DNA of 64,000 bases, from NCBI RefSeq assembly GCF_037076455.1, contig NZ_AP028679.1, forward strand, positions 635,501-699,500, written 5' to 3'. The notes under the pieces are model-generated. The model did no database searches. It was not told the DNA's origin and worked only from the letters and a program-made list of their open reading frames with translations. Origin of the DNA: Desulfoferula mesophila. GTDB taxonomy: Bacteria > Desulfobacterota > Desulfarculia > Desulfarculales > Desulfarculaceae. Both the position numbers and the translations under genes were made by a program. This document shows positions 1 through 64,000 of the stretch, piece after piece. Within the stretch, counting starts at the first letter, position 1, and each line of letters begins with the position of its first letter.

Positions 1-479
1 ACTGAACGGGTTGATTGGGTCTTGGTGCGCTCCCGCCGCAGTCTGATGAAACCATCACTAAGGTCTAGTTAGCTCCAGCGAGGATGGTTTTAAGGCAAAT
101 GACCTCCTTGTTCACGGTCGCTGGGCGGATATTCTCATCCGGGTGGCGGGGTGAGGGCTATGGGAGACGCTGGCGCTGATACGACTCGACTTTGCCGGGT
201 GTCAGTTCGGAGATTCTGCTGCTCCCTCCCAGCAGTCGCACTAGGTGTCGAATAAACTCGGTGTCGCGGCTGACCCGCCCCCCTGCGCCGTCGGGGGGCC
301 GGGGCCGTTTATATCCAGACGCCGGCCACGGATACGTCGGCCGGGCTTGAATAAAAGAGCCTTTGAAAGCACCTGGGCGGCTCCCAGCGCGCCATAAAAG
401 GGTTGGGGGCAAGCTTAGCCTCAGCTCCTGATCGTCAGGCCGCCCAATTAGGTCGTCCTGGCCGTCCGCCGGGGAGGCG
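1..479. other. Region without an intact gene at the left edge
   Basis: No intact coding sequence is supported here. The only recognisable content is the decayed integrase fragment at 64-268. Positions 269-479 hold no start, motif or family I can name; the long minus-strand frame over 158-586 overlaps the end of the oxidoreductase/acetyltransferase gene in another frame. No clear terminator for that gene was found. Confidence 0.5.
64..268 (-). pseudogene. Tyrosine recombinase (phage integrase) N-terminal fragment, decayed
   Basis: Read on the minus strand from about 268, the frame gives residues such as SRISELTPGKVESYQRQRL, then a TAG (158-160), then, still in frame, IRPATVNKEVICLKTIL, then another TAG (64-66). 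The pattern 'seLTP..ve.Y...RL ... PATVN.E...LKt.l' is the SAM-like core-binding domain that precedes the catalytic domain of tyrosine integrases. Two in-frame stops and the lack of a recognisable catalytic domain (R..HxxR..Y) in the 63 bases left mean it is not a working gene. It probably marks an old mobile-element integration next to the polysaccharide region. Recognition is by motif only, so the call is moderate. Confidence 0.55.
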
Positions 480-2066
480 TCACTCCCGCTCCACCAGGCC
501 CTCCTCGGCTTCCCGGTACTTTTTGCCGCAGGCGCGACATTGCATTTTAGGGTCAAGCCGCTCCCCGCAGGCGCAAATCCAGCCAATTTGCTTTGCCGGG
601 TTGCCCACCACCAGGGCGTGGTCCTTCACGTCCTTGGTGACCACGGCCCCGGCTCCCACCATGGCGTAGCGGCCCACGTCATGCCCGCACACTATGGTGC
701 AGTTGGCCCCCAGGGAAGCCCCGGTCTTGATCAAGGTGGGCAGGAGTTCGTCCATGCGGCGAATGCCCGCCCGGGGATTGATCACGTTGGTGAAAACCAT
801 GGAGGGGCCGCAAAAGACCTCGTCCTCCAGGGTGACGCCCTTGTACACGCTGACGTTGTTCTGAATCTTGCAACCCCGGCCGATGCTCACCTCGGGGCCG
901 ATGACCACGTTTTGCCCCACATTGCAGTCTTCACCCACCTGCGAGCCCTTGAGCACATGGGAAAAGTGCCAGATCTTGCTGCCCGACCCCACCCGGGCGC
1001 CCTCGTCGAGCACCGCGGTGGGATGCAGGAAGTAATCGGTTTGCTGCTCCGCATTGGCGGCCGGGGGCAGGGGCGCGCCATTGCCGTTGGTGCGCTTGCG
1101 ATCCAGGGAGGCCTGGCTGGCGTTGAGCACCTCCAGCACGGTCAAGCCTTCCTGGCCGTCCGTCAGCGGTTGCTCGCCTGTGGTGATGCAGCTCAAGAAA
1201 TGCTCGCACTCGCAGCGCAGAGGCTCGGTTTGCTGCAGAGGCACCATCTCGGCATCGGCTTTTTCCGCCAGGGGCAGGTGATTCTGCCAGTTGATCTTGT
1301 GGGGGTACAGGGACAGCTTTTCATCCCAGGGCAGGGTGTCGTTGAATACCGCCATTTTGGCGTCACCCACCACGATCAGCTTCTGCTCCTTAAAAGGGTG
1401 CAGCCACGAGACGAAGATGTGGGCCATGAGGCCGGAAGGAAATTCCAAATGGGTGGTGGTCACGTCGGCGATTTCCTGGTGCAGATAGTAGCCGCCCGTG
1501 GCCGTGACCTTGCAGGGCGGCTCGCCGGCCAGGGTCAGGATCATGGAGATGTCGTGGGGAGCGAAGGACCAGAGGATATTCTCCTCCCGCCTGAACTTGC
1601 CCAGGTTGAGGCGGTTGGAGTAGATGTAGTGTATGCGGCCCAATTCGCCGGCTTGGATGATCTCCTTCAGTTTGATGAACGCCGGGTGGTACTGCAAAAG
1701 GTGCCCCACCATCAGGACTAGCCCGCGCTGTTGGGCCAGTTCGATCAGCTCGCGTCCTTCATCCGCGTCCAGCACCAGGGGCTTTTCCACGTAAACGTGT
1801 TTGCCCGCTTCCAGGGCGGCCTTGGCCAGGCCGTAGTGGGTCCCCGCCGGCGTGGCGATTACCACCCCAGAAACCTGCCCGTGCTCAAAGGCGTCCCGGG
1901 GGTTGTTGGATACTTCAATGCCGGGATAGGTTTCCTGAATGGCGCCCAGCAGTTCCGAGTCGCTGTCGCAGACCAGGGCCAGAGCCCCGAGTTCATGGTA
2001 ATTGCGCACCAGGTTCTTGCCCCAGTACCCGCAACCTATAACGGCGATGTTTTTGTCGTTGTGCAT
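480..2066 (-). CDS. Gfo/Idh/MocA sugar oxidoreductase fused to left-handed beta-helix N-acetyltransferase (WbpB/WbpD-like)
   Basis: A 528-residue bifunctional enzyme for a nucleotide-activated amino sugar. Residues 7-18 carry the Rossmann NAD-binding motif (AVIGCGYWGKN) and EKP at 94-96 is the conserved catalytic-lysine motif of Gfo/Idh/MocA dehydrogenases. A linker at about 325-343 leads into hexapeptide repeats of a left-handed beta-helix acyltransferase (about 346-490), then a C-terminal zinc-ribbon-like Cys quartet (C498, C500, C510, C513). In Pseudomonas and Bordetella these activities are separate proteins (WbpB/WlbA and WbpD/WlbB) that oxidise UDP-GlcNAcA at C3 and acetylate the 3-amino product; the aminotransferase between them is not in this window. 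The start at 2066 is chosen over an upstream in-frame codon because of the Shine-Dalgarno AGGGGA and because the Rossmann fold begins directly after it. The fusion is clear; the exact sugar is inferred. Confidence 0.85.
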   Translation of the reverse strand: MHNDKNIAVIGCGYWGKNLVRNYHELGALALVCDSDSELLGAIQETYPGIEVSNNPRDAFEHGQVSGVVIATPAGTHYGLAKAALEAGKHVYVEKPLVLDADEGRELIELAQQRGLVLMVGHLLQYHPAFIKLKEIIQAGELGRIHYIYSNRLNLGKFRREENILWSFAPHDISMILTLAGEPPCKVTATGGYYLHQEIADVTTTHLEFPSGLMAHIFVSWLHPFKEQKLIVVGDAKMAVFNDTLPWDEKLSLYPHKINWQNHLPLAEKADAEMVPLQQTEPLRCECEHFLSCITTGEQPLTDGQEGLTVLEVLNASQASLDRKRTNGNGAPLPPAANAEQQTDYFLHPTAVLDEGARVGSGSKIWHFSHVLKGSQVGEDCNVGQNVVIGPEVSIGRGCKIQNNVSVYKGVTLEDEVFCGPSMVFTNVINPRAGIRRMDELLPTLIKTGASLGANCTIVCGHDVGRYAMVGAGAVVTKDVKDHALVVGNPAKQIGWICACGERLDPKMQCRACGKKYREAEEGLVERE

Positions 2067-2344
2067 GTCAAAGATCCCCTGACTCCCGCCGGCAAAGCGC
2101 CGCGCAGGATAGTCGCGCTTTCTTCCTGTCCAGCCAGGCCCGGATGAGGGGGCATGGGCAGAATACATTTTAGGTCCGAGAGGTCTCCACTCGCCGGGAA
2201 GCTGTCCCGGCGACAACCCAAGCCGCTGGGCGCCTTTTGCGGGCTCAGGGGCTCGGGATATTAGGCCGCGGTGCGCAACTCGCGCTTGGCGGCGATAATG
2301 GTTAACCGGCAGCGGACCATGCCGGCCACTCAGGGTTCCCGGGA

Positions 2345-3343
<999 letters not shown>

Positions 3344-3560
3344 TTTTGTACTCTCTTCGCATCCCCCTAACCGGGCAGGAAAAGGTGAGGTAGCTGCTGG
3401 ATCAACGCTGTAATATTCTTAAATAACGGATTGTTAGATCAGCCTGCCAGCGTTGGTGAGTAGCATAGCATATTTCCAGCCGATTAGGAATCGTCCTGGT
3501 TTTAGGGGTGATTGGCGCCTGTCGGCCGTCGCCCGGGGTGGGGGGCCGGCAAGGCGCTGG

Positions 3561-5003
3561 TCAACCGGCTTTTGGCCCGAGCCTGCCCCAGAACCCTTTG
3601 ACCTGGCCCATGGTTATCAACCCCAGGCACAAGGTGGAGGCGGCATAGACCGCCACTCCCAGGGCAATCAGGGCCCACAAGTTAAAGTGGCCCAGCCCTT
3701 TGGCGGCGGCTACCAGGCACCCCATGGCCAGGCAGGCCCCACCGGCCCGCAGGAAAAAATTCAAAGGCAGGCTCCACCCGGTCAGCCGCCGGCTGATGCC
3801 CATGGCGATCATGGCGTTAATGGTCTGCCCCGCCCAGAAAGCGGTGGCGGCTCCCAAGATGCCCAGGGAGGGAATCATTCCAAAGGACAGGGCCACGCTC
3901 AGGCAAACCCCCGAGGCCAGCAGCGGGAGTATCAGCTTGGTGCGCAGTTGCAGGTGCAGGGCGTATACGTTGGCCAGATAAAGGGCCGAGGAGAGATGGC
4001 CGGCGGCGGCCAGGGCGGCCACGGGCCAGGTGACGCCGAAGGCTCGCCCCGTCAGAAAAACCACCAGGTCGCTCCAGACAAGGGCCAATCCCACGATAAC
4101 CGGCAGCCCCAACAACAGCAGGTTGCGGTTGGCCGTGGCGAAAAGCTTGGCGGACTGCTCCCTGCGGTCCTCCCGCGTCCAGGCCTGGGCCAGTTGGGGC
4201 AGCAGAACGAAGTTTACCGCCGCCGAGAAGGTGACCAGCACCGAGCTCACGGTAAAGGCCACGGTGTATTCCCCCACCATCGCCTGCCCCTGCAGGTGCA
4301 CCAGCACGAAGCGCTCGATGTTCTTGCCCAGCCAGGTCAGGGCAACGGCGGGCAACAGGGGCAGGGCGTAGTAAAAATACGTTTTGGGCAGGGTGAGCTT
4401 AGCGCCCTGGAGCGGCACCCGCCGCCAGGCGGCCAGGGTGAGATATACGCAGGCGGAAAATTCGATCAGGCTTTGGGACCAGAGCAGCTCGCGCACCGAG
4501 GCGCCCCACAGGGCCAGCCCTAAGATGGCCGCCGTCCTGGCCGCGGTGATCGCCAGTTCCAGAATGCTCTGGCGCACCAACTCGAATCGGGCCCGCAACA
4601 GTGAAGACAAAAAGGTGCGCATGGACAAGGCTATGCCCAGAAAGACGGAGGCCCGGGACAAGGGCCCTCCGCCGGCGGAGTTGAAGATGACGCTACCCAG
4701 CGGATCGGCGAACAACCAGGCGACGGCATACTGGGCGGCCGCCATCACCAGGGCGAACAGCAGGCAGCTCCAAAACCGCTGCGCGAACGTGCCTTGTTCC
4801 CGGTCCTGGGCGTAAAAGCGGGGGATGACCACGGCCAGGCCCATGGTGGCCACGGCGGACACGCCCGTGACAACGGACATGGCCAGGCCCCATTCGCCAT
4901 ACTGCGCCTTGCCCAGGGTGCGGGTGAGTATGGGCAGGTATACCAGGGTAGCCAGGGACAACGGGGCGGACAGGAAAAGGCGCAACAGAATGCGCCGGGT
5001 CAT
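3561..5003 (-). CDS. Wzx-type polysaccharide/oligosaccharide flippase (MOP superfamily)
   Basis: A 480-residue polytopic membrane protein with regularly spaced hydrophobic helices throughout, beginning LRLFLSAPLSL and containing the flippase-like run PILTRTLGKAQYGEWGLAM (a short loop then 'YGew' as in polysaccharide biosynthesis flippases). It would move lipid-linked repeat units across the inner membrane. The start at 5003 is chosen because it has a good Shine-Dalgarno (GGGGAG) and puts the first helix at the N terminus; the longer frame to 5141 overlaps the upstream glycosyltransferase. It is co-directional with the GT4 gene, 58 bases after its stop. A second flippase at 14652-16013 points to two glycans or two assembly steps in the region. 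Confidence 0.85.
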   Translation of the reverse strand: MTRRILLRLFLSAPLSLATLVYLPILTRTLGKAQYGEWGLAMSVVTGVSAVATMGLAVVIPRFYAQDREQGTFAQRFWSCLLFALVMAAAQYAVAWLFADPLGSVIFNSAGGGPLSRASVFLGIALSMRTFLSSLLRARFELVRQSILELAITAARTAAILGLALWGASVRELLWSQSLIEFSACVYLTLAAWRRVPLQGAKLTLPKTYFYYALPLLPAVALTWLGKNIERFVLVHLQGQAMVGEYTVAFTVSSVLVTFSAAVNFVLLPQLAQAWTREDRREQSAKLFATANRNLLLLGLPVIVGLALVWSDLVVFLTGRAFGVTWPVAALAAAGHLSSALYLANVYALHLQLRTKLILPLLASGVCLSVALSFGMIPSLGILGAATAFWAGQTINAMIAMGISRRLTGWSLPLNFFLRAGGACLAMGCLVAAAKGLGHFNLWALIALGVAVYAASTLCLGLITMGQVKGFWGRLGPKAG

Positions 5004-5061
5004 CAACTCCCCGCCGCCGCGGGAGGCGGGGCCGTCAGGCGCGGCGTTAGGCCCGCCCTGC

Positions 5062-6327
5062 TCAGGCACGCGATCCAACCAGGCCGCGGTAAAGCTCCCG
5101 CAACAGCTTTTGCTCCACCTCCCAATTGTGGCGCCGGACAAAGGCGTCAGCCGCCGCCCGCCCCATGGCTTGTCTTTGCGGGCCGTTGGACGCCAGGCGC
5201 TCGAACGCGCCTATAATGGCTTCGTCGTCCAGGGGGGAGACGCAGATCCCCAGCCCCGCTTCGTCCACCAGGCGCAGCATCTCCGGAAAATCCGAGTCCA
5301 CCGAGGGAATGCCGGCCTGCATGTAGATGAAAATCTTGTTGGGCGCGGCCATCTGGTGACTGACGCTGCCCGGGCTGATCAGGCAGGCCCCGATGTCGGC
5401 CGAGGCGGTGATGGGCCCCACCTGCTTCTGGGGCACCGCCCCGTGAAAGATCACCTTGTCCGGCGGCAGGCCGGAAGCCATTTGCTCCAACTCCGCCCGC
5501 AGGGGGCCGTCCCCCAGGAAAAACACCGTGCTTCCCGGTAGGCGGGGAGCCAGCCTCACCAGGGTCTCGCAGCCCCGCCCCACTTGCAGGCCGCCGACGT
5601 AAATGATTATTTTGCGCTCCGGCGGCAGGTGGTAACGCCGCCGGATGAAATCGTTTTTTTCCGCCAAGGGCAGGGGAGGGTAGTTGTGGATCACCCGGAC
5701 GCGGGTCTTGAGCCGGGGGTGATCCGCGTGAAGGCGCTGGGCGATGGATTCGCTGACCGTGGTCACCAGATGGGCCTTGGGCACGAGCCACTTCTCCACC
5801 ACCTTGTAGGTCAGGGTCCGAAGACGCCCCTTGAGCTGGCGGGGGATGACGTTGGAGGCCCGGGAGGCGTGGTATTCGTGGGAGTCGTAGACCAGGCGAG
5901 CCCTTTTGCGCTTGGCCAGAACCCGCCCCAGGGGCAGCATTTCCACGTCATTGGACAACACCAAGTCCACGGGTTGGCCGGCCAGAGAGCGCCAGACCAC
6001 GGGCAGGCTGTCCAGGCAGAATTGATGATTCAACAGCGATATAAGGGGTAAACGGCGTACCAGCCGCGTTGGGGCTTGTTTGGCGCAGTCGCGATGCCAC
6101 AATCCCCTGAAAATGGTCAACCCGTCCAGCGTCTCGCTGCCAGGCTGGGGGCCATTTTGGTCGCAGACCACGACCACCTGCCAACCGTCACCCAATAGTG
6201 CCCGGGCGCAGTTCATGACCCTGGGATCGAACCAGCCATCCGCGCGACAAAAATCATTTCTGACCAATAACAACGCGCTCGGCGATTTGGCGATGGGGCC
6301 GGTCGGCGGTTTGTGGGGCTGTGTCAT
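5062..6327 (-). CDS. GT4-family glycosyltransferase
   Basis: A 421-residue GT-B glycosyltransferase. The N-terminal half contains NDFCRADGWFDPRV and a conserved acceptor-side segment (LVLSNDVEMLPLGR); the C-terminal donor-binding half shows YVGGLQVGRGCETLVRLAP at about 243, FLGDGPLRAELE, and a late acidic-rich segment (MQAGIPSVDSDFPEMLR) that replaces the EGFPL-type motif of GT4 enzymes. It would transfer a sugar during assembly of the surface glycan in the cytoplasm. It is the first gene of a minus-strand group with the flippase and GT2. The start is the ATG at 6325-6327, with a distant GAGGG upstream, so a slightly different start is possible. Confidence 0.8.
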   Translation of the reverse strand: MTQPHKPPTGPIAKSPSALLLVRNDFCRADGWFDPRVMNCARALLGDGWQVVVVCDQNGPQPGSETLDGLTIFRGLWHRDCAKQAPTRLVRRLPLISLLNHQFCLDSLPVVWRSLAGQPVDLVLSNDVEMLPLGRVLAKRKRARLVYDSHEYHASRASNVIPRQLKGRLRTLTYKVVEKWLVPKAHLVTTVSESIAQRLHADHPRLKTRVRVIHNYPPLPLAEKNDFIRRRYHLPPERKIIIYVGGLQVGRGCETLVRLAPRLPGSTVFFLGDGPLRAELEQMASGLPPDKVIFHGAVPQKQVGPITASADIGACLISPGSVSHQMAAPNKIFIYMQAGIPSVDSDFPEMLRLVDEAGLGICVSPLDDEAIIGAFERLASNGPQRQAMGRAAADAFVRRHNWEVEQKLLRELYRGLVGSRA

Positions 6328-6700
6328 GGCAGAGATACTTTACCCTCGAGGCTCAATTGTCCACCGCGATTATAATGGATTGGCTTCCAGGATGGTGGCG
6401 ACTTGTAAAATGCCTTGTCGCGCCAAGCTGGGCCGCCCACGTGTTCAGGCCTCGGCGCCGGCCGGAAACTGGTGCAGATACTCAACAACCGGGCGCGGCC
6501 TCCAGGACCACGGCGGAGGGTTGTCGGAAATGGTAAAATATCACCTACCATGCTGGCAACATACTTAGGCCTGCCCAAGGCGGATAGTGGAAACATGGCA
6601 TAAGGTGACGTTTAGTCCGTTTTGGCGTTCACGTTGCTCACGGCAAACGACGCCAGCCGGAAAATCTCATTGAACCGGGTGTTTTTTGGGCCTTAGCCAA
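6328..6700. other. Divergent intergenic region between two glycosyltransferase genes
   Basis: The genes on either side point away from each other, so promoters for both should lie here. I see no convincing -35/-10 pair, palindrome or additional protein-coding remnant; the short frames in both directions have no recognisable motif. Confidence 0.4.
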
Positions 6701-8029
6701 ATGCATATACCTTATTCGTCTCATTCGGCCGGGGGTAAGACCTGCCTGGTGGTTGCATACTGGGCTCCTTGGCTGAATATCCCGGGGTCGATCCGCTACC
6801 GCAAGCTGTTCTCGCGTCTGGAACGTCATGGCTGGGAAATTCGGTTGCTGACCGTGGGTAGCGCGCGCGACTGTTTGCGCTACGGCGACCCCGAGCGGTG
6901 TCTGGCCGTTCCCCTGCTTACCGCCAGGCGGCTCACAAGCGGGAAAGCGGCCGCCTGCGCCATACCCGGCCTCGCTTCTCGGCTGCCGATCCATCGGGTC
7001 AAGGCGGCCCTGAGCCTGTTGGTCAGACGGGTTCCCGTGCCCCGCACCTACGGCTGGTTTCGCCAGTGGCCCCGCATCCTGGCGTGGAGCCGCCGGATGG
7101 CGCCGGACCTGATACTCAGCACCTCGCCTCCCCCCAGCGCCCATTGGCTGGCCAAGGCCCTGGCCGCCAAGCTCGGCAAGCCCTGGGTGGCCGAGCTCCG
7201 CGATCCCTGGGTGGACAATCATTACTACCAGAAGTCGGGCGTGTTTTATGACCTGGAGCTGTGGCTGGAGCGCAAGCTCTTGGCCAGCAGCGACGCTTTG
7301 ATCACCGTGTCCCCGCAAATAGCGGCCAACCTGGCCGCCCGTCACGGCAAGCCGGTGAAGGTCATCGACCATTGCTTCGAGGGCCGGACGCCGGGGTCTT
7401 GCCCGGATGGCGCTCCTGAAACCGCCGGCCGGTTCGACCTGGCCATCCCTCTCACCATCCTCTACACCGGCCGCCTGTACCCGCCCTTTCTCATGCCCGG
7501 CATGCTCTTGGAGGCCCTGGATGAGCTGCGCCGGTCGGGCGTGCTGCGGCCCGGCGACATCAAGCTGGTTTTTTACACCCCCAGCCGGGCCATGTTGAGC
7601 GACTGGCTGGCTCGGGAGTATGCCCCGCTCCAGGGCTACTGCGAGCTGCACGATCCGGTAAGCAACGAGCAAGCCCTGCAGCTCCAGCGGAACTGCGATT
7701 TATTGCTGGCCTTGGGCTGGTTCGGTCCCCGGGGCCAGGGCGTGGTGACCTCCAAGCTGGGCGAGTACCTGGGAACCGGCCGGCCCATTCTGGCCATCGC
7801 CTCGCCGGATTCCCGTTTGAGCGATATCCTGGACTCGGTGGCCAACGGTTTTCCGGTGCATTCCGCCAAGGCCTGCGCCGCCCTGCTCAGCGAATTCTTG
7901 CGTCTGGCCAGGCGGGGCGCCCACCTGCGGCCGCAGTCGGCGTCTCTCGAGCGGTACTCTTGCCGGGAACAGGCGAGCCGGTTGTCGCAGTTCCTCAACG
8001 AGGTCGCCGACCACCACGCGTCAATGTAA
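6701..8029 (+). CDS. Glycosyltransferase, GT4-like (GT-B fold)
   Basis: About 442 residues. The N terminus reads CLVVAYWAPWLNIPGSIRY, like many GT-B enzymes of exopolysaccharide clusters. The middle has the acceptor-side segment PDLILSTSPPPSAHWLA and AELRDPWVDNHYY; the C-terminal half has TILYTGRLYPPF at about 255 and the donor-site region SKLGEYLGTGRPILAIAS at about 352. Likely a cytoplasmic glycosyltransferase acting in glycan assembly. I chose the ATG at 6701; a TTG at 6686 in the same frame would add five residues, and neither has a strong Shine-Dalgarno. It is transcribed divergently from the GT4 gene on its left and stands alone on its strand. Confidence 0.78.
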   Translation: MHIPYSSHSAGGKTCLVVAYWAPWLNIPGSIRYRKLFSRLERHGWEIRLLTVGSARDCLRYGDPERCLAVPLLTARRLTSGKAAACAIPGLASRLPIHRVKAALSLLVRRVPVPRTYGWFRQWPRILAWSRRMAPDLILSTSPPPSAHWLAKALAAKLGKPWVAELRDPWVDNHYYQKSGVFYDLELWLERKLLASSDALITVSPQIAANLAARHGKPVKVIDHCFEGRTPGSCPDGAPETAGRFDLAIPLTILYTGRLYPPFLMPGMLLEALDELRRSGVLRPGDIKLVFYTPSRAMLSDWLAREYAPLQGYCELHDPVSNEQALQLQRNCDLLLALGWFGPRGQGVVTSKLGEYLGTGRPILAIASPDSRLSDILDSVANGFPVHSAKACAALLSEFLRLARRGAHLRPQSASLERYSCREQASRLSQFLNEVADHHASM

Positions 8030-8388
8030 AGAGCCGCCCGAGGCGCGAGGCTGTTGCGCGCACCGCTGCGATGGGCGGCCCGTTGTTCTCGAGTTGGGGA
8101 TGGTGGCGCCGGGCGGGGCGGCCGGCGCCGCGGCCGCGGGCTCAGTCCGCCGCGTTGGCCAGGATGTGGTCGGCCGTCGACCCCGCGGCCTTTGCCCAGG
8201 TTGTTTGTTGAATATTGATTGTGCAAACGGTGGTCTGTTATAAGGCCTTATGTTAGGAGAGAGTTGCAAATCCTGTCAGATGTTATGAGCAATAGTTTGC
8301 TAAACGCTATGCAGAATGCACCTCAAGAAACTACCCCCAAAGAGGGCGAATAAGTTCAACACCTTCAATTCAGAAGAGGGTGGGTAAA
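8030..8388. other. Intergenic region upstream of the GNAT gene, with two possible tiny ORFs
   Basis: The right part is clearly richer in A+T than the glycosyltransferase gene to its left. An ATG at 8250 opens a 12-codon frame (MLGESCKSCQML) whose stop overlaps the ATG of a 22-codon frame at 8285-8353 (MSNSLLNAMQNAPQ...). Neither has a strong ribosome site, so I do not call them genes. No clear promoter or terminator hairpin was found. Confidence 0.35.
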
Positions 8389-9507
8389 TTGATTTCCAAT
8401 GAACTGATCTATCGCGGTTATCAGCAAGGCGATGAACGCCTTCTCAAAGAGCTTTGCATTCAGGTTTTTAATGAAGAGCGCTCGATACCGGACTGGCAAT
8501 GGGAATTCATGGATACACCGGAGGGACCATCCAATATTCGTGTGATTGAAGATAAGGGCGCTATTGTAGGCCACATCGCCCTGATACCGATCCGGTTTCA
8601 ATATATGGATAAAGAAATCGTGGTGGGCAAATCCGAAGATTCCAGCCTGCGCGAGGACTACCGTGGGAAGAGGCTGTTCGGGAAACTGGAACATCAATGC
8701 TTTGATGAGGCTGCTGAAAAAGGCTATGCCGCCTCCTACAGCATCTCCAGGACCGCTAATGATGTTCACATCAAGGCCGGCTACCATCCGTTGAAACCTA
8801 TCGAAGGCTATTTTGTACCCTTGCGTTCCGATCAGGTTGTGAGCGAGCTAAAAAGCGCCGGGATTATTTCCGGATACCAGGCATGGTTTGCCAGGCCCCT
8901 GCTAAAGGTTATCGAGCGGAGATTTCGCAGGCGGTTGGAGCGAGCCGAATCACCGCCGGCGGGTATAACCATCGAACGAATGACTCGGTTCACAACTGAG
9001 TTTGATGACCTCTGGCGACGGTTTGCTTGTCAGAACCGCGTGATCACCATTAAGCGTTCATCGGCTTACTTAAACTGGAGATTCAATCAAAAACCAAACA
9101 ATGAATACGAAATTTATGCAGCGCGGTGTAAGGGCGAACTAGTTGGTTATTTGGTGTGCACAAGCGTTAAGCGCAAAGGTAACTTCAAAGTAGATCTAAA
9201 AATCGGAGTCACTTCGGACTTTTTATTTCTCAATTCGCATCAGGAGGTATTGGCTCCGCTGATTTATAGGGCAGCAAATTACTGGGTGGAGTGCCAATGT
9301 GATGTTGTGATTAACTGGGTTCATCGCGATAGCCTGTATGCCCCGAAAATGATTGCTCAACTTAAAAAACTTGGGCTGGTATCCATGCTCGGAAAGTACA
9401 GCATACCCATATCGGTTCGCGCCTTGCGAGATGAAGTGTCAATCGACTACATCGCCAATGAAAGGAACTGGTTCTTCACCCTGGCGTTTTCCGGAAGGTG
9501 GGCCTGA
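8389..9507 (+). CDS. GNAT-family N-acetyltransferase of a polysaccharide cluster
   Basis: About 372 residues. The N-terminal part is a GNAT fold: a WQWEFMDTP segment, then IVGHIALIPIRFQY, VVGKSEDSSLREDYRGKRLF (the acetyl-CoA loop, R-x-x-G-K/R-G/R type) and a following helix. The C-terminal half is a second, less conserved GNAT-like domain (HQEVLAPLIYRAANYW). It probably acylates an amino sugar. I place the start at TTG 8389, which has AGAGGG eight bases upstream; a GTG at 8380 is the alternative but sits directly on that ribosome site. The gene is visibly more A+T-rich than its neighbours and uses codons (TTT, AAA, ATT) rare nearby, which suggests transfer. A decayed relative lies just downstream on the other strand. 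Confidence 0.75.
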   Translation: MISNELIYRGYQQGDERLLKELCIQVFNEERSIPDWQWEFMDTPEGPSNIRVIEDKGAIVGHIALIPIRFQYMDKEIVVGKSEDSSLREDYRGKRLFGKLEHQCFDEAAEKGYAASYSISRTANDVHIKAGYHPLKPIEGYFVPLRSDQVVSELKSAGIISGYQAWFARPLLKVIERRFRRRLERAESPPAGITIERMTRFTTEFDDLWRRFACQNRVITIKRSSAYLNWRFNQKPNNEYEIYAARCKGELVGYLVCTSVKRKGNFKVDLKIGVTSDFLFLNSHQEVLAPLIYRAANYWVECQCDVVINWVHRDSLYAPKMIAQLKKLGLVSMLGKYSIPISVRALRDEVSIDYIANERNWFFTLAFSGRWA

Positions 9508-9526
9508 AAGACTTTTAAATGGCAGA

Positions 9527-9907
9527 TTAACGCGTTAAAATTGTTTGATTTTGCGGATTTCGCTTGGCTTGCATGGCTATGCCGGGCCGCTTGTTCGTAG
9601 GGTCATGCTTGGCTTGCAGGGCGCGGATTGGGAGCCCAAAGGTGTTTTCGGTCTTGCCCACCGCCACCGAGGTGCCCCGGTATTGGCAGGGGATGTAAAT
9701 CACCCCGATATGCCCCACCAGCTTTTCATCGTCCGGGTCGCGGATAATCCAAGATTCACTGGGCGGGAACGGGGTGTCCACCCACTGCCAAAGGTATTGG
9801 TCCAGGGTGCGCCGCCGCCCGGTTACCGAGTTTTAGGCCGTGTTGATATCCGGGTAGTCCTCGGGCAGGGACGGCCGGAAGATGAATTTAGCGTGCAGGC
9901 TCATCAT
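9527..9907 (-). pseudogene. Truncated GNAT acetyltransferase, with in-frame TAA
   Basis: On the minus strand, an ATG at 9905-9907 opens a frame reading FIFRPSLPEDYPDINTA, then TAA, then in the same frame RTLDQYLWQWVDTPFPPS, LVGHIGVIYIPCQYRG and VAVGKTENTFG. This matches the intact GNAT at 8389-9507 segment by segment (WQWEFMDTPEGPS, IVGHIALIPIRFQY, VVGKSEDSS). After KTENTFG the similarity stops, before the acetyl-CoA loop, and the frame runs through an imperfect 16-base direct repeat (9562-9577 and 9607-9622) to a stop at 9527. It starts 34 bases after the deacetylase stop, so it was probably the second gene of that operon. With one stop and no acetyl-CoA site it cannot be functional. Confidence 0.75.
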
Positions 9908-9941
9908 CGACTTTCCGCAGCATTGGCCAAGACCCGGGTGC

Positions 9942-11012
9942 TCAGCATGCAGGCGCCGACGGCGCTGCGCCGCCCCACCGGCAGCAATTGTACACTTCCT
10001 TGTGGGTCATCACCGCGAAGTCCGACCACTCCCGGGCGGCATCCAGGAGCCGGCCGTGGAAACCGCTGTATTTGGCGGCCCAGGAAGGGTGCAGGTTGAT
10101 CACTCCCACCCCGCCCAGCTCCAGCACCTGTTTCAGGTGGGTCTCCACAAAGGACCAGGCCTGCTCCTGGCTCAAGCCCAGGTCCAAAAACAAGGTGGAG
10201 TCCTGCAACAGTATGGGAAGCTCCCAGAGGACGCCGGAAGGCTCCAGAGGGTAGGGGAAGCAGCTTTGCGTGCTGGGATGGAACATGCTGCTCATGGGCA
10301 GGCTGGAATCGATGCGAAAACCAAGGTCCCTTACCCGAGCCATGAGCCGCTCTGTCATGCATAGGGCCGGGGCGCGGTAGCTGTGGACGTTTTTTCCCAG
10401 GCCGCGCAGGGCTCTCCGCAACTCCCCGGCGATGCGCTCGTCGCGCCGGTAGCCCAAGGCCACGTCGTGGCTGGCCCCGTGCAGCCCCACCTCGTGACCC
10501 CGGGCGCTCACCTCCTCCACCAGGGCCGGGTCCAGCCGGTATTCCCAGTCGGTGAGCAGATGAAAGGTGGCCTTGAGGCCGCGCTGGTCCAACTGATCCA
10601 GCAGGGTCGGCAAAAACCGGTAGCAGCTCAGCAGGTCGACGTCGTAGCTGAGGCACAGGGCCGCTCTTTTGCCGGCATACCCCCGTTGCCGCGAGCCCTG
10701 GGACCTGACTCCGGCGACCAGCCGGTTGAACTCGCATTGGTTGGGCTCTTTGAGCAGTTCGGGATCTGCACAGCGCAGGCGGTGCGCCAAACCCAGCAGC
10801 AACTCGCGAAGCGGACGGGGGCAACGGCGGGTTACCCCCTGAAAGCTCCGGTGGACCAGGCCCTTGACTCCTCCGCTGCTCCGCGGGCGCAGCATCCCGC
10901 GCAACAACTCCAGGTCCTGTGCGGGTTCCAGGCAGGCGGGGTTGTAATCTGGAAAAAGGCCCTGCATGGCCAGATGAACGGGATCGTCGCTTTTGATCGG
11001 AGTGAGGGGCAT
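9942..11012 (-). CDS. Polysaccharide deacetylase (NodB homology, CE4)
   Basis: A 356-residue protein with a NodB-type deacetylase domain at about 116-330. Motif 1 is LSYDVD (catalytic/metal aspartates D124 and D126), motif 2 is HGASHD (metal histidines H178 and H182) preceded by RGHEVGL, and a later SYRAPAL matches the motif 3 arginine. CE4 enzymes remove N-acetyl groups from GlcNAc-type sugars. There is no signal peptide, so it probably acts on a cytoplasmic or lipid-linked precursor, as in many O-antigen and exopolysaccharide clusters. The first 110 residues are an extra N-terminal region. The GNAT pseudogene follows it on the same strand. Confidence 0.85.
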   Translation of the reverse strand: MPLTPIKSDDPVHLAMQGLFPDYNPACLEPAQDLELLRGMLRPRSSGGVKGLVHRSFQGVTRRCPRPLRELLLGLAHRLRCADPELLKEPNQCEFNRLVAGVRSQGSRQRGYAGKRAALCLSYDVDLLSCYRFLPTLLDQLDQRGLKATFHLLTDWEYRLDPALVEEVSARGHEVGLHGASHDVALGYRRDERIAGELRRALRGLGKNVHSYRAPALCMTERLMARVRDLGFRIDSSLPMSSMFHPSTQSCFPYPLEPSGVLWELPILLQDSTLFLDLGLSQEQAWSFVETHLKQVLELGGVGVINLHPSWAAKYSGFHGRLLDAAREWSDFAVMTHKEVYNCCRWGGAAPSAPAC

Positions 11013-11555
11013 TTAAAAACCTTGTTTTGTGAACCTGTTCATGATGATGCCAGATTCGACAAACTGCTCCTTTTTTAGCAGAAGAAGACATGGGCCATAA
11101 AGGATGAATTTGGCCCGGCGGAGAAGATGCTTGTAAGCGTTTTAAATCGTTTGCAATAATTATAAATTTTTTCGATAGGCTATCGTTGGGGGTAAGAGCT
11201 TCGGCCTTGTTTTACGGCCGATGAACGGCGCTCGGCAGTAGTTGATATAGGTTGCCCGGCGGGCAAGCGGGGCGGTGATTGCGCCCGGGCTTGCCAGGGG
11301 AAATTAGGTATGTTAAAAGCATATCACCAAGTTGGGGTATGGTCCGCTACGCCAACACTAAGGTGATGGCCGGATCCCCGGCACGGGTAAATATGAATCG
11401 GCTGGATTTGTGCTTCAGGGCCGCCCTTGAGTTGCCTGTAGGGGAAAGGAAAAAATATTTCTTAAAAAAACCAAGAGCGTAGATTAAATCGCCAAGTTTT
11501 GATGTCGCCAGCAGGTTCTGTGGTTTGAAAAGTTGAAAGCTCGGGCAGGTCGAAG
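11013..11555. other. Long A+T-rich divergent intergenic region
   Basis: The deacetylase (minus) and the GT-C-like gene (plus) diverge from here. The stretch 11100-11220 is strongly A+T-rich and is the likeliest promoter site. A 67-codon frame at 11279-11482 starts with TTG, has no ribosome site and no recognisable motif, so it is not called. No repeat or RNA structure that I can name. Confidence 0.4.
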
Positions 11556-13007
11556 ATGATTGAGCTCTTGTTAGCCGTCGATTTGGGTTTCGTCAATTTT
11601 ATAATTAGTTATATGTTGAGTTCCCTTGGCTTTTTTGCGGTGTCCTGCGCCATAGTGAAGCCGCAGCGCCAACAACTCCTGCAAGTGTTTTCCGCCTCGA
11701 TCATCTTTGGTCCCTTTCTGCTTGCCCTGATGCTTTATCACGAACTGATGTGGCTTCCCGGCCATGAAGGTGTCGTTTATATTTTAATTACCTCGTTTTT
11801 GCTGTTGGCGACCCTGGTTGTTTTCCGGCTACATCCCAATTACATTACGGACCTTGCCCGGGAAATACGGGACAAGGTGCGCTCTTTCTCTAAACTGGAC
11901 CGGCTGCTGCTGGGCCTGCTCGCCCTTGTATTGCTGTCCCTGTTCGCGCTGGCCATTTCCCTGCCTCTTTATGGCCACGATATCGCGGAGCACTCCAAAA
12001 GCGCCGCGATCATAGCCCAGGCCAAGGACTTCTCGGTCTATCCCTTGCATGGCTATAAAGGCGTATTCACCCAGGCCAAGCACCCCCCGACGGTAATCGG
12101 GCTCTGGGTGTGGCAGTATTTCTTCTATCTGCGCGATTCTTACGACCAAACCCTGCTGGGCAAGCTGATCTCTCCCAGCGTGGCCCTGCTTACCTGCCTG
12201 GCGCTGATAGGATTCGCGGAAAAGCGGCGCCAGACCCTGGCCATCTTGGGCAGCATCGTCCTTTTGTGTACGCCGCTGATGTACACCAACGTAGCCAGCT
12301 CCCACGTGGACATCAATCGCGGCGCCACCTACCTGGGCGCGGCGTTGTGGCTGTTGCTGTGCCTGCGCTCGCCCAGCTGGCCCTTGGCGATAATGACCGG
12401 GCTGGCCATCGGACTGGCCGCCAGGGTGCATCTCTCCAGCCTGGTGATAGGCCCCCTGCTCGCCACGAGCTATCTGGCCATAGCCGTGTTTCGCAAGGGT
12501 TTCAAATGGAGCGCCCTTAAAAGCGACGTGGCCATCTGCTCCCTTATGGCGCTGGCCGCTTTGGCGGTTTGCGGCTTTGACTACGTCCGCATGCTCTATA
12601 TTTACGGCAAGAACGTTGTCTCCACCGAAGAAGGTTTCTCGGTGGTGGCCAACTCCGGCATCAATTACCGAGCATACGTGGAAATTGTTCGTAACATCCA
12701 CGGCATCCCGCAAAAAATTTTCAACGGGTTGTTAAAGGGTTTTACCGACATCGAGCTGATGGGCCTGACCTATTGGCTGGCCCTGGTTGGCGTGTTGGTT
12801 TTGGCGATTAGGCGTCGTTTTGATACCCAGCTAGCTGTTTTTATGCTTCAATTCTTGTTCTTTTTGATCCTGCTGGCTCTTGCGGTGCTTTTCAGCTTTG
12901 ACCTGTTGTTGAAAAACTCACGATACTACCTGATGTTTCAGCCTTTCGTGGCTGTTTTGGCCTGTGCGGCCTTAGAGCCTCTTTATGAAAAAAATACTGA
13001 AATATAG
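11556..13007 (+). CDS. GT-C superfamily-like membrane glycosyltransferase (ArnT/PMT type)
   Basis: A 483-residue polytopic inner-membrane protein with about a dozen hydrophobic segments. The first large periplasmic loop carries YGHDIAEH at about 140-147 (acidic catalytic-type D/E pair) and, 30 residues on, AKHPPTVIGLWVW, which resembles the 'D-K-P-P' element of ArnT/PMT enzymes. Such enzymes transfer a sugar from a polyprenyl-phosphate donor on the periplasmic side; the DPM1-like GT2 at 2345-3343 could supply it. The protein ends right after its last helix, without the soluble periplasmic domain usual in this superfamily, and its last 23 bases overlap the next gene, which seems to carry such a domain. 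Family assignment rests on topology and two short motifs. Confidence 0.65.
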   Translation: MIELLLAVDLGFVNFIISYMLSSLGFFAVSCAIVKPQRQQLLQVFSASIIFGPFLLALMLYHELMWLPGHEGVVYILITSFLLLATLVVFRLHPNYITDLAREIRDKVRSFSKLDRLLLGLLALVLLSLFALAISLPLYGHDIAEHSKSAAIIAQAKDFSVYPLHGYKGVFTQAKHPPTVIGLWVWQYFFYLRDSYDQTLLGKLISPSVALLTCLALIGFAEKRRQTLAILGSIVLLCTPLMYTNVASSHVDINRGATYLGAALWLLLCLRSPSWPLAIMTGLAIGLAARVHLSSLVIGPLLATSYLAIAVFRKGFKWSALKSDVAICSLMALAALAVCGFDYVRMLYIYGKNVVSTEEGFSVVANSGINYRAYVEIVRNIHGIPQKIFNGLLKGFTDIELMGLTYWLALVGVLVLAIRRRFDTQLAVFMLQFLFFLILLALAVLFSFDLLLKNSRYYLMFQPFVAVLACAALEPLYEKNTEI

Positions 13008-14619
13008 CGTCTTGGCTATTGCCATCATCGCCTTGACCGCGCAGGCGGGCAAATCCCTGGTGCGGTATTCCTTAGTTATGATAATGCAGACTCCCCTGAC
13101 CTTCCACGGGCTGGTGCCCCGAATTACATTGAATGATTATGAGCGGCTTTTGTACGCGGGAAACGCCGTTTCGCGGGTAGCATATTACGCCAATCACAAC
13201 GTGCCCCGTGACAAAACGATCCTGGTGTTTCGACGGGGCAAATTCTTGGCCTACGCCAAAGTAAAATCCATGTTGTTCCTCAATCCAAAAATGGAAAAGG
13301 TATACGCCAGCAAAACCGCCGAGGAAGGCCATCGGCAGCTTGTCGCCTTAGGCATATCCCACATCTATGTTCCGCCGTACTATAGCCCTTTGATTAGCGG
13401 GACGGTTATCAACGGCATATTGAGCGACCCCCGCCTTAGCCAAAGGCTCTTTTATTGCGAAGGTCACTCCGTTTTCAAGATCCTGACCGGCGGCGACGAC
13501 AACAAACAAGCCGAGGCCAAGGCTAAAACGGTATACGCGTTTTCGGATGATCATGGCGATCCGGATGATGTTTCAAACAGGTGGACGGCGGTTGAAGGTA
13601 AAAAATTGATAGAGGTCCGAGGCGTTCCGACCCTGAATCTGCCGTTTTGGGCCAAGGGTGATAAGGCTATTTACACCGGTTTGGGCCCCTTGAGCTTGGC
13701 TCCCGAACCCACCCCTAACTGGCCTGAATTGCGGGAAAATACCAATTACAGGATTTCGGGCGAGTTGGAGGGGGAGGGCTGGGTCAGCGTGCTGGCGGTC
13801 AGTTATTGGCCCAACGGCTTGGCTAGGTTGAACACCCTGATTTGGGATGGCACCATCCCCGGAAGCGGCAAAAGCAAGGTGGACTTTTCCGGGGTCTATA
13901 CCACGGGCAGGGAGGAAACCTGCATCCGGCTGGTTTTTGTTTTGAAGACCCCCGGCAACTTGCGGGTAAAGAAAGCGGTTGTTTCCGAAATCGGCCCGGC
14001 CGGCCCCAGCGAAATCATGGAGTCCGGCAAATCGGGGGTTAATTTGCTGAGCTGGCCCGTTTACCCGAAAGGGTGGCGAGTGTTCAGCCGCACCGAGGGC
14101 AAGGTAATCATGGGGCCCTATACCCAGGATTTTGGTGAGTTGTCTGCTTTAAAACCGGTTGCCAAGGATGAGCAGCCCCGGCCCGCCGAGTGCCGGCAGA
14201 GGCTCAAGTTACAAGTACAAGGCAGTGGGTTGTTGCAGGTGAACGTCACCTCCGGGCAGGATATTAGGGGGCAAGCCAAGCTTGTCGAGGAAAGCAGGTA
14301 TTTTTTCCTGACCGACCTCAGCAAGGAGATCGTTTTCAAGCTTCCTCAAGGGACGGATGCCTCCACCCTGCAAGTATCGCTGATCCCGCTGGACCTGAGG
14401 CTGGCGCCGGTGCAGGTGTACGATATCCACAAAACCATCATACGGGTGGGCAAGTTGTCCTTGCAAAAGGCCTGTCCCTCCCGGGGCTCCGGCAGTGACG
14501 GCCGGGATCTCGTCTGGCAAACGGTGAGGGCCTCGGACCAGAACGTCAAACTTTATCCAAGCAGCGACAACTCATTCGGCATTACGGCGGACCCATCCTA
14601 CTCTCGCCAATACCAATAG
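12985..14619 (+). CDS. Membrane-anchored periplasmic protein, probable detached soluble domain of the preceding GT-C enzyme
   Basis: A 544-residue protein with one N-terminal hydrophobic segment (about 5-20) and a long soluble remainder. Residues 115-165 include LGISHIYVPPYYSPLIS, LSDPRLSQRLFYCEGHSVFKI; the pattern 'LGI.yi.V.p ... l..dprl...f....vfki' is typical of the C-terminal periplasmic domain of GT-C glycosyltransferases. The rest is beta-rich with no family I can name. Its start overlaps the end of the GT-C-like gene by 23 bases, so the two are co-translated. I infer that a GT-C enzyme is split into two subunits here. An independent periplasmic accessory protein is the alternative. Confidence 0.6.
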   Translation: MKKILKYSVLAIAIIALTAQAGKSLVRYSLVMIMQTPLTFHGLVPRITLNDYERLLYAGNAVSRVAYYANHNVPRDKTILVFRRGKFLAYAKVKSMLFLNPKMEKVYASKTAEEGHRQLVALGISHIYVPPYYSPLISGTVINGILSDPRLSQRLFYCEGHSVFKILTGGDDNKQAEAKAKTVYAFSDDHGDPDDVSNRWTAVEGKKLIEVRGVPTLNLPFWAKGDKAIYTGLGPLSLAPEPTPNWPELRENTNYRISGELEGEGWVSVLAVSYWPNGLARLNTLIWDGTIPGSGKSKVDFSGVYTTGREETCIRLVFVLKTPGNLRVKKAVVSEIGPAGPSEIMESGKSGVNLLSWPVYPKGWRVFSRTEGKVIMGPYTQDFGELSALKPVAKDEQPRPAECRQRLKLQVQGSGLLQVNVTSGQDIRGQAKLVEESRYFFLTDLSKEIVFKLPQGTDASTLQVSLIPLDLRLAPVQVYDIHKTIIRVGKLSLQKACPSRGSGSDGRDLVWQTVRASDQNVKLYPSSDNSFGITADPSYSRQYQ

Positions 14620-14651
14620 CTGCGTTCCCAAGAACCTGACGAAAACAAGGC

Positions 14652-16013
14652 ATGATTTCAGCCGAAATAAAAAAATTGCTTGGCGGCTTTCGCGATTCCC
14701 TGTCCGGCAACTTGGCCAGCGAGGATGGAGGGAAGTTCCGCGGCGATGTAATGTGGAACCTGCTCTCCCTGGGGGTGCTGGGCGCCAGCGGCATAAGTAT
14801 AAACATACTGATTTCCATCTACTACTCCCCGGCCTATTTGGGCATATTCAACCAGGTTTACGCGGTTTACATCATTGCCTCCCAAGTGGCGGCCTTGGGA
14901 GTGCATCTGTCGGCGCAACGCTCGGTGGCGGCCCACGGCGAGGACCGCGACGAATGGAAAACCGCGGCTCTTTCGGCCTGGATCGTCTGCCTGTGCACCT
15001 CGCTGCTCGGCTGCGCCGCGCTGTACTTCCTCATCCCGCTGGTCGGGAGCATCTTGGACAGCCCCCAGGTGGTGGAGGGCTTGTATTGGGTTCTGCCCGG
15101 GGTCGGCTTCTTCGCCCTGAACAAGGTGTTGCTGGGCATTCTCAACGGGCGCAGGCGTATGAAGGCCTACGCCCTCATGAACGGCCTGCGCCTTTTCCTG
15201 GTGCTCATGGTGGTGCTGCTGTGCGCCGTCACCGGCCAGCCCGGCCAACGCCTGCCCGTGTCCTTCAGCCTGGGCGAGTTCGTCCTGCTGCTATGCCTGA
15301 TGGTCCTGACCTACAAGGATCTATGGCCTTCCACCCTCGCCCAGTTGCGGGTGTGGATCGGGCGTCACATCAAGTTCGGCTACAAGGCCATGGTGGCCGG
15401 GATCATCATGGATATCAACTGCCGGGTGGACGTGCTGGTGTTGGGAGTTTTCGTGAGCGACCGGGAGGTGGGGCTCTACAGCTTCGCGGCCATGCTCGCC
15501 GAGGGGTTCAATCAGATCCTGGTGGTGCTGCGGATCAACTACAACCCCTTGATCGCCAGGCTTTGGCACGAGGGCAAGCTGCCCCAGCTCTACAGCCTGT
15601 TCCGCGCCGGCCGCAAAAAGACCTATCTTATCGTCGCCCCCCTGGCGGCGGTTCTGCTTGTCGCGTTTCCCCTGGCCACCTGGCTGGTCCCCGCCCTATC
15701 GGCCTACCAAGCCAGCTTTCCGGTCCTCGCCCTGTTGATGGCCGGCATCATGAGCTACGCCGGGTATCTGCCCTTTTCCCACCTATTGCTGCAGAGCAAC
15801 AGCCCAGGAGCGCAGTCCGTCATGACCGGGGTGATCGTGAGCATGAATTTTCTGCTCAACCTGGCCATGGTGCCCTTGTGGGGCAAGGAGGGTGCGGCCC
15901 TGGCCACGGCCATCAATTTCGTCTTATACGGCTTATGGGTGCACTTGATCATCCGCTGGAAATTGGGCTTGGCGAGAAACCCCCGCGGCGCGGGCCTGCC
16001 TTCGGGCGATTGA
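14652..16013 (+). CDS. Second Wzx-type flippase (MOP superfamily)
   Basis: A 453-residue polytopic protein with helices from about residue 30 to the end. The opening helices (WNLLSLGVLGASGISINIL, then YYSPAYLGIFNQVYAVYII) have the flippase layout in which the first loop holds 'lG.fn..ya'. An amphipathic cytoplasmic N terminus of about 30 residues precedes the first helix. It would translocate lipid-linked oligosaccharide across the inner membrane. It lies 32 bases after the preceding gene on the same strand, so it is probably the last gene of the operon 11556-16013, and it is convergent with the amidotransferase gene. Confidence 0.82.
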   Translation: MISAEIKKLLGGFRDSLSGNLASEDGGKFRGDVMWNLLSLGVLGASGISINILISIYYSPAYLGIFNQVYAVYIIASQVAALGVHLSAQRSVAAHGEDRDEWKTAALSAWIVCLCTSLLGCAALYFLIPLVGSILDSPQVVEGLYWVLPGVGFFALNKVLLGILNGRRRMKAYALMNGLRLFLVLMVVLLCAVTGQPGQRLPVSFSLGEFVLLLCLMVLTYKDLWPSTLAQLRVWIGRHIKFGYKAMVAGIIMDINCRVDVLVLGVFVSDREVGLYSFAAMLAEGFNQILVVLRINYNPLIARLWHEGKLPQLYSLFRAGRKKTYLIVAPLAAVLLVAFPLATWLVPALSAYQASFPVLALLMAGIMSYAGYLPFSHLLLQSNSPGAQSVMTGVIVSMNFLLNLAMVPLWGKEGAALATAINFVLYGLWVHLIIRWKLGLARNPRGAGLPSGD

Positions 16014-16077
16014 GGGCCGGGCCTGCCCAACCGGCGGGCCGCCAAAAAACCAAGACCTCGCCCGGCCCCGGGAAGGC

Positions 16078-18018
16078 TCAGTACAGCTTGGGTATCTGGT
16101 TGATCACCTGCAGGGCGTGGTCCAGGTCGAAGCCGATGGTGTTGGCGTACCAAACCAGGGATTCGTACCTGGGCTGGTTGTCGCGCTTGACCATTTGCAG
16201 GGCCTCGTCGCGACTGAGGATGTTTTCCCTGATCTGGTTGCTGCGGAAGGTGTCGTGTTCGGTAAAGCCGGCCACGGTGTAGTAGATGTAATTGTAAAAT
16301 GCGGCGGTGCCGTCGCCGATGCGCCAGGTGTTTTTGGTGTCCTTGGCCTCTTCCCAATCGAACTCCCGGCGCAGGGTCTCCTGGATTTCCCGCTCGTCCC
16401 AGGGAATGTAATGGATAAAGGGCAGGGTTAAGAAATCGTGCTTCATCCAATACGACGAGTACAGGGCCCACAGGCTGTCGAGCAGGGAAAAGTTGATGTA
16501 GGAGGGGCTTAGGAAAATTTCTTTGAGGTAATAGGATAGCATCATCAATTTGCGGGTGACGGGAATGTTGTAAATCCGGCCCGAGGTCTCCTCCACTCCG
16601 GTGAAGCCGGTCTTGAAGTTGGTCTTCTCAAAGGGGTTGCCCATCAGGTAGACCAGCTCCACTCCCATCTGTCGGCGAAGCTTGTCGGCGTAATAAAAGT
16701 ATTGCTTGTCTCCGGCCATGAACAGCGGAATCATCCCCAGGGAGGGCCGCTTGAGCCAGGCTTCCACGTTGTTGCGGATGTATTTGCGCTTCTTTTTGAT
16801 GTCGGCGCTGATGATGATGTGCTCCACCCCCAGGCGGCCACAGACACGGGCCTGGTTCCTGCGCCCCAGGTCGGTGAGCATGCCCCAGTCGTAGGAATAG
16901 GCCACCGGGTTCAGGCGCAGCTTCTCCTTGATTAGGTAGAGCCCGAAGCAACTATCGCGCCCTCCGCTGACCCCCACCACGCAGTCGGGGGTGCCGTCGT
17001 TGCGGCGGTGGCGGTCGGCCTGCTCCAACAGGGCGTCCATGCCCAGCATCTCCGGCGGCTTGTGCTCCCGGCAGAAGTTGCAAACTCCCTCGTCGTCGAA
17101 GTTGATGAAGGGCATGGTCTCGGGCAGCACACAGCGGGTGCAGCGCTTGATCCCGTCCCGGCGCGCCTCATCCTCCATGGTGGAGGAAGATATCTCCAAG
17201 CGGCCGCCGCCGGAACGGGCAAGCCCGACCTCGGGCTCCGCGGGCGAGGCCAGCTCAAACAACCACAGAGAGTGGTCGGTCAGGTCCACCAGGCAACCTT
17301 GGCCGGGGCGGATTTGGGTGGGCTGGTCCCAGTTGAGGTAACCCGCGGTGCGGCTGCGCTCCTTGAATTCGTCCAGGATGTGCTTTTCCGAGGCGATGAC
17401 CCGCACCGTCCGGTCTTCGGAGGTGCAAAAATACATGGACCCGGTGTTGGTGGCCCAGAGCATGGCCTCTTGGTCGGCGGGGAACACCAGGGTGGAGGCC
17501 GAGCCCTCCAGATCGCCGAAGGCGGCGGAGGTGGCAAGGGCCAGGCTTTTGCCCTGGCTCATATATCTGCGAATCAAACAGAGGATGATCTCGGTGTCCA
17601 CCTCGTAACGGCGGGTCAGATCGGGGTTGACCGACCACAGGTAATCGTCGTTGACCACGATTCCGTTGTGCACCGCGACCATGTCACCGGCAATCACCGG
17701 TTGGTTGTTGTTGCCGATGCTTTGCAGGCCGTTGGTAACCAGGCGGGAGTGCCCGATGATCGCCCGCAGATTCGGCCGGACGCCGTTGCCCGAGAGGCGC
17801 TTGGCGCAAAAAAGCTTGAAGCCCTTTTGCTTGATCATCTTGGAGGCGGGGACCGGCTGTTTGTAGACGTTGATGCCCCGGTCGTCACGCACCGCCAAGC
17901 CGGCGGCCTCCTTGCCGCGGGACTCGGAGAGCTTGAAGAGCAGGTTTATATCAGCGATGACATCCGGGGCGGGTATCCTGCCGGACATATCGCCGACCAT
18001 GCCAAAAATGCCACACAC
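16078..18018 (-). CDS. Class II glutaminase fused to N-acetyl-sugar amidotransferase (WbpG/PseA/LegF-like)
   Basis: A 646-residue two-domain enzyme. Residues 1-250 are an Ntn-type glutamine amidotransferase: MCGIFG puts the nucleophile at Cys2, with GHSRLVTNG at 89-97 and VHNGIV at 116-121. Residues 290-646 are a PP-loop ATPase of the N-acetyl-sugar amidotransferase family, with two CxxC pairs (C293/C296 and C313/C316) and the ATP loop SGGRDS at 351-356. These enzymes convert an acetamido group to an acetamidino group using ATP and ammonia. In Pseudomonas WbpG works with separate HisH/HisF-like partners; here the glutaminase is built in. The start is the GTG at 18018, because Ntn hydrolases need the nucleophile at position 2. 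It fits chemically with the WbpB/WbpD-like fusion at 480-2066. Confidence 0.85.
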   Translation of the reverse strand: MCGIFGMVGDMSGRIPAPDVIADINLLFKLSESRGKEAAGLAVRDDRGINVYKQPVPASKMIKQKGFKLFCAKRLSGNGVRPNLRAIIGHSRLVTNGLQSIGNNNQPVIAGDMVAVHNGIVVNDDYLWSVNPDLTRRYEVDTEIILCLIRRYMSQGKSLALATSAAFGDLEGSASTLVFPADQEAMLWATNTGSMYFCTSEDRTVRVIASEKHILDEFKERSRTAGYLNWDQPTQIRPGQGCLVDLTDHSLWLFELASPAEPEVGLARSGGGRLEISSSTMEDEARRDGIKRCTRCVLPETMPFINFDDEGVCNFCREHKPPEMLGMDALLEQADRHRRNDGTPDCVVGVSGGRDSCFGLYLIKEKLRLNPVAYSYDWGMLTDLGRRNQARVCGRLGVEHIIISADIKKKRKYIRNNVEAWLKRPSLGMIPLFMAGDKQYFYYADKLRRQMGVELVYLMGNPFEKTNFKTGFTGVEETSGRIYNIPVTRKLMMLSYYLKEIFLSPSYINFSLLDSLWALYSSYWMKHDFLTLPFIHYIPWDEREIQETLRREFDWEEAKDTKNTWRIGDGTAAFYNYIYYTVAGFTEHDTFRSNQIRENILSRDEALQMVKRDNQPRYESLVWYANTIGFDLDHALQVINQIPKLY

Positions 18019-18377
18019 TTAGCCGCATCCATGTCAAAAAGGTTGGGGCCCATCTCTAACCCTTATTCCTGTTTCATTATTTTTACTCCATCAGCCATGT
18101 GAGGTCTACTCATTTGCCGCGGACCGCATTCGCTCCTCCCGGCCGCGGCCCCGGACGCCTGTGGTCGGGTGCGATATTCCGCTGGGTCGGGCTTGCCCCC
18201 ATCCACCAGCGGGGCCGCTGAAGATGGAGGGGATGGCCGATTCGGCCCGAAGCCGGTTTCAGGGGAGGGCCTTGCTTTGGCATAAGGGTGCATTCAGTGA
18301 CAGCGGGGGTTCATAATAAAACCTCAAGGATTTTCAACCTGCCCATATCGTCCAACAGGCTATCGGAGAGGAGTCAC
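18019..18377. other. Divergent intergenic region
   Basis: It separates the amidotransferase (minus) from the small secreted-protein gene (plus). A short A+T-rich patch at about 18060-18095 could hold the amidotransferase promoter. A TGGCAT...GTGC near 18277 resembles a sigma-54 site but the spacing is one base short, so I do not call it. Nothing else is recognisable. Confidence 0.35.
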
Positions 18378-18773
18378 ATGAGAGGTAAAATTCTGAACCT
18401 AAAAACGGTTGGCTTTTTGTTGGCGGTCCTGTTGGTGCTGGGAGCGGCGCAGACGAGTTGGGCCCTCAATCTGGGCGGTCTGCCCTCGGAAGCCGTGCCC
18501 CAACTGGCCCAGATGGTGGCGGACAAGCTGGGCGTAAAAGTGCCGGCGGCCGACATCATGAACCTGCTGAACCAGGGCTCCTCGGTCAGCGGCAAGGTGA
18601 CCGATCCCTCCAAGCTGAGCAACCTGGGCCTGTCCAATGTGTCGCAGGGGGATGTGGTCAACCTGGCCAACCAGGGCAACGACAAGCTTGCCATCACTCC
18701 CCAAAGCGGCGGTAAGGGCATCACCCAGAACATCAGCCAGGTCTTCGGCCCCATGGCGTCCATGTTCAAGTAG
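18378..18773 (+). CDS. Small secreted protein of unknown function
   Basis: 131 residues. A clear signal peptide (VGFLLAVLLVLGAAQTSWA, cleavage near residue 29) is followed by a roughly 100-residue mature part of low complexity in charge, rich in L, S, N, Q and G, with repeated 'LNQGSS / LANQGN' type segments (about 58-65 and 96-101). No Cys remains after cleavage. The ATG at 18378 is preceded by GGAGAGGAG, a strong ribosome site, so I prefer it to an upstream in-frame codon. I do not recognise the family. A hairpin follows the stop. Confidence 0.65.
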   Translation: MRGKILNLKTVGFLLAVLLVLGAAQTSWALNLGGLPSEAVPQLAQMVADKLGVKVPAADIMNLLNQGSSVSGKVTDPSKLSNLGLSNVSQGDVVNLANQGNDKLAITPQSGGKGITQNISQVFGPMASMFK

Positions 18774-18788
18774 ATTCCAGGCGCGAGG

Positions 18789-18814
18789 TCCCCGGCGGGA
18801 TATCCTGCCGGGGA
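18789..18814 (+). terminator. Hairpin after the small secreted-protein gene
   Basis: TCCCCGGC at 18789-18796 pairs with GCCGGGGA at 18807-18814; two further inner base pairs are possible. It begins 15 bases after the stop codon. There is no run of T after it, so it is either a factor-dependent stop or an mRNA 3' stabiliser. Confidence 0.45.
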
Positions 18815-19144
18815 TCACGACCCCATAGGCGAGCGGGCACGGACGATGCCACCCCTGTGGTGGGATTCGGCGCGTCAGGGGGACTTTCAACTCAACAACA
18901 AATTTTTGGCCCGGGGCCGGACGGTCGGGTGCGCCGGCCCCGAAGGATCGGTCGGCTCGACCCGCCAATCCGTCTCCGGGCTCCGACTGCAAGCCAGGTT
19001 CAAAAGGACGAAACGATATAAACCTTGTGCCGCTACCGGCAGCGTTGGCATTATAAACATGATTTGCCTTGCCCCGTAGTGGTTTTGTCGCCTGTTTCCG
19101 CCTCCCTGCGCGGAACCCGCATTGCAACCAAAGGAGTGATAGCC
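18815..19144. other. Intergenic region before lemA
   Basis: No protein-coding content is supported. Short frames in both directions have no motif. The last 15 bases hold the AAAGGAGTGATAGCC ribosome site of the lemA gene. A promoter is expected but I cannot point to one. Confidence 0.35.
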
Positions 19145-19702
19145 ATGACCGTGCTCTGGGTGATAGTGGCCCTGATTGTGGTGGCGGGTTTCTGGCTGAT
19201 AAGCGCCTACAACGGCCTGGTGCGCAAGCGTAACATGGTGCGGGAGGGCTGGAGCGGGGTCGAGGTGCAGCTCAAGCGGCGCGCCAACCTGATTCCCAAC
19301 CTGATCGAAACCGTGAAGGGCTATATGGGCCACGAGCGCGGGGTGCTGGAGGAGGTGACCAGGCTGCGCAACCATAGCCTGGCTTCGCAAGGACCGGAAG
19401 AAAAGGGCCGCGCCGAAAGCCGCCTGAGCGGGGTCTTGGGGAACATCTTCGCCCTGGCCGAGAACTACCCCGATTTGAAGGCCAGCAGCAATTTCCTGGA
19501 GCTGCAAAGTTCCCTGTCCCAGGTGGAAGAGCAAATTCAACTGGCCCGCCGCTATTACAACGGCGCGGTGCGCGCGCTCAACAACGCGGTGGAGTCCTTT
19601 CCCAACAACCTGTTCGCCACTTCCCTGGGATTTACCCAGGCGGAGTTTTTCGAGCTGGAGGAACCGGCGGACCGCCAGGTTCCCCAGGTCAATTTTTCCT
19701 GA
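19145..19702 (+). CDS. lemA: LemA family protein
   Basis: 185 residues. One N-terminal transmembrane segment (about 3-21) is followed by the LemA signature: YNGLVRKRNMVREGWSG, then EVQLKRRANLIPNLIETV and KGYMGHE, and a long helical body predicted to form a coiled bundle. LemA proteins are membrane-anchored with an extended helical domain; their biochemical role is not settled. The start at 19145 follows a strong AAAGGAGTG ribosome site; the longer frame from 19025 lacks one. It is 16 bases ahead of a DUF2207 protein, a pairing seen in many bacteria and suggestive of a shared envelope function. Confidence 0.9.
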   Translation: MTVLWVIVALIVVAGFWLISAYNGLVRKRNMVREGWSGVEVQLKRRANLIPNLIETVKGYMGHERGVLEEVTRLRNHSLASQGPEEKGRAESRLSGVLGNIFALAENYPDLKASSNFLELQSSLSQVEEQIQLARRYYNGAVRALNNAVESFPNNLFATSLGFTQAEFFELEEPADRQVPQVNFS

Positions 19703-19718
19703 GCGCCGGAGGCTGGTC

Positions 19719-21635
19719 ATGATCCGCCGGACGCTCTTGGCCCTATTCGGTTGCCTGTGCCTGTACCTGTTGGCTGGAGGTCCGGCCGTGGCCCAGGCCG
19801 GGAGCGTCGCCGGGCCGGAGCGCATCCTGGAGTTTGTCAGTCAGGTTGAGGTGCGCCCCGACGCCGGCCTGCGGGTCACCGAGACCATCCGGGTGGTGGC
19901 CCTGGGCCGGCGCATAAAGCGGGGTATCGTACGGGAGTTTCCCACCAGCTACCTCGACCGCCTGGGCCGGCGGACGCGGGTGGGCTTCAAGGTTCTGTCC
20001 GCGCGGCGCGATGGACACAGCGAGCCTTATCACCTCGAACACGTCTCCAACGGGGTGAAGGTATATTTCGGCAGCAAAAACCGTCTGCTGTCCCCAGGTG
20101 TCTACACCTACCAGCTGACTTACTCCACCGACCGGCAGATAGGCTATTTCAACGATTACGACGAACTCTATTGGAACGTCACCGGCAATGACTGGGCCTT
20201 TCCCATCGAGCGGGCCAGGGCCGAGGTGCTGCTGCCGCCGGGCGCCAAGGTGCTGCAACAGGCGGCCTACACCGGCAAGAGCGGCGTGAAGGGCAGGGAC
20301 TTCAGTTATCGCCTCGGCGGAAACGGACGCCCTACCTGGCAAACCACCAGGCCGCTGGCTCCCGGCCAGGGCCTGACCATAGCGGTGGCCTGGCCCAAGG
20401 GTTTGGTGGCCCAGCCCAGCGCCATGGATAACTTCCTGGCCGGCTCAGGCGGGGCCGTGCCGGCCATGGCCGGGCTGCTGTTTACGCTGGCCTACTACAT
20501 GCTGGCCTGGTTCAAGGTGGGCCGCGATCCCCGGCCGGACAACGCCATCCCCCTTTTCGAGCCTCCCCAGGGCATGTCGCCGGCGGCGGTGCGTTATATC
20601 AACCGGATGGGGTTTGACAAAAAGGCGGTGGCCGCGGCGGTGGTCAGCCTGGCGGTGAAAGGCTATTTGACCATCGAGGAGGTCCCCGGCAAAAAGAACA
20701 ACTATGTCTTGCTCCGCACCGACCGGTCGCCGGAGAACCTTTCGCCGGGGGAGCGGCGCCTGGCCGACAAGCTGTTCGGCGGCGGCCAAATCCTGGAGCT
20801 CAAGCAGAAGAACCACGCCCGCATAGGCAAGGCCGTGCAGGCGCTGCGCGCGAGCCTGGCCCGCGAGTATGAGAAGGCCAATTTCAAGCTCAACCGCCTC
20901 TACCTCGGGCCCGGCGTCTTGCTCACCCTGCTGGGCGTGGGGGCCCTGGTTGTTTTCGCGCCGGACCCGGGCGCGGCGGCCGGGGTGTCCCTGTGGCTGA
21001 TGATCTGGACCGGCGGCTGCTATGTCCTGTCCCGGGGAGTAATCAGCGCCTGGCGCCGCTCCCGTAGCCTTTCCGGCGGCTTGGCCGCCCTGGGGGCCAC
21101 CGCCTTTGCCGTCCCCTTCTGGCTGGGCGCCGTGATGGGGCTGTTCTTCTTGAGCACCGTGACCGATCCGCTCAGCGTGGTCATCTTCCTGGGCCTGTTG
21201 TCTCTGACTCCCTTGTTCGCTTATCTGCTCAAGGCGCCCACGGTGGGGGGGCAGCGCCTGATGGGCCAGATCGCCGGGTTCAAGTTGTATCTGTCCGTGG
21301 CCGAGGCCGATCGCCTCAACATGCTGCACCCGCCGGAAAAGACCCCCGAGCTTTTTGAGCGCTATCTGGCCTACGCCCTGGCCCTGGATGTGGAGCAGCA
21401 ATGGGCCGAACAGTTCGCCGGCGTTTTGGAGCAGGCCGGCCGGGACTATCAGCCCGCCTGGTATAGCGGCCGGGGCTTTACTTCGGGCAATTTTGTCGGT
21501 CTCACCAGCCAGTTGAGCGGCTCCCTGGCCGGGGCCATCAGCTCTTCCTCCACCGCGCCGGGCAGTTCCTCGGGCAGCGGGGGCGGCGGCTCCTCCGGCG
21601 GCGGCGGCGGGGGAGGCGGGGGCGGCGGCTGGTAG
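19719..21635 (+). CDS. DUF2207 domain membrane protein with glycine-rich tail
   Basis: 638 residues. A signal peptide (about 1-25) leads to an extracytoplasmic DUF2207 domain (about 30-205, with TETIRVVALGRRIKRGIVRE). A helix at about 245-265 (AGLLFTLAYYMLAWF) is followed by a cytoplasmic region, several helices at about 395-510, and a C-terminal region that ends in a low-complexity Ser/Gly tail finishing GGGGGGGGGGGW. This layout, including the Gly-rich end, is typical of DUF2207 proteins found next to LemA. Function is unknown. A GGAGG lies just upstream of the ATG. Confidence 0.88.
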   Translation: MIRRTLLALFGCLCLYLLAGGPAVAQAGSVAGPERILEFVSQVEVRPDAGLRVTETIRVVALGRRIKRGIVREFPTSYLDRLGRRTRVGFKVLSARRDGHSEPYHLEHVSNGVKVYFGSKNRLLSPGVYTYQLTYSTDRQIGYFNDYDELYWNVTGNDWAFPIERARAEVLLPPGAKVLQQAAYTGKSGVKGRDFSYRLGGNGRPTWQTTRPLAPGQGLTIAVAWPKGLVAQPSAMDNFLAGSGGAVPAMAGLLFTLAYYMLAWFKVGRDPRPDNAIPLFEPPQGMSPAAVRYINRMGFDKKAVAAAVVSLAVKGYLTIEEVPGKKNNYVLLRTDRSPENLSPGERRLADKLFGGGQILELKQKNHARIGKAVQALRASLAREYEKANFKLNRLYLGPGVLLTLLGVGALVVFAPDPGAAAGVSLWLMIWTGGCYVLSRGVISAWRRSRSLSGGLAALGATAFAVPFWLGAVMGLFFLSTVTDPLSVVIFLGLLSLTPLFAYLLKAPTVGGQRLMGQIAGFKLYLSVAEADRLNMLHPPEKTPELFERYLAYALALDVEQQWAEQFAGVLEQAGRDYQPAWYSGRGFTSGNFVGLTSQLSGSLAGAISSSSTAPGSSSGSGGGGSSGGGGGGGGGGGW

Positions 21636-21735
21636 AAGCGTTCTAGCCGCCAAGCGGCGCGCTCGAGACCGACTCCGAATCCAGCTCGGCCGGACGCCGG
21701 GTAGTCATAAAAATCAAAGCGGGAAGCGGTGGCTC

Positions 21736-24156
21736 ATGGAGAACTACGAAAAGCTGGGAACCTTTTATCTGGGCAAGGGCTATGACCTGGCCAAGGGCAA
21801 GGTAAACGAAGAGCTGGTTCTCTACGACTCCAAGGACCTCACCACCCACGGGGTGATCATCGGCATGACCGGCTCGGGCAAGACCGGCCTGGGCATCAGC
21901 CTGTTGGAAGAGGCGCTGATCGACAACATCCCGGTGATCGCCATCGACCCCAAGGGCGATCTGCCCAACCTGCTGCTCAGCTTCCCCGACCTGGCCCCCG
22001 GCGACTTCGCCCCCTGGGTCAACCCCTCCGACGCGGCCAACCAGGGCCAGACCCTGGAGCAGTTCGCCGCGTCCCAGGCCGCGCTGTGGAAAAAGGGCCT
22101 GGCCTCCTGGGGCCAGGGGCCGGAGCGCATCGCGCGCCTGAAAGAGGCCTGCGACATGGCGGTCTACACGCCGGGCTCCAACGCGGGGCTGCCGGTGAGC
22201 CTGCTGCGCAACTTCGATCCGCCGTCCCCGGCCGAGCAGGCCGAGGCCGACCTCTGGCGCGAGAAGGTGGCGGCCACGGCCTCGAGCATCCTCTCCCTGG
22301 TGGGCATCGGCGCCGACCCCATCACCAGCCGGGAACACGTCCTGGTGTCCAATATCCTGGAGTCGGTCTGGAAAGAGGGCAAGTCCCTGGACCTGGCCGG
22401 TCTGATCCGCAGCATCGCCGAGCCGCCCTTCAGCCGGGTGGGGGTCATGGACCTGGACGCCTTTTATCCCCCCAAGGAGCGCTTCGCCCTGTCCATGCGC
22501 GTCAACAACCTGCTGGCCGCGCCGGGCTTCGAGGCCTGGCTGCAAGGCGAGCCCTTGGACATCGCGCGCATGCTCTACACCCCGGCGGGCAAGCCCCGGG
22601 CCTCCATCTTCTGCCTGAGCCACCTGGGCGACGCCGAGCGCATGTTTTTCGTCTCCATGCTGCTGAACCGGATCATCTCCTGGATGCGGGGCCAGCCCGG
22701 CACCACCAGCCTGCGCGCCCTGCTTTACTTTGACGAGATCATGGGCTATCTGCCCCCCAACGGCAATCCGCCCTCCAAGGCCCCACTGCTGACCCTGTTG
22801 AAGCAGGCCCGCGCCTTCGGCCTGGGCTGCGTGCTCTCCACCCAGAACCCGGTGGATCTGGACTACAAGGCGCTGAGCAACGCAGGCACCTGGTGGCTGG
22901 GCCGCTTGCAGACGCAGCGGGACAAGGAGCGGGTATTGGCCGGGCTGGAAGGGGCCGCGGCCGGGGGCCGGGCGGAGTTTAATAAACAGGCCATGGACCA
23001 AATCCTGGCCGGGCTGGGCAAGCGGGTGTTCCTCCTGCACAACGTGCACGAGACCCGGCCCGAGGTTTTCCACGTGCGCTGGGCCATGTCCTATCTGCGC
23101 GGTCCCATGACCCGCGAGCAGATCAAAACGCTGATGGCCGACAAGAAGGGGGCCGCGGACGCTCCCGCCGGGTCCGCCCCGGCCGTGCCTGCGGCTGCGG
23201 CCGACCGGGCCAGCGAGGCCCTGCCGCTCAGCCCCCAGGGCGTGGAGGTCTGTTACCTGCCCGCTTCGGGGGCCGGCGCCGGGCTCACCTACTTCCCCCA
23301 TCTGCTGGGCGTGGTCGAGGCCCACTACCAGAGCGCCCGCTACGGGGTGAAGCTTTCCCGGACCTATGCCCAGGCCTATGGTCTGGAGGAAGGCTTTGGC
23401 GATCCCGACTGGGGCGAGGCCCTGGAGCTGCAGATCGATCCTGGTCAGTTGGATGCGGAGCCCCTTTCCGGGGCCTCCTTTGCCGAGTTGCCCGGCGGGG
23501 TGAGCGCCAAGAAGTTCAAGGCCTGGCAGCAAGCCCTGATACGCTACGTGCGCCAGAACCGCCAGGTGGTGCTCTACTCGGCGCCGGGTTACAAGCTCAC
23601 CAGCGAGGTCGGCGAGAGCGAGGCCGAGTTCCGGGCCCGCCTGGGCCAGGCCATGCGCGAGAAGCGCGACCTACTGGTCGCTAAGCTGCGCCGCCGCTAC
23701 GAGTCCAAGCTGGGCACCCTGGAGCGCCGCCTGTTCGCCGCCCAGCAGGCCGTGGACCGGGAAAACGACCAGGCCTCGGCCAGCAAGATGGACATGTACG
23801 TCTCCGCCGGGGCCACCCTGCTGGGTGCGCTGTTCGGGCGCAAGACCATCAGCGCCGGGACCATCGGCCGGGCCGGCACCACCTTGCGCGGCACCCGCAG
23901 AATCTATAAGGAAAAGGCCGACGTGGAGCGCGCCGAACAGCGGGTGGCCCAGGTACGGGCCGAGATGGCCGAGCTGGAGGAGGCGCTCAACCGGGAGGTG
24001 GACGACATCGAGGCCCAGCTCGACCCCAGCACCCAAGAGCTCAAGGAAATATCCATCCAGGCGATGGCCAAGGATTTGACGGTGAATCTCTTCGGCCTGG
24101 CCTGGCTGCCCTACCTGGAGGATGCCGAGGGCCACCTTTACCCGGATTGGAAGTAG
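21736..24156 (+). CDS. HerA/FtsK-superfamily ATPase (helicase HerA-like, DUF87/DUF853 type)
   Basis: 806 residues. An early Walker A (GMTGSGKT at 43-50) is followed by PVIAIDPKGDLPNLL and, at about 330-337, the Walker B-like LLYFDEIMG; a later LSTQNPVDLDYKALSN holds the polar sensor segment typical of HerA/VirB4 ATPases. The C-terminal third is helical with a coiled-coil region (about 625-770, EKADVERAEQRVAQVRAEM). Related proteins are hexameric ATP-driven motors, some acting on DNA and some of unknown role. No nuclease NurA or defence partner is next to it. It follows the LemA/DUF2207 pair by 100 bases on the same strand; whether they form one unit is uncertain. Confidence 0.8.
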   Translation: MENYEKLGTFYLGKGYDLAKGKVNEELVLYDSKDLTTHGVIIGMTGSGKTGLGISLLEEALIDNIPVIAIDPKGDLPNLLLSFPDLAPGDFAPWVNPSDAANQGQTLEQFAASQAALWKKGLASWGQGPERIARLKEACDMAVYTPGSNAGLPVSLLRNFDPPSPAEQAEADLWREKVAATASSILSLVGIGADPITSREHVLVSNILESVWKEGKSLDLAGLIRSIAEPPFSRVGVMDLDAFYPPKERFALSMRVNNLLAAPGFEAWLQGEPLDIARMLYTPAGKPRASIFCLSHLGDAERMFFVSMLLNRIISWMRGQPGTTSLRALLYFDEIMGYLPPNGNPPSKAPLLTLLKQARAFGLGCVLSTQNPVDLDYKALSNAGTWWLGRLQTQRDKERVLAGLEGAAAGGRAEFNKQAMDQILAGLGKRVFLLHNVHETRPEVFHVRWAMSYLRGPMTREQIKTLMADKKGAADAPAGSAPAVPAAAADRASEALPLSPQGVEVCYLPASGAGAGLTYFPHLLGVVEAHYQSARYGVKLSRTYAQAYGLEEGFGDPDWGEALELQIDPGQLDAEPLSGASFAELPGGVSAKKFKAWQQALIRYVRQNRQVVLYSAPGYKLTSEVGESEAEFRARLGQAMREKRDLLVAKLRRRYESKLGTLERRLFAAQQAVDRENDQASASKMDMYVSAGATLLGALFGRKTISAGTIGRAGTTLRGTRRIYKEKADVERAEQRVAQVRAEMAELEEALNREVDDIEAQLDPSTQELKEISIQAMAKDLTVNLFGLAWLPYLEDAEGHLYPDWK

Positions 24157-24281
24157 CGGCGGGCCGCTTGCCTCTTGTGGCGCCGGGCGCTCCCGCCCTA
24201 TATTGATTCCCTTGATCGCCGCGAAGGGCCCGGACGGGAGCGCTTCCCGGCGTCTTGGCGGATCATCTGACGAGGGCGGCA

Positions 24282-25484
24282 ATGACGGTGCAGGGACAAC
24301 GGCCTCTGATCGGGATGTGTCTGGCCCGCGCGGGCAGCGGCATGGTCTTCATGACCGTGGCGGCCACCATGACCACCCTGCAGGGCGCATGGGGGATATC
24401 GGCCGCCCAGGGCGGGGCCATAATCTCCGCCTTCAATCTGGGTTACGCCCTGAGCCTGGTGTGGCTCTCCAGCCTGGCCGACCGGGTCGGCGCGCGCGGC
24501 GTCTTTCTCGCCTCCATCACCGCCAGCGCCCTGCTGGCCGTGGCCTTCGCCCTCACCGCCCGGGACTACCTCACCGCCCTGGTGGGCTATTGCCTGCTGG
24601 GCGTGGCCCTGGGCGGCACCTACACCACCGGCCTGATGATTCTCTCCGAGCTTTATCCCGTCGCCCGCCGGGGCCGGGTGATGGGCGCCTACATCGCCAG
24701 CACCTCGCTGGGCTACGCCCTTTCCCTGGTGGTCAGCGGCCTGGCCCTGGCCGTGGGGGGCTATGCTCTGGCCTTTGGCCTGACCGCCCTGGGCCCGGTG
24801 TTGGGCGCGGCGGCCGCCTGGGCCGTGCTGTGGCGGCCCTTGCCCGCCGCACCGGCGCGGGAGCCGGCGCAGGGCATGGTGCGGGAGGTGCTGGCCAACA
24901 AGAAGGCCATGTTGCTCATCGGCGGCTACACCCTGCACAACTGGGAGCTACTAGGCATGTGGGCCTGGAGCCCGGCCTTCATCGTGGCCTGCCTGGCCGC
25001 GGGCGGCGCCGTCGAGGCCGCCAGCCGGGGCTCCTTGCTGGCCGGGCTGTTCCACCTGACGGGCCTGGTGGCTTCTTTTACGGCGGGCCACCTCTCCGAC
25101 CTGCTGGGCCGGGCCAAGATCATGGTCATCACCGCGGCGGCGGGGGCGGCGGTTTCTCTGGCCTTTGGCTGGACCCTGCTGCTGCCCTTCGGCCTGGTGC
25201 TGACCCTGGGCATGGCCTATGCCTTTTTGGCGCTGTCGGATTCGCCAGTGCTTTCCGCCGCCCTCAGCGAGGCGGTGCACCCGCGCCGCCTGGGAGCGGC
25301 CTTCGGCCTGCGCTCCATGCTGGGCTTCGGCGCCGGGGCCCTGGCGCCGTTGGCGTTCGGCGCCATCCTGGACGCCGCGGGTCAGGGCGTGACCGGCTGG
25401 GGCCTGGCCTTCGGCATGCTGGGCCTGGGCGGGCTGGGGGCCATGACTTGCGCCCTGTCCTACAACAAGGCCTCCAAAGGCTAG
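24282..25484 (+). CDS. Major facilitator superfamily transporter
   Basis: 400 residues with 12 predicted helices. The loop between helices 2 and 3 has SSLADRVGARGVFLAS (the MFS 'G-x-L-a-D-R-x-G-r' signature), and ARRGRVMGAYIASTSLGYA is the loop 4-5 motif. It is an inner-membrane secondary transporter of unknown substrate. The ATG at 24282 with GAGGGCGGC upstream is preferred to a TTG at 24255. A strong intrinsic terminator follows, and the next gene is convergent, so this unit ends here. Confidence 0.82.
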   Translation: MTVQGQRPLIGMCLARAGSGMVFMTVAATMTTLQGAWGISAAQGGAIISAFNLGYALSLVWLSSLADRVGARGVFLASITASALLAVAFALTARDYLTALVGYCLLGVALGGTYTTGLMILSELYPVARRGRVMGAYIASTSLGYALSLVVSGLALAVGGYALAFGLTALGPVLGAAAAWAVLWRPLPAAPAREPAQGMVREVLANKKAMLLIGGYTLHNWELLGMWAWSPAFIVACLAAGGAVEAASRGSLLAGLFHLTGLVASFTAGHLSDLLGRAKIMVITAAAGAAVSLAFGWTLLLPFGLVLTLGMAYAFLALSDSPVLSAALSEAVHPRRLGAAFGLRSMLGFGAGALAPLAFGAILDAAGQGVTGWGLAFGMLGLGGLGAMTCALSYNKASKG

Positions 25485-25490
25485 CCCCAT

Positions 25491-25518
25491 AGCCGGGCGC
25501 CCCGGCTCCAGGTTTTTT

Positions 25519-25519
<1 letters not shown>
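25491..25519 (+). terminator. Intrinsic terminator of the MFS gene
   Basis: AGCCGGG (25491-25497) and CCCGGCT (25501-25507) form a perfect 7-bp stem with a 3-base loop, followed after five bases by seven T residues (25513-25519). It lies seven bases after the MFS stop and touches the stop codon of the convergent regulator. Confidence 0.8.
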
Positions 25520-27075
<1,556 letters not shown>

Positions 27076-27090
27076 CAAGTCCTCCTTTGA

Positions 27091-27102
27091 CCAATATTGG
27101 GC
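27091..27102. promoter_or_regulatory. Palindromic operator site 1 (CCAATATTGGGC)
   Basis: An 11-of-12 match to half of the perfect palindrome at 27240-27253, lying between the ribosome site and promoter region of the activator gene. Likely autoregulatory site for the activator. Confidence 0.6.
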
Positions 27103-27239
27103 ATCAAAAATTTATCAACAAAATAAAGTTATATCAAGCTATTAAAAATAATATTGTCTCGCTAGGGCATCTCGTAGACCCCCCAGAATGAAAATTTGCC
27201 GGCATTTTCATGAAATAAATCCGAAAAACCACGAAATTT

Positions 27240-27253
27240 GCCCAATATTGGGC
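27240..27253. promoter_or_regulatory. Palindromic operator site 2 (GCCCAATATTGGGC)
   Basis: A perfect 14-base palindrome about 95 bases upstream of the sigma-54 promoter, the distance expected of an enhancer for an AAA+ activator. The flanking TTG...CTT extends the pattern slightly. Confidence 0.75.
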
Positions 27254-27259
27254 TTAGTG

Positions 27260-27273
27260 CTCAATATTGGGCA
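27260..27273. promoter_or_regulatory. Palindromic operator site 3 (GCTCAATATTGGGC)
   Basis: The same palindrome with one changed base, centred 20 bases (about two helical turns) from site 2. Two sites on one DNA face fit cooperative binding by a Fis-type activator. Confidence 0.72.
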
Positions 27274-27345
27274 AATAAAATCATACTAAATTGCTGGCAC
27301 ATATTTATTATGCTGATAATATTGCAAAAAATTTATTGTTCTTTT

Positions 27346-27361
27346 TGGCACCTTTATTGCT
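27346..27361 (+). promoter_or_regulatory. Sigma-54 (-24/-12) promoter of the sulfolactate operon
   Basis: TGGCAC (27346-27351), five bases, then TTGCT (27357-27361): an exact match to the RpoN consensus with correct GG-to-GC spacing. Transcription would begin near 27372, about 100 bases before the slcC-like start codon. Confidence 0.88.
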
Positions 27362-27472
27362 TTGTTAATTGGCATTCAAAATCTCATCTCTCTGGGCGGG
27401 GCGGATTTGGTCCGGGCCATAGAGGGATGCGCGCTTGTCAATCACCCTTCTGGAAGCCAGAGAACTGAACAC

Positions 27473-28408
27473 ATGCCTGACATCGTAATAAGCGAATTCA
27501 TGGACCAGGACGCGGTGGACGCGGTGTCCCAGCGCTACGAGGTGGTCTACGACGCCGGCCTGGTGGATCGGCCGGAGGAGTTGGCCGGGCTGTTGGCCGA
27601 GGCCAGGGCCCTGGTGGTGCGCAACCGCACCCAGGTCACCGCCGCCCTGCTGGAGGCCGCGCCCCAGCTCAAGGTGGTGGGCCGCCTGGGGGTGGGCCTG
27701 GACAACATCGACACCGCGGCCTGCAAGGCCCGGGGAGTGGCGGTCTGCCCGGCCACGGGGGCCAACGACCTGGCCGTGGCCGAATGGGTGATCGCTAGCG
27801 CCATGCTGCTCTTCCGTTTGGCCTTCTCGGCGCGCGCCCAGGTCATCGACGGCCTGTGGCCCAGGGGCGCCTGCATGGGCCGCGAGACGGCCGGCAAGGC
27901 CCTGGGCCTGGTGGGCTTCGGCAACATCGCCAAGGAGACCGCCCGCCTGGCCCGCGCCCTGGGTATGCGGGTATTGGCCTACGACCCCTACGTGCCCGCC
28001 GACGATCCCGCCTGGGCCGGGGCCCAGCGCTTCGAATCGCTTACCGCCCTGCTGGCCGCCTCCGACGCGGTGAGCCTGCACGTGCCGCTTACCGATTCCA
28101 CCCGCCACCTCATCGACGCGGCGGCCATCGCGGCCATGAAGCCGGGGGCCATCCTGCTCAACGCCGCGCGCGGCGGGGTGGTGGACGAGGACGCCCTGGT
28201 GGGCGCGCTGCGCTCCGGGGCCCTGGGCGGCGCCGCCCTGGACGTGTACGAGCACGAGCCCCTCACCCAGGAATATGGCCAGCGCTTCGCCGGCCTGGAC
28301 AACCTGATCCTCACTCCCCACATCGGCGGGGTGACCGTGGAATCCAACGAGCGGGTGAGCAAGCTGACCATGGAAAACGTGGTGCGGGTGCTGGAGGAGG
28401 GCGCATGA
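27473..28408 (+). CDS. slcC: D-2-hydroxyacid dehydrogenase, probable (S)-sulfolactate dehydrogenase
   Basis: 311 residues, NAD-dependent D-isomer 2-hydroxyacid dehydrogenase family. The nucleotide fold shows GLVGFGNIAKETA; the catalytic set is visible as the Arg in NAARGGVVDEDAL, the Glu in DVYEHEP and the His in LTPHIGG. In Chromohalobacter, the SlcC member of this family oxidises (S)-3-sulfolactate to 3-sulfopyruvate. Here it is followed by a ComC-like enzyme, SuyAB and a tripartite tricarboxylate transporter, the gene set of sulfolactate degradation, so I assign that substrate from context; sequence alone would only give the family. The ATG at 27473 fits the family's N terminus better than the frame's upstream start, and its stop overlaps the next start (ATGA). 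Confidence 0.75.
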   Translation: MPDIVISEFMDQDAVDAVSQRYEVVYDAGLVDRPEELAGLLAEARALVVRNRTQVTAALLEAAPQLKVVGRLGVGLDNIDTAACKARGVAVCPATGANDLAVAEWVIASAMLLFRLAFSARAQVIDGLWPRGACMGRETAGKALGLVGFGNIAKETARLARALGMRVLAYDPYVPADDPAWAGAQRFESLTALLAASDAVSLHVPLTDSTRHLIDAAAIAAMKPGAILLNAARGGVVDEDALVGALRSGALGGAALDVYEHEPLTQEYGQRFAGLDNLILTPHIGGVTVESNERVSKLTMENVVRVLEEGA

Positions 28409-29415
28409 GCGGCAAGACCCTGACCCTGGAGAAGGCCCACGGCCTGGTGGTGCAGGCCCTGGTGAAGCATCGCACCGACCCGGCCAACGCCGCCCTGGTG
28501 GCCGACGCCCTGGTGGCGGCCGAGGCCGACGGCCAGAAGGGGCACGGCCTTTCGCGGCTGCCCTCCTATTGCGGCCAGGCGGCCAGCGGCAAGGTGGACG
28601 GCTTCGCCACTCCCCAAGTCCAGCCGGCGGCCGCCGCGGCGCTCAGGGTGGACGCCCGCCACGGCTTCGCCTATCCGGCCATGGCCCTGGCGGTGGAAAA
28701 GCTCTCCGAGCTGACCCCCACCAGCGGCGTGGCGGTGGCGGCGGTGTTCAACTCCCACCACTGCGGCTTGGCCGGCTACCACGTGGAGGCCCTGGCCCGC
28801 CGGGGCCTGGTGGGCCTGCTTTTCGCCAACACTCCCCAAGCCATCGCCCCCTGGGGCGGCAGCCGGGGCCTGTTCGGCACCAACCCCATCGCCTTCGCGG
28901 TGCCCCGGGAAAAGCACGACCCCATGGTCATCGACCTGTCGCTGAGCAAGGTGGCCCGCGGCAAGATCATGTTCGCCAAGCAGGAAGGCCAGGCCATCCC
29001 CGAAGGCTGGGCCGTGGACGCGGCGGGCAAGCCCACCACCGACCCGGTGGCCGCCCTGGCCGGCACCATGCTGCCCATGGGCGACGCCAAAGGAGCGGCC
29101 CTGGTGCTGATGGTGGAAATCCTGGCCGCCGTGCTCACCGGCAGCCATTTCGGTTTCGAGGCCACCAGCTTCTTCGACGCCGAGGGCGAGCCCCCCAGCG
29201 TGGGCCAGCTGCTGCTGGCCATGGCTCCGGGCCCGGTCTCCGGCGGCGCCTTCGCCTCGCGCTTGGAAACCTTGCTCGCGGCCATCTTGGACCAAGAGGG
29301 CACCCGCCTGCCCGGCGATCGCCGGTTGGGGCTCCGGGAAAAAGCGCAAAAGGAGGGCCTGGCCCTCACCGACCAACAATATGAACAGCTTCAGCGGCTG
29401 GCCGCTGACCACTAG
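28405..29415 (+). CDS. comC: Malate/L-lactate dehydrogenase family (Ldh_2), probable (R)-sulfolactate dehydrogenase
   Basis: 336 residues of the type-2 malate/L-lactate/ureidoglycolate dehydrogenase family, recognisable by DGQKGHGLSRLPSYC near the N terminus, FNSHHCGLAGYHVE and WGGSRGLFGTNPIAFAVP in the middle, and DAKGAALVLMVEILAAVL. ComC, a member of this family, reduces sulfopyruvate to (R)-sulfolactate in coenzyme M synthesis and is reused in sulfolactate degraders. Paired with an (S)-specific dehydrogenase it would act as a racemase through sulfopyruvate, supplying the (R) form to SuyAB. Translationally coupled to the preceding gene by an ATGA overlap. Confidence 0.78.
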   Translation: MSGKTLTLEKAHGLVVQALVKHRTDPANAALVADALVAAEADGQKGHGLSRLPSYCGQAASGKVDGFATPQVQPAAAAALRVDARHGFAYPAMALAVEKLSELTPTSGVAVAAVFNSHHCGLAGYHVEALARRGLVGLLFANTPQAIAPWGGSRGLFGTNPIAFAVPREKHDPMVIDLSLSKVARGKIMFAKQEGQAIPEGWAVDAAGKPTTDPVAALAGTMLPMGDAKGAALVLMVEILAAVLTGSHFGFEATSFFDAEGEPPSVGQLLLAMAPGPVSGGAFASRLETLLAAILDQEGTRLPGDRRLGLREKAQKEGLALTDQQYEQLQRLAADH

Positions 29416-29482
29416 TGTCTTTAGGGCTTATTTTCCCCCCGGCCAGGGGCCGGCGGACTATCTGGAATAAGGAGGAAACATC

Positions 29483-29761
29483 ATGATCCAATTTTTGGTT
29501 CACGAAAAGGCCGACAGCGTGGGCGTGGCCACGGTGGACATCACCGCGGGCAGCGAGGCCACGGGCCTTTACATGGACTCCCAGGAGGAGCTGAAGGTCA
29601 AGGCCCTGGACGACATTCCCCTGGGTCACAAGATCGCCCTCACCGACCTGGCCACCGGCGGCAGCGTCACCAAATACGGCGAGGACATCGGCAAGGTGGT
29701 GGCCGAGATCAAAAAGGGCAACCACGTGCACATCCACAATCTCAAGACCAAGAGGTGGTAG
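29483..29761 (+). CDS. suyA: (2R)-sulfolactate sulfo-lyase, small subunit (SAF domain)
   Basis: 92 residues forming a single SAF-type domain of the altronate/galactarate dehydratase N-terminal family, with [33 protein letters not shown] and a C-terminal VHIHNLKT. With the large subunit it cleaves (R)-sulfolactate to pyruvate and sulfite. Length and gene order match SuyA of known sulfolactate degraders. AAGGAGG lies upstream of the ATG. A small GC hairpin (29439-29453) separates it from comC. The small subunit of another split UxaA-type hydro-lyase is the alternative. Confidence 0.82.
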
Positions 29762-29763
29762 CT

Positions 29764-30930
29764 ATGAGCAATTTGGGAACCGTAAAAGGCTACCGTCGCG
29801 AGAACGGCCGGGTGGGCATCCGCAACCATGTCCTGATCCTTCCCTTGGACGACCTTTCCAACGCGGCCTGCGAGGCCGTGGCCAACAACATCAAGGGCAC
29901 CAAGGCCATTCCGCACGCCTATGGGCGTTTGCAGTTCGGCGAGGACCTCAAGCTGTATTTCCGCACCCTGATCGGCACTGGGGCCAACCCCAACGTGGCC
30001 GCGGTGGTGGTGATCGGCATCGAGCCCGAGTGGACCAACATCATCGTGGACGGCATCGCCGAGACCGGCAAGCCGGTGACCGGCTTCTCCATCGAGCGCA
30101 CCGGCGACATCGGCACCATCGCCAAGGCCTCCTGGAAGGCCAAGGAATACGTGCACTGGGCCAGCGAGTTGAAGCGGGAAGAGGTTGACCTGAGCGAGAT
30201 TTGGGTTTCGACCAAGTGCGGCGAGAGCGACACCACCAGCGGTCTGGCCTCCAACCCCACGGTGGGCAACGTTTTTGACAAGCTGCTGGACGCCGGGGCG
30301 ACCTGCTCCTTTGGTGAGACCTCTGAGATCACCGGCGCGGAGCACTGGTGCAAGGCTCGTGGGGCGACGCCCGAACTAGGCGAGGCCTTCATGGCCATCT
30401 TCGACAAGTACCAGGCCATGGTGGAGGCCAACAAGACCGACGACCTTTCGGGCAGCCAGCCGACCAAGGGCAACATCCGTGGCGGTCTGACCACCATCGA
30501 GGAGAAGGCCTTCGGCAACCTGCAGAAGATGGGCAAGAAGCATCCTTACGTGGGCGTCTTGGACAAGGCGGAGACTCCGACCGGTCCTGGCCTTTGGTAC
30601 ATGGACACCAGCAGCGCGGCGGCCGAGGCGGTCACTCTGTGGGCGGCGGGCGGTTTCGTGGCCCACCTGTTCCCCACGGGTCAGGGCAACATCATCGGCA
30701 ACCCCATCGAGCCGGTGATTAAGCTTTCGGCCAACCCGCTGACCGTCTCCACCATGAGCGAGCACATCGACTACGACTGCTCGGCCATCCTGCGCGGCGA
30801 GATGACCCTGGACCAGTCCGGCGACGGTCTCATGGACATGCTCAAGCGGACCTGCAACGGCCGCCTCACCTGCCAGGAGGTCCTGGGACACCAGGAGTTC
30901 GTCATCACCAAGCTTTACGAGAGCGCATAG
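29764..30930 (+). CDS. suyB: (2R)-sulfolactate sulfo-lyase, large subunit
   Basis: 388 residues of the UxaA/GarD large-domain family. It opens [19 protein letters not shown], contains [19 protein letters not shown], then [20 protein letters not shown] (family metal/substrate region) and ends near [10 protein letters not shown]. In this family a metal-dependent enzyme eliminates a leaving group beta to a carboxylate; SuyAB eliminates sulfite from (R)-sulfolactate to give pyruvate. The start is the ATG at 29764, two bases after the suyA stop, with AGAGG upstream; a GTG at 29755 is also in frame. The neighbours (two sulfolactate dehydrogenases and a carboxylate transporter) support this substrate over sugar acids. 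Confidence 0.83.
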
Positions 30931-30938
30931 AACCATGC

Positions 30939-30973
30939 GCGGCCCGTTTCGCCCCAGCGGCGGAACGGGCCGC
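30939..30973 (+). terminator. Intercistronic hairpin between suyB and tctC
   Basis: GCGGCCCGTT (30939-30948) pairs with AACGGGCCGC (30964-30973), with further pairing inside. No T run follows. It is probably an mRNA-stabilising or attenuating element rather than a full stop, since co-directional operon genes continue. Confidence 0.55.
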
Positions 30974-31004
30974 GATACGACTTTCCATTAATCAAGAGGA
31001 TGTC

Positions 31005-31952
31005 ATGAAAAAGATGTTGGTGATTGCGCTGGCCGCATGCCTGTGCCTGGTCCTGGCCGTCCCGGCCCTGGCCAAATATCCGTCCGATCCAATAGTCTAT
31101 CAGATTCCCTTTGGCCCCGGCGGCCAGTCCGACCTGGAAGCCCGGCGGCAGCAGCCCATGCTGGAGAAGATCCTGGGGGTCAAGGTCATCGTGCAATACA
31201 AGCCCGGCGGCGGCGGCTCCATCGGCTGGGCCACCCTGGTCAAGGAAAAGCCCGATGGCTACTTCATCAGCGGCATCAATATTCCCCACATCGTGTTGCA
31301 GCCCCTGGCCCGCGGCAACGCCGGTTATAAGACCGACGAGCTGGAGCCCATCGCCCTGTTCCAGGCCACGCCCATCGGCCTGGCCGTGCTCAAGGACAGC
31401 CCCTTCAAGAGCCTGGCCGACCTGGTCAAGTATGCCAAGGAGCATCCCGGCGAGGTGATCTGCGGCGGCTCGGGCACCTGGTCCGGCCACCACATTGCCC
31501 ACCTGCAGTTTTCCAAGGCGGCGGGCATCAAGATGACCTACATCCCCTCCAAGGGCGCGGCCAAGAGCATCGCGGCCTTCCTGGGCGGACACGTCAAGGC
31601 GGTCTGGGCCAACAGCAACGACCTGGTACAGCACGCCGACAAGATCCGGGTGCTGGCCTTCGGTACCAAGAAGCCCTTCCCCAACCTGCCCGCGGTGCCC
31701 ACCTTCGAGAGCCTGGGCTACAAGATCTACGCCTCCATCGACCGCGGCGCGGCCGCGCCTCCCAAGACCCCGGCCGCCATTATCAAGGTCCTGCAGGACG
31801 CCTTCCTGAAGATCTCCAACGATCCCAAGGTGCAGGAGCAGATGAAGAAGGACGGCTTCGTGCCCCTGTCCATGGGCGCCGCCGAGACCAAGGCCTACAT
31901 CGCCGAGAAGGTCAAGGAATGGGGCCCGGTGGTCAAGGAATTCAAAAAGTAA
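31005..31952 (+). CDS. tctC: Tripartite tricarboxylate transporter substrate-binding protein (TctC family; SlcH-like)
   Basis: 315 residues. A signal peptide (MLVIALAACLCLVLAVPALA, cleavage near 23) precedes a periplasmic-binding fold of the TctC/Bug family: IVYQIPFGPGGQSDLEAR, VIVQYKPGGGGSIGW and MTYIPSKGAAKSIAAFLGGH. It would capture the substrate in the periplasm and deliver it to TctAB. Given the operon, sulfolactate is the likely ligand. The gene is flanked by two strong hairpins (30939-30973 and 31975-32003), a usual sign that this segment of the mRNA accumulates more than the rest. AAGAGG is upstream of the ATG. Confidence 0.88.
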   Translation: MKKMLVIALAACLCLVLAVPALAKYPSDPIVYQIPFGPGGQSDLEARRQQPMLEKILGVKVIVQYKPGGGGSIGWATLVKEKPDGYFISGINIPHIVLQPLARGNAGYKTDELEPIALFQATPIGLAVLKDSPFKSLADLVKYAKEHPGEVICGGSGTWSGHHIAHLQFSKAAGIKMTYIPSKGAAKSIAAFLGGHVKAVWANSNDLVQHADKIRVLAFGTKKPFPNLPAVPTFESLGYKIYASIDRGAAAPPKTPAAIIKVLQDAFLKISNDPKVQEQMKKDGFVPLSMGAAETKAYIAEKVKEWGPVVKEFKK

Positions 31953-31974
31953 CCTCCCACGTTTTTAGTGTCCC

Positions 31975-32003
31975 GCGCCGGAGCCCGCTAGGGGCTCCGG
32001 CGC
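31975..32003 (+). terminator. Intercistronic hairpin between tctC and tctA
   Basis: GCGCCGGAGCCC (31975-31986) pairs perfectly over 12 bases with GGGCTCCGGCGC (31992-32003), loop of five. No T run follows, so partial termination or 3' protection of the tctC message is likelier than full termination. Confidence 0.65.
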
Positions 32004-32024
32004 CCAAAGAATTGGGGGCCCCCC

Positions 32025-33581
32025 ATGTTTGATGTCGCATTTCAGGGCCTGCTACAGGTTTTTCTGCCCCACAACTTCCTGGTGCTGTTCATCGGGGTGT
32101 TCATGGGCATCGTTTTCGGGGCCCTGCCCGGGCTCACGGCCACCATGGGTCTGGCCCTGTTGGTGCCCTTCACCTTCACCATGTCCCCCGCCGCGGGCCT
32201 GATCATGCTGGCCGGCATCTACGTGGGCGCCATGTACGGCGACGCCATCCCGGCGGTGCTCATCAACACGCCGGGCACCCCGGCGGCCATCGCCACTACC
32301 TTTGACGGCTTTCCCTTGGCCCAAAAGGGCATGGCCCAGCACGGCCTGGTGGCCGCGGCGGTGGCCAGCGCCTTCGGCTCCCTGGTGGCCAACATGGTGT
32401 TGGCGGCGGCCGCGCCTCCCCTGGCCGAGGTCTCGCTGCAGTTCGGCCCGCCCGAGTATTTCTGGTTGGGCATCTTCGGCCTGACCATCATCAGCACCCT
32501 GTCCACGGGCAACATGTTTAAGGGCTTTTTGGCCGGCACCATCGGCATGCTGCTCTCGGCGGTGGGCATGGCCGACCTGGGCGGAGACATCCGCCTGACC
32601 TTCGGCTTTCCCGAGTTGCAGGGCGGCATCGAGCTGATCGTGGCCCTGATCGGCTTCTTCTGCCTGCCCGAGATTCTCAGCAGCGTCATCGGGCAGCGTC
32701 GGGCCGCCTACACCGAGGAGGCCTCCAATCCCAAGCTTTCTGTGGTGTGGGAGGTGATCAAGAGCCTGTTGGGACGCCCCTGGCTGTTGATCCGTTCCTC
32801 CATCATCGGCACGGTGGTGGGTTTCGCCCCCGGCGCGGGCGGCAACATCGCCAGCATGGTCTCCTACAACGAGGCCTGCCGCTGGGACAAGCACCCCGAG
32901 GAGTACGGCAAGGGAACCATCAAGGGCGTGGCCGCCTCCGAGGCCGCCAACAGCGCCATGGCCCCCGGCTCGTTGATCCCCTTGCTCACCTTGGGCATCC
33001 CCGGCTCGCCCCCGGCGGCGGTGATCCTGGGGGCCCTGATGCTGCACGGCATGAAGCCGGGAGCCGAGCTGTTCAGCGAGCACGCCACGGTGACCTTCGC
33101 CTTCATCATGGGCCTGTTGGTGGCGGCTTTTCTGGTTACGATCATCGGCTCCTTCGGCAGCTTCGTCTTCGCCCGCATCATCAACATCCCCTCGCGCTAC
33201 CTGGCGCCGGCCATCGTGTTCATGACCGTGCTGGGCTCCTACGCCATCCGCAACAACATGCTCGACGTGTGGATCATGTTCATCTTCGGGATCATTGGCT
33301 ACGTGAGCAGCAAGCTCAAGTTCCACCCCGCGCCCATCGTGCTGGGGCTGATCCTGGGACCCTTCGTGGAAGAAGGTTTGGTGCAGTCCATGCTGGCGGG
33401 CAAGGCCGAGGGCGGCACCCTGTCCTACATGGTCTTGCGGCCCATTAGCGGGGTGCTCATCGCCCTGTGCCTGATGTCCCTGCTGTGGCCGGCCTATGCC
33501 GCCTGGCGGGCCAAGCACAGAAAGCCGGACGATGTATGCCAGGTGCCCCTGGAGAAGTTGGAGGCCAGCGATGAAGAGTGA
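32025..33581 (+). CDS. tctA: Tripartite tricarboxylate transporter large permease (TctA; SlcG-like)
   Basis: 518 residues, about 12 hydrophobic helices. The TctA signature is visible early: GIVFGALPGLTATMGLALL and AIYVGAMYGDAIPAVLINTPG-type sequence (IYVGAMYGDAIPAVLINTPG spans about 65-84), repeated in the second half as GFAPGAGGNIASMVSYNEA and LLTLGIPGSPPAAVILGAL. It is the sodium- or proton-driven translocating subunit. It overlaps tctB by 11 bases, and the operon suggests sulfolactate as substrate. Confidence 0.9.
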   Translation: MFDVAFQGLLQVFLPHNFLVLFIGVFMGIVFGALPGLTATMGLALLVPFTFTMSPAAGLIMLAGIYVGAMYGDAIPAVLINTPGTPAAIATTFDGFPLAQKGMAQHGLVAAAVASAFGSLVANMVLAAAAPPLAEVSLQFGPPEYFWLGIFGLTIISTLSTGNMFKGFLAGTIGMLLSAVGMADLGGDIRLTFGFPELQGGIELIVALIGFFCLPEILSSVIGQRRAAYTEEASNPKLSVVWEVIKSLLGRPWLLIRSSIIGTVVGFAPGAGGNIASMVSYNEACRWDKHPEEYGKGTIKGVAASEAANSAMAPGSLIPLLTLGIPGSPPAAVILGALMLHGMKPGAELFSEHATVTFAFIMGLLVAAFLVTIIGSFGSFVFARIINIPSRYLAPAIVFMTVLGSYAIRNNMLDVWIMFIFGIIGYVSSKLKFHPAPIVLGLILGPFVEEGLVQSMLAGKAEGGTLSYMVLRPISGVLIALCLMSLLWPAYAAWRAKHRKPDDVCQVPLEKLEASDEE

Positions 33582-34053
33582 TGCAACGATGAAGCAGGCC
33601 AGACTGCTCAACAGCGACCTGATCGTGGGGTCCTTCAGCCTCGGCCTGGCCGCGCTGGCCTATTTCAACACCCGCCATCTGAGCAAACTGGGCGGGGTGT
33701 TCGTGGATTACGTTCTGTGGGCCATGATGATCCTGGGCGGGATCATCGTGATCAAGGGCTTCATCAAGCCCGAGCGCATCCGCTTTTTCGATTCAGCCAT
33801 CGAACGCAACAACGTGGCCATAGGGGTGTGCATTCTGCTGCTCTACCTGATCTTCCTGCCCCTGGCCGGCTTCCTGGCCTCCAGCTACGCCTTTTACTTT
33901 TGCTTCAACCTCTACCTGGCCGACGAGCGCTTCACCACCAAGAACATCCTGTTCTCGGCCCTGCTCACGGCGGCGGTGGTTACCGCCTTTTACTTTATCT
34001 TCAAAGAATTTTTGGGGGTGCCCCTGCCCGTGAGTTCCTGGTTCAGCGGATAG
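33571..34053 (+). CDS. tctB: Tripartite tricarboxylate transporter small permease (TctB; SlcF-like)
   Basis: 160 residues with four hydrophobic segments, the TctB layout (LIVGSFSLGLAALAYF, YVLWAMMILGGIIVI, VAIGVCILLLYLIFLP, LFSALLTAAVVTAFYFIF). It is the small subunit of the TctABC carrier. The start at 33571 overlaps the tctA stop and has GGAGG upstream. The order C-A-B differs from the common C-B-A order. The operon ends here with the hairpin at 34126-34157. Confidence 0.85.
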   Translation: MKSDATMKQARLLNSDLIVGSFSLGLAALAYFNTRHLSKLGGVFVDYVLWAMMILGGIIVIKGFIKPERIRFFDSAIERNNVAIGVCILLLYLIFLPLAGFLASSYAFYFCFNLYLADERFTTKNILFSALLTAAVVTAFYFIFKEFLGVPLPVSSWFSG

Positions 34054-34125
34054 AGGCTAGCCGGCAAGGGCTTGGCTGCCCCGCAGGGGCCGGGGCCATG
34101 ATTACGGGCGGTTAAATTAAAGTGC

Positions 34126-34157
34126 GCCGGCATGGGCAACCATGCCGGCCTACTTTT
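34126..34157 (+). terminator. Intrinsic terminator of the sulfolactate operon
   Basis: GCCGGCATG (34126-34134) pairs with CATGCCGGC (34141-34149), a perfect 9-bp stem with a 6-base loop, followed by CTACTTTT. It comes 72 bases after the tctB stop. Confidence 0.65.
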
Positions 34158-34342
34158 GCAAGGGGTACCCCATCGGCGCCACGGGTCTTTCCATGCTTTA
34201 CGAGCTCAGCACCCAGTTGCGCCGCGAAGCCGGCCCCAGGCAGGTGCCGGGCGCCGAGCTGGCCATTCAAGCGAACGGCGGCGGCATCATCGGGCTGGAA
34301 GAAGCGGCCTGCTCCGTGACGATTCTGGAGAGGGGCGAATAG
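34142..34342 (+). pseudogene. Thiolase C-terminal fragment
   Basis: A 66-codon frame whose product matches only the last part of an acetyl-CoA acetyltransferase/thiolase: [20 protein letters not shown] corresponds to the 'GHPIGATG' active-site segment (His replaced by Tyr) and [18 protein letters not shown] to the C-terminal glycine-rich catalytic loop. An in-frame stop lies a few codons upstream of the ATG, which itself sits inside the operon terminator hairpin, so this is a remnant, not a small gene. It marks a deletion or rearrangement at the operon boundary. Confidence 0.75.
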
Positions 34343-34384
34343 GCCGTCGGTAAAGGACGCTTGGTCCCCGCGCGACGCCGCGCG

Positions 34385-34756
34385 TCAATAGTTGCGCAAT
34401 AGTTCCTCGCGCAAGGCCACGGCGTTGTTGCGCTCTTGGTCCTTGGCCGCGTAGAGTAGGGTGACGGGACCCGCTTCGATCTCTTGGGCCAACTCTCGCA
34501 GCTTGGCCTTTTTGTCCCGGGCCTTCAGCTCCAGGCGGTATCGCCTCTTAAATTCCTGCCAGCGGGCCAGGTCGTGGCCAAACCAATGGCGCAGCTCATC
34601 GCTGGGGGCCAGTTCCTTGAGCCAGCCGTCCAGGCGCGCCCGGGCCTTGCTCACTCCGCGGGGCCAAAGCAGGTCCACCAGATAGCGCTTGCCGTCGCCG
34701 GGTTCGGCCGGGTCATAGATCCTCTTGATTCGCGGTCCGCCGCCTCGCATGTTCAC
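34385..34756 (-). CDS. DUF488 family protein (YeaO-like)
   Basis: 123 residues covering the whole DUF488 domain: RIYDPAEPGDGKRYLVDLLW, PRGVSKARARLDGWLKELAP, WFGHDLARWQEFKRRY and VTLLYAAKDQERNNAVAL, all conserved features of this family. The function is unknown. The start is either the GTG at 34756 or the ATG two codons later (34750); the GGGGTGAAC context does not settle it. It is 11 bases beyond the stop of the hemerythrin gene on the same strand, so the two are probably co-transcribed. Confidence 0.88.
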   Translation of the reverse strand: MNMRGGGPRIKRIYDPAEPGDGKRYLVDLLWPRGVSKARARLDGWLKELAPSDELRHWFGHDLARWQEFKRRYRLELKARDKKAKLRELAQEIEAGPVTLLYAAKDQERNNAVALREELLRNY

Positions 34757-34767
34757 CCCAGGCGTTG

Positions 34768-35304
34768 CTAGCGGTTCTTTTCATAGCTCTCGACTTTTGC
34801 ACGGAAAAAGTCGTGGATCAGCTTGCGGTCGAACTCGTAAAAGTCTTGGAGCATCTGGTCCATCTCTTGGCGGCTGAAAAACTCCATTATGGGAAAGAAG
34901 AAACGCTTGTCCTCCTTTTCTATATGCCGGGGATAAAAGGCGGCGAGCTTCTGCAACAGGCCGACCAACTCCTGGGCGCCGTCGCCGGATTGGACGTGGG
35001 CGAGATTGGCCTCGTAAAGGCTTTTGACCATGGCGCGGCCCTGTTTGTGTTCCTGAATCAGCTCGTCGGTTATGGCCGACAACTCGGGTGGGAGCTTTTT
35101 GTGGCTGAGTTCCCGGAAAAGCAGGTCCTCTTCCTTGCCGTGGTGGCAACGGTCGGCATAGACCCGGAAAAACTCCACCGCGTCGGCGATGAGCTTGGCT
35201 TCCGGCTCGGCGCCGCCCTGTACCAACTCGGCTTGTTTGCGGATCAGGTCTGTCATGCGCTCAATCAGGCGATGTTCATGCATCAAGGGACCAATCGGCT
35301 GCAT
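34768..35304 (-). CDS. Hemerythrin-like (HHE cation-binding) protein
   Basis: 178 residues forming a four-helix bundle with iron ligands in the usual places: LMHEH at 7-11, CHHGKEED at 53-60, EHKQGR at 85-90 and YPRHIEKED at 124-132. Hemerythrin-like proteins bind a di-iron centre and handle oxygen, nitric oxide or iron. The ATG has GGAGG just upstream. It is followed by DUF488 on the same strand. In an anaerobe a role in oxygen or NO defence is plausible but not shown. Confidence 0.88.
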   Translation of the reverse strand: MQPIGPLMHEHRLIERMTDLIRKQAELVQGGAEPEAKLIADAVEFFRVYADRCHHGKEEDLLFRELSHKKLPPELSAITDELIQEHKQGRAMVKSLYEANLAHVQSGDGAQELVGLLQKLAAFYPRHIEKEDKRFFFPIMEFFSRQEMDQMLQDFYEFDRKLIHDFFRAKVESYEKNR

Positions 35305-35613
35305 CTTGGCCTCCGTTCAGCCAAATTCGCTCGATTTCGGCTGAGTTTGCGTAATTATTTTGTCAAATATCCTCTATCGACCAGATTCAGGCCTGGGAAC
35401 CGGCTTTGTCAAGCAAGGGTCCTTGGGGGGCAACCCCGCCACCAAGGCCATGCCCAGGGGCTGGAGCAACCCGGCGGGGCCATTTTTTGTTGGCGCCGGG
35501 GCGGCCCGCGCCACTATCCTCAAACAGCTGAGGCCGCGGGGTGTGGCGGTCTTTGGCGTGGATTGAGATCGAAACCAAAAACCTCCGGCCACGGTGAGCA
35601 AGGAGCAAGCCTG
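35305..35613. other. Divergent intergenic region between hemerythrin and MaoC genes
   Basis: Promoters for both genes are expected. A plus-strand frame at 35360-35566 opens with TTG, lacks a ribosome site and matches nothing I recognise. The A+T-rich patch 35348-35375 is the likeliest promoter area. AAGGAG at 35600 is the MaoC ribosome site. Confidence 0.4.
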
Positions 35614-36093
35614 ATGAAGCAACCCGGTTTTCCCACCTCGCGGGATGAGCGCTATCTGGAGGACTACCAAGAAGGCGCGGTGCATGAGTTCGGACCCATT
35701 GGTATCAGCCGGGAAGAAATAATCGAGTTCGGCCGGAAGTACGACCCCCAGGCCTTTCACACCGATCCCGAGGCGGCCAAGCAGTCCATTTACGGGGGGC
35801 TGATCGCCAGCGGCTGGCAGTCCTGCGCGCTGTTCATGCGCCTGTTCGTGGATCATTACCTGCCCGGCAAGGCCAGCCTGGGCAGCCCCGGAGTGGACGA
35901 ACTACGCTGGCTGAAACCGGTGCGTCCCGGCGACCAATTGTTCCTGCGGGTCACCGTGCGCCAGGTAAAGCCCTCGACCAGCAAGCCCGACCGCGGGGCC
36001 TTGTTTTCCTGGTGCGAGATGCTCAATCAAGACAAAGAGGTGGTCTCCACCATGCTGGCGATCAACCTGATCAGCTATCGCGGGCAAGCCTGA
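35614..36093 (+). CDS. MaoC-like hot-dog dehydratase
   Basis: 159 residues, single hot-dog fold of the MaoC/(R)-enoyl-CoA hydratase type. The catalytic Asp-His element is EFGRKYDPQAFHTDPEAA at about 38-55 (D44, H49), followed by YGGLIASGWQ, the conserved glycine-rich turn. Such proteins hydrate enoyl-CoA thioesters. AAGGAGCAAGC lies upstream of the ATG. It stands alone between divergent and convergent neighbours, so no pathway can be read from context. Confidence 0.85.
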   Translation: MKQPGFPTSRDERYLEDYQEGAVHEFGPIGISREEIIEFGRKYDPQAFHTDPEAAKQSIYGGLIASGWQSCALFMRLFVDHYLPGKASLGSPGVDELRWLKPVRPGDQLFLRVTVRQVKPSTSKPDRGALFSWCEMLNQDKEVVSTMLAINLISYRGQA

Positions 36094-36173
36094 CGGCGCG
36101 GCCCTCAACCAGCCCGCGCCCGGACAGTTGGTGGTTGGGGGATGCCTTTTCCGGAAATGCCTTATTTCAAGCC

Positions 36174-36986
36174 TTAGAAGTAGAAGGTCAGCCCCAGCCA
36201 GGGACCTTGCAGGGTGCCGTCGAAGGCCATGGCGCCGCTGCCCGATTCCCCGTTGCTGTAGTCGGTGTAATACCACTGGTAGCCGAAGCGCAGGGCGGCC
36301 CAATCCACGAAGCGCCAGTTGGCCCCCAGGGCCACCTGCCAGGTCAGTTCCGCGGCGTCGCCGATGCCGAAGCCGCCGATATCGCCACGCAGGCCCAGTT
36401 GCCAGGCTTCGCTCAACGACAGGACCACCCGGCCGCCGATCAGGGGGTCCCACCAGGTGGTGCTTCCGCCGAAGTTCTGGCTGTCCCCCCCATCGGCGGG
36501 CTGCAGGTTGAGCTCTTCTTTCAGATAGGAGTAGCGCACCCCCACATAGGGCTGCAAGGACAGGCGAGGGCCCTTTTCCTTGGCGGATAGGTCGGTGGAG
36601 TAGGCTTCATAGGCCGCGGCCAGCTCGATAAAGTTGAGGCGCACGTCGGGCTTGGCCTCGATGTCGCCGTAGCCCTGGGTTTGCACGGTGCTGTCCTGAT
36701 CGACCTTGATGTAGATGCCGTCGAAGATGAAGCCCCACTTGCAACGCCAGGCCTCGAACCGGGCGGCGCCGGCCAGCACGTCGAAGTTGTCCCAGATGTC
36801 GCTGAACGATGCGTCCACGTTGGCGGTGTAATTGCCCACAGTGGAATCGGCATCCACCGATATGAGCCAGAGATAGGGGGTCAGCTCGAAACGCCAAGCA
36901 GGCTCCTCGGCCGCGGCGGCGGGCGCCGCGAATAGGAACGCGCAAAGGAGCAACAGGACTATCGAAGCGGAAAATTTTCGGCTCAT
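36174..36986 (-). CDS. Outer-membrane beta-barrel protein
   Basis: 270 residues. A signal peptide (FSASIVLLLLCAFLFAAPAAA) is followed by alternating aromatic/polar strands and a C-terminal Phe (LGLTFYF), the signature for BAM-dependent outer-membrane insertion. Strand-like repeats (WRFELTPYLWLISVDADST, RLSLQPYVGVRYSYLKEEL, WRFVDWAALRFGYQWYYTDY) suggest an eight- to ten-stranded barrel. No substrate is evident. Confidence 0.8.
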   Translation of the reverse strand: MSRKFSASIVLLLLCAFLFAAPAAAAEEPAWRFELTPYLWLISVDADSTVGNYTANVDASFSDIWDNFDVLAGAARFEAWRCKWGFIFDGIYIKVDQDSTVQTQGYGDIEAKPDVRLNFIELAAAYEAYSTDLSAKEKGPRLSLQPYVGVRYSYLKEELNLQPADGGDSQNFGGSTTWWDPLIGGRVVLSLSEAWQLGLRGDIGGFGIGDAAELTWQVALGANWRFVDWAALRFGYQWYYTDYSNGESGSGAMAFDGTLQGPWLGLTFYF

Positions 36987-37132
36987 GTCTAGCTCTTCTC
37001 CGGCGGCGGATTAACTTACCCCGCGCCGTTTTTTTCCAATGAATCCCACGGCAAGCAAACAAAAGAATGCGCCAGCGAGCGGTGAAACCAATTTGGCGCC
37101 CTTGCGGCTGCCCGCCGCAAGCGACATTCCTA

Positions 37133-37168
37133 AAAGGCGATTACAGGGCCCTGCCTGTAACCGCCTTT
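37133..37168 (-). terminator. Intrinsic terminator of the glycine-zipper lipoprotein gene
   Basis: Two nested arms pair: AAAGGCG/CGCCTTT and TTACAGG/CCTGTAA with one A/C mismatch between them and a 6-base loop. On the minus strand the stem is followed by TTTTAGG, so it ends transcription from 37496. Confidence 0.75.
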
Positions 37169-37214
37169 GCTCTAAGTAGCCGGGCCGGAGCGGCGCGCGG
37201 GCCAATCACCGGAG

Positions 37215-37496
37215 CTACTTGGTGGTGGAGCTTTGCTTGCCCGCGTTATAGCCCTGTTGATAGGCCTGTTCCTTGGCCTTTTGGTCGCGGTCGTAGAGGT
37301 AGCCTCCGGCGGCGCCGGCGGCGGCTCCTATGGCGGCTCCCCAACCGGCCGACCCGGCTATGGCGCCCACTACCGCGCCGCCGGCCGTGCCGATGGCGGC
37401 GCCGCTAAGGGTGCGCTGCTCGGTGTTGGACATGTTGGCGCAACCCACCATGGAAAACGCGAAGATCGCTATCAGGGCGATGCAAATGGCTTTCAT
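37215..37496 (-). CDS. Glycine-zipper outer-membrane lipoprotein
   Basis: 93 residues. A lipoprotein signal ends in the lipobox FSMVGC (Cys19 is the lipidation site). The middle is a repeated glycine-zipper (AAIGTAGGAVVGAIAGSAGW, then GAAIGAAAGAAGGYLYD), common in small outer-membrane lipoproteins of the YMGG/OmpA-like Gly-zipper group, and the C-terminal tail is hydrophilic. The start at 37496 has AGGAGA upstream; the longer frame lacks this. Role unknown; probably envelope stress or structure. Confidence 0.82.
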   Translation of the reverse strand: MKAICIALIAIFAFSMVGCANMSNTEQRTLSGAAIGTAGGAVVGAIAGSAGWGAAIGAAAGAAGGYLYDRDQKAKEQAYQQGYNAGKQSSTTK

Positions 37497-37544
37497 TTCG
37501 GCTCTCCTAATCAAGATGTCTTGAAACGGACGTATGGGTAAGCC

Positions 37545-37928
37545 CTATTTGCAGGGCCAAGTTTCAATCAGGAACCTGAACTCCGCCTCGACCGGCAGCT
37601 CTTGCATGTATTTGGGATTGGCCTGGGCCCAGTCCACGAACATCTTTACGGCCTTGTCGCGGGTGATGCCGCTGTTTTTGGGGATGCAGACCAGCTTCTC
37701 CCCCTTCTCCCCCATGCTAATGGCGTGGTAATAATGGAAGGCTCCGACCAGGTAACCTTGGCAGAAGTTAGCCGCTTGATTATACAGAGGGTCGTCCGGA
37801 GAGGCCGCGCAAAGATTGACCAGGTTTTGCGTCGTTCTGGCCTTGAAATCCTCGGGCGTCACTCCACCCGCCAGGGCGGGGGCCGCCCAAGCCATCAGGG
37901 CCAACAACACCAACAGTTTTTTGACCAT
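37545..37928 (-). CDS. Rap1a/Tai-like small secreted protein
   Basis: 127 residues. A signal peptide (LLVLLALMAWAAPALA) precedes a roughly 105-residue helical domain with three Cys residues and the family hallmark FCQGYLVGAFHYYHA. This domain is found in the Rap1a/Tai immunity proteins that neutralise type VI amidase effectors, but also in many periplasmic proteins with no such role. No effector or T6SS gene is near, so an immunity role is not supported here. The ATG has AAGGAGG upstream; the in-frame extension to 38069 is rejected. Confidence 0.72.
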   Translation of the reverse strand: MVKKLLVLLALMAWAAPALAGGVTPEDFKARTTQNLVNLCAASPDDPLYNQAANFCQGYLVGAFHYYHAISMGEKGEKLVCIPKNSGITRDKAVKMFVDWAQANPKYMQELPVEAEFRFLIETWPCK

Positions 37929-38238
37929 CGTAACCTGCCTCCTTGTTAACAATATGTAGTGAGATCCACGACGGTGATCGCTTATGCGAGGTCGTTTGTC
38001 TTCGTTACTTCCTATTATTGTTACATCCAGGCAATCCTTTTTCCAGATTTCTGTAAAATGCCCCACCATTTTTTATCCAAGTTCGCGGCCTGATCCGACC
38101 CAGGGGACATAGCGCCGGGAGCAACCAAGTTCCGCCCTTTGGGAGCCGCGAAATCCATCGCCCCGGCGGCAATTCATAGATAAAGCTTGCGCCTATATCG
38201 TATAGTCATGGAAAATACCGATGAATAAGGAGGCGCAC
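37929..38238. other. Divergent promoter region between the Rap1a-like and selenoprotein genes
   Basis: A+T-rich at 37940-38080 and around 38170-38215. A TATAGT at 38201-38206 is placed as a -10 box would be for the peroxiredoxin gene, but no matching -35 is clear. No coding content. Confidence 0.4.
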
Positions 38239-38700
38239 ATGCTGCAAAAAGGCGATGCTCTACCAAAGTTCAAGCTACCGGACCAGAGCGGCCAGGAAAA
38301 AACCTTCAAGGACCTTACCGGCAAGAAGGGCTTGGTATTGTTCGTTTATTCGCGCGACAACACCAGCGGCTGAACCACCGAGGCCTCGGAGTTTCAGGAG
38401 AAACTCGCGACGTTCAAGCGCCGGGGATACAACGTGGCCGGGATCAGCCGCGACAAGGTGGCCAGCCACGCCAAGTTCGCGGAAAAACTGGGGCTCAAGT
38501 ATTCCTTGCTGGCCGACCCGGAGACCGAGCTGATGCAGGCCCTGGGGGCCTGGGGCGAAAAAAAGATGTACGGCAAGGTGAGCCAGGGGGCCATCAGGAG
38601 CACCTTTGTGGCCGATGCCACGGGCAAGCTGTCGACGGTCTATCCCAAGGTCAAGGCCAAGGGCCACGCGGAAAAGGTATTGGAAGACCTGAAGGCCTAG
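38239..38700 (+). CDS. Selenocysteine-containing peroxiredoxin (Bcp/PrxQ-like), UGA-encoded Sec45
   Basis: 153 residues if the in-frame TGA at 38371-38373 is read as selenocysteine. The protein reads LQKGDALPKFKLPDQSGQE, then LVLFVYSRDNTSG, Sec45, TTEASEFQEKL, and continues in frame with ISRDKVASHAKFAEKLGLKY and LLADPETELM to a normal stop. Bcp/PrxQ peroxiredoxins have exactly 'P-(T/S)-x-G-C-T-x-E' here, so the TGA sits at the peroxidatic Cys codon. The resolving Cys five residues on is Ser50, and the protein has no Cys at all: a 1-Sec peroxiredoxin that would need an external reductant. A SECIS-like hairpin follows at once. AAGGAGG lies upstream of the ATG. Ordinary callers would report only a C-terminal fragment. 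Confidence 0.9.
38386..38410 (+). ncRNA. Bacterial SECIS element (in the coding sequence)
   Basis: GAGTTTC (38389-38395) and GAAACTC (38400-38406) form a perfect 7-bp stem with the apical loop AGGA, extended by TCG/CGA (38386-38388 and 38408-38410) with one bulged base. The loop GG lies 24-25 bases after the TGA. Position, small loop and loop guanines fit the bacterial SECIS read by SelB. Confidence 0.8.
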
Positions 38701-38845
38701 AACCGGCCGCCTCGACCCGGTCCGCGTTTTACCTGGCGGTTGTAGGCCTTGCAGTCAACGGCCGGCACCAGCCGGCCTCGCCGCGCGAGGTGCGTGAATC
38801 CCCTGCGGGACGGGCCGCCAACCCCCGGTCGTATCGGCCGGGCGC

Positions 38846-40402
38846 TCAGTGGCCTCCGGGCGAAGGACTTTTGCCGATGGGCGGCTTGCGCATGATCCAC
38901 AGGATGCCCACCAGGCCCAGGAAGATGATCATCTGCAAATGGAAGACGTCGTTGAAGGCCATGGCCGTGGCCTGCTTTTGCAGTTGCAGATAGATGACGC
39001 TCAAGGCCCGTTGGGTCTGGTCGCCCACCGAGCCGATCTGATGGGCCAGGGAGCGCTTCAGTTCGGTGAGCCACATCTGCACGGAGGGGTCGTACTGGCT
39101 AAGGTGCTCCACCAGGCGCGACTGGTGAAACTGGGCGCGGCGGGCCAGCATGGTGGTGACAAAGGCCACCCCGAAGGAGCCGCCCAGGTTGCGCAGGAGG
39201 TTGAAGATGGCCGAGGCGTTGTTCATGTGGGGGTTGGGCACGTAGGCCATGGTGACGTAGGCGATGGTCACGAAAAAGAAGGGCATGCCGATGCCCTGGA
39301 TCAGGCGGCCGGTGACGGCGGTGGCCAGGTCTATGTTCAGGTTGAAGCCGGACATGTAAAACACCGAATAGGCGTTGGCCAGCAGCCCGAAGCCCAACAG
39401 GTAGCGGGCGTCCAGGCGCTGGGTGAGCTTGCCGGCTATCGGCAGCACGGCCAGGGTGAGCATGCCCCCCGGCCCCAGCACCACCCCGGCCAAAAAGGCG
39501 GTGTAGCCCATCAGGGTCTGCAGATACAGCGGCAACAGGACGATGGAGCCGAAAAAGGCAAAAAAGCCCAGGAACATCACAACGTTTCCCGTGGCGAAGC
39601 TGCGGTCCTTGAAGATGCGCAAATCCAGGATGGGATGTTCCTGCCTTAGCTCCCAAAACACCAGGGTCACCAGGCAGACCCCGGCCACCACGCTCAAGCC
39701 GATGATGTAGTTGGAGCTGAACCAGTCTTCCATCTGGCCCTTGTCCAGGACGATCTGCAAACAGCCCAGGCCCACGGCCAACAGGGTCAGGCCCAGGTAG
39801 TCCACCTTCATCCCCTTGACCCAGCGCTGCTGATAAGGGGGGTCGAAGACGAAGGATATGATCATCAAAATGGCCAGGATGCCGATGGGCAGGTTGATGT
39901 AGAAGATCCAGCGCCAGGAGTAATGGTCGGTGAGGTAACCGCCCAAGAGCGGCCCCAGGATGGGCCCCACCACCACCCCGATGCCGAAGATGCTCATGGC
40001 CACGCCCCGCTCCTCGGGGGGGAAGGTCTCCATGAGTATGGCCTGGGACATGGGCTGCAGGCCGCCACCGCCCACCCCCTGCACCACCCGGAAGAAGATC
40101 AACTCGGCCAGGCTGGTGGCGGTGCCGCACAATAGCGAGCTGATGGTGAACAGGATCAGCGAAAAGATCAGATAGCGCTTGCGCCCGAAGAGGCGGGCCA
40201 GCCAGCCGCTCATGGGGATCACCACGGCGTTGGCCACCAGGTAGGAGGTGAGCACCCAGGTCACCTCCTCCTGCCCGGCCGAGAGGCTGCCCTGGATATG
40301 GGTCAGCGAGACGTTGGCCACGCTGGTGTCCAGGATCTCGATCAGGGTGGGGATCATGACCGAGGCGGTGATCAGCCATTTGTTGACGTCGGATGGTGCC
40401 AT
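38846..40402 (-). CDS. DHA2-family MFS multidrug exporter (EmrB/QacA-like, 14 helices)
   Basis: 518 residues with 14 predicted helices. DHA2 signatures are present: LDTSVANVSLTHIQGSL in helix 1 (motif D1), WLARLFGRKRYLIFS in the 2-3 loop (motif A) and RVVQGVGGGGLQPMSQAIL in helix 4-5 (motif B/C region). With the HlyD/EmrA-like adaptor encoded 24 bases upstream it would form an EmrAB-type pump that exports hydrophobic compounds across both membranes. It needs an outer-membrane TolC-like partner; the nearest candidate in the window is in the RND operon at 57248-58750. Confidence 0.88.
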   Translation of the reverse strand: MAPSDVNKWLITASVMIPTLIEILDTSVANVSLTHIQGSLSAGQEEVTWVLTSYLVANAVVIPMSGWLARLFGRKRYLIFSLILFTISSLLCGTATSLAELIFFRVVQGVGGGGLQPMSQAILMETFPPEERGVAMSIFGIGVVVGPILGPLLGGYLTDHYSWRWIFYINLPIGILAILMIISFVFDPPYQQRWVKGMKVDYLGLTLLAVGLGCLQIVLDKGQMEDWFSSNYIIGLSVVAGVCLVTLVFWELRQEHPILDLRIFKDRSFATGNVVMFLGFFAFFGSIVLLPLYLQTLMGYTAFLAGVVLGPGGMLTLAVLPIAGKLTQRLDARYLLGFGLLANAYSVFYMSGFNLNIDLATAVTGRLIQGIGMPFFFVTIAYVTMAYVPNPHMNNASAIFNLLRNLGGSFGVAFVTTMLARRAQFHQSRLVEHLSQYDPSVQMWLTELKRSLAHQIGSVGDQTQRALSVIYLQLQKQATAMAFNDVFHLQMIIFLGLVGILWIMRKPPIGKSPSPGGH

Positions 40403-40426
40403 GGGCCTTCCCGGCGCTGGAACGGG

Positions 40427-41716
40427 CTATCGGTTGAGGAAAACCGTGGGCACCGCGCTCATGCCCACCCGCAATATGGGATGCTCGGGCCCCTGGTCGG
40501 TGTCTATGGTTATCTTCACCGGGATGCGCTGGACCACCTTGACGTAGTTGCCGGTGGCGTTTTCCGGCGGGAACAGCGAGAACGCCGCCCCGGTTCCGGA
40601 CATGAGCGAGTTGACCCTGCCCTTGAGCTCCAGGCCGGGGTAGGTGTCGATGGCGATCTTCACCGGCTGTCCCGCCTTGATGCGGGTGAGGTCGGTCTCC
40701 TTGAAGTTGGCGGTGATCCACAGATCGGAGTAATTGAGGGGCACGACGGCCATCAGGGGCTGGCCCTGGGCCACCACCTGGCCAGACTCCACGTTCTTTT
40801 TGGAGATCAGCCCGTGGATCGGGGCCTTGATCTTGGTGTAGCCCAGGTTGAGGCGGGCCTGACGCAAGCGGGCCTTGGCCAGCTTGACCCGTCCCTGCTG
40901 GGCCAGAACCTGGCTGGCCTTGATGCCCGCCAAGTCGTGGCCGGTGGCGGCCAGGGCGATGGCGGCCTGGGCCTTTTCCAAATCAGATCGCAGGGCGTCG
41001 CGCTGCTTGATCGCCGCCGCCTGGCGGTCGCGGGCCCCCCGCTGTTGGGCCTGGGCGGTCTGGAAATTGGCCTCGGCCTCGTCCAGGGAGGCCTGGGCCA
41101 CCGCCTTTTTCTCGCGCAACACCTTGATGCGCTCCAGGCGCAGGGTGGCCAGGCGCTTTAGCGCGGCGGCGCGCTCCAACTCCTGGGTGGCGGCCCGCAC
41201 CTGGCCGTCGGCCGCGGCCAGGTTGTTGCGCAGCGAGGCCAACTCCGCCTTGGCCCCGCGCACCCGCTGCTGGGTCTGGCTCAGCTCCAGGGGAACCCCC
41301 TGCTCCAGGGACTTGAGGGTGGCCTCCGCCTCGGCCAGGGACGCTTCGGCCGAGGCCACCGCCACCTCGTAGTCGGTGGGGTCCAGCACCAGCAAGGTGT
41401 CCCCGGCCTGCACCTGTTGGTTGTCGTCCACCAGCACCTTGACCACGTAGCCGCCCACCCGGGGGGTGATGGGGTAGATGTGGCCGTCCACAAAGGCGTC
41501 GCTGGTGGAGACGCGGTCGCGGCTCCACCAGTAATAGCCCAACCCGCCGGCCAGGATGATCGCCAGCACCGCCAGGATGACCATCAGCTTCAGGGGCTTG
41601 CCTTTGGCGTTTCGCGCGGGACCCTCGCCGTTTGGCGGAGTGGGCGGGGCCTGGCCCGCGGCGTTGCTGGGGGAAGATCCGTCGGCTTTGGGGCGTGATT
41701 GGTTCTGCTGATCCAT
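40427..41716 (-). CDS. HlyD/EmrA-family membrane-fusion protein
   Basis: 429 residues. A Pro/Asn-rich cytoplasmic N terminus, one membrane anchor at about 43-66 (LMVILAVLAIILAGGLGYYW), the first lipoyl half (ITPRVGGYVVKVLVDDNQQV), a long alpha-helical hairpin (about 125-265) and the second lipoyl half (TKIKAPIHGLISKKNVESG). It links the inner-membrane exporter to an outer-membrane channel. It precedes the DHA2 pump on the same strand with a 24-base gap, in the usual emrA-emrB order. TTAGGAAGC is upstream of the ATG. No regulator is adjacent. Confidence 0.88.
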   Translation of the reverse strand: MDQQNQSRPKADGSSPSNAAGQAPPTPPNGEGPARNAKGKPLKLMVILAVLAIILAGGLGYYWWSRDRVSTSDAFVDGHIYPITPRVGGYVVKVLVDDNQQVQAGDTLLVLDPTDYEVAVASAEASLAEAEATLKSLEQGVPLELSQTQQRVRGAKAELASLRNNLAAADGQVRAATQELERAAALKRLATLRLERIKVLREKKAVAQASLDEAEANFQTAQAQQRGARDRQAAAIKQRDALRSDLEKAQAAIALAATGHDLAGIKASQVLAQQGRVKLAKARLRQARLNLGYTKIKAPIHGLISKKNVESGQVVAQGQPLMAVVPLNYSDLWITANFKETDLTRIKAGQPVKIAIDTYPGLELKGRVNSLMSGTGAAFSLFPPENATGNYVKVVQRIPVKITIDTDQGPEHPILRVGMSAVPTVFLNR

Positions 41717-41906
41717 TTGCTTCCTAAGCGCCGAGTTGGGGTTGCACGCGGGTAGGGCATGGGCCGGGCCGATTGGCTTTCGCCTCCAGGCCGGCCGATG
41801 CCCATAGCCAACTATTGTACATTATTGCCCCGCCGCAGTTTAAATAGGTCACCGCGCCGAGGCTGCCCGACCCAGGTGGCGGACGCGGGCCGAACCGTTG
41901 GGGTGC

Positions 41907-43448
41907 TCAGTCCCCGGAGGGAGGCCCGACGGGTTTGGTCTTGGGCCCTTTGGCCGGCCGGGCGCGGCCGGGCCGCCGCAGGCTTACCCGGCCCACCAGG
42001 GCCACGGGAAACTCGGTGAGGCCGCGCAGGCCCCCGGCGGTGGAAAAGTTGCGTAGCTGCTGGGAGACCTGGGCCATGGCCTCGCTGAGCGTTATCTTGC
42101 CCTTTTCGTCGCCGAGCTCTCGCACCCGTCCCAGGCGATACAGGGAGTAGCCGCCCAGCAAAAAGGCGAACATGAAGAAGAAATCCCAGTGTTGGAACTT
42201 GAGCACGTGAAAGACCTGCTCGGAGCCCGGCGCCTCCCAGGTGAAGCTGAGGGAAAGCTTGCGGTCCTTGAAAAAGTCCGCGAAGCGGCCGCCCACCAGG
42301 GGGGCCAGGCTGGCGGCCAGGGAGTTAACCAGGGTGGTGGCGGCCAAGAAGCCCGTGGCCCGGCCCCTGGGGGCCAGCTTGATGGCGATGTTGCCGGTGC
42401 TCAGGTTGGTCCCGGAGGCGGAGATACCCATGGCCACGTGCAGCAGGATCAACAGGGGCATGGTCAGCGCGTGCTCGTGTTCGCCGGGAAAGGTCACGAA
42501 GGTCCAGCCCAGCAGGCAGAAGATGAACAGCGGACCGCTGATGGCCAGCACGGATTTGTTGCTGTAGCGGTCGGAAAGCTTGCCCCAGATCAGGTAGAAG
42601 AACACGCTGACCAGTTGGCTGAGGGCCCCCAGGGCGATGACGTAGGTCATGCTGTAGCCCAAACGCTTCAGCATGTAGACCGTGAAAAAAGGGGCCGCCA
42701 GGTTTACCGCAAAGTTCCAGGAGCCCAGAAAGTAGATCAAGTTCCTGAAGTTGGCGTCCTTAAAGGGCTCCAGCAGCAGGGCGATGAGGCCGATCTTGCG
42801 CCGGGGCATGGGCACTTCGGGAATGCGGCCGATGAAATAGATGGCCAGCACCCCGGCCCCGATCCCCAGCAGGAAGATGATGCTGTAGCCGTATTCCGGG
42901 TGTGCGGGTTCCGCGCCCTTCCACCAGTCCAGGAAAACCGCCGCTCCCAGGCTGAGAACCATGGCGGTCAGGGTGGCGTAGGCGTGGCGCTTGGAATAAA
43001 AGCTGCCCAGGTTGTCGCTGGGCACCAGATCGCGCATCCAGGAGTTCCAGGCGCTGTTGCTCAGGGAGCTGCCCAGGTTTTTGATGAGCAGCATGGCCAT
43101 GATGACGTAGAGGGCGAGGGTGGGGGCCAGCAACACCGGGGCCAGGGCAAGGACGAACAGGCATGCCCGCGCCACCGCGGCCCCCAAAATGGTCAGGGCC
43201 TTGCGACGCCGCGTCTTTTGCACCAGGTAGACCCAGGGGATCTGGGCCAATTGGGTTAGCGGTGGGATGGCGGCCAAGATGCCGATCTGCAGGTTGTCCG
43301 CCCCCAGGCGGAGGGCCAGGGCCACCAGGAAGGTGCCTCCGGTCAGGGTGAGCATAGCCTGGAGGGCCAGGCCCTGCCAGGTCACCATGCGCAGCCCCTG
43401 GGCCAGCTGCTGATCGCTGGTTGAGCTAGGCGCGTCTTTGGTGGCCAT
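41907..43448 (-). CDS. MFS transporter of unknown substrate
   Basis: 513 residues, 12 helices plus a C-terminal hydrophilic tail of about 85 residues rich in Arg/Lys/Pro. Motif-like segments include WVYLVQKTRRRKALTILGAA in the 2-3 loop and YLIWGKLSDRYSNKSVLAIS in the second half (the motif A repeat). The WNSWMRDLVPSDNLGSFYSK loop is typical of a distinct MFS subgroup common in soil and deltaproteobacterial genomes. The ATG at 43448 with GGGAGC upstream is preferred to the TTG one codon earlier. It lies 190 bases upstream of the emrA-like gene on the same strand; operon membership is uncertain. Confidence 0.78.
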   Translation of the reverse strand: MATKDAPSSTSDQQLAQGLRMVTWQGLALQAMLTLTGGTFLVALALRLGADNLQIGILAAIPPLTQLAQIPWVYLVQKTRRRKALTILGAAVARACLFVLALAPVLLAPTLALYVIMAMLLIKNLGSSLSNSAWNSWMRDLVPSDNLGSFYSKRHAYATLTAMVLSLGAAVFLDWWKGAEPAHPEYGYSIIFLLGIGAGVLAIYFIGRIPEVPMPRRKIGLIALLLEPFKDANFRNLIYFLGSWNFAVNLAAPFFTVYMLKRLGYSMTYVIALGALSQLVSVFFYLIWGKLSDRYSNKSVLAISGPLFIFCLLGWTFVTFPGEHEHALTMPLLILLHVAMGISASGTNLSTGNIAIKLAPRGRATGFLAATTLVNSLAASLAPLVGGRFADFFKDRKLSLSFTWEAPGSEQVFHVLKFQHWDFFFMFAFLLGGYSLYRLGRVRELGDEKGKITLSEAMAQVSQQLRNFSTAGGLRGLTEFPVALVGRVSLRRPGRARPAKGPKTKPVGPPSGD

Positions 43449-43548
43449 CAAGCTCCCTCGGGTGATGGAGCCATTTTACTACCGTGCGCGGGCCGAAACC
43501 AAGAGGGCCAAACGCCGGGAACTACGCCAAAAAAACGGGACGCCCGCC

Positions 43549-44460
43549 CTAGGCCTTGTGTTTGATGAAGGTGCCGCGCTCGTATTCCTCAAAGGCCTGG
43601 CGCAGCTCCTGGTTGGTGTTCATGACGATGGGGCCGTACCAGGCCACGGGTTCGCTCAGGGGGCGGCCGGAGACCAGCAGGAAGCGCACCGGTTGGTCCT
43701 CGGTGATCACCGCGATCTCCTCCCCGTCCTCGAACAACGCCAGCTCCCGGTTGACCAGCAAGGGGTCGCGCCGCATGTCGAAATAGTTGCGGCCCTCCAC
43801 CTGGTAGCTGAAGGGGTCTTTTTCGGTGCAGAAATAGGCCTCGCCGGCGATGACGTAGGCAAAGACGGTGTGCCCCGGAGGGGTGGGCAGGCGGGTCTCG
43901 GTGTGGGCCGGGACGCTCACGTCCAGGTAGCGCGGGTCGGTGACGATGTCGCGCACCGGGCCGCTCACCCCGGCCACTTGGCCGCAGATCACCTTGGCCC
44001 GCGCCCCGTCCGCCAGCTCGGCCTCGGGTATCTCCCCGGCCAGCACCCCCTGGTAGCGCGGATCGATCATCTTGTGGGCGGCCGGGAGGTTGGCCCAAAG
44101 CTGGAAGCCGTACATGCGGCCCTGGCCGTCGCCCTGGGGCATCTCCTGGTGGATGATGCCGCTGCCCGCGGTCATCCACTGCACGTCGCCCCGGCCGATG
44201 ACCCCCTGGTTTCCCAGGCTGTCGCCGTGCTCCACGTCGCCCTCCAGCACGTAGGTGATGGTCTCGATGCCCCGGTGAGGGTGCCAGGGGAAGCCCTTGC
44301 GGTAGTGCTCCGGGGTGTCGGAGCGGAAATCGTCCAAGAGCAGGAAGGGGTCCAGCAGGGGAACCTCGCTGAAGCCGAAGACGCGGTTCAGGTGCACCCC
44401 GGCCCCTTCCAGGGTGGGTTTGTCCTTGAGGACCTTGCTGATTTTGCGGGTAATGGGCAT
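43549..44460 (-). CDS. Pirin family protein (bicupin)
   Basis: 303 residues forming two cupin domains. The N-terminal metal site of pirins is seen as FPWHPHRGIETITYVLEG, GDVEHGDSLG and WMTAGSGIIHQEMP (His, His and His/Glu ligands). Pirins bind iron or other metals; some have quercetinase activity and some affect transcription. Nothing nearby narrows the role. The ATG at 44460 has AAGGAGGCAACCC upstream. Confidence 0.9.
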   Translation of the reverse strand: MPITRKISKVLKDKPTLEGAGVHLNRVFGFSEVPLLDPFLLLDDFRSDTPEHYRKGFPWHPHRGIETITYVLEGDVEHGDSLGNQGVIGRGDVQWMTAGSGIIHQEMPQGDGQGRMYGFQLWANLPAAHKMIDPRYQGVLAGEIPEAELADGARAKVICGQVAGVSGPVRDIVTDPRYLDVSVPAHTETRLPTPPGHTVFAYVIAGEAYFCTEKDPFSYQVEGRNYFDMRRDPLLVNRELALFEDGEEIAVITEDQPVRFLLVSGRPLSEPVAWYGPIVMNTNQELRQAFEEYERGTFIKHKA

Positions 44461-44663
44461 GGGTTGCCTCCTTCCGGTTTGGCCTGGACAAACGCGCCGC
44501 TTTCATTCAGGTTAGCACCACCGGGCGGCGCAAGGGAACGGGAGGCGGCGGGGCCTTCGGCTCAGACTACCCCAATATGCTACCCTGGTCTTGGCGGTTC
44601 AGCGGTCGATTCATCAGACGTATTTGCGCCTTTATTCCCGGCAAGAAGACGAGGAAAAATCAT

Positions 44664-45569
44664 ATGCGGGCATCCGTGGGTTTGGTGGGCTGCGGCAACT
44701 GGGGCAAGAACATCCTGCGCGATCTGCTTAAACTCCAAGCCAGGGTCCACGTGGCCGACCCCGACCCGGGGGCTCGCCAAAGGGCCACTGGTATGGGTGC
44801 CGAGGCGGTGGTGGCCCACAGCGACCAGCTGCCCGAGCTGGACGGCTATGTGCTTGCGGTTCCCATTGATCTCCTGGCGAGCGAAGCGCGCGGGCTTTTG
44901 GTCCGGTCGGGGCCCATATTTTCGGAAAAAACCCTGTGCAGCACCCTGGCCCAGGCCGACGAACTGGCGAACGCCGGGGCCCAGGGCCGGGTTTTCGTCA
45001 TGCACAAGTGGGAATACCACCAGGGCGTGCGGCTGCTGCGCAGCCTGGCGCAAGACGGCAAAATCGGGCGCTTGGCGGAAATACAGTGCTATCGGCACAA
45101 CTGGGCCGCGGATATGCACGGAGGGGACGTGCTGTCGTGCCTGGCGGTGCACGACCTGACCATCATCCGCCACGTGCTGGGCGAAATCCCCACGCCGCAG
45201 TGCTCCTACCTGAGCCGGGAAGGCGGTTTGGCCACCGGCATCTGCGCGGTGCTGGGGCGGGGGCTGCGGGCGGTGCTCAGCGTCAGCGCCCGCCATGCCG
45301 GGTATTATCGCACAGTCTGCCTGCACGGATCGCGAGGGACCCTGGCCCTGGTCGATCCCCTGGCCGATCACGTCATATACCGGGACGCGGCCGGGGAGGA
45401 GAAGATTCCTTTCCAAAACTCCATGCCCCTGTTCGACGAACTGGCCGAGTTCCTGGGCTACCTGCGGGGGGGCGGGGAGCCACGCTGCGGCCTGGAGCGG
45501 GCCAGGGAGGTGGCCCGAGCCTTGGACGGCCTGCGCGCGGTGGAGCTAGGCGCCGAGCCGGCCGGATGA
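44664..45569 (+). CDS. Gfo/Idh/MocA family oxidoreductase
   Basis: 301 residues. The Rossmann motif is VGLVGCGNWGKNILRD near the N terminus. The usual EKP is present as SEKTL (Pro changed to Thr), keeping the catalytic-type lysine, and the C-terminal alpha/beta domain has HNWAADMHGGDVLSCLAVHD, a substrate-site helix typical of sugar dehydrogenases. It would oxidise or reduce a sugar or nucleotide sugar with NAD(P). The ATG at 44664 (GAGG upstream) is preferred to the longer frame. It heads a same-strand trio with a radical SAM protein and a GT2 enzyme, so a sugar-modification pathway is likely. Confidence 0.8.
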   Translation: MRASVGLVGCGNWGKNILRDLLKLQARVHVADPDPGARQRATGMGAEAVVAHSDQLPELDGYVLAVPIDLLASEARGLLVRSGPIFSEKTLCSTLAQADELANAGAQGRVFVMHKWEYHQGVRLLRSLAQDGKIGRLAEIQCYRHNWAADMHGGDVLSCLAVHDLTIIRHVLGEIPTPQCSYLSREGGLATGICAVLGRGLRAVLSVSARHAGYYRTVCLHGSRGTLALVDPLADHVIYRDAAGEEKIPFQNSMPLFDELAEFLGYLRGGGEPRCGLERAREVARALDGLRAVELGAEPAG

Positions 45570-45726
45570 TCCCCGACAATTCGCCTCGGCTGCTTTCAAG
45601 GTAACAGCGGGGCCGCCGGGAACCGCAGTTGGCGAGACGCCCAACAGCAAGATAACGCGCGTAACCCGGCTACGGACGGTGGACGATCCCGGCAGCGCAA
45701 TTAACTGTTTCTTGTAAAGGGATGAC

Positions 45727-46794
45727 ATGAGCAAAACGCAAAAGCAGGTCTTTTCGCCGAACAAATTGGCGGTAAACCGTGAGCGAGTGGAGGCTTATTG
45801 CCGCAATGAACCGATTTACCCGGTGACCATGGAACTGGACCTGACCCAAAAATGCACCCGGAGCTGCCCCAACTGTCCCTACGGCGCCGCTCGGCGCCCC
45901 GGCCTAACCCTTTCATTGGAGTTTTTGGCAAAGCTGTTCGCCGTCCTGGGCCCTCATGTCCCCGGCCTGGTGCTCAGCGGGGGCGAGCCCACCTCTGTGC
46001 CCTATTATCCCGAGGTGTTGGCCTTGGCCCGGCAAAGCGGCTTCCGGGAGATCTGCACCATCACCAACGGCTCCCTGCTGCATGAGCCCAGGGTGCAGGA
46101 CGCGCTGCTGCAACACGCCACCGCGGTGCGGGTGTCGCTTTACGACTGGCAGGAGGGGGAAAGCCCCTATTTCCGGCAAAGCCTGCAAAGCCTGGCGGTC
46201 CTCAAGCAAAGGGCCGTGGCCGAGGGCAGCACCTTGTCCATCGCCGCCAGCCTGCTCACCCACGGCGATTGGGCGGATCGCCTGGAGCCGGTGGGGCGCC
46301 AGGCCCTGGCCACGGGGGTGGATTGGCTCTACTTCCACCCCTATTGCATCGACTGGGACACGGAAAGCCCCTATCAGGCGTCCCAGGAGGGAGTGCTGCA
46401 AGCGGTGGAGCGCCTCCAGAGCAACAACGGCTATCCCGGGGAGGTCCAGTTCCCCTACGCGCGCTACGAGCGGACTCCCCTGGAGTTCGCCAAGCTGCAC
46501 GCGGGCCATTTCCTGCTGCAGGTGGGGGCCGACGGGATCAACTACGCCGGGCCGGAGTGCAAGTACGAGCCGGACTACGCCCTGCTGGACCTGAACCAAT
46601 ACCTGGAAGAGGATTTCTTGTGGCTACCGGAGCGTAGCGCCAAACTGGCCGCGATGAACTCGGATAACTACCGGCCCATCGGCACCCGCCACCGCCCCCC
46701 CATCATCAGCGCCTATGTCCAGTCGGTGATGGATGGCCGGGCGCCGCAGGCGCGGAGCCAGGCCGGGGCTTTTCACCAGCCCAACGTCATCTGA
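45727..46794 (+). CDS. Radical SAM protein
   Basis: 355 residues with a standard radical SAM core. The [4Fe-4S] motif is CTRSCPNC (C43, C47, C50), followed by LVLSGGEPTS at 82-90 (SAM amino-group site) and ICTITNGSLL. The C-terminal region holds PYCIDWDTESPYQ and YAGPECKYEPDY with extra Cys residues, but not the clear CxxC...C set of a SPASM domain. The reaction is unknown. Sitting between a sugar oxidoreductase and a glycosyltransferase it may act on a sugar or on a peptide to be glycosylated; this is inference. AAGGGATGAC precedes the ATG. Confidence 0.82.
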   Translation: MSKTQKQVFSPNKLAVNRERVEAYCRNEPIYPVTMELDLTQKCTRSCPNCPYGAARRPGLTLSLEFLAKLFAVLGPHVPGLVLSGGEPTSVPYYPEVLALARQSGFREICTITNGSLLHEPRVQDALLQHATAVRVSLYDWQEGESPYFRQSLQSLAVLKQRAVAEGSTLSIAASLLTHGDWADRLEPVGRQALATGVDWLYFHPYCIDWDTESPYQASQEGVLQAVERLQSNNGYPGEVQFPYARYERTPLEFAKLHAGHFLLQVGADGINYAGPECKYEPDYALLDLNQYLEEDFLWLPERSAKLAAMNSDNYRPIGTRHRPPIISAYVQSVMDGRAPQARSQAGAFHQPNVI

Positions 46795-46812
46795 GGCGGG
46801 AGGGAGGCAGGC

Positions 46813-47724
46813 ATGGCGGCGGCAGCCACGGTCATTATCCCTACCTACGGCAAGGCCCCCTTTCTGCGCCAGGCCCTGGCCAGCGTCCAGAGGCAGACGG
46901 TGCGCGAGTTGGAAATATGTGTGGTCTGCGACGGGGTCTCCAACGAACTGCTGGAGATGCTAGAAAAAATAGCCGCATCCGACTCCAGGGTGATGGTCTG
47001 GGTCAACCCCAAGGCCCCGCGCACCGGCGAGGTCCATCGCCCCGCCGCCATCGCGGCCACCACTGCCCCTGTCATCTGCTACCTGGGCCACGACGACTTG
47101 TGGTTTTCCCACCACGTGTCCACCATGATCCGGCTTTTACAAAACGCCGACTTCGGCCACACCCTGCACTGCGAGGGGGGCTTGGGCCGGGAGCGCTTCG
47201 TGGCCCAGCGCTTTTTGTACGGCGATCTGAGCTCCCGGGAAACCGCGCAGGCCATGCTCGACCCGGCCAGGAATTACAACATCGTGGGCCTCACTTTTGC
47301 CGGGCACACCCGCGAGGCCTATCAGCGCCTGGCCGAGGGCTGGAACACCGCCCCGGAGGGAGTGCCGACGGACCTGCACATGTGGCGCAAGTTTCTGCGG
47401 GCGCCCTGGTGCCGCTGCGTCAGCCACTTAGGGGTCACTGCCCTGCACTTTGCCAAGGCCTATCGCAGCCAACTGTTCTCCGACGAGGCCTTCGCGGCCG
47501 AGCTGGAGCGCTACCTGGCCGTCATGGCCGCTCCGGATTTGCTGCAAGAACTGCACGCCGCCGCGCTGGGCGGGCTTTTCCGCTACCAGCGGGACATGCT
47601 GGGGGAGTGCCGCCCCGGTCTGAGCGGGGAGACCGTGCGCCAACTTATTTTGACCACCCCGTGCAACGACTTCTGGTCCCGATGCTGGAGGCTCCTCAAA
47701 AGACGGCTGAGAATCGGCTTCTGA
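46813..47724 (+). CDS. GT2-like glycosyltransferase
   Basis: 303 residues. A GT-A fold is shown by TVIIPTYGKAPFLRQALASV at 6-25, EICVVCDGVSNE at 34-45 and the metal-binding YLGHDDLW at 90-97. The C-terminal third is helical without membrane segments, so this is a soluble or peripheral enzyme. It lies 18 bases after the radical SAM gene on the same strand with GGAGGGAGG upstream, so the two are co-transcribed. The sugar and acceptor are unknown. Confidence 0.82.
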   Translation: MAAAATVIIPTYGKAPFLRQALASVQRQTVRELEICVVCDGVSNELLEMLEKIAASDSRVMVWVNPKAPRTGEVHRPAAIAATTAPVICYLGHDDLWFSHHVSTMIRLLQNADFGHTLHCEGGLGRERFVAQRFLYGDLSSRETAQAMLDPARNYNIVGLTFAGHTREAYQRLAEGWNTAPEGVPTDLHMWRKFLRAPWCRCVSHLGVTALHFAKAYRSQLFSDEAFAAELERYLAVMAAPDLLQELHAAALGGLFRYQRDMLGECRPGLSGETVRQLILTTPCNDFWSRCWRLLKRRLRIGF

Positions 47725-47743
47725 GCTTTAAACTATACACGTG

Positions 47744-47772
47744 TTGACTATTGACCGGTCCGGCGATATCCT
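47744..47772 (+). promoter_or_regulatory. Sigma-70-type promoter of the imuB-dnaE2 cassette
   Basis: TTGACT (47744-47749), a 17-base spacer and TATCCT (47767-47772). An 8-base palindrome ACACGTGT (47737-47744) abuts the -35 box and could be a repressor site; it does not match a LexA box that I can name. Confidence 0.55.
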
Positions 47773-47824
47773 GGGGGCATAGGTTAAAGCCGATTGCCTG
47801 ACCCCTTGCCGGAGCCCGCCGCCC

Positions 47825-49027
47825 ATGCCCAGCCCCTGGCCCGCCGACCGTCCCCGCGCGGTGATCCACCTCAACGTGGCCGATTTCGCCGTGGCCGTAG
47901 AGCGCCTGGAGGACGCCGCGCTGCGCGACCGGCCGGTGATCGTGGCCCCTTTGGGCGCGGCCCGGGCCCGGGTGTGGGACATGAGCGAGGAGGCCTTCCA
48001 GGCTGGGGTGCGCAAGCACATGCCCCTGGCCCAGGCCGCGCGCCTGTGCCGCGACGCCAAGATCGCCGCCCCCCGCCCCCACCGCTACGAGCGGGCCATG
48101 GCCGCCCTGCTCAAACGGGCCGCGCCCTTTTCGCCCCTGGTGGAGGCCGAGGAGGACAGCGGCCATTTGTTTCTGGACCTCACCGGCACCGGCCGCCTCT
48201 TCGGCCCGCCCCAGGACGTGGCCCGGCGCATCCGGTGCACCGTGCGGGGCGAGCTGGGCCTGGACCCCATCTGGGGCCTGGCCGCCAACAAACTGGTGGC
48301 CAAGGTGGCCACCCGGGTGGTCAAGCCCAAGGGGGAGCACGTGGTGGAGCAGGGGGGCGAGGAGGCCTTTTTGCGGCCCTTGCCACTGTTTCTGCTGCCC
48401 GGCCTGGAGCGCCGGGATCTGATGACCCTGGGCGAGTTCCATCTGCGCCGAGTGCACCAGGCCCTGGCCTGGGGCCCGGAGCATCTGGCGGTGGTGTTCG
48501 GGTCCCGGGCCGGGCAGGTGGGGAGCATCCTGCGCGGCCAAGACGACAGCCCGGTGCTGCCCCTGGGCCAACGGCCGCCGGTGCTCAGGCTGGAGCAGGA
48601 GTTCGGCGAGGACACCAACCAGGTCCGGGCCCTGGAAAAGGCCCTGTGGCGGCTGGCGGAGCGGGCCGGGGCGTCCCTGCGCGGCCAGGGCCGGGTGGCC
48701 CGCCGCCTGGGGCTGAGCCTGGACTATTCCGACGGGGCCCGCGTCTGGCGCCAGCGCTCGCTGCGGGCGGGAACGGCCAACGATTTCGTGCTGTTCGAGG
48801 CGGCTCGCTCCTGCCTGGCCTCGGCCTGGACCCGGCGGGTGCGGGTGCGGCATTTGCGTCTGAGCTTCTCCGGCCTGAGCTTTCCGCCCGCCCAACTGGA
48901 GCTGCCCTGGGGCCAAGAAGAACGTCCTTCCGCCCCGGGCGAGGCCCTCTTGGCCGCCCTGGACGCCATCCGCCGCCGCCACGGGCAGGACAAGATCGAG
49001 CTCGGGCGCGGCCTGGAGACGGCCTGA
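47825..49027 (+). CDS. imuB: ImuB-like Y-family polymerase homologue, catalytically inactive
   Basis: 400 residues with Y-family architecture, but both catalytic motifs are lost. The canonical H-x-D-x-D start reads HLNVADFAVAVE (Asp replaced by Asn17, second Asp by Ala19), and the 'SIDE' motif is EDSGHLFLD (Asp-Glu replaced by Gly113-His114). This is the ImuB pattern: a non-catalytic hub that recruits the real polymerase. A clamp-binding-like QLELPW lies at about 357-362. Its stop overlaps the dnaE2 start by one base (TGATG). Together they form the mutagenic translesion cassette used after DNA damage; no imuA/recA-like partner is next to them. Confidence 0.85.
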   Translation: MPSPWPADRPRAVIHLNVADFAVAVERLEDAALRDRPVIVAPLGAARARVWDMSEEAFQAGVRKHMPLAQAARLCRDAKIAAPRPHRYERAMAALLKRAAPFSPLVEAEEDSGHLFLDLTGTGRLFGPPQDVARRIRCTVRGELGLDPIWGLAANKLVAKVATRVVKPKGEHVVEQGGEEAFLRPLPLFLLPGLERRDLMTLGEFHLRRVHQALAWGPEHLAVVFGSRAGQVGSILRGQDDSPVLPLGQRPPVLRLEQEFGEDTNQVRALEKALWRLAERAGASLRGQGRVARRLGLSLDYSDGARVWRQRSLRAGTANDFVLFEAARSCLASAWTRRVRVRHLRLSFSGLSFPPAQLELPWGQEERPSAPGEALLAALDAIRRRHGQDKIELGRGLETA

Positions 49028-52000
49028 TGGTCCTGCCGCTGGTGCGCTCCCACTATTCGCTGATGCAAGGCACCGTCTCGCCCAAAGAGTTGGCCCGCCG
49101 GGCCAAGGAGCTGGGCCACGCCTGCCTGGCCCTGGCCGACCGGGACAACCTCTACGGCCTGTGGGAGTTCCGCCGGGCTTGCCGGGAGCAGGGCCTGCGC
49201 CCCATCACCGGGGCCGAGGTCACCTCCCCGGAGGGCGCGGGGCGGGCCTGGTGCCTGGCGGAGTCGGCGGCGGGCTTTGTGAGCCTGTGCCGTCTGCTCA
49301 CCCGCCGCCACACCGAGGCGGGCTTCGACCTGGGCCGGGCGGTGGCCGAGGAGGCCCAAGGCCTGGCGGTGCTCACCGACGATGCGCGCCTGCTCGAGGT
49401 CTGGCGCGGCCAGGGGGTGCCCGCGCTGGCGGCCCTGCCCCGCAAACCCACCGGGGCCGGCCTGGCTCTCAGGCGCGCGGCCCGCCGCCTGGGCGCGCCC
49501 CTGGTGGCCCTGGCCGACGCCTGCCTGCTGGAGCCCGGCGACCGGGCGCGCCACCGGCTGCTCCGGGCCATCGCCCTGAACACCAGCCTGGAGCGCCTGG
49601 GCCCGGCCGATACCCCGCCGCCCGAGGCCCTCCTGGCCGGGCCGGAGGACTACGCCCGCCGCTTCGCGCCCCTGCCCGAGGCGCTGCACGGAGCCGCCGC
49701 CCTGGCCGAGCGTCTGAGCTTCGTGCCCGCGCCGGGCATCACCATGCCCCCCTGGCACGATGCCCAGGGGCGCAGCGCGGATGAAGCGCTGCGGCAGCGG
49801 GCCTACGCCGGGGCGGCGGGGCGCTACGGCTCGCCCCTGCCCGGCGAGGTCATTGCCCGCCTGGAGCGCGAGCTGGCCATCATCGCGGGCAAGGGCTTCT
49901 CCTCCTACTTCCTGGTGGTGGAGGACATAGTCAAGCGCAGCCCGCGCATCTGCGGCCGGGGCTCGGGCGCGGCGTCGCTGGTGGCCTATTCCCTGGGCAT
50001 CACCAACGTCTGCCCCATCAAGTTCAACCTCTACTTCGAGCGCTTCATCAACCCCCAGCGGGTGGACCCGCCGGACATCGACGTGGACTTCGCCTGGGAT
50101 GAGCGCGACGGGGTGATCGAGTCGGTGCTACGGCAATACGCGGGCCGCGCGGCCATGGTGGCCACCCACATTTTTTTCCAGGGCCGCATGGCCATCCGCG
50201 AGGTGGCCAAGGTCTACGGCCTGCCCGCGCAGGAGATCAAGCGGGTGACGCGCCATCTGCCCTGGCTGCGGGGGCCGGTGGAAGGCCACACCGGCTTCTA
50301 CCCCAAGCGCCAGGCCCTGCCGCCCGGAGCCAAGGCCGAGCTGGCCGCCCCCTGGCCCTCGGTGCTGGCCCAAGCTCAGGCCGTCGTGGGCATCCCCCGC
50401 CACATCAGCGTGCACGTGGGCGGAGTGGTCATTACCCCCGGCCCCATCAATGAGCACGCTCCCCTGGAGATAGCGCCCAAGGGGGTGCCCATCATCCAAT
50501 GGGAAAAGGAGGGAGCCGAGGAGGCGGGGCTGGTCAAGATCGACCTGTTGGGCAACCGCTCCCTGGCGGTGATCCGCGACGCGGTGGCTGATCTACGGGG
50601 CAATGGCCACGCCTTTGATGAGGCCGCCTGGCAGCCCGAGGACGACCCGGCCACCCAGGGCCTGGTGTCGCGGGGCCTAACCATGGGCTGCTTTTACATC
50701 GAGAGCCCGGCCACCCGCCTGTTGCAGGCCAAGGCGGGCCGGGGCGACTACGAGCACCTGGTGATCCACTCCAGCATCATTCGCCCGGCGGCCAACGACT
50801 ACATCCAGGAGTATCTGCACCGCCTGCACGGCGCGCCCTGGGAGCACATCCATCCCCTGCTGGCCCCCATCCTGGGCGAGACCTACGGCATCATGGTCTA
50901 CCAGGAGCAGGTGTCCCAGGCGGCCGGAGCCCTGGCCGGTTTCAGCCACGCCGAAGGCGACCGCTTGCGCAAGGTGATGACCTGGAAGGACAAGGGCCGG
51001 GCGCTGGGCGACTACCGGGAGAAGTTCGTGGCCGGGGCCTTGGCTCGGGGGGTGAGCCCCGCGTGCATCGCCGAGGTGTGGGAGATGATGATGAGCTTCG
51101 CGGGCTACAGCTTTTGCAAGCCCCACAGCGCCAGCTATGCGCGGGTGTCCTTTCAGGCGGCTTATCTCAAGGCCCACTATCCGGCCGAGTTCATGGCCGC
51201 GGTGATCTCCAACCAGGGCGGCTTCTACTCCGCCTTTGCCTATGTCTCCGAGGCGCGGCGGCTGGGGATCACGGTGCGGCCGCCCTGCGTGAATCGCAGC
51301 CGGGTGGCCTGGAGCGGCCGGGGGCGCCAGGTGCGGGTGGGGCTCATGGCCGTCAAGGGCCTGGGCCGCGAGACCATGGAGCGCGTCGTGGCCCGGCGGG
51401 AGGGCGATCCCTACAGGAATTTCGACGACTTCCTGCGCCGGGTCCGGCCCGCCGAGGACGAGGCCCGTTCCCTGATCCAGGCCGGGGCCTTGGCGGGGCT
51501 GCATCCGGGGAGCGACCCGGCCGAGCTGCTCTGGCGCCTGGCCCGGGGACGCCGTCTGCGCGAGGCGGCGGCCCGGGAGCCGGATCTGTTCAGCGCCCCG
51601 CCCCCGGCCGAGGCCCCGCCCCTGCCGCCGGGCGACGAGCTGGAGCGCCTGCGCCGCCAGTACGCGGTGCTGGGTTTTTTGCCCGAGCACCACCCCATGG
51701 TGCTCTTTGCCGGGGCCCTCCAAGGCCGGGGCGTCATCAAGGCCCGCGACCTGGAGCGCCACGTGGGCCGCCGGGTGCGCCTGGCCGGGTGGCTCCTCAC
51801 CGGCAAGACGGTGTGGACCAAGAGCGATCAGCCCATGCAGTTCCTCACCTTCGAGGACGACACCGGCCTGGTGGAGACCAGCTTCTTCCCGGCCGCCTAC
51901 CGCCGCTTCGCCATGGGCCTGGATTGGTTGCGGCCCTATCTGCTGGAGGGAAGGGTGGAGGAGAACTTCGGGGCCTGCACCCTGAGCGTGGAGCGGGTGT

Positions 52001-52062
52001 TGGGCCGGATTCAGAGCGCCTCCGCGCCACCGGATCGAGGAGCCCGCAAGAAGCATGCTTAG
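49027..52062 (+). CDS. dnaE2: Error-prone DNA polymerase III alpha (DnaE2/ImuC)
   Basis: 1011 residues, close to the usual length of DnaE2. An N-terminal PHP domain (SHYSLMQGTVSPKELARRAK, LALADRDNLYGLWEF), the polymerase palm with the catalytic PDIDVDFAWDERDG at about 348, the fingers/thumb region (GVVITPGPINEHAPLEIAPK, KIDLLGNRSLAVI, HKDKGRA-type loop), an HhH/duplex-binding part and a C-terminal OB fold (VRLAGWLLTGKTVWTKSDQ at about 915). DnaE2 extends from damaged sites with low fidelity and acts with ImuB. The start is the ATG at 49027, overlapping the imuB stop. The longer frame back to 47794 is a run-through in another frame of imuB. Confidence 0.93.
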   Translation: MVLPLVRSHYSLMQGTVSPKELARRAKELGHACLALADRDNLYGLWEFRRACREQGLRPITGAEVTSPEGAGRAWCLAESAAGFVSLCRLLTRRHTEAGFDLGRAVAEEAQGLAVLTDDARLLEVWRGQGVPALAALPRKPTGAGLALRRAARRLGAPLVALADACLLEPGDRARHRLLRAIALNTSLERLGPADTPPPEALLAGPEDYARRFAPLPEALHGAAALAERLSFVPAPGITMPPWHDAQGRSADEALRQRAYAGAAGRYGSPLPGEVIARLERELAIIAGKGFSSYFLVVEDIVKRSPRICGRGSGAASLVAYSLGITNVCPIKFNLYFERFINPQRVDPPDIDVDFAWDERDGVIESVLRQYAGRAAMVATHIFFQGRMAIREVAKVYGLPAQEIKRVTRHLPWLRGPVEGHTGFYPKRQALPPGAKAELAAPWPSVLAQAQAVVGIPRHISVHVGGVVITPGPINEHAPLEIAPKGVPIIQWEKEGAEEAGLVKIDLLGNRSLAVIRDAVADLRGNGHAFDEAAWQPEDDPATQGLVSRGLTMGCFYIESPATRLLQAKAGRGDYEHLVIHSSIIRPAANDYIQEYLHRLHGAPWEHIHPLLAPILGETYGIMVYQEQVSQAAGALAGFSHAEGDRLRKVMTWKDKGRALGDYREKFVAGALARGVSPACIAEVWEMMMSFAGYSFCKPHSASYARVSFQAAYLKAHYPAEFMAAVISNQGGFYSAFAYVSEARRLGITVRPPCVNRSRVAWSGRGRQVRVGLMAVKGLGRETMERVVARREGDPYRNFDDFLRRVRPAEDEARSLIQAGALAGLHPGSDPAELLWRLARGRRLREAAAREPDLFSAPPPAEAPPLPPGDELERLRRQYAVLGFLPEHHPMVLFAGALQGRGVIKARDLERHVGRRVRLAGWLLTGKTVWTKSDQPMQFLTFEDDTGLVETSFFPAAYRRFAMGLDWLRPYLLEGRVEENFGACTLSVERVLGRIQSASAPPDRGARKKHA

Positions 52063-52109
52063 TAACATGGCGTATTTAATTATCATTCACGAAATATTCA
52101 ATCTGTAAC

Positions 52110-52138
52110 TTGACATACATTCATGTATGTATAACTTT
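52110..52138 (+). promoter_or_regulatory. Promoter and AcrR-like operator of the TetR-RND operon
   Basis: A -35 TTGACA (52110-52115) is overlapped by a perfect dyad, ACATACAT-TC-ATGTATGT (52113-52130), followed by an A+T-rich -10 region (TAACTT or AACTTT at 52132-52138). The dyad closely resembles the operator of E. coli AcrR. It is 45 bases upstream of the TetR start, so the repressor should control itself and the pump. Confidence 0.78.
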
Positions 52139-52174
52139 ATGGCCAGGCTGGAACCAGAGCGAAAGGAGCCGCCC

Positions 52175-52786
52175 ATGGCCCGCCGGACCAATGAACAGGC
52201 CCAGCAGACCCGGGAAAACATCTTGAGAGGCGCCTTGGATGTGTTCAGTGAAAAGGGCTTTTCCCGCTCTACCCTGAGCGACATAGCCAAACGCATCGGC
52301 ATGACCCGGGGGGCGGTGTATTGGCACTTCAAGGACAAGCAAGAGCTTTTGGTGGAGTTGATCGAGGCCATGCACCTGTGGGAGTACGAGTTGCTCTACC
52401 AGAGGGTGCCCACGGTGGATACCCTGGAGGATTTGGAGCGGCAGTTCCAGGCCCGCGTCGATTTCCTGGACAGCGATCCCAAGTTCAGGCAGTTCATCCG
52501 GTTCATGTCCATGCAGGTGGAATGGGCCACGGAAAAGCGCATCTTCGACCATCTGCGCGACGGCAATTTACGCAACACTCCCTTCAGGGATTTCGAAAGG
52601 GTGCTGACCCAGGAGCAACAGCGGGGCCGGGTTCGCCCGGAGGTGGACGTGGCGGAGATCTGCGACATCCTGGTGGGACTGTTCACCGGCATGGTGCGCC
52701 TGTACCTGAGCGGCATGTCCAAAAGGCCACTCGAGTGCAGCATGAAGACGGCAGTGCGGGGTGTGCTGGACAGCATCCGCGCCTGA
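52175..52786 (+). CDS. TetR/AcrR-family repressor of the RND pump
   Basis: 203 residues. The N-terminal helix-turn-helix reads ILRGALDVFSEKGFSRSTL, then IAKRIGMTRGAVYWHFKDKQ, almost the AcrR/TtgR consensus; the C-terminal helical domain (from about 80) would bind pump substrates. It lies directly upstream of, and on the same strand as, the three pump genes, and an AcrR-like palindrome sits in its own promoter. Ligand binding is expected to release the operator and raise pump expression. The ATG at 52175 with AAAGGAG upstream is preferred to the longer frame. Confidence 0.9.
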   Translation: MARRTNEQAQQTRENILRGALDVFSEKGFSRSTLSDIAKRIGMTRGAVYWHFKDKQELLVELIEAMHLWEYELLYQRVPTVDTLEDLERQFQARVDFLDSDPKFRQFIRFMSMQVEWATEKRIFDHLRDGNLRNTPFRDFERVLTQEQQRGRVRPEVDVAEICDILVGLFTGMVRLYLSGMSKRPLECSMKTAVRGVLDSIRA

Positions 52787-52842
52787 AACTTTTGCCGGGG
52801 GAGGGATGAAGCCTCCCCGGAGGAACCAAGGAGATTTTTACG

Positions 52843-54099
52843 GTGCGCGTTTATAAACCCATCGTCCTAGGTGTTTTGGTGTTGGCCCTGGTGGGCGCCG
52901 GTTGGCTGGCCCGCGGCCTTTTCTCCGGCGGACAGCCGGGCGCCGGCAAAAGCATGGCCGCCATGGCCGGGCTGGGCGGCCCTCCCAGCGTGATGGTCGC
53001 CACGGTGGAAGACTCGGCTCTCCAGCCGCCCAAGAGGTACGTGGGGCACGTGGAGGCCATCCAGGACGCCGAGATCTTCGCCCAGGTGGCCGGCACCATC
53101 AAGCAGGTGCACTTCAAGGAAGGCGCCATGGTCAACCAGGGCGACCTGCTCTACACCATCGACCCGGACCGCTATGAGGCCAAGGTGGAGCTCAACCAGG
53201 CCACCTTGGCTCAGGCCAAGGCCAGCTTGGTAGCCTCCCAGGCCAACCTGGAATCGGTGCAGGCCCAGCTGGGCTACTCCGACAGCTACCTCAAGCGCCT
53301 CAAGAGCGCGGGCGCCCGCAGCGTGGTGCAGGCGGACGTGGACAAGGCCCTGAGCGCGGTGCGCCAATACACGGCGGCCAAGCAGGAGGCCAAGGCCAAG
53401 GTGGAGCAGCTCAAAAGCTTTATCAAGCAATCGGAGGCCAACCTGCAGCTGGCGCGGATCGACCTGGGCTACACCCAGGTGCGCTCGCCCATCGCCGGGC
53501 GCATCGGCAAGGCCGAGGTCACCGCCGGCGACTACGTGAGCCCCGGCAACGTGATGCTGGCCCGGGTGGTGCAGGTGGACCCGGTGCGGGTGCGCTTTTC
53601 CATGAGCGACCGCGACTACCTGGACCTGCTCAAGATAAGCAAGCGCGACGGCCTGGCGGCCATCCAGGCCAAGCTGCAACTGGCCAACGGAGACTCCTTC
53701 CAAGGCGACGGCGCCCTGGATTTCGTGGGCAACCGCATGAATCTAAGCACCGGCACCATCGTCTTGCGCCTGCGTTATGCCAACGCCGGCGGCGAGCTGG
53801 TGCCCAACAGCTACGTCAAGGTGTTCGTACAGACCCCGGACACCCGCCGCGGCCTGACCCTGCCCCAGGAGGCGGTGATGACCGACCAAAAGGGTGAGTA
53901 CGTGTATGTGATCGCCAAGGGCGACGTGGCCCAGAAGCGCTATGTGACCCTGGGCGACAGCGTCGAGGGCAAGCGCATCGTCACCTCGGGGGTGTCCCAG
54001 GGCGAGAAGGTGGTGGTCCAGGGCCTGCAAAAGGTGCGGCCCGGTCAACCGGTTAAGGTGGCCGACACCTCCGCCGCCGGGGAGGGCCGCCGGTCATGA
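52843..54099 (+). CDS. RND periplasmic adaptor (AcrA/MexA-like membrane-fusion protein)
   Basis: 418 residues. An N-terminal hydrophobic anchor (about 7-25) is followed by the lipoyl domain ([20 protein letters not shown]), an alpha-helical hairpin (about 105-190), the second lipoyl half ([20 protein letters not shown]) and the beta-barrel and membrane-proximal domains. It has no lipobox, so it is held by an uncleaved anchor. The start is a GTG at 52843 with AAGGAG upstream. It overlaps the pump gene by ATGA (54096-54099). Confidence 0.92.
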
Positions 54100-57000
54100 T
54101 CTCGCGCCTATTCATAGAGCGGCCCCGCTTCGCCATGGTCATCGCCATCGTGCTGACCCTGGCCGGAGCGCTGGCCCTTAGCTCGCTGCCCATCGAGCAG
54201 TATCCCCAGGTCACCCCTCCCACGGTGGTGGTGGAAGCCATGTATCCCGGAGCCAGCGCCGAGGTGCTGGCCAAGACCGTGGCCACGCCCATCGAGCAGG
54301 CAATCAACGGCGTGGACAACATGATCTACATGGAGTCCAAGAGCGACAACCAGGGCTACTACCAGCTCACGGTCAGCTTCGAGGTGGGCACCAACCTGGA
54401 CATCGCCCTGGTCAAGGTGCAGAACCGCCTGCAACAGGCCATGTCCAAGCTGCCCAGCGAGGTGACCCAGATGGGGCTCACCGTGGAGACCCGCTCCTCC
54501 AGCGTGCTGGGCTTCATGGCGGTTTATTCCCCGGACAACTCGCGCAGCGATCTGTTCTTGAGCAACTTCGTGCACGAGCGCCTCAAGGACGCCCTCAAGC
54601 GGGTGCCCGGCGTGGGCGGGGTCACCATCCTGGGCGGCCAGTACAGCATGCGGGTGTGGCTCAACGCCGACCGTCTGCAGGCGCTGGGGCTCAGCAGCCA
54701 GGACGTGGTGAACGCCATCTCCACCCAGAACCTCCAGGCCTCCATCGGCTCGGTAGGTTCCTCCCCCGGTGGCAAGGACATCAAGCTGGTCTACACCCTG
54801 CAGGCCCAGGGGCGCCTCAACAACCCCACGGACTTCGCCGACATCGTCATCCGCTCCGATCCCCGGGGCGGCCAGGTGCGCCTGAAGGACGTGGCCCGGG
54901 TGGAACTGGGCCGCGACACCTACGCCTACAGCACCACCTACGACGGTCGACCCTCCGTGGCCTTGATGCTGGCCCAGACCCCCGGATCCAACTCCCTGGC
55001 CACCATGAAGGCGGTGCGCGCCGAGCTTGACAGGTTGCAACAGACCTGGCCCTCCGGGGTGACCTATTCCATGGCCTACGACGCCACCCTGACCATCACC
55101 GCCTCGGTGCACGAAAATCTCCTCACCCTGCTGCTCACCTTCGGCCTGGTGGTTTTGGTATGCTACGTCTTTTTGCAAGACTGGCGGGCCACCCTCATCC
55201 CGGTGGTGGCCATCCCGGTCTCGCTGCTGGCCACCTTCGCGGTGCTCATGGCCCTGGGCTACACCATCAACCTGCTGACCTTGTTCGCCCTGGTTTTGGC
55301 CATCGGCCTGGTGGTGGACGACGCCATCGTCGTGGTGGAGCGCGTCTACCACCTGATGGAGAACGAGGGGCTGGGGCCCAAGGACGCGGCCATCAAGGCC
55401 ATGCAAGAGGTCAGCGTGGCCATCATCGCCATCTCCCTGGTGCTTCTGGCCATCTTCGTGCCCGTGGGCTTCGTGGCCGGCCTCACCGGCCAGATCTACC
55501 GCCAGTTCGCGGTGACCATCAGCACGGCGGTGCTGTTCTCCACCATCGTGGCCCTGACCCTGAGCCCGGCCCTGTGCGCCACCTTGTTGCGCACGCAACG
55601 CGGCCCCACCCGGGGCCCCCTGGCCTGGTTCAACCGCGGCCTGGACAAGGGCCGCGACCGCTACGCGGTGTGGTCCATGTGGCTGGCCAAGCGCCTGGCC
55701 CTGCCGGTGGTCATCCTTTTGGCCTTGGCCGGGATCAGCGGACTGTTCTTCTACACCACCCAGACCTCGCTGATCCCCCCCGAGGATCAGGGGGCCATCT
55801 TCACCGACGTGCAGCTGCCCGAGGGGGCCTCCCTGGCCCGCACCGAAGCCGTGATGAAGCGGATATCCGACTACTCCCGCAAGCTCAAGGGGGTGGAATC
55901 GGTGATGGACGTGGCCGGCTACAGCCTCATCGGCGGCAGCGGCGAGAACATGGGCTTCATGGTCACCCACCTGGTGGACTGGAGCGAGCGCAAGAGCGCC
56001 GAGATGCAAATCGGCGCTTTTGTCCGCAAGCTGCAAGCCAACGCCGCCCAGATAAAAGAGGCCCGCACCAACATCTTCACCCCGCCGCCCATCATGGGGC
56101 TGGGGCTGAGCAACGGGCTGGACCTGCGCCTGCAGAGCATCAACGACAACGATCCCCAGCAGCTGGCCCAGGTGTTGGGCGGCTTCCTCATGCGCCTGAA
56201 CACTTCGCCGGAGATCATGGTGGCCTTTTCCACCTATTCGGCCGACACTCCCCACCTGCACCTGGAGGTGGACCGGGCCAAAGCCGAATCGCTGGGCGTA
56301 TCGATCAAGAGCCTTTTCGCCACCTTGCAAAACTATCTGGGCTCGCGCTACGTCAACGACATCAACATCGGCAACCAGGTGAACAAGGTCATGGTCCAGG
56401 CCGACTGGCCCTTCCGCAAGAGCCTGGAGGACATCGGCGACCTCAGCGTGAAAAACAGCGCCGGCGAGATGGTGCCGGTGTCCAGCCTGGTCAAGGTACG
56501 GCCCACGGCCGCGCCCCGGATGCTGTTGCGCTTCAACCAGTTCCCCAGCGCCGCCATCACCGCCCTGACCCCGCCGGGGGTCAGCACCGGCGCGGCCATC
56601 GCGGCGGTGGAGCGCCTGGCCAAAGAGAGCCTGCCCAAGGGCTACACCATCGACTGGTCGGGCATGAGCTATCAGGAGCGCAAGGTCCAAAACCAGGGCC
56701 TGTTGCTCATGCTCATGTCCCTGGTCTTCGGCTACCTGTTGTTGGTGGCCCAGTATGAAAGCTGGACCATCCCGGTGCCGGTGATGCTCTCCATCACCGT
56801 GGCCGTGGCTGGGGCCCTGGCCGGCATCAAGCTCATGGGCTTGTCGCTGAGCATCTACGCCCAACTGGGCCTCATCCTGCTGGTGGGCCTGGCCAGCAAG
56901 AACGCCATCCTTATCGTGGAGTTCTGCAAGACCCAACGCGAAAAGGGCCACAGCATCCTGGAGGCGGCCCAGATCGGCATCAGCGAACGGTTCCGGGCGG

Positions 57001-57248
57001 TGCTCATGACCGCCTTCACCTTCATCCTGGGCACCCTGCCCATGATCTTCGCCACCGGCGCGGGAGCCAACAGCCGCCAGGCCATCGGCCTCACGGTGTG
57101 CGCGGGCATGGTGGCGGCCACGGTGATGGGCATTCTCATCGTGCCGGCGCTCTACGTCCTGTTCCAGAGCCTGCGCGAATACTTGAAAAGCGCTTTGTCC
57201 CGCGGCCGCGACGCCGCATCGGAAAAGGCCGCCAAGGGGGGCCTGTGA
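54096..57248 (+). CDS. RND multidrug efflux pump (AcrB/MexB-like, HAE1)
   Basis: 1050 residues, the standard length of hydrophobe/amphiphile efflux (HAE1) pumps. It begins [20 protein letters not shown], has two large periplasmic loops and 12 helices; the proton-relay Asp pair in helix 4 is seen in [12 protein letters not shown] at about 404-415, and helix 10-11 has [13 protein letters not shown]. It exports hydrophobic compounds from the periplasm or inner membrane in exchange for protons, as a trimer. The gene overlaps both the adaptor and the outer-membrane channel gene. Confidence 0.95.
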
Positions 57249-58750
57249 TGAAAATGCGAATACTGCTCATAGCGGCCCTGTGCCTCGGCCTGAGTGGCTG
57301 CGTAACGGTGGGGCCGGACTACCAGAAGCCCCAGACGCCCCAGCCCGACGTCTCCGACGTGGTCGGGGCCCACGGCAATAAGGGCCGGGAAGTCACGCTC
57401 GGCAAAAAGGATCTGGTCGCCTGGTGGCAGGTGTTCAACGATCCCATGCTCACCGAGCTGATCCATGAGGCCCTGCAGGGCAACCTGGACGTGCGCGAGG
57501 CTCGGGCCAAGGTGCGCGAAGCCCGGGCCCAACTGACCATAAGCCGGGCGGGGCTGTTCCCCGAGGTCGATGCCACCGGCTCTTATAAAAAGGGGCGCGA
57601 CATCGTCGGCTATAACACCGTCGACGAGGCGATGTATAGCGAAAATACCTATTATCACGCCGGGTTCGACGCCACCTGGGAGATCGACATCTTCGGCGGC
57701 ACCCGGCGCGGGGTCCAGGCGGCCCAGGCCGACATCCAGACCCAGGAGGCCTCGCTGGAGTCGGTGTGGGTGTCCTTGGCCGGCGAGGTGGCCCAGACCT
57801 ACGTGGCCATCCGCTCCTTTCAGCAGCGGCTCACGGTGGCCGAGAGCAACGTGCGGGCCCAGGCCGACACCCTGGACATCCTCCAGGCCCGCTACCAGGC
57901 GGGACTCAGCGACGAGCTGGACGTGCAGCAGGCCCGCTACAACCTGGAGAAAAGCCGCTCCACCATCCCCTCCCTCAAGAGCGGCCTGGAGATATCCACC
58001 AACATCCTGGCGGTGCTGGTGGGCCAGATGCCCGGCACCCTGCAAAAGCGCCTGGCCCAACCCGCCGCCATCCCCAAGGCCCCCTTCAACGTGGTGGTGG
58101 GCATCCCGGCGGACACCCTGCGCCGGCGGCCCGACATCCGCATGGCCGAGCGCGCCCTGGCCGCCCAGACGGCGCGCATCGGCCAGGCCACGGCCGATCT
58201 GTATCCCAAGTTCTACCTGATCGGCTCCATCGGCCTGGAGTCCATGAAATCCGAAAACCTGTTTAACTCCGCCAGCAACGTGTGGAGCTTCTTGCCCACC
58301 ATTACCTGGCCCATCTTCCGCGCCGGTTCCATCCGGGCCAACATCGAGGTGCAAAACGCCAAGCAGGAACAGTTGGCCGCGCGCTACGACAAGGCGGTGT
58401 TGAACGCGGTAAAGGAGATACGCAACTCGCTGACCGCCTTCAGCCAGGAGCAGGAGCGTCTGGTCTCCCTGACCGCCGCGGTGGACGCGGCCCAAAAGGC
58501 GGCGGAGATCGCCCAGCAAAAGTACCGCCACGGCCTGGTCAACTTCACCAACGTGCTGGACGCCCAGCGCTCCTTGTTCTCCTATGACGACCAGCGCATC
58601 ATCAGCCAGGAGGCCATCACCGGCGACGTGATCCGCCTGTACAAGGCCCTGGGCGGCGGCTGGCAATACCTGCGGAGCCAGGCTCCCGGCCAGGCCCCGG
58701 CGGGCCCGGCCCAGACGGCCCGGGCTTCGGCCACCACGGCCCGTCCCTAG
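57248..58750 (+). CDS. Outer-membrane efflux lipoprotein (OprM/NodT family)
   Basis: 500 residues. A lipoprotein signal ends in LGLSGC (Cys18), followed by two TolC-like repeats with long helices: VAWWQVFNDPMLTELIHEAL, FDATWEIDIFGGTRRGVQAA, IRSFQQRLTVAESNV and GIPADTLRRRPDIRMAER, all NodT-family landmarks. It forms the trimeric outer-membrane duct of the tripartite pump. Its ATG overlaps the pump stop by one base. It might also serve the EmrAB-like pair at 38846-41716, which lacks its own channel here. Confidence 0.93.
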   Translation: MKMRILLIAALCLGLSGCVTVGPDYQKPQTPQPDVSDVVGAHGNKGREVTLGKKDLVAWWQVFNDPMLTELIHEALQGNLDVREARAKVREARAQLTISRAGLFPEVDATGSYKKGRDIVGYNTVDEAMYSENTYYHAGFDATWEIDIFGGTRRGVQAAQADIQTQEASLESVWVSLAGEVAQTYVAIRSFQQRLTVAESNVRAQADTLDILQARYQAGLSDELDVQQARYNLEKSRSTIPSLKSGLEISTNILAVLVGQMPGTLQKRLAQPAAIPKAPFNVVVGIPADTLRRRPDIRMAERALAAQTARIGQATADLYPKFYLIGSIGLESMKSENLFNSASNVWSFLPTITWPIFRAGSIRANIEVQNAKQEQLAARYDKAVLNAVKEIRNSLTAFSQEQERLVSLTAAVDAAQKAAEIAQQKYRHGLVNFTNVLDAQRSLFSYDDQRIISQEAITGDVIRLYKALGGGWQYLRSQAPGQAPAGPAQTARASATTARP

Positions 58751-58784
58751 CGCCACCTGCGCCGGCTGAGCCACGGCCGGCATC

Positions 58785-58820
58785 GGGGGGCCGGAAATCC
58801 ATCCGGCCCCCCTTGTTTTT
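58785..58820 (+). terminator. Intrinsic terminator of the RND operon
   Basis: GGGGGGCCGG (58785-58794) pairs perfectly with CCGGCCCCCC (58803-58812) around an 8-base loop and is followed by TTGTTTTT. It lies 34 bases after the last gene. Confidence 0.9.
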
Positions 58821-59281
58821 GCCGGCGCACCAAGCCGCCTGTGCGGAGCCCGACTAAAAAAGCTACACAATCACTGGGCAATTATACTATCATTATGGTG
58901 ACCATACGGTCCGCCAGCGACTTGGTTTGCACCGGGCGGGACGTTGAGTCGGCCCTCCCGGGCCGCACCGAACCAACCGTCCTTACCGGGGGGTTAAAAA
59001 AGTGGCGCAACGGCCTCGCGCGCCAGCCAGTCGCCGCCGCATGGGAGACATGAAGCCGCCCCACCCCCGCCGAGGATTTCCCGGCCATCAGATGCTGGGG
59101 CGTCGCTTCATGAGCATGCTCCCAGCGCCCGACCCATGGCTCGCGACGCGGTATGTCGGGCCTTTGCCGCACCAGATGTTTTTCGCCGTCCCGCCGGGCT
59201 GAACCACCCCTGGTTCCGCGCCGGGGATACGGGAGGCCCCTGGCACCTGTGCCGCAAACCAACTCGCAAGGCGTGAGTCAA
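58821..59281. other. Intergenic region before the two-component system
   Basis: An A+T-rich patch at 58855-58900 (with TATACT at 58882-58887) is the likeliest promoter for the sensor kinase. Short frames on both strands have no motif or ribosome site. No repeats. Confidence 0.4.
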
Positions 59282-60982
59282 GTGAGCGTTAACCCGGGAC
59301 AAGCCAAAGACCAGTTCAAGGCGCACTACGTGGAGTTGCTGCAAAGCCGCCTAGGGGTGGGCTTTGCGGTGGGCGTGGTGCTGGTGCCCTTGTTCGCGGT
59401 GGTGGACTGGCGTTTGGCCCGCCCCTTTTTCGGCCTGTTCTTAAGCCTGCGCCTGGGTGCGGCGGCGGTCATGGCCCTTTTGTGGCTCATAAACCGCCGG
59501 CGTAGCGGCCAGGCCTGGCAGGAGGGGCTCACCATAGCCGGGGCCCTCACCGTGGCCGTCATGCTGGAGACCATGCTGGTGGCCATGGGCGGCACCGGTT
59601 CCAACTACTACGCCGGTCTCACCCTGTTGCTGATCGCGGCCATAGTGTTGATCCCCATCCGCTTGGGGGTGGCCGTCTGTCTGGCGGCGTCGGTGCTGTT
59701 GGTGTACTTGGTGCCTCTGGCCATTGCCGACACCCCGCTTTTGGGGGGCAACGCCCTGTTGCACAACACCGGCACCCTGTTTTCGGCCAGCATGCTCTTG
59801 CTGGGCGCCAACTGGCTGCACCGCGCGGCCCTCTTGGGGCAGTTCAAGCTGCGGGCCCAGGTGCAGGAGCGCGAGCGCCAGCTCGACACCTTGAACGCCT
59901 CCCTGGAGGAAAAGGTGGCCTCGCGCACCGCCCAACTGGCGCACTCCGAAGCCCGCTACCGCTCCCTGGTCGATTCCAACCCCCAGCTCATCTACACCCT
60001 GGACAACGAGGGCACCTACTCCTTCGTGGGGCCCAGGGTGGGCCGCCTGATGGGCTACCGGCCCGAGGAGATGCTGGGTAAATATTTCATCGCCTTCGTG
60101 CGCCGGGAAGACCATCGCCACTGCGTGCGGGCCTTCAAGCAGGTGCGCGACCTGGGGTTGGTTCTGGAAGACGTGGAGTACCGGGTGATCAGGGCGGACG
60201 GGGAGGAGAGGATTTTTCTCTCCTACACCGCACCACTGGTGGACGACCAGGGCAAGGTCAACGGCATGATCGGCACCGCGGTGGACGTTACCCGCCAGCG
60301 CGCGCTCACCGCCGAGCTGGTCAAGGCCGAGGACCAGGAGCGGCGGCGCATCGCCCGCGACCTGCACGACGGGGTGGGGCAGTACCTGGCGGTGAGCAAG
60401 CTTCAGCTCTCCAAGGCGGCCGAGAGCGCCGAGGGACGCGAACGGGAGCGGCTCACCCAGGTGCAGGCGCTCTTGGACCAGGCCATCGCCGACACCCGCT
60501 CCCTCACCGCCCGGCTCAGCCCCCGGGTGCTGGACGAAATCGGCCTGGCCCCGGCCCTGGAATGGCTGGCCGAGCAGGGGCGGGAGCGCTACGGGCTGGA
60601 AGTGGAGTTTTGCTGCACGGACGAGGTGGAGGTGCACGACGGCCTGCTGCGCGGCTTTTTGTTTAGGGCGGTCTCCGAGCTGTTGCTCAACTGCGCCAAG
60701 CACGCCAAGGCCCGGCGGGTGGAGATAGCCATGTCCCGCGATGAGCGGGCGCTGAACTTGAGCGTGGGCGACGACGGCATAGGTTTCGATCCCGCCCAGC
60801 ACGTCAACTCGGGCACCGGCCTGGGCTTGTTCAGTCTGCACGAGCGTTTGGACCTACTGGGGGGAAAGTTGGAAATCTCCTCCCCCAGCCGGGGAGGCAG
60901 CTTGGCATGTTTGACGGTGCCTTTGGCCACGGTGGCCAAGGCCGGGAAGGACGCTGATGACCAGCCGCATACTTCTGGTTGA
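59282..60982 (+). CDS. PAS-containing sensor histidine kinase, NarL/DegS type (HisKA_3)
   Basis: About 566 residues. Five or six hydrophobic helices (about 20-160, for example FAVGVVLVPLFAVVDW and AALLGQFK at the end) are followed by a coiled-coil linker, a PAS domain (about 215-330, SLVDSNPQLIYTLDNEGTYS), a HisKA_3 dimerisation segment with the phospho-acceptor His362 in ARDLHDGVGQYL, and a HATPase_c domain (ELLLNCAKHAKARRVEIAM, DDGIGFD, GTGLGLFSLHERLDLLGG). It would phosphorylate the response regulator it overlaps. Start choice is uncertain: GTG 59282 or GTG 59273. No signal can be deduced. Confidence 0.88.
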   Translation: MSVNPGQAKDQFKAHYVELLQSRLGVGFAVGVVLVPLFAVVDWRLARPFFGLFLSLRLGAAAVMALLWLINRRRSGQAWQEGLTIAGALTVAVMLETMLVAMGGTGSNYYAGLTLLLIAAIVLIPIRLGVAVCLAASVLLVYLVPLAIADTPLLGGNALLHNTGTLFSASMLLLGANWLHRAALLGQFKLRAQVQERERQLDTLNASLEEKVASRTAQLAHSEARYRSLVDSNPQLIYTLDNEGTYSFVGPRVGRLMGYRPEEMLGKYFIAFVRREDHRHCVRAFKQVRDLGLVLEDVEYRVIRADGEERIFLSYTAPLVDDQGKVNGMIGTAVDVTRQRALTAELVKAEDQERRRIARDLHDGVGQYLAVSKLQLSKAAESAEGRERERLTQVQALLDQAIADTRSLTARLSPRVLDEIGLAPALEWLAEQGRERYGLEVEFCCTDEVEVHDGLLRGFLFRAVSELLLNCAKHAKARRVEIAMSRDERALNLSVGDDGIGFDPAQHVNSGTGLGLFSLHERLDLLGGKLEISSPSRGGSLACLTVPLATVAKAGKDADDQPHTSG

Positions 60983-61625
60983 CGATCACAAAATCGTGCG
61001 CGACGGAATCAAGAGCCTGTTGTCCGAGGAGGCGGACATGGAGGTGGTGGGCGAGGCGGACAACGGGCGGGAGGCGGTGCTCCTGGCCCGGCGCCTGCGG
61101 CCCGACCTGGTGGTCATGGACGTGTCCATGCCCGAGCTCAACGGCATCGAGGCCACCCGGCAGATTCTCTCGGAGATGGACGGGGTCAAGGTGCTGGCCC
61201 TTTCCATGCACCGGGAGCCCCGTTTCGTGGCCGGGATCCTGGAGGCCGGGGCCAAGGGCTACCTGGTCAAGGACTGCACCGCCAACGAGCTGACCTCGGT
61301 GATCCGCCTGGTGGCCCAGGGCAAGACCTTTTTGAGTCCCGAGGTCACCGACATGGTGGTCAAGGGCTTCGTGGGACGCCTGGGCGAGGACGTGTCCCAT
61401 CCCCCCGCCTCGGTGCTCAGCCCCCGGGAGCGGGAGGTGCTGCAACTGCTGGCCGAGGGCCGCAAGGTCAAGGACGTGGCCGAAGAGCTGCACCTGGGGG
61501 TGAAAACCGTGGAGACCCACCGGCGTAACCTCATGGAAAAACTGGGCATCGACAATCTGGTCGATCTGATCCGCTATGCCCTGCGCGAAGGGGTCACCTC
61601 TCTGGACGACTGGCTGGCCTATTAG
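60957..61625 (+). CDS. NarL/LuxR-family response regulator
   Basis: 222 residues. The receiver domain has the acidic pair LLVDDHK at 7-12, the phospho-acceptor D55 in LVVMDVSMPE and the switch Lys in GYLVKD. A LuxR-type helix-turn-helix follows (LSPREREVLQLLAEGRKVK, then LHLGVKTVETHRRNLMEKL). Its first 26 bases overlap the kinase gene, so they are translated together. Target genes are not evident; no cognate operator was found. Confidence 0.93.
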   Translation: MTSRILLVDDHKIVRDGIKSLLSEEADMEVVGEADNGREAVLLARRLRPDLVVMDVSMPELNGIEATRQILSEMDGVKVLALSMHREPRFVAGILEAGAKGYLVKDCTANELTSVIRLVAQGKTFLSPEVTDMVVKGFVGRLGEDVSHPPASVLSPREREVLQLLAEGRKVKDVAEELHLGVKTVETHRRNLMEKLGIDNLVDLIRYALREGVTSLDDWLAY

Positions 61626-61879
61626 CGGGACGGCGGGCGCTTTTTTTTGGGCTTCTCCGTAAGCTTATATTTTTCGTAATAGTTTGATATTTAATAACTA
61701 TTTTGCCTGATTCCCCCCGCGGGTTCCGGCCGCCCCCTCTGGGCGGCAAATTTCCACTTTTTCCTTACCCTCCTTCATCCAAACCTCCTAACGCCCTCGG
61801 CTGGCCCAAGGCTAGCCTGGACTCAAGAGGATGCGACAGGGCATGACGTTCTGGGCAATCCCAAGCGAGGAGGGCGAAA

Positions 61880-62449
61880 ATGAGAAAGTCAATCATCAGC
61901 CTGCTGGCCGTGCTTAGCCTTACGGTTCTCTTGGGAGGCGTCGCCGCGGCTCAGGACCGGGCGCCGGAGATCGCGCTGGCCAAGCTGCAAAGGACCTGTC
62001 AGGCGGCCTCGCAAAGCGGTTGCCTGGCCGAGGTGGTGGTGCTTACTCCTCAGGGGGTGATGGAACTGGCCGGTTCCTCGTGCCGCCAGGTGCGCGCGGT
62101 GGCGGTCTACGCCCTGGGCGAGATGGGCGAGTCTCGGGCGGTGGAGTTGCTGGTGATTCTGCTGCAAGACCCTGACCGCCACATCCGGCGCATCGCCGTG
62201 CGGGCCTTGGGCAAGATCGGAGACCCAAGGGCGCTGGAGCCCTTGGCGGCGGTTCTGGTCAATGACAACGAAGACCTGAGCGTGCGCTGCGCCGCCGCCT
62301 GGGCCCTGGGTGGCCTGGGTGATCCGCGGGCCCATGAGGCGCTGCGGAGCGCGGCTAATTCCCCTCACGGCCGTCTGAACCGCGCCAGCCGCGAGGCCGC
62401 CGACCGGCTGGAAGGGGCTGGGGTCAATGTCTCCAGCAGCAGCCTGTAA
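61880..62449 (+). CDS. Secreted HEAT-repeat protein
   Basis: 189 residues. A signal peptide (SLLAVLSLTVLLGGVAAAQ) is followed by two or three HEAT/PBS-lyase-like repeats: VAVYALGEMGESRAVELLVI, IAVRALGKIGDPRALEPLAA and AAAWALGGLGDPRAHEALRS. Such repeats form a protein-binding solenoid; here it would sit in the periplasm. No partner is evident. GAGGAGGGCG is upstream of the ATG. About 250 bases without genes precede it, including a T-rich stretch after the response regulator. Confidence 0.85.
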   Translation: MRKSIISLLAVLSLTVLLGGVAAAQDRAPEIALAKLQRTCQAASQSGCLAEVVVLTPQGVMELAGSSCRQVRAVAVYALGEMGESRAVELLVILLQDPDRHIRRIAVRALGKIGDPRALEPLAAVLVNDNEDLSVRCAAAWALGGLGDPRAHEALRSAANSPHGRLNRASREAADRLEGAGVNVSSSSL

Positions 62450-62662
62450 GATGTCGCGGGGGTGGGGGGAAGCAACGCCGGCCAATGGGGGGCCGGCAGT
62501 GCGTTTTTGCTGGTGCTGGAGTGGCCTGGAGCGGCCCTGGCCCAGGCACCGCGCCCGCAGGCCCCTGGCGACCTTTACCAGGAAATGGTTAAGGCATTTT
62601 TACCTGCTCGCGATCCGCTATTGAGCCCTTTCGCCCGCCGGGGCCATCGGCGGGTTTCTCGC

Positions 62663-64000
62663 CTAAAAAATGAACTTGCTGGTGAGCTGTAAGCGGGTGT
62701 CGTCGCCGCTGGCCCCGTCCTTGTCCACCCGCTCGCCCCAAAGCAGCTCGCCGCCCAGCACCCACCAGGAGGCGGGTTGCCAGATCAGGTTGGCGCAGGA
62801 ATATTGGGAGGAGTGGTAGGAGTCGTAGGGTTGGTTGTCGGCGTTGTCCACGTAAAGCCCGCCGTAGAGAATCACCGAGGTCAGGTTTTCGGTCCACCGG
62901 TGCTCGTAGGCCAGGTAATAGCCCCATACCGGCAGCACTTCCAGGCTGTTGTCGGTGTCGTTGTAATAGGCGTCGGGCGGCGCGTCGTTGATGGTGGAGC
63001 CCATGCCCTGGCCGTAGGCCAGCGAAAAGGTCAGGTTGTCCCCTTTATGCAACCAGGGCAGCCCCAGGTTGCCGTTGGCCAACAGGCCCCAGCCCAACGC
63101 GCTCTCGCTGGGCCCGTTGTCCTGGCTGGCCCTGAGATCGCGCAGCAGGGCCGAGCCCTGGAACTTGAGCGGACCGGCCAGCCACTCCAGGGACGCCACC
63201 CCGTCGGGCCAGGTGGTGAGCGCGTCCGCCCCTTGGATAATGTGGTCGTCCGGGGATTCCAGGCCCAGCTTCAGGGTCAGTCCCTGGCCCACGGCGCGGG
63301 ACCAGCGCACCTGGGGCAGCCGTTGGCCCACCTCGGCGCTGGGCCCCTCGTAATCCAGGATGTTGGGCCAGGCGTCGGCGTAATGGATGGTGGACCAGGT
63401 CTGGCCGACCAAGAGATCTCCACCAAAGACGTAACGGCTCAACTCTCCGTAGGCCTCGCGCAGGCGCAGGTCCGGCGAGGCGCTTTGGGGATCGCCGAAA
63501 AAGTCCACGGAAAGAAAGGTCTTCAGGCGTCCCTCCTCCAGGGGGGTGCGGGTCTCGAACCAAAAGCGGGTGGCCTTTACGCTGAAGGTGGTCTGGCCGT
63601 CCGAGCCCTCGGCCTTGGTGGCCCCCCGGGTGACGATGTCGGCGGTCACGAAGTCGGCCGGGGAGGTAATGGCCCCGGTGTCGTGGATCAGATCGAGTTC
63701 GGCGAAGCCGCCCAGGGCCATGCGGGTCTTGCTGCCCGCCACCGCGAAGGAGCCGGGCCAATCTTCTTCGGCCTGCTTGGCCGCCTTGGGAACGGCGGCG
63801 GTCTTGGGGGCGGCGGCTTGGGCCGGGGCGGGCGTGGCGGCGGGTTGGCGCTCGGCCTTTACCAGGCCGCTCACCTGCTCCTGCAAGGCCCGCAGCATCT
63901 GTTGCTGCTGCTCAAGTTGCTTTTGCTGGGCCTGCAACTGACGTTGCTGCAGCTCGATAACCTGCTGCATCTGCCGCACCTTGGCGGCGTAATCCTGGGC
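62663..64000 (-). CDS. DcaP-like outer-membrane porin, 5' end beyond the window
   Basis: At least 445 residues; the reading frame is open to the window end, so the start and signal peptide are missing. The visible N-terminal part is a Gln-rich coiled coil (about 60 residues, heptads of Q/L) and an Ala/Pro linker, then a beta-barrel that begins VAGSKTRMALGGFAELDLI and ends in the terminal Phe of LTSKFIF. Coiled coil plus 'ikvGGfielD'-like first strand is the DcaP family of trimeric porins, which take up small anionic or organic molecules. No neighbour defines its substrate. Confidence 0.82.
   Translation of the reverse strand, partial: AQDYAAKVRQMQQVIELQQRQLQAQQKQLEQQQQMLRALQEQVSGLVKAERQPAATPAPAQAAAPKTAAVPKAAKQAEEDWPGSFAVAGSKTRMALGGFAELDLIHDTGAITSPADFVTADIVTRGATKAEGSDGQTTFSVKATRFWFETRTPLEEGRLKTFLSVDFFGDPQSASPDLRLREAYGELSRYVFGGDLLVGQTWSTIHYADAWPNILDYEGPSAEVGQRLPQVRWSRAVGQGLTLKLGLESPDDHIIQGADALTTWPDGVASLEWLAGPLKFQGSALLRDLRASQDNGPSESALGWGLLANGNLGLPWLHKGDNLTFSLAYGQGMGSTINDAPPDAYYNDTDNSLEVLPVWGYYLAYEHRWTENLTSVILYGGLYVDNADNQPYDSYHSSQYSCANLIWQPASWWVLGGELLWGERVDKDGASGDDTRLQLTSKFIF

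Follow-up and report, generated by a model that had tools for sequence, protein, structure and literature searches.

A class II glutaminase fused to a NASAT-like domain: a candidate self-contained sugar amidotransferase found in many genomes

The stretch of Desulfoferula mesophila DNA analyzed here (64,000 nucleotides, contig NZ_AP028679.1, positions 635,501 to 699,500; hereafter the window) carries on its minus strand, at 16078–18018, a gene whose 646-amino-acid product joins a class II (Ntn) glutaminase to a NASAT-like PP-loop amidotransferase, as judged from the open reading frame, the Pfam and NCBIfam matches and a structure model. The architecture of this protein and its generality across genomes are firm. 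It is probably a self-contained glutamine-dependent sugar amidotransferase that equips a surface glycan with an acetamidino sugar, a reading based on the observed domains, the conserved active sites, the occurrence of the fusion in many phyla, the lack of HisH and HisF partners and the location in a glycan cluster. The fused enzyme appears to do alone a job that is divided among three proteins in its known relatives.

The open reading frame occupies exactly 16078–18018, and its GTG start abuts an in-frame TAA upstream, so that Cys2 of the product (which begins V/M-C-G-I-F-G) would be exposed once the initiator is removed. The gene is present as a single copy in its own genome. Residues 1–235 (17314–18018, minus strand) form the glutaminase domain, which matches Pfam GATase_6 and GATase_7 above their cut-offs and is also matched by the GlmS, PurF and AsnB models of NCBIfam. 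The best solved-structure match to the N-terminal half by sequence is the GlmS glutaminase 1xff (E = 2e-6). In that alignment R92 and T95 (codons within 17734–17745), N118-G119 (17662–17667) and D141 (17596–17598) fall on Arg73, Thr76, Asn98-Gly99 and Asp123 of GlmS, which we take to be its Gln-binding residues. All of these residues, together with Cys2 (codon 18013–18015), are identical in 84 of the 84 aligned fused sequences. A Cys right after the initiator Met and a complete set of Gln-binding residues mark the domain as class II, as the preliminary description had proposed when it spoke of an intact nucleophile; the circumstance that it had named as fatal to its own reading, an N-terminal domain devoid of Gln-binding residues, was tested and does not hold. 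The fused protein is like GlmS (1XFF) and PurF in having an N-terminal Cys Ntn glutaminase with the same Gln-site residues, but neither an isomerase nor a phosphoribosyltransferase domain follows it.

The remainder of the chain, behind a linker of residues 236–288 (17155–17313, minus strand) in which the AlphaFold2 confidence drops below a pLDDT of 50 at residues 259–275, is the NASAT-like domain (residues 289–646; 16081–17154, minus strand). According to PMC10607449, NASATs are recognized by a tetracysteine, CxxC...[GN]xCxxC, and a PP-loop, SGGxDS. Both are found here, as the zinc site C293-x2-C296 ... C313-x2-C316 (17071–17142) and as SGGRDS at residues 351–356 (16951–16968). All 84 aligned fused sequences have the same four zinc cysteines and the same SGGRDS, and a simple pattern scan recovers the tetracysteine in 84 of 86 fused rows, a set that differs slightly from the 84-row alignment. 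Each of the 86 fused rows has SGGRDS as its PP-loop. Among the 23 classical rows the usual form is SGGKDS, found in 19, and the C-domain of the fused clade carries further clade-specific motifs. Its best solved-structure match by sequence is LpNASAT (8wex, E = 7e-12).

By NCBIfam, residues 291–615 match TIGR03573 (WbuX, N-acetyl sugar amidotransferase) with E = 1.6e-37 and 129.7 bits, and this is the sole TIGR03573 match in the genome. Since the curated cut-off of 203.2 bits was tested and missed, we do not file the fused protein as a member of TIGR03573. In function the C-domain probably resembles a NASAT, yet it belongs to a sister subfamily, because it scores below the WbuX cut-off, forms its own clade and has SGGRDS in place of SGGKDS. 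Thus the fusion to a glutaminase that the preliminary description had reported is real, whereas the "WbpG/PseA-like" character that it gave to the second half holds at the superfamily level only. The fused C-domain shares with WbpG, WbuX and LpNASAT (8WEX) the SGGxDS loop, a zinc tetracysteine in the same position and the fold, and differs from them in its score, its loop and its separate clade, and also in that the fused protein has its own glutaminase and no HisH or HisF partners. Neither a Pfam Asparagine synthase domain nor, at E = 1e-3 in Pfam and NCBIfam, a QueC domain was found in the fused protein, and the score with the NCBIfam model asn_synth_AEB was 19.4 bits, far short of the cut-off of 267.1. 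Two WbuX-type proteins in other loci (L150, 6728–8668; L155, 5700–7535) have N-terminal extensions of 240–275 amino acids that match no Pfam family.

We modeled the fused protein with AlphaFold2 on an 82-sequence alignment (A3), from which L083 was excluded as near-identical to L077, and obtained a mean pLDDT of 91.2 and a pTM of 0.90. The N-terminal half of the model aligns with 1xff over 223 residues (Z = 27.4, 2.3 Å; VIA-align) and the C-terminal half (residues 289–646) has the LpNASAT fold, aligning with 8wex over 310 residues (Z = 23.5, 4.0 Å, 22% identity; VIA-align). In structure, the glutaminase half resembles GlmS and PurF (Z about 28) more closely than it does asparagine synthetase (Z about 22). 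The comparison with asparagine synthetase drawn in the preliminary description is thus apt for the order of the domains and less so for the glutaminase itself. Asparagine synthetase B and the beta-lactam synthetases likewise place a class II glutaminase, or its relic, before an ATP-pyrophosphatase domain, but the PP-loop domain of the fused enzyme is of NASAT type with zinc cysteines. Whole-model Foldseek TM-scores (normalized by query length) are 0.28–0.35 to GlmS, PurF and AsnB, and about 0.25–0.29 to the asparagine synthetase B and beta-lactam synthetase type of enzyme, so the two halves are packed differently from those of GlmS, PurF and AsnB.

The same fusion, which the preliminary description had proposed to look for elsewhere, was indeed found in other genomes. 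In a 395-genome sample of the phylum of the window there are six matches at E = 1e-30 or better, three of which are fused (the genome of the window, G236 and G098); of the other three, the one in G207 is close but unfused, and the remaining two are distant matches. Scanning 84,980 species genomes yielded 201 relatives, and the best 80 of the 201, which were picked for full-length similarity and hence are uninformative on the frequency of unfused members of the clade, all span query residue 1 to at least 635. Judged by record titles and tree labels, these 80 fused loci bear 18 phylum-level names, including two archaeal ones (Methanobacteriota and Woesearchaeota). One locus, L088, is absent from the 84-row residue alignment but included in A3, in the neighbor-linkage counts and in the tree; one survey of the neighbors of fused loci comprised 79 loci and L090, without L088. 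A chance or frameshift fusion was ruled out, given that it recurs in 80 loci and that the active-site residues are kept in 84 of 84 aligned rows. The fusion is also carried by two viral contigs (L090 and L091) with an identical protein; in L090 it lies at 7035–8861, surrounded by glycosyltransferase-like genes and with a terminase gene a few genes away. A third viral contig of 119 kb (L092) has a glutaminase-less form among glycan genes.

We then compared the neighborhoods of fused genes with those of classical NASAT genes. In the HisH-HisF2/AglZ-WbuX system, ammonia is produced by a class I triad glutaminase and relayed through a barrel protein. The presumed outcome is the same as in the fused enzyme, namely the transfer of glutamine-derived ammonia onto a sugar N-acetyl group, but the fused enzyme is a single polypeptide with a class II Ntn glutaminase. 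PMC11340318 describes a polysaccharide cluster with the classical WbuX-HisF2-HisH set. Classical loci (L136–L154, over the curated cut-off) and mid-size NASAT-like loci (L156–L172) were drawn solely from the phylum of the window, and the fused loci cover the whole of GTDB; L155, which is below the cut-off, and L173–L175 were excluded from the group counts, and one neighbor-linkage count ended its classical loci at L153. HisH is present in the fetched stretch of 18 of the 19 classical loci and of 1 of the 80 fused loci (P = 1.4×10−17, Fisher's exact test, with loci that are not independent of each other); with L155 counted in, the classical figure is 18 of 20. HisF gives 17 of 19 against 1 of 80, and neither gene occurs in any of the 17 mid-size loci. 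Fused loci thus lack dedicated HisH and HisF2 partners nearby. In the genome of the window, one HisH and one HisF score over their cut-offs, and they adjoin each other at 3.02 Mb, far from the window. These counts and the scan of the genome itself give good genomic support to the claim of the preliminary description that ammonia is supplied independently, and it is well supported that the fused enzyme is a second evolutionary route of supplying ammonia to sugar amidination.

The sole exception among the fused loci (L062) has HisH, AglZ/HisF2 and its own WbuX (261.6 bits, over the cut-off) in succession, and this complete classical trio (13053–15722) adjoins the fused gene (10001–12001), so that one glycan cluster seems to use both ammonia solutions. 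In a classical locus (L146, 10034–12106), a 690-amino-acid protein combines HisF (residues 5–245) with a WbuX domain that scores above the cut-off, a merger which indicates that the joining of relay and synthase has also happened by another route. The mid-size proteins are mostly of about 333 amino acids, and in 8 of the 17 loci an asparagine synthetase-like gene lies no more than 5.5 kb away.

A quick maximum-likelihood tree built from 131 C-domains, with several long branches, unites all 86 fused rows with three close but unfused ones in a single group (support 97). Outside this group stand 20 of the 23 classical rows (support 100) and most of the mid-size ones. Two of the unfused rows (L175 and L092) are nested within the fused group, which suggests that they have lost the glutaminase, and the third (L025_17809) is a basal branch of that group. 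No glutaminase was found near these three genes, save for a separate fused copy in L025. This Patescibacteria contig carries the fused copy at 10001–12019 and the unfused reading frame at 17809.

From these data we infer ammonia channeling, the ATP chemistry, a sugar acceptor and an acetamidino product. In the proposed mechanism, Cys2 at the N-terminus would hydrolyze glutamine and the released ammonia would move internally to the PP-loop domain. This domain would adenylate the N-acyl oxygen (most likely that of an N-acetyl group) of the sugar, with conversion of ATP to AMP and PPi, and the nitrogen would then replace the activated oxygen to give an acetamidino sugar for the surface glycan. 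The NASAT reaction and the proposed conversion of ATP to AMP follow PMC10607449. Whether modifications of glycans, including acetamidino groups, precede or follow assembly is not known according to PMC12871550. The one structural paper on NASAT enzymes that was found regards their function as little understood, and we found no test of the route of ammonia to the sugar in the open-licence literature searched. A single chain spares the reconstitution of three proteins, so that sugar amidination should be directly testable in vitro with the fused enzyme.

The glycan cluster of the window spans 480 to 18018, and succinyl-CoA synthetase-like genes, identified by eye, lie to its left. It contains a Gfo/Idh-hexapeptide acetyltransferase fusion, a GT2, two flippases, two GT4s, a GNAT, a polysaccharide deacetylase and a GT-C-like membrane protein. 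The GT2 (2345–3343, minus strand; Pfam Glycos_transf_2) resembles the polyprenyl-phosphate glycosyltransferases PpgS and AglJ, with NCBIfam scores that are all below cut-offs. One MOP-type flippase (14652–16013, plus strand; Pfam Polysacc_synt) belongs to a family that is linked to the fused gene. The membrane protein (11556–13007, plus strand) has no Pfam family match and was placed by fold search alone; its AlphaFold2 model (pLDDT 83.8) has a predicted GT-C fold, with OST, ArnT and AftA as the best PDB matches (best E = 1.2e-4), and it is a probable periplasmic glycosyltransferase.

In 32 of the 44 full-flank fused loci a member of the GT2 group lies within 5.5 kb of the fused gene; such proximity is seen in 1 of the 19 classical loci and in none of the 17 mid-size ones (P = 6×10−7). 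Among the 51 fused loci that have the GT2, it is on the same strand in 44, in 36 of which it is upstream of the fused gene. The flippase family is distributed in a similar way, being present in 19 of the 44 fused loci, 1 of the 19 classical ones and none of the 17 mid-size ones. A close GT2 homolog is found in 43 of 390 genomes of the phylum of the window, and hence the GT2 is not exclusive to the fused system. In the window, some 13 kb separate the GT2 from the fused gene and the flippase is encoded on the opposite strand, so they are cluster mates here rather than members of an operon. The linkage to the GT2 nevertheless hints at a lipid-carrier pathway for amidino sugars. It is conceivable, although we consider it quite unlikely in this full form, that bacteria, some archaea and phages share a so far undescribed pathway in which a GT2, the glutaminase-NASAT, a flippase and a GT-C enzyme produce amidino sugars attached to polyprenyl phosphate. 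The GT2, of PpgS/AglJ type, would first join a HexNAc to the polyprenyl-phosphate carrier, and the glutaminase-NASAT would convert the N-acetyl group of this sugar to an acetamidine, which is cationic. The lipid-linked sugar would then be moved by a dedicated flippase and put on a surface glycan or protein by the GT-C enzyme. The charge modifications by ArnC/ArnT or of FlmF2 type are analogs of such a pathway.

We expected fused loci to be without nucleotide-sugar enzymes, which was not borne out. All six kinds of such enzymes are missing from 17 of the 44 full-flank fused loci and from 7 of the 19 classical loci, which is no difference. Gfo/Idh genes are rarer near fused genes (7 of 80) than near classical ones (8 of 19), as counted with profiles built from the fused loci. 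The neighbors of fused genes thus indicate no single nucleotide-sugar pathway, and the UDP-diNAc-hexuronic acid named in the preliminary description is at most a candidate substrate. The dehydrogenase of the window cluster that is fused to a hexapeptide acetyltransferase (480–2216, minus strand; NCBIfam and Pfam) presumably resembles a WbpB plus WbpD combination, and the same combination was also seen in L173 and L017.

The acceptor could differ from that of NASAT, since the C-domain is below the WbuX cut-off and has SGGRDS and clade-specific motifs. The same machine might therefore act on another group, for example by turning the carboxylate of a uronic acid into a uronamide, or on a different N-acyl group. 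We regard this as unlikely: it would agree with a distinct clade that has its own PP-loop and motifs, with the missed cut-off and with neighbors that point to no single nucleotide-sugar pathway, and fusions of a class II glutaminase with a PP-loop domain that make carboxamides are known in the asparagine synthetase-type enzymes. However, among solved structures the closest is that of a NASAT, which shares the tetracysteine and the PP-loop, the Pfam scan revealed no asparagine synthetase domain, and the dehydrogenase-acetyltransferase fusion of the window is compatible with an N-acetylated uronic sugar. That the glutaminase domain has a structural or regulatory role, with the PP-loop domain fed by free ammonia or by another protein, is improbable. 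The unfused forms (L175, L092 and L025), of which two branch within the fused clade, do speak for it, whereas Cys2 and all Gln-site residues are invariant (84 of 84), which argues for selection on glutaminase catalysis.

Two further functions were rejected. A queuosine-type enzyme, or one acting on tRNA or nucleobases such as 7-cyano-7-deazaguanine synthase, would account for one plasmid record that is so annotated and for weak QueC matches in two relatives; it is very improbable, because the protein of the window does not match QueC in Pfam or NCBIfam and because the neighbors in the genomes examined and in the phage contig are glycan genes. A plain asparagine synthase, the other finding that by the preliminary description would have undone its proposal, has the identical order of class II glutaminase and PP-loop domain, but the family scans reported above and the match of the C-domain to LpNASAT leave it a negligible probability. 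The self-contained sugar amidotransferase accordingly remains our preferred reading.

The fused family is common and misannotated: existing records call its members 7-cyano-7-deazaguanine synthase, glucosamine 6-phosphate synthetase or hypothetical protein. No paper on the fused glutaminase-NASAT protein was found in the open-licence literature, and within that literature the enzyme is apparently undescribed so far. Naming the family would correct the records of many genomes and would flag surface glycans that are likely to be positively charged. Two plasmids illustrate the state of the records. In Solidesulfovibrio carbinolicus (L179), the fused gene is annotated as a 7-cyano-7-deazaguanine synthase, with a GT2 27 bases upstream and asnB genes downstream. 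In Agrobacterium sp. RAC06 (L180, CDS 8064–9815), the annotated start is 63 bases downstream of the start of homology, so that the deposited protein is without the catalytic N-terminal Cys.

Follow-up and report, generated by a model that had tools for sequence, protein, structure and literature searches.

The window, by which we mean the whole 64,000-nucleotide stretch of DNA that was analysed, carries on its plus strand a PrxQ/Bcp reading frame that opens with an ATG, closes with a TAG and holds a single in-frame TGA. The gene and the elements in and before it, as they can be placed on the sequence, are as follows.

38239-38700, plus strand: predicted selenocysteine (Sec)-containing PrxQ/Bcp peroxiredoxin gene, 153 residues (U45) plus TAG, from domain search, PrxQ/Bcp alignment, orthologues and AlphaFold/Foldseek
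38227-38233, plus strand: Shine-Dalgarno AAGGAGG, 5 nt before the ATG, read in the sequence
38371-38373, plus strand: in-frame TGA, codon 45, at the peroxidatic position of the motif T42-S-G-U45; TGA/Cys pairs occur at this column only
38389-38406, plus strand: bSECIS-type hairpin GAGUUUC-AGGA-GAAACUC with a perfect 7-bp stem (38389-38395/38400-38406), overlapping codons 51-56 (EFQEKL)
38596-38598, plus strand: codon for Arg120, the active-site Arg of the T42/U45/R120 triad, invariant in alignment A1

Read-through frames of at least 90 codons with one or two TGA number 98 in the window; among the 14 most gene-like, picked by base composition and then inspected by eye, the PrxQ frame is the sole one with gene-like sequence flanking its internal TGA. 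Translation of its 153 codons yields no Cys codon at all, as a first-pass annotation of this DNA had claimed, and mechanical ORF calling returns only an 88-aa C-terminal fragment from GTG 38434, the truncation which that annotation had foreseen. Neighbouring genes in the window encode an MFS/HlyD efflux pair, a Rap1a-domain protein and a glycine-zipper protein. The Rap1a-domain protein (37545-37949, minus strand; Pfam 'Rap1a immunity proteins', 53.7 bits) is small and secreted, and its gene is divergent from the peroxiredoxin gene. None of these neighbours lies beside the peroxiredoxin gene in the seven relatives compared, so the surroundings give no operon clue to the reductant.

The Pfam domain AhpC-TSA spans residues 5-132 and runs straight through the TGA (116.7 bits), and solved PrxQ structures likewise align across it, which bears out the earlier claim of coding similarity on both sides of the stop. 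The AlphaFold model, built with Cys in place of Sec, has a pLDDT of 94.4 and places residue 45 near the N-terminus of helix 43-54. Its best Foldseek matches are the PrxQ/Bcp structures of Burkholderia, Xanthomonas and Xylella, and the best PDB matches by sequence are PrxQ/Bcp as well. Peroxiredoxins follow the rule Pxxx(T/S)xxC plus a distant Arg (PMC5302317), and the window protein has both T42-S-G-U45 and R120. Only the opening residue departs from Pxxx(T/S)xxC/U: the window protein has Ser38 there, its Sec orthologues in the genus and family have Ser, Thr or Ala, and most other sequences have Pro.

Within the genus and family, the orthologues of seven more genomes (L010-L013, L015, L017 and the partial L020) each hold a single TGA, and at this very column, making eight members with TGA when the window is included. 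These orthologues are 64-85% identical to the window protein over the aligned part, the partial one at 76%, and four further close orthologues (L014, L016, L018, L019) have TGC at the position. The 147 homologues divide at column 45 into 27 with TGA and 120 with Cys, a ratio that is not a frequency because 80 of the 120 Cys forms were collected by a scan with Cys at this column among its patterns; the Sec forms were sampled in the phylum of the window genome, with 19 of the 27 genomes lying outside the window's family. No sense codon other than Cys occurs there, and the placement of the TGA at the peroxidatic-Cys codon by the first-pass annotation stands. About 10 Sec/Cys changes are required by the tree, with well-supported branches forcing at least four of them; this is a further example of repeated exchange between Sec and Cys at a single catalytic position in anaerobes. 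A second Sec-PrxQ group (L095, L096, L098-L100, L103, L104) forms a well-supported clade, in which the helix motif reads TxQAxxVRDA instead of TxEAxEFQE and the hairpins differ in sequence.

The hairpin lies directly downstream of the UGA, and its AGGA loop (38396-38399) occupies nt +23 to +26, within the range of about 16-37 nt in which a bSECIS presents its G-containing apical loop and in which the first reading had placed a SECIS-like hairpin. Its stability alone is only mildly unusual, with folding energies of -13.1 kcal/mol for the 48-nt stretch (z -0.85) and -8.8 kcal/mol for the 24-nt hairpin (z -2.96). When the window gene is recoded synonymously, an equally good hairpin in the bSECIS position turns up in only 2.4% of cases. 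A scan of the window against Rfam at gathering thresholds gave no match, and the hairpin is reported by no Rfam model. Minimum free energy proved a weak SECIS test (mean z -0.71 for Sec forms and -0.14 for Cys forms, single genes mostly not significant); a score for hairpin position and conservation at synonymous sites took its place.

Codons 51-56 are synonymously invariant (100%) in the seven Sec orthologues, against 65% at comparable codons elsewhere, and are the best six-codon window of the gene for synonymous identity in this set, whereas in the four Cys orthologues they sit at background (0.60 vs 0.62). The hairpin score is 15.1 in Sec forms (n=27) and 5.9 in Cys forms (n=120; Mann-Whitney p ~1e-12, related sequences being counted as independent), and 44% of Sec forms beat 95% of their synonymous recodings, compared with 2.5% of Cys forms. 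Hairpin sequence and register vary between the Sec clades of the phylum, as in CCUGG-AGUU-CCAGG at +17 in L070-L073. For 6 of the 27 Sec homologues, none of them from the window's family, 20% or more of the synonymous recodings gave a hairpin at least as good as the native one. One Cys form, L019 (G015), keeps the complete 7-bp hairpin, with two G-U pairs, within codons 45-56, perhaps through a recent Sec-to-Cys change or perhaps just through the conserved EFQER peptide. Against chance, the strong evidence comes from comparison: the TGA is kept, Cys stands in its place otherwise, and the hairpin codons are synonymously invariant.

Since UGA is leaky in many bacteria, codon 45 might be read through without Sec, by insertion of Trp, by misreading as Cys or by unspecific suppression. 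We consider this very improbable. The genome encodes selA (612 bits), selB (393 bits), selD (377 bits) and tRNA-Sec (71.8 bits), all above curated cut-offs, so that the four genes which the first-pass annotation had named for a search are present, selC being the tRNA-Sec. Against unspecific read-through, Cys is the sole residue with which UGA swaps, selA accompanies every Sec form (27/27 Sec-form genomes vs 24/35 Cys-form genomes; Fisher p = 0.0008, the genomes not being phylogenetically independent), and a constrained hairpin stands where bacterial SECIS elements sit. The selD gene, which lies outside the window (L066, G000:C1:3726958-3727884), itself contains one in-frame TGA, common to all genus members searched, so the selenophosphate synthetase is probably a selenoprotein too.

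The genome G154 carries a Cys-45 PrxQ (L069, G154:C16:14186-14638) nested in the Sec clade of L070-L073. No selA was detected in this genome, which is 91% complete, and the Sec-bearing relatives G208, G181, G336 and G277 have selA. This may be a Sec-to-Cys reversion tied to the loss of Sec decoding, on inner branches that are not all strongly supported; in the portions consulted, the 2006 survey (PMC1794560) records no such event for the Prx family.

If the TGA were a sequencing error, or a nonsense mutation in an otherwise ordinary Cys-PrxQ gene, a single-base change from TGC, the codon of the closest Cys orthologues, would suffice to give it. Yet the same TGA recurs in the seven family genomes and in 19 more genomes of the phylum, and the orthologues hold no other stops or frameshifts, a pseudogene pattern that the first-pass annotation had set against its own reading. 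Moreover, in 10/10 ortholog pairs the stretches before and after the TGA both have a dN lower than dS. By these codon comparisons purifying selection acts on the codons ahead of the TGA (dN 0.02 vs dS 1.58 in one example pair), which rules out a pseudogene and a C-terminal fragment alike, leaving the former with a negligible probability. Synthesis of only the 88-aa product from the internal GTG, or of a short N-terminal peptide ended by the TGA, is the outcome of mechanical ORF calling and just as implausible, for no part of the active site would be left in the fragment, the first 44 codons are conserved, and the strong Shine-Dalgarno before the upstream ATG, matched by GGAG-type purine-rich sites 5' of the ATG in four orthologues, reads as showing that translation starts upstream of the TGA.

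We regard it as almost certain that the gene encodes a PrxQ/Bcp peroxiredoxin in which a predicted Sec, read from UGA-45, replaces the single peroxidatic Cys. Orthologues, hairpin and decoding machinery support this 1-Sec PrxQ-type reading, as first proposed, and the locus offers a clean, unambiguous selenoprotein gene that plain ORF calling splits.

The Cys-free form had been called less usual, which the homologues contradict: 22 of the 27 Sec forms are Cys-free in the aligned region, and the resolving Cys at position 50 is found in none of the 27, against 73 of the 120 Cys forms (raw count). None of the few Cys in Sec forms falls at position 81, the equivalent of C84 of Xanthomonas PrxQ. The Cys-free state is thus typical rather than special. 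The earlier statement that the resolving Cys is replaced by Ser misleads, since this Cys is missing from the nearest Cys orthologues as well. As these orthologues are also 1-Cys enzymes, the window gene is a PrxQ of the 1-Cys type in which Sec has taken the place of the sole Cys. That every Sec form lacks the resolving Cys suggests a testable rule for when selenium helps peroxiredoxins. Tentatively, and with more doubt than confidence, we suggest that in PrxQ/Bcp Sec is accepted only in lineages without a resolving Cys, replacing Cys in 1-Cys enzymes and being excluded from 2-Cys enzymes. A test on independent pairs found four pairs on supported branches, one or two of them informative, and no significant association, so we offer the exclusion as a hypothesis. 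If true, selenium in PrxQ/Bcp would support a catalytic cycle without an intramolecular selenenylsulfide.

In peroxiredoxin chemistry the peroxidatic residue reduces the peroxide, assisted by Thr and Arg. Knowledge of the family suggests Sec insertion, peroxidase activity and an external reductant for the window protein as well. UGA-45 would be decoded by SelB and tRNA-Sec, recruited by the hairpin directly downstream inside the coding sequence. Thr42 and Arg120 would hold the Sec selenolate, which would then attack H2O2 or an alkyl hydroperoxide and turn into a selenenic acid. Since the protein has no second Cys, reduction of this acid would have to come from an external thiol, be it thioredoxin, a glutaredoxin-like protein or a low-molecular-weight thiol, in the manner of 1-Cys peroxiredoxins.

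The closest known systems include the 1-Cys PrxQ/Bcp proteins with Cys (L014, L016, L018, L019, and 5enu of Burkholderia ambifaria), which share the fold, the triad and a single redox residue; like the window protein, the four orthologues have no resolving Cys at position 50. They differ in having Cys instead of Sec, and in most Cys-form orthologues the SECIS-like hairpin has decayed or shows no constraint. The E. coli-type 2-Cys Bcp (NF006960) belongs to the same superfamily branch, and the window protein scores 120.6 bits against it, under the curated cut-off of 140; E. coli-type Bcp has the second Cys of CxxxxC, which the window protein lacks. Being Cys-free, the protein has neither of the resolving Cys that mark 2-Cys PrxQ (at +5, or in helix 3 as in the Xanthomonas type). 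It falls below every curated cut-off among the NCBIfam equivalogs, including that of PrxU (NF040737; 23.3 bits against 270), a different NCBIfam model. PrxU of Eubacterium acidaminophilum, a Sec-containing peroxiredoxin demonstrated biochemically (as cited in the part of PMC9312934 consulted), is alike in carrying Sec at the peroxidatic site.

The published Sec-Prx of COG1225 (Bcp), with the motif TxxU, was described from 43 Sargasso Sea genes as the second most abundant known selenoprotein family there (PMC1088965, 2005). Twelve genes in sequenced bacteria followed, with Cys-to-Sec events noted (PMC1794560), and Bcp with TxxU appears in later reviews (PMC9312934, Table 1, reference WP_011365628.1; PMC13188914). 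Excerpts of these sources describe widespread Cys homologues and Deltaproteobacteria among the hosts; their Sec-Prx tables, in those excerpts, give no resolving-Cys status (PMC1088965, PMC1794560, PMC9312934), and a resolving-Cys rule is not stated in the portions consulted on COG1225 Sec-Prx (the same three and PMC13188914). The window protein, known here from its sequence, shares the COG and Pfam family, the peroxidatic Sec predicted from a UGA at the homologues' Cys column, the TxxU motif (here T-S-G-U) and a genome with selA, selB, selC and selD, and no functional difference was found. The window gene is thus a member of the selenoprotein family described in 2005.
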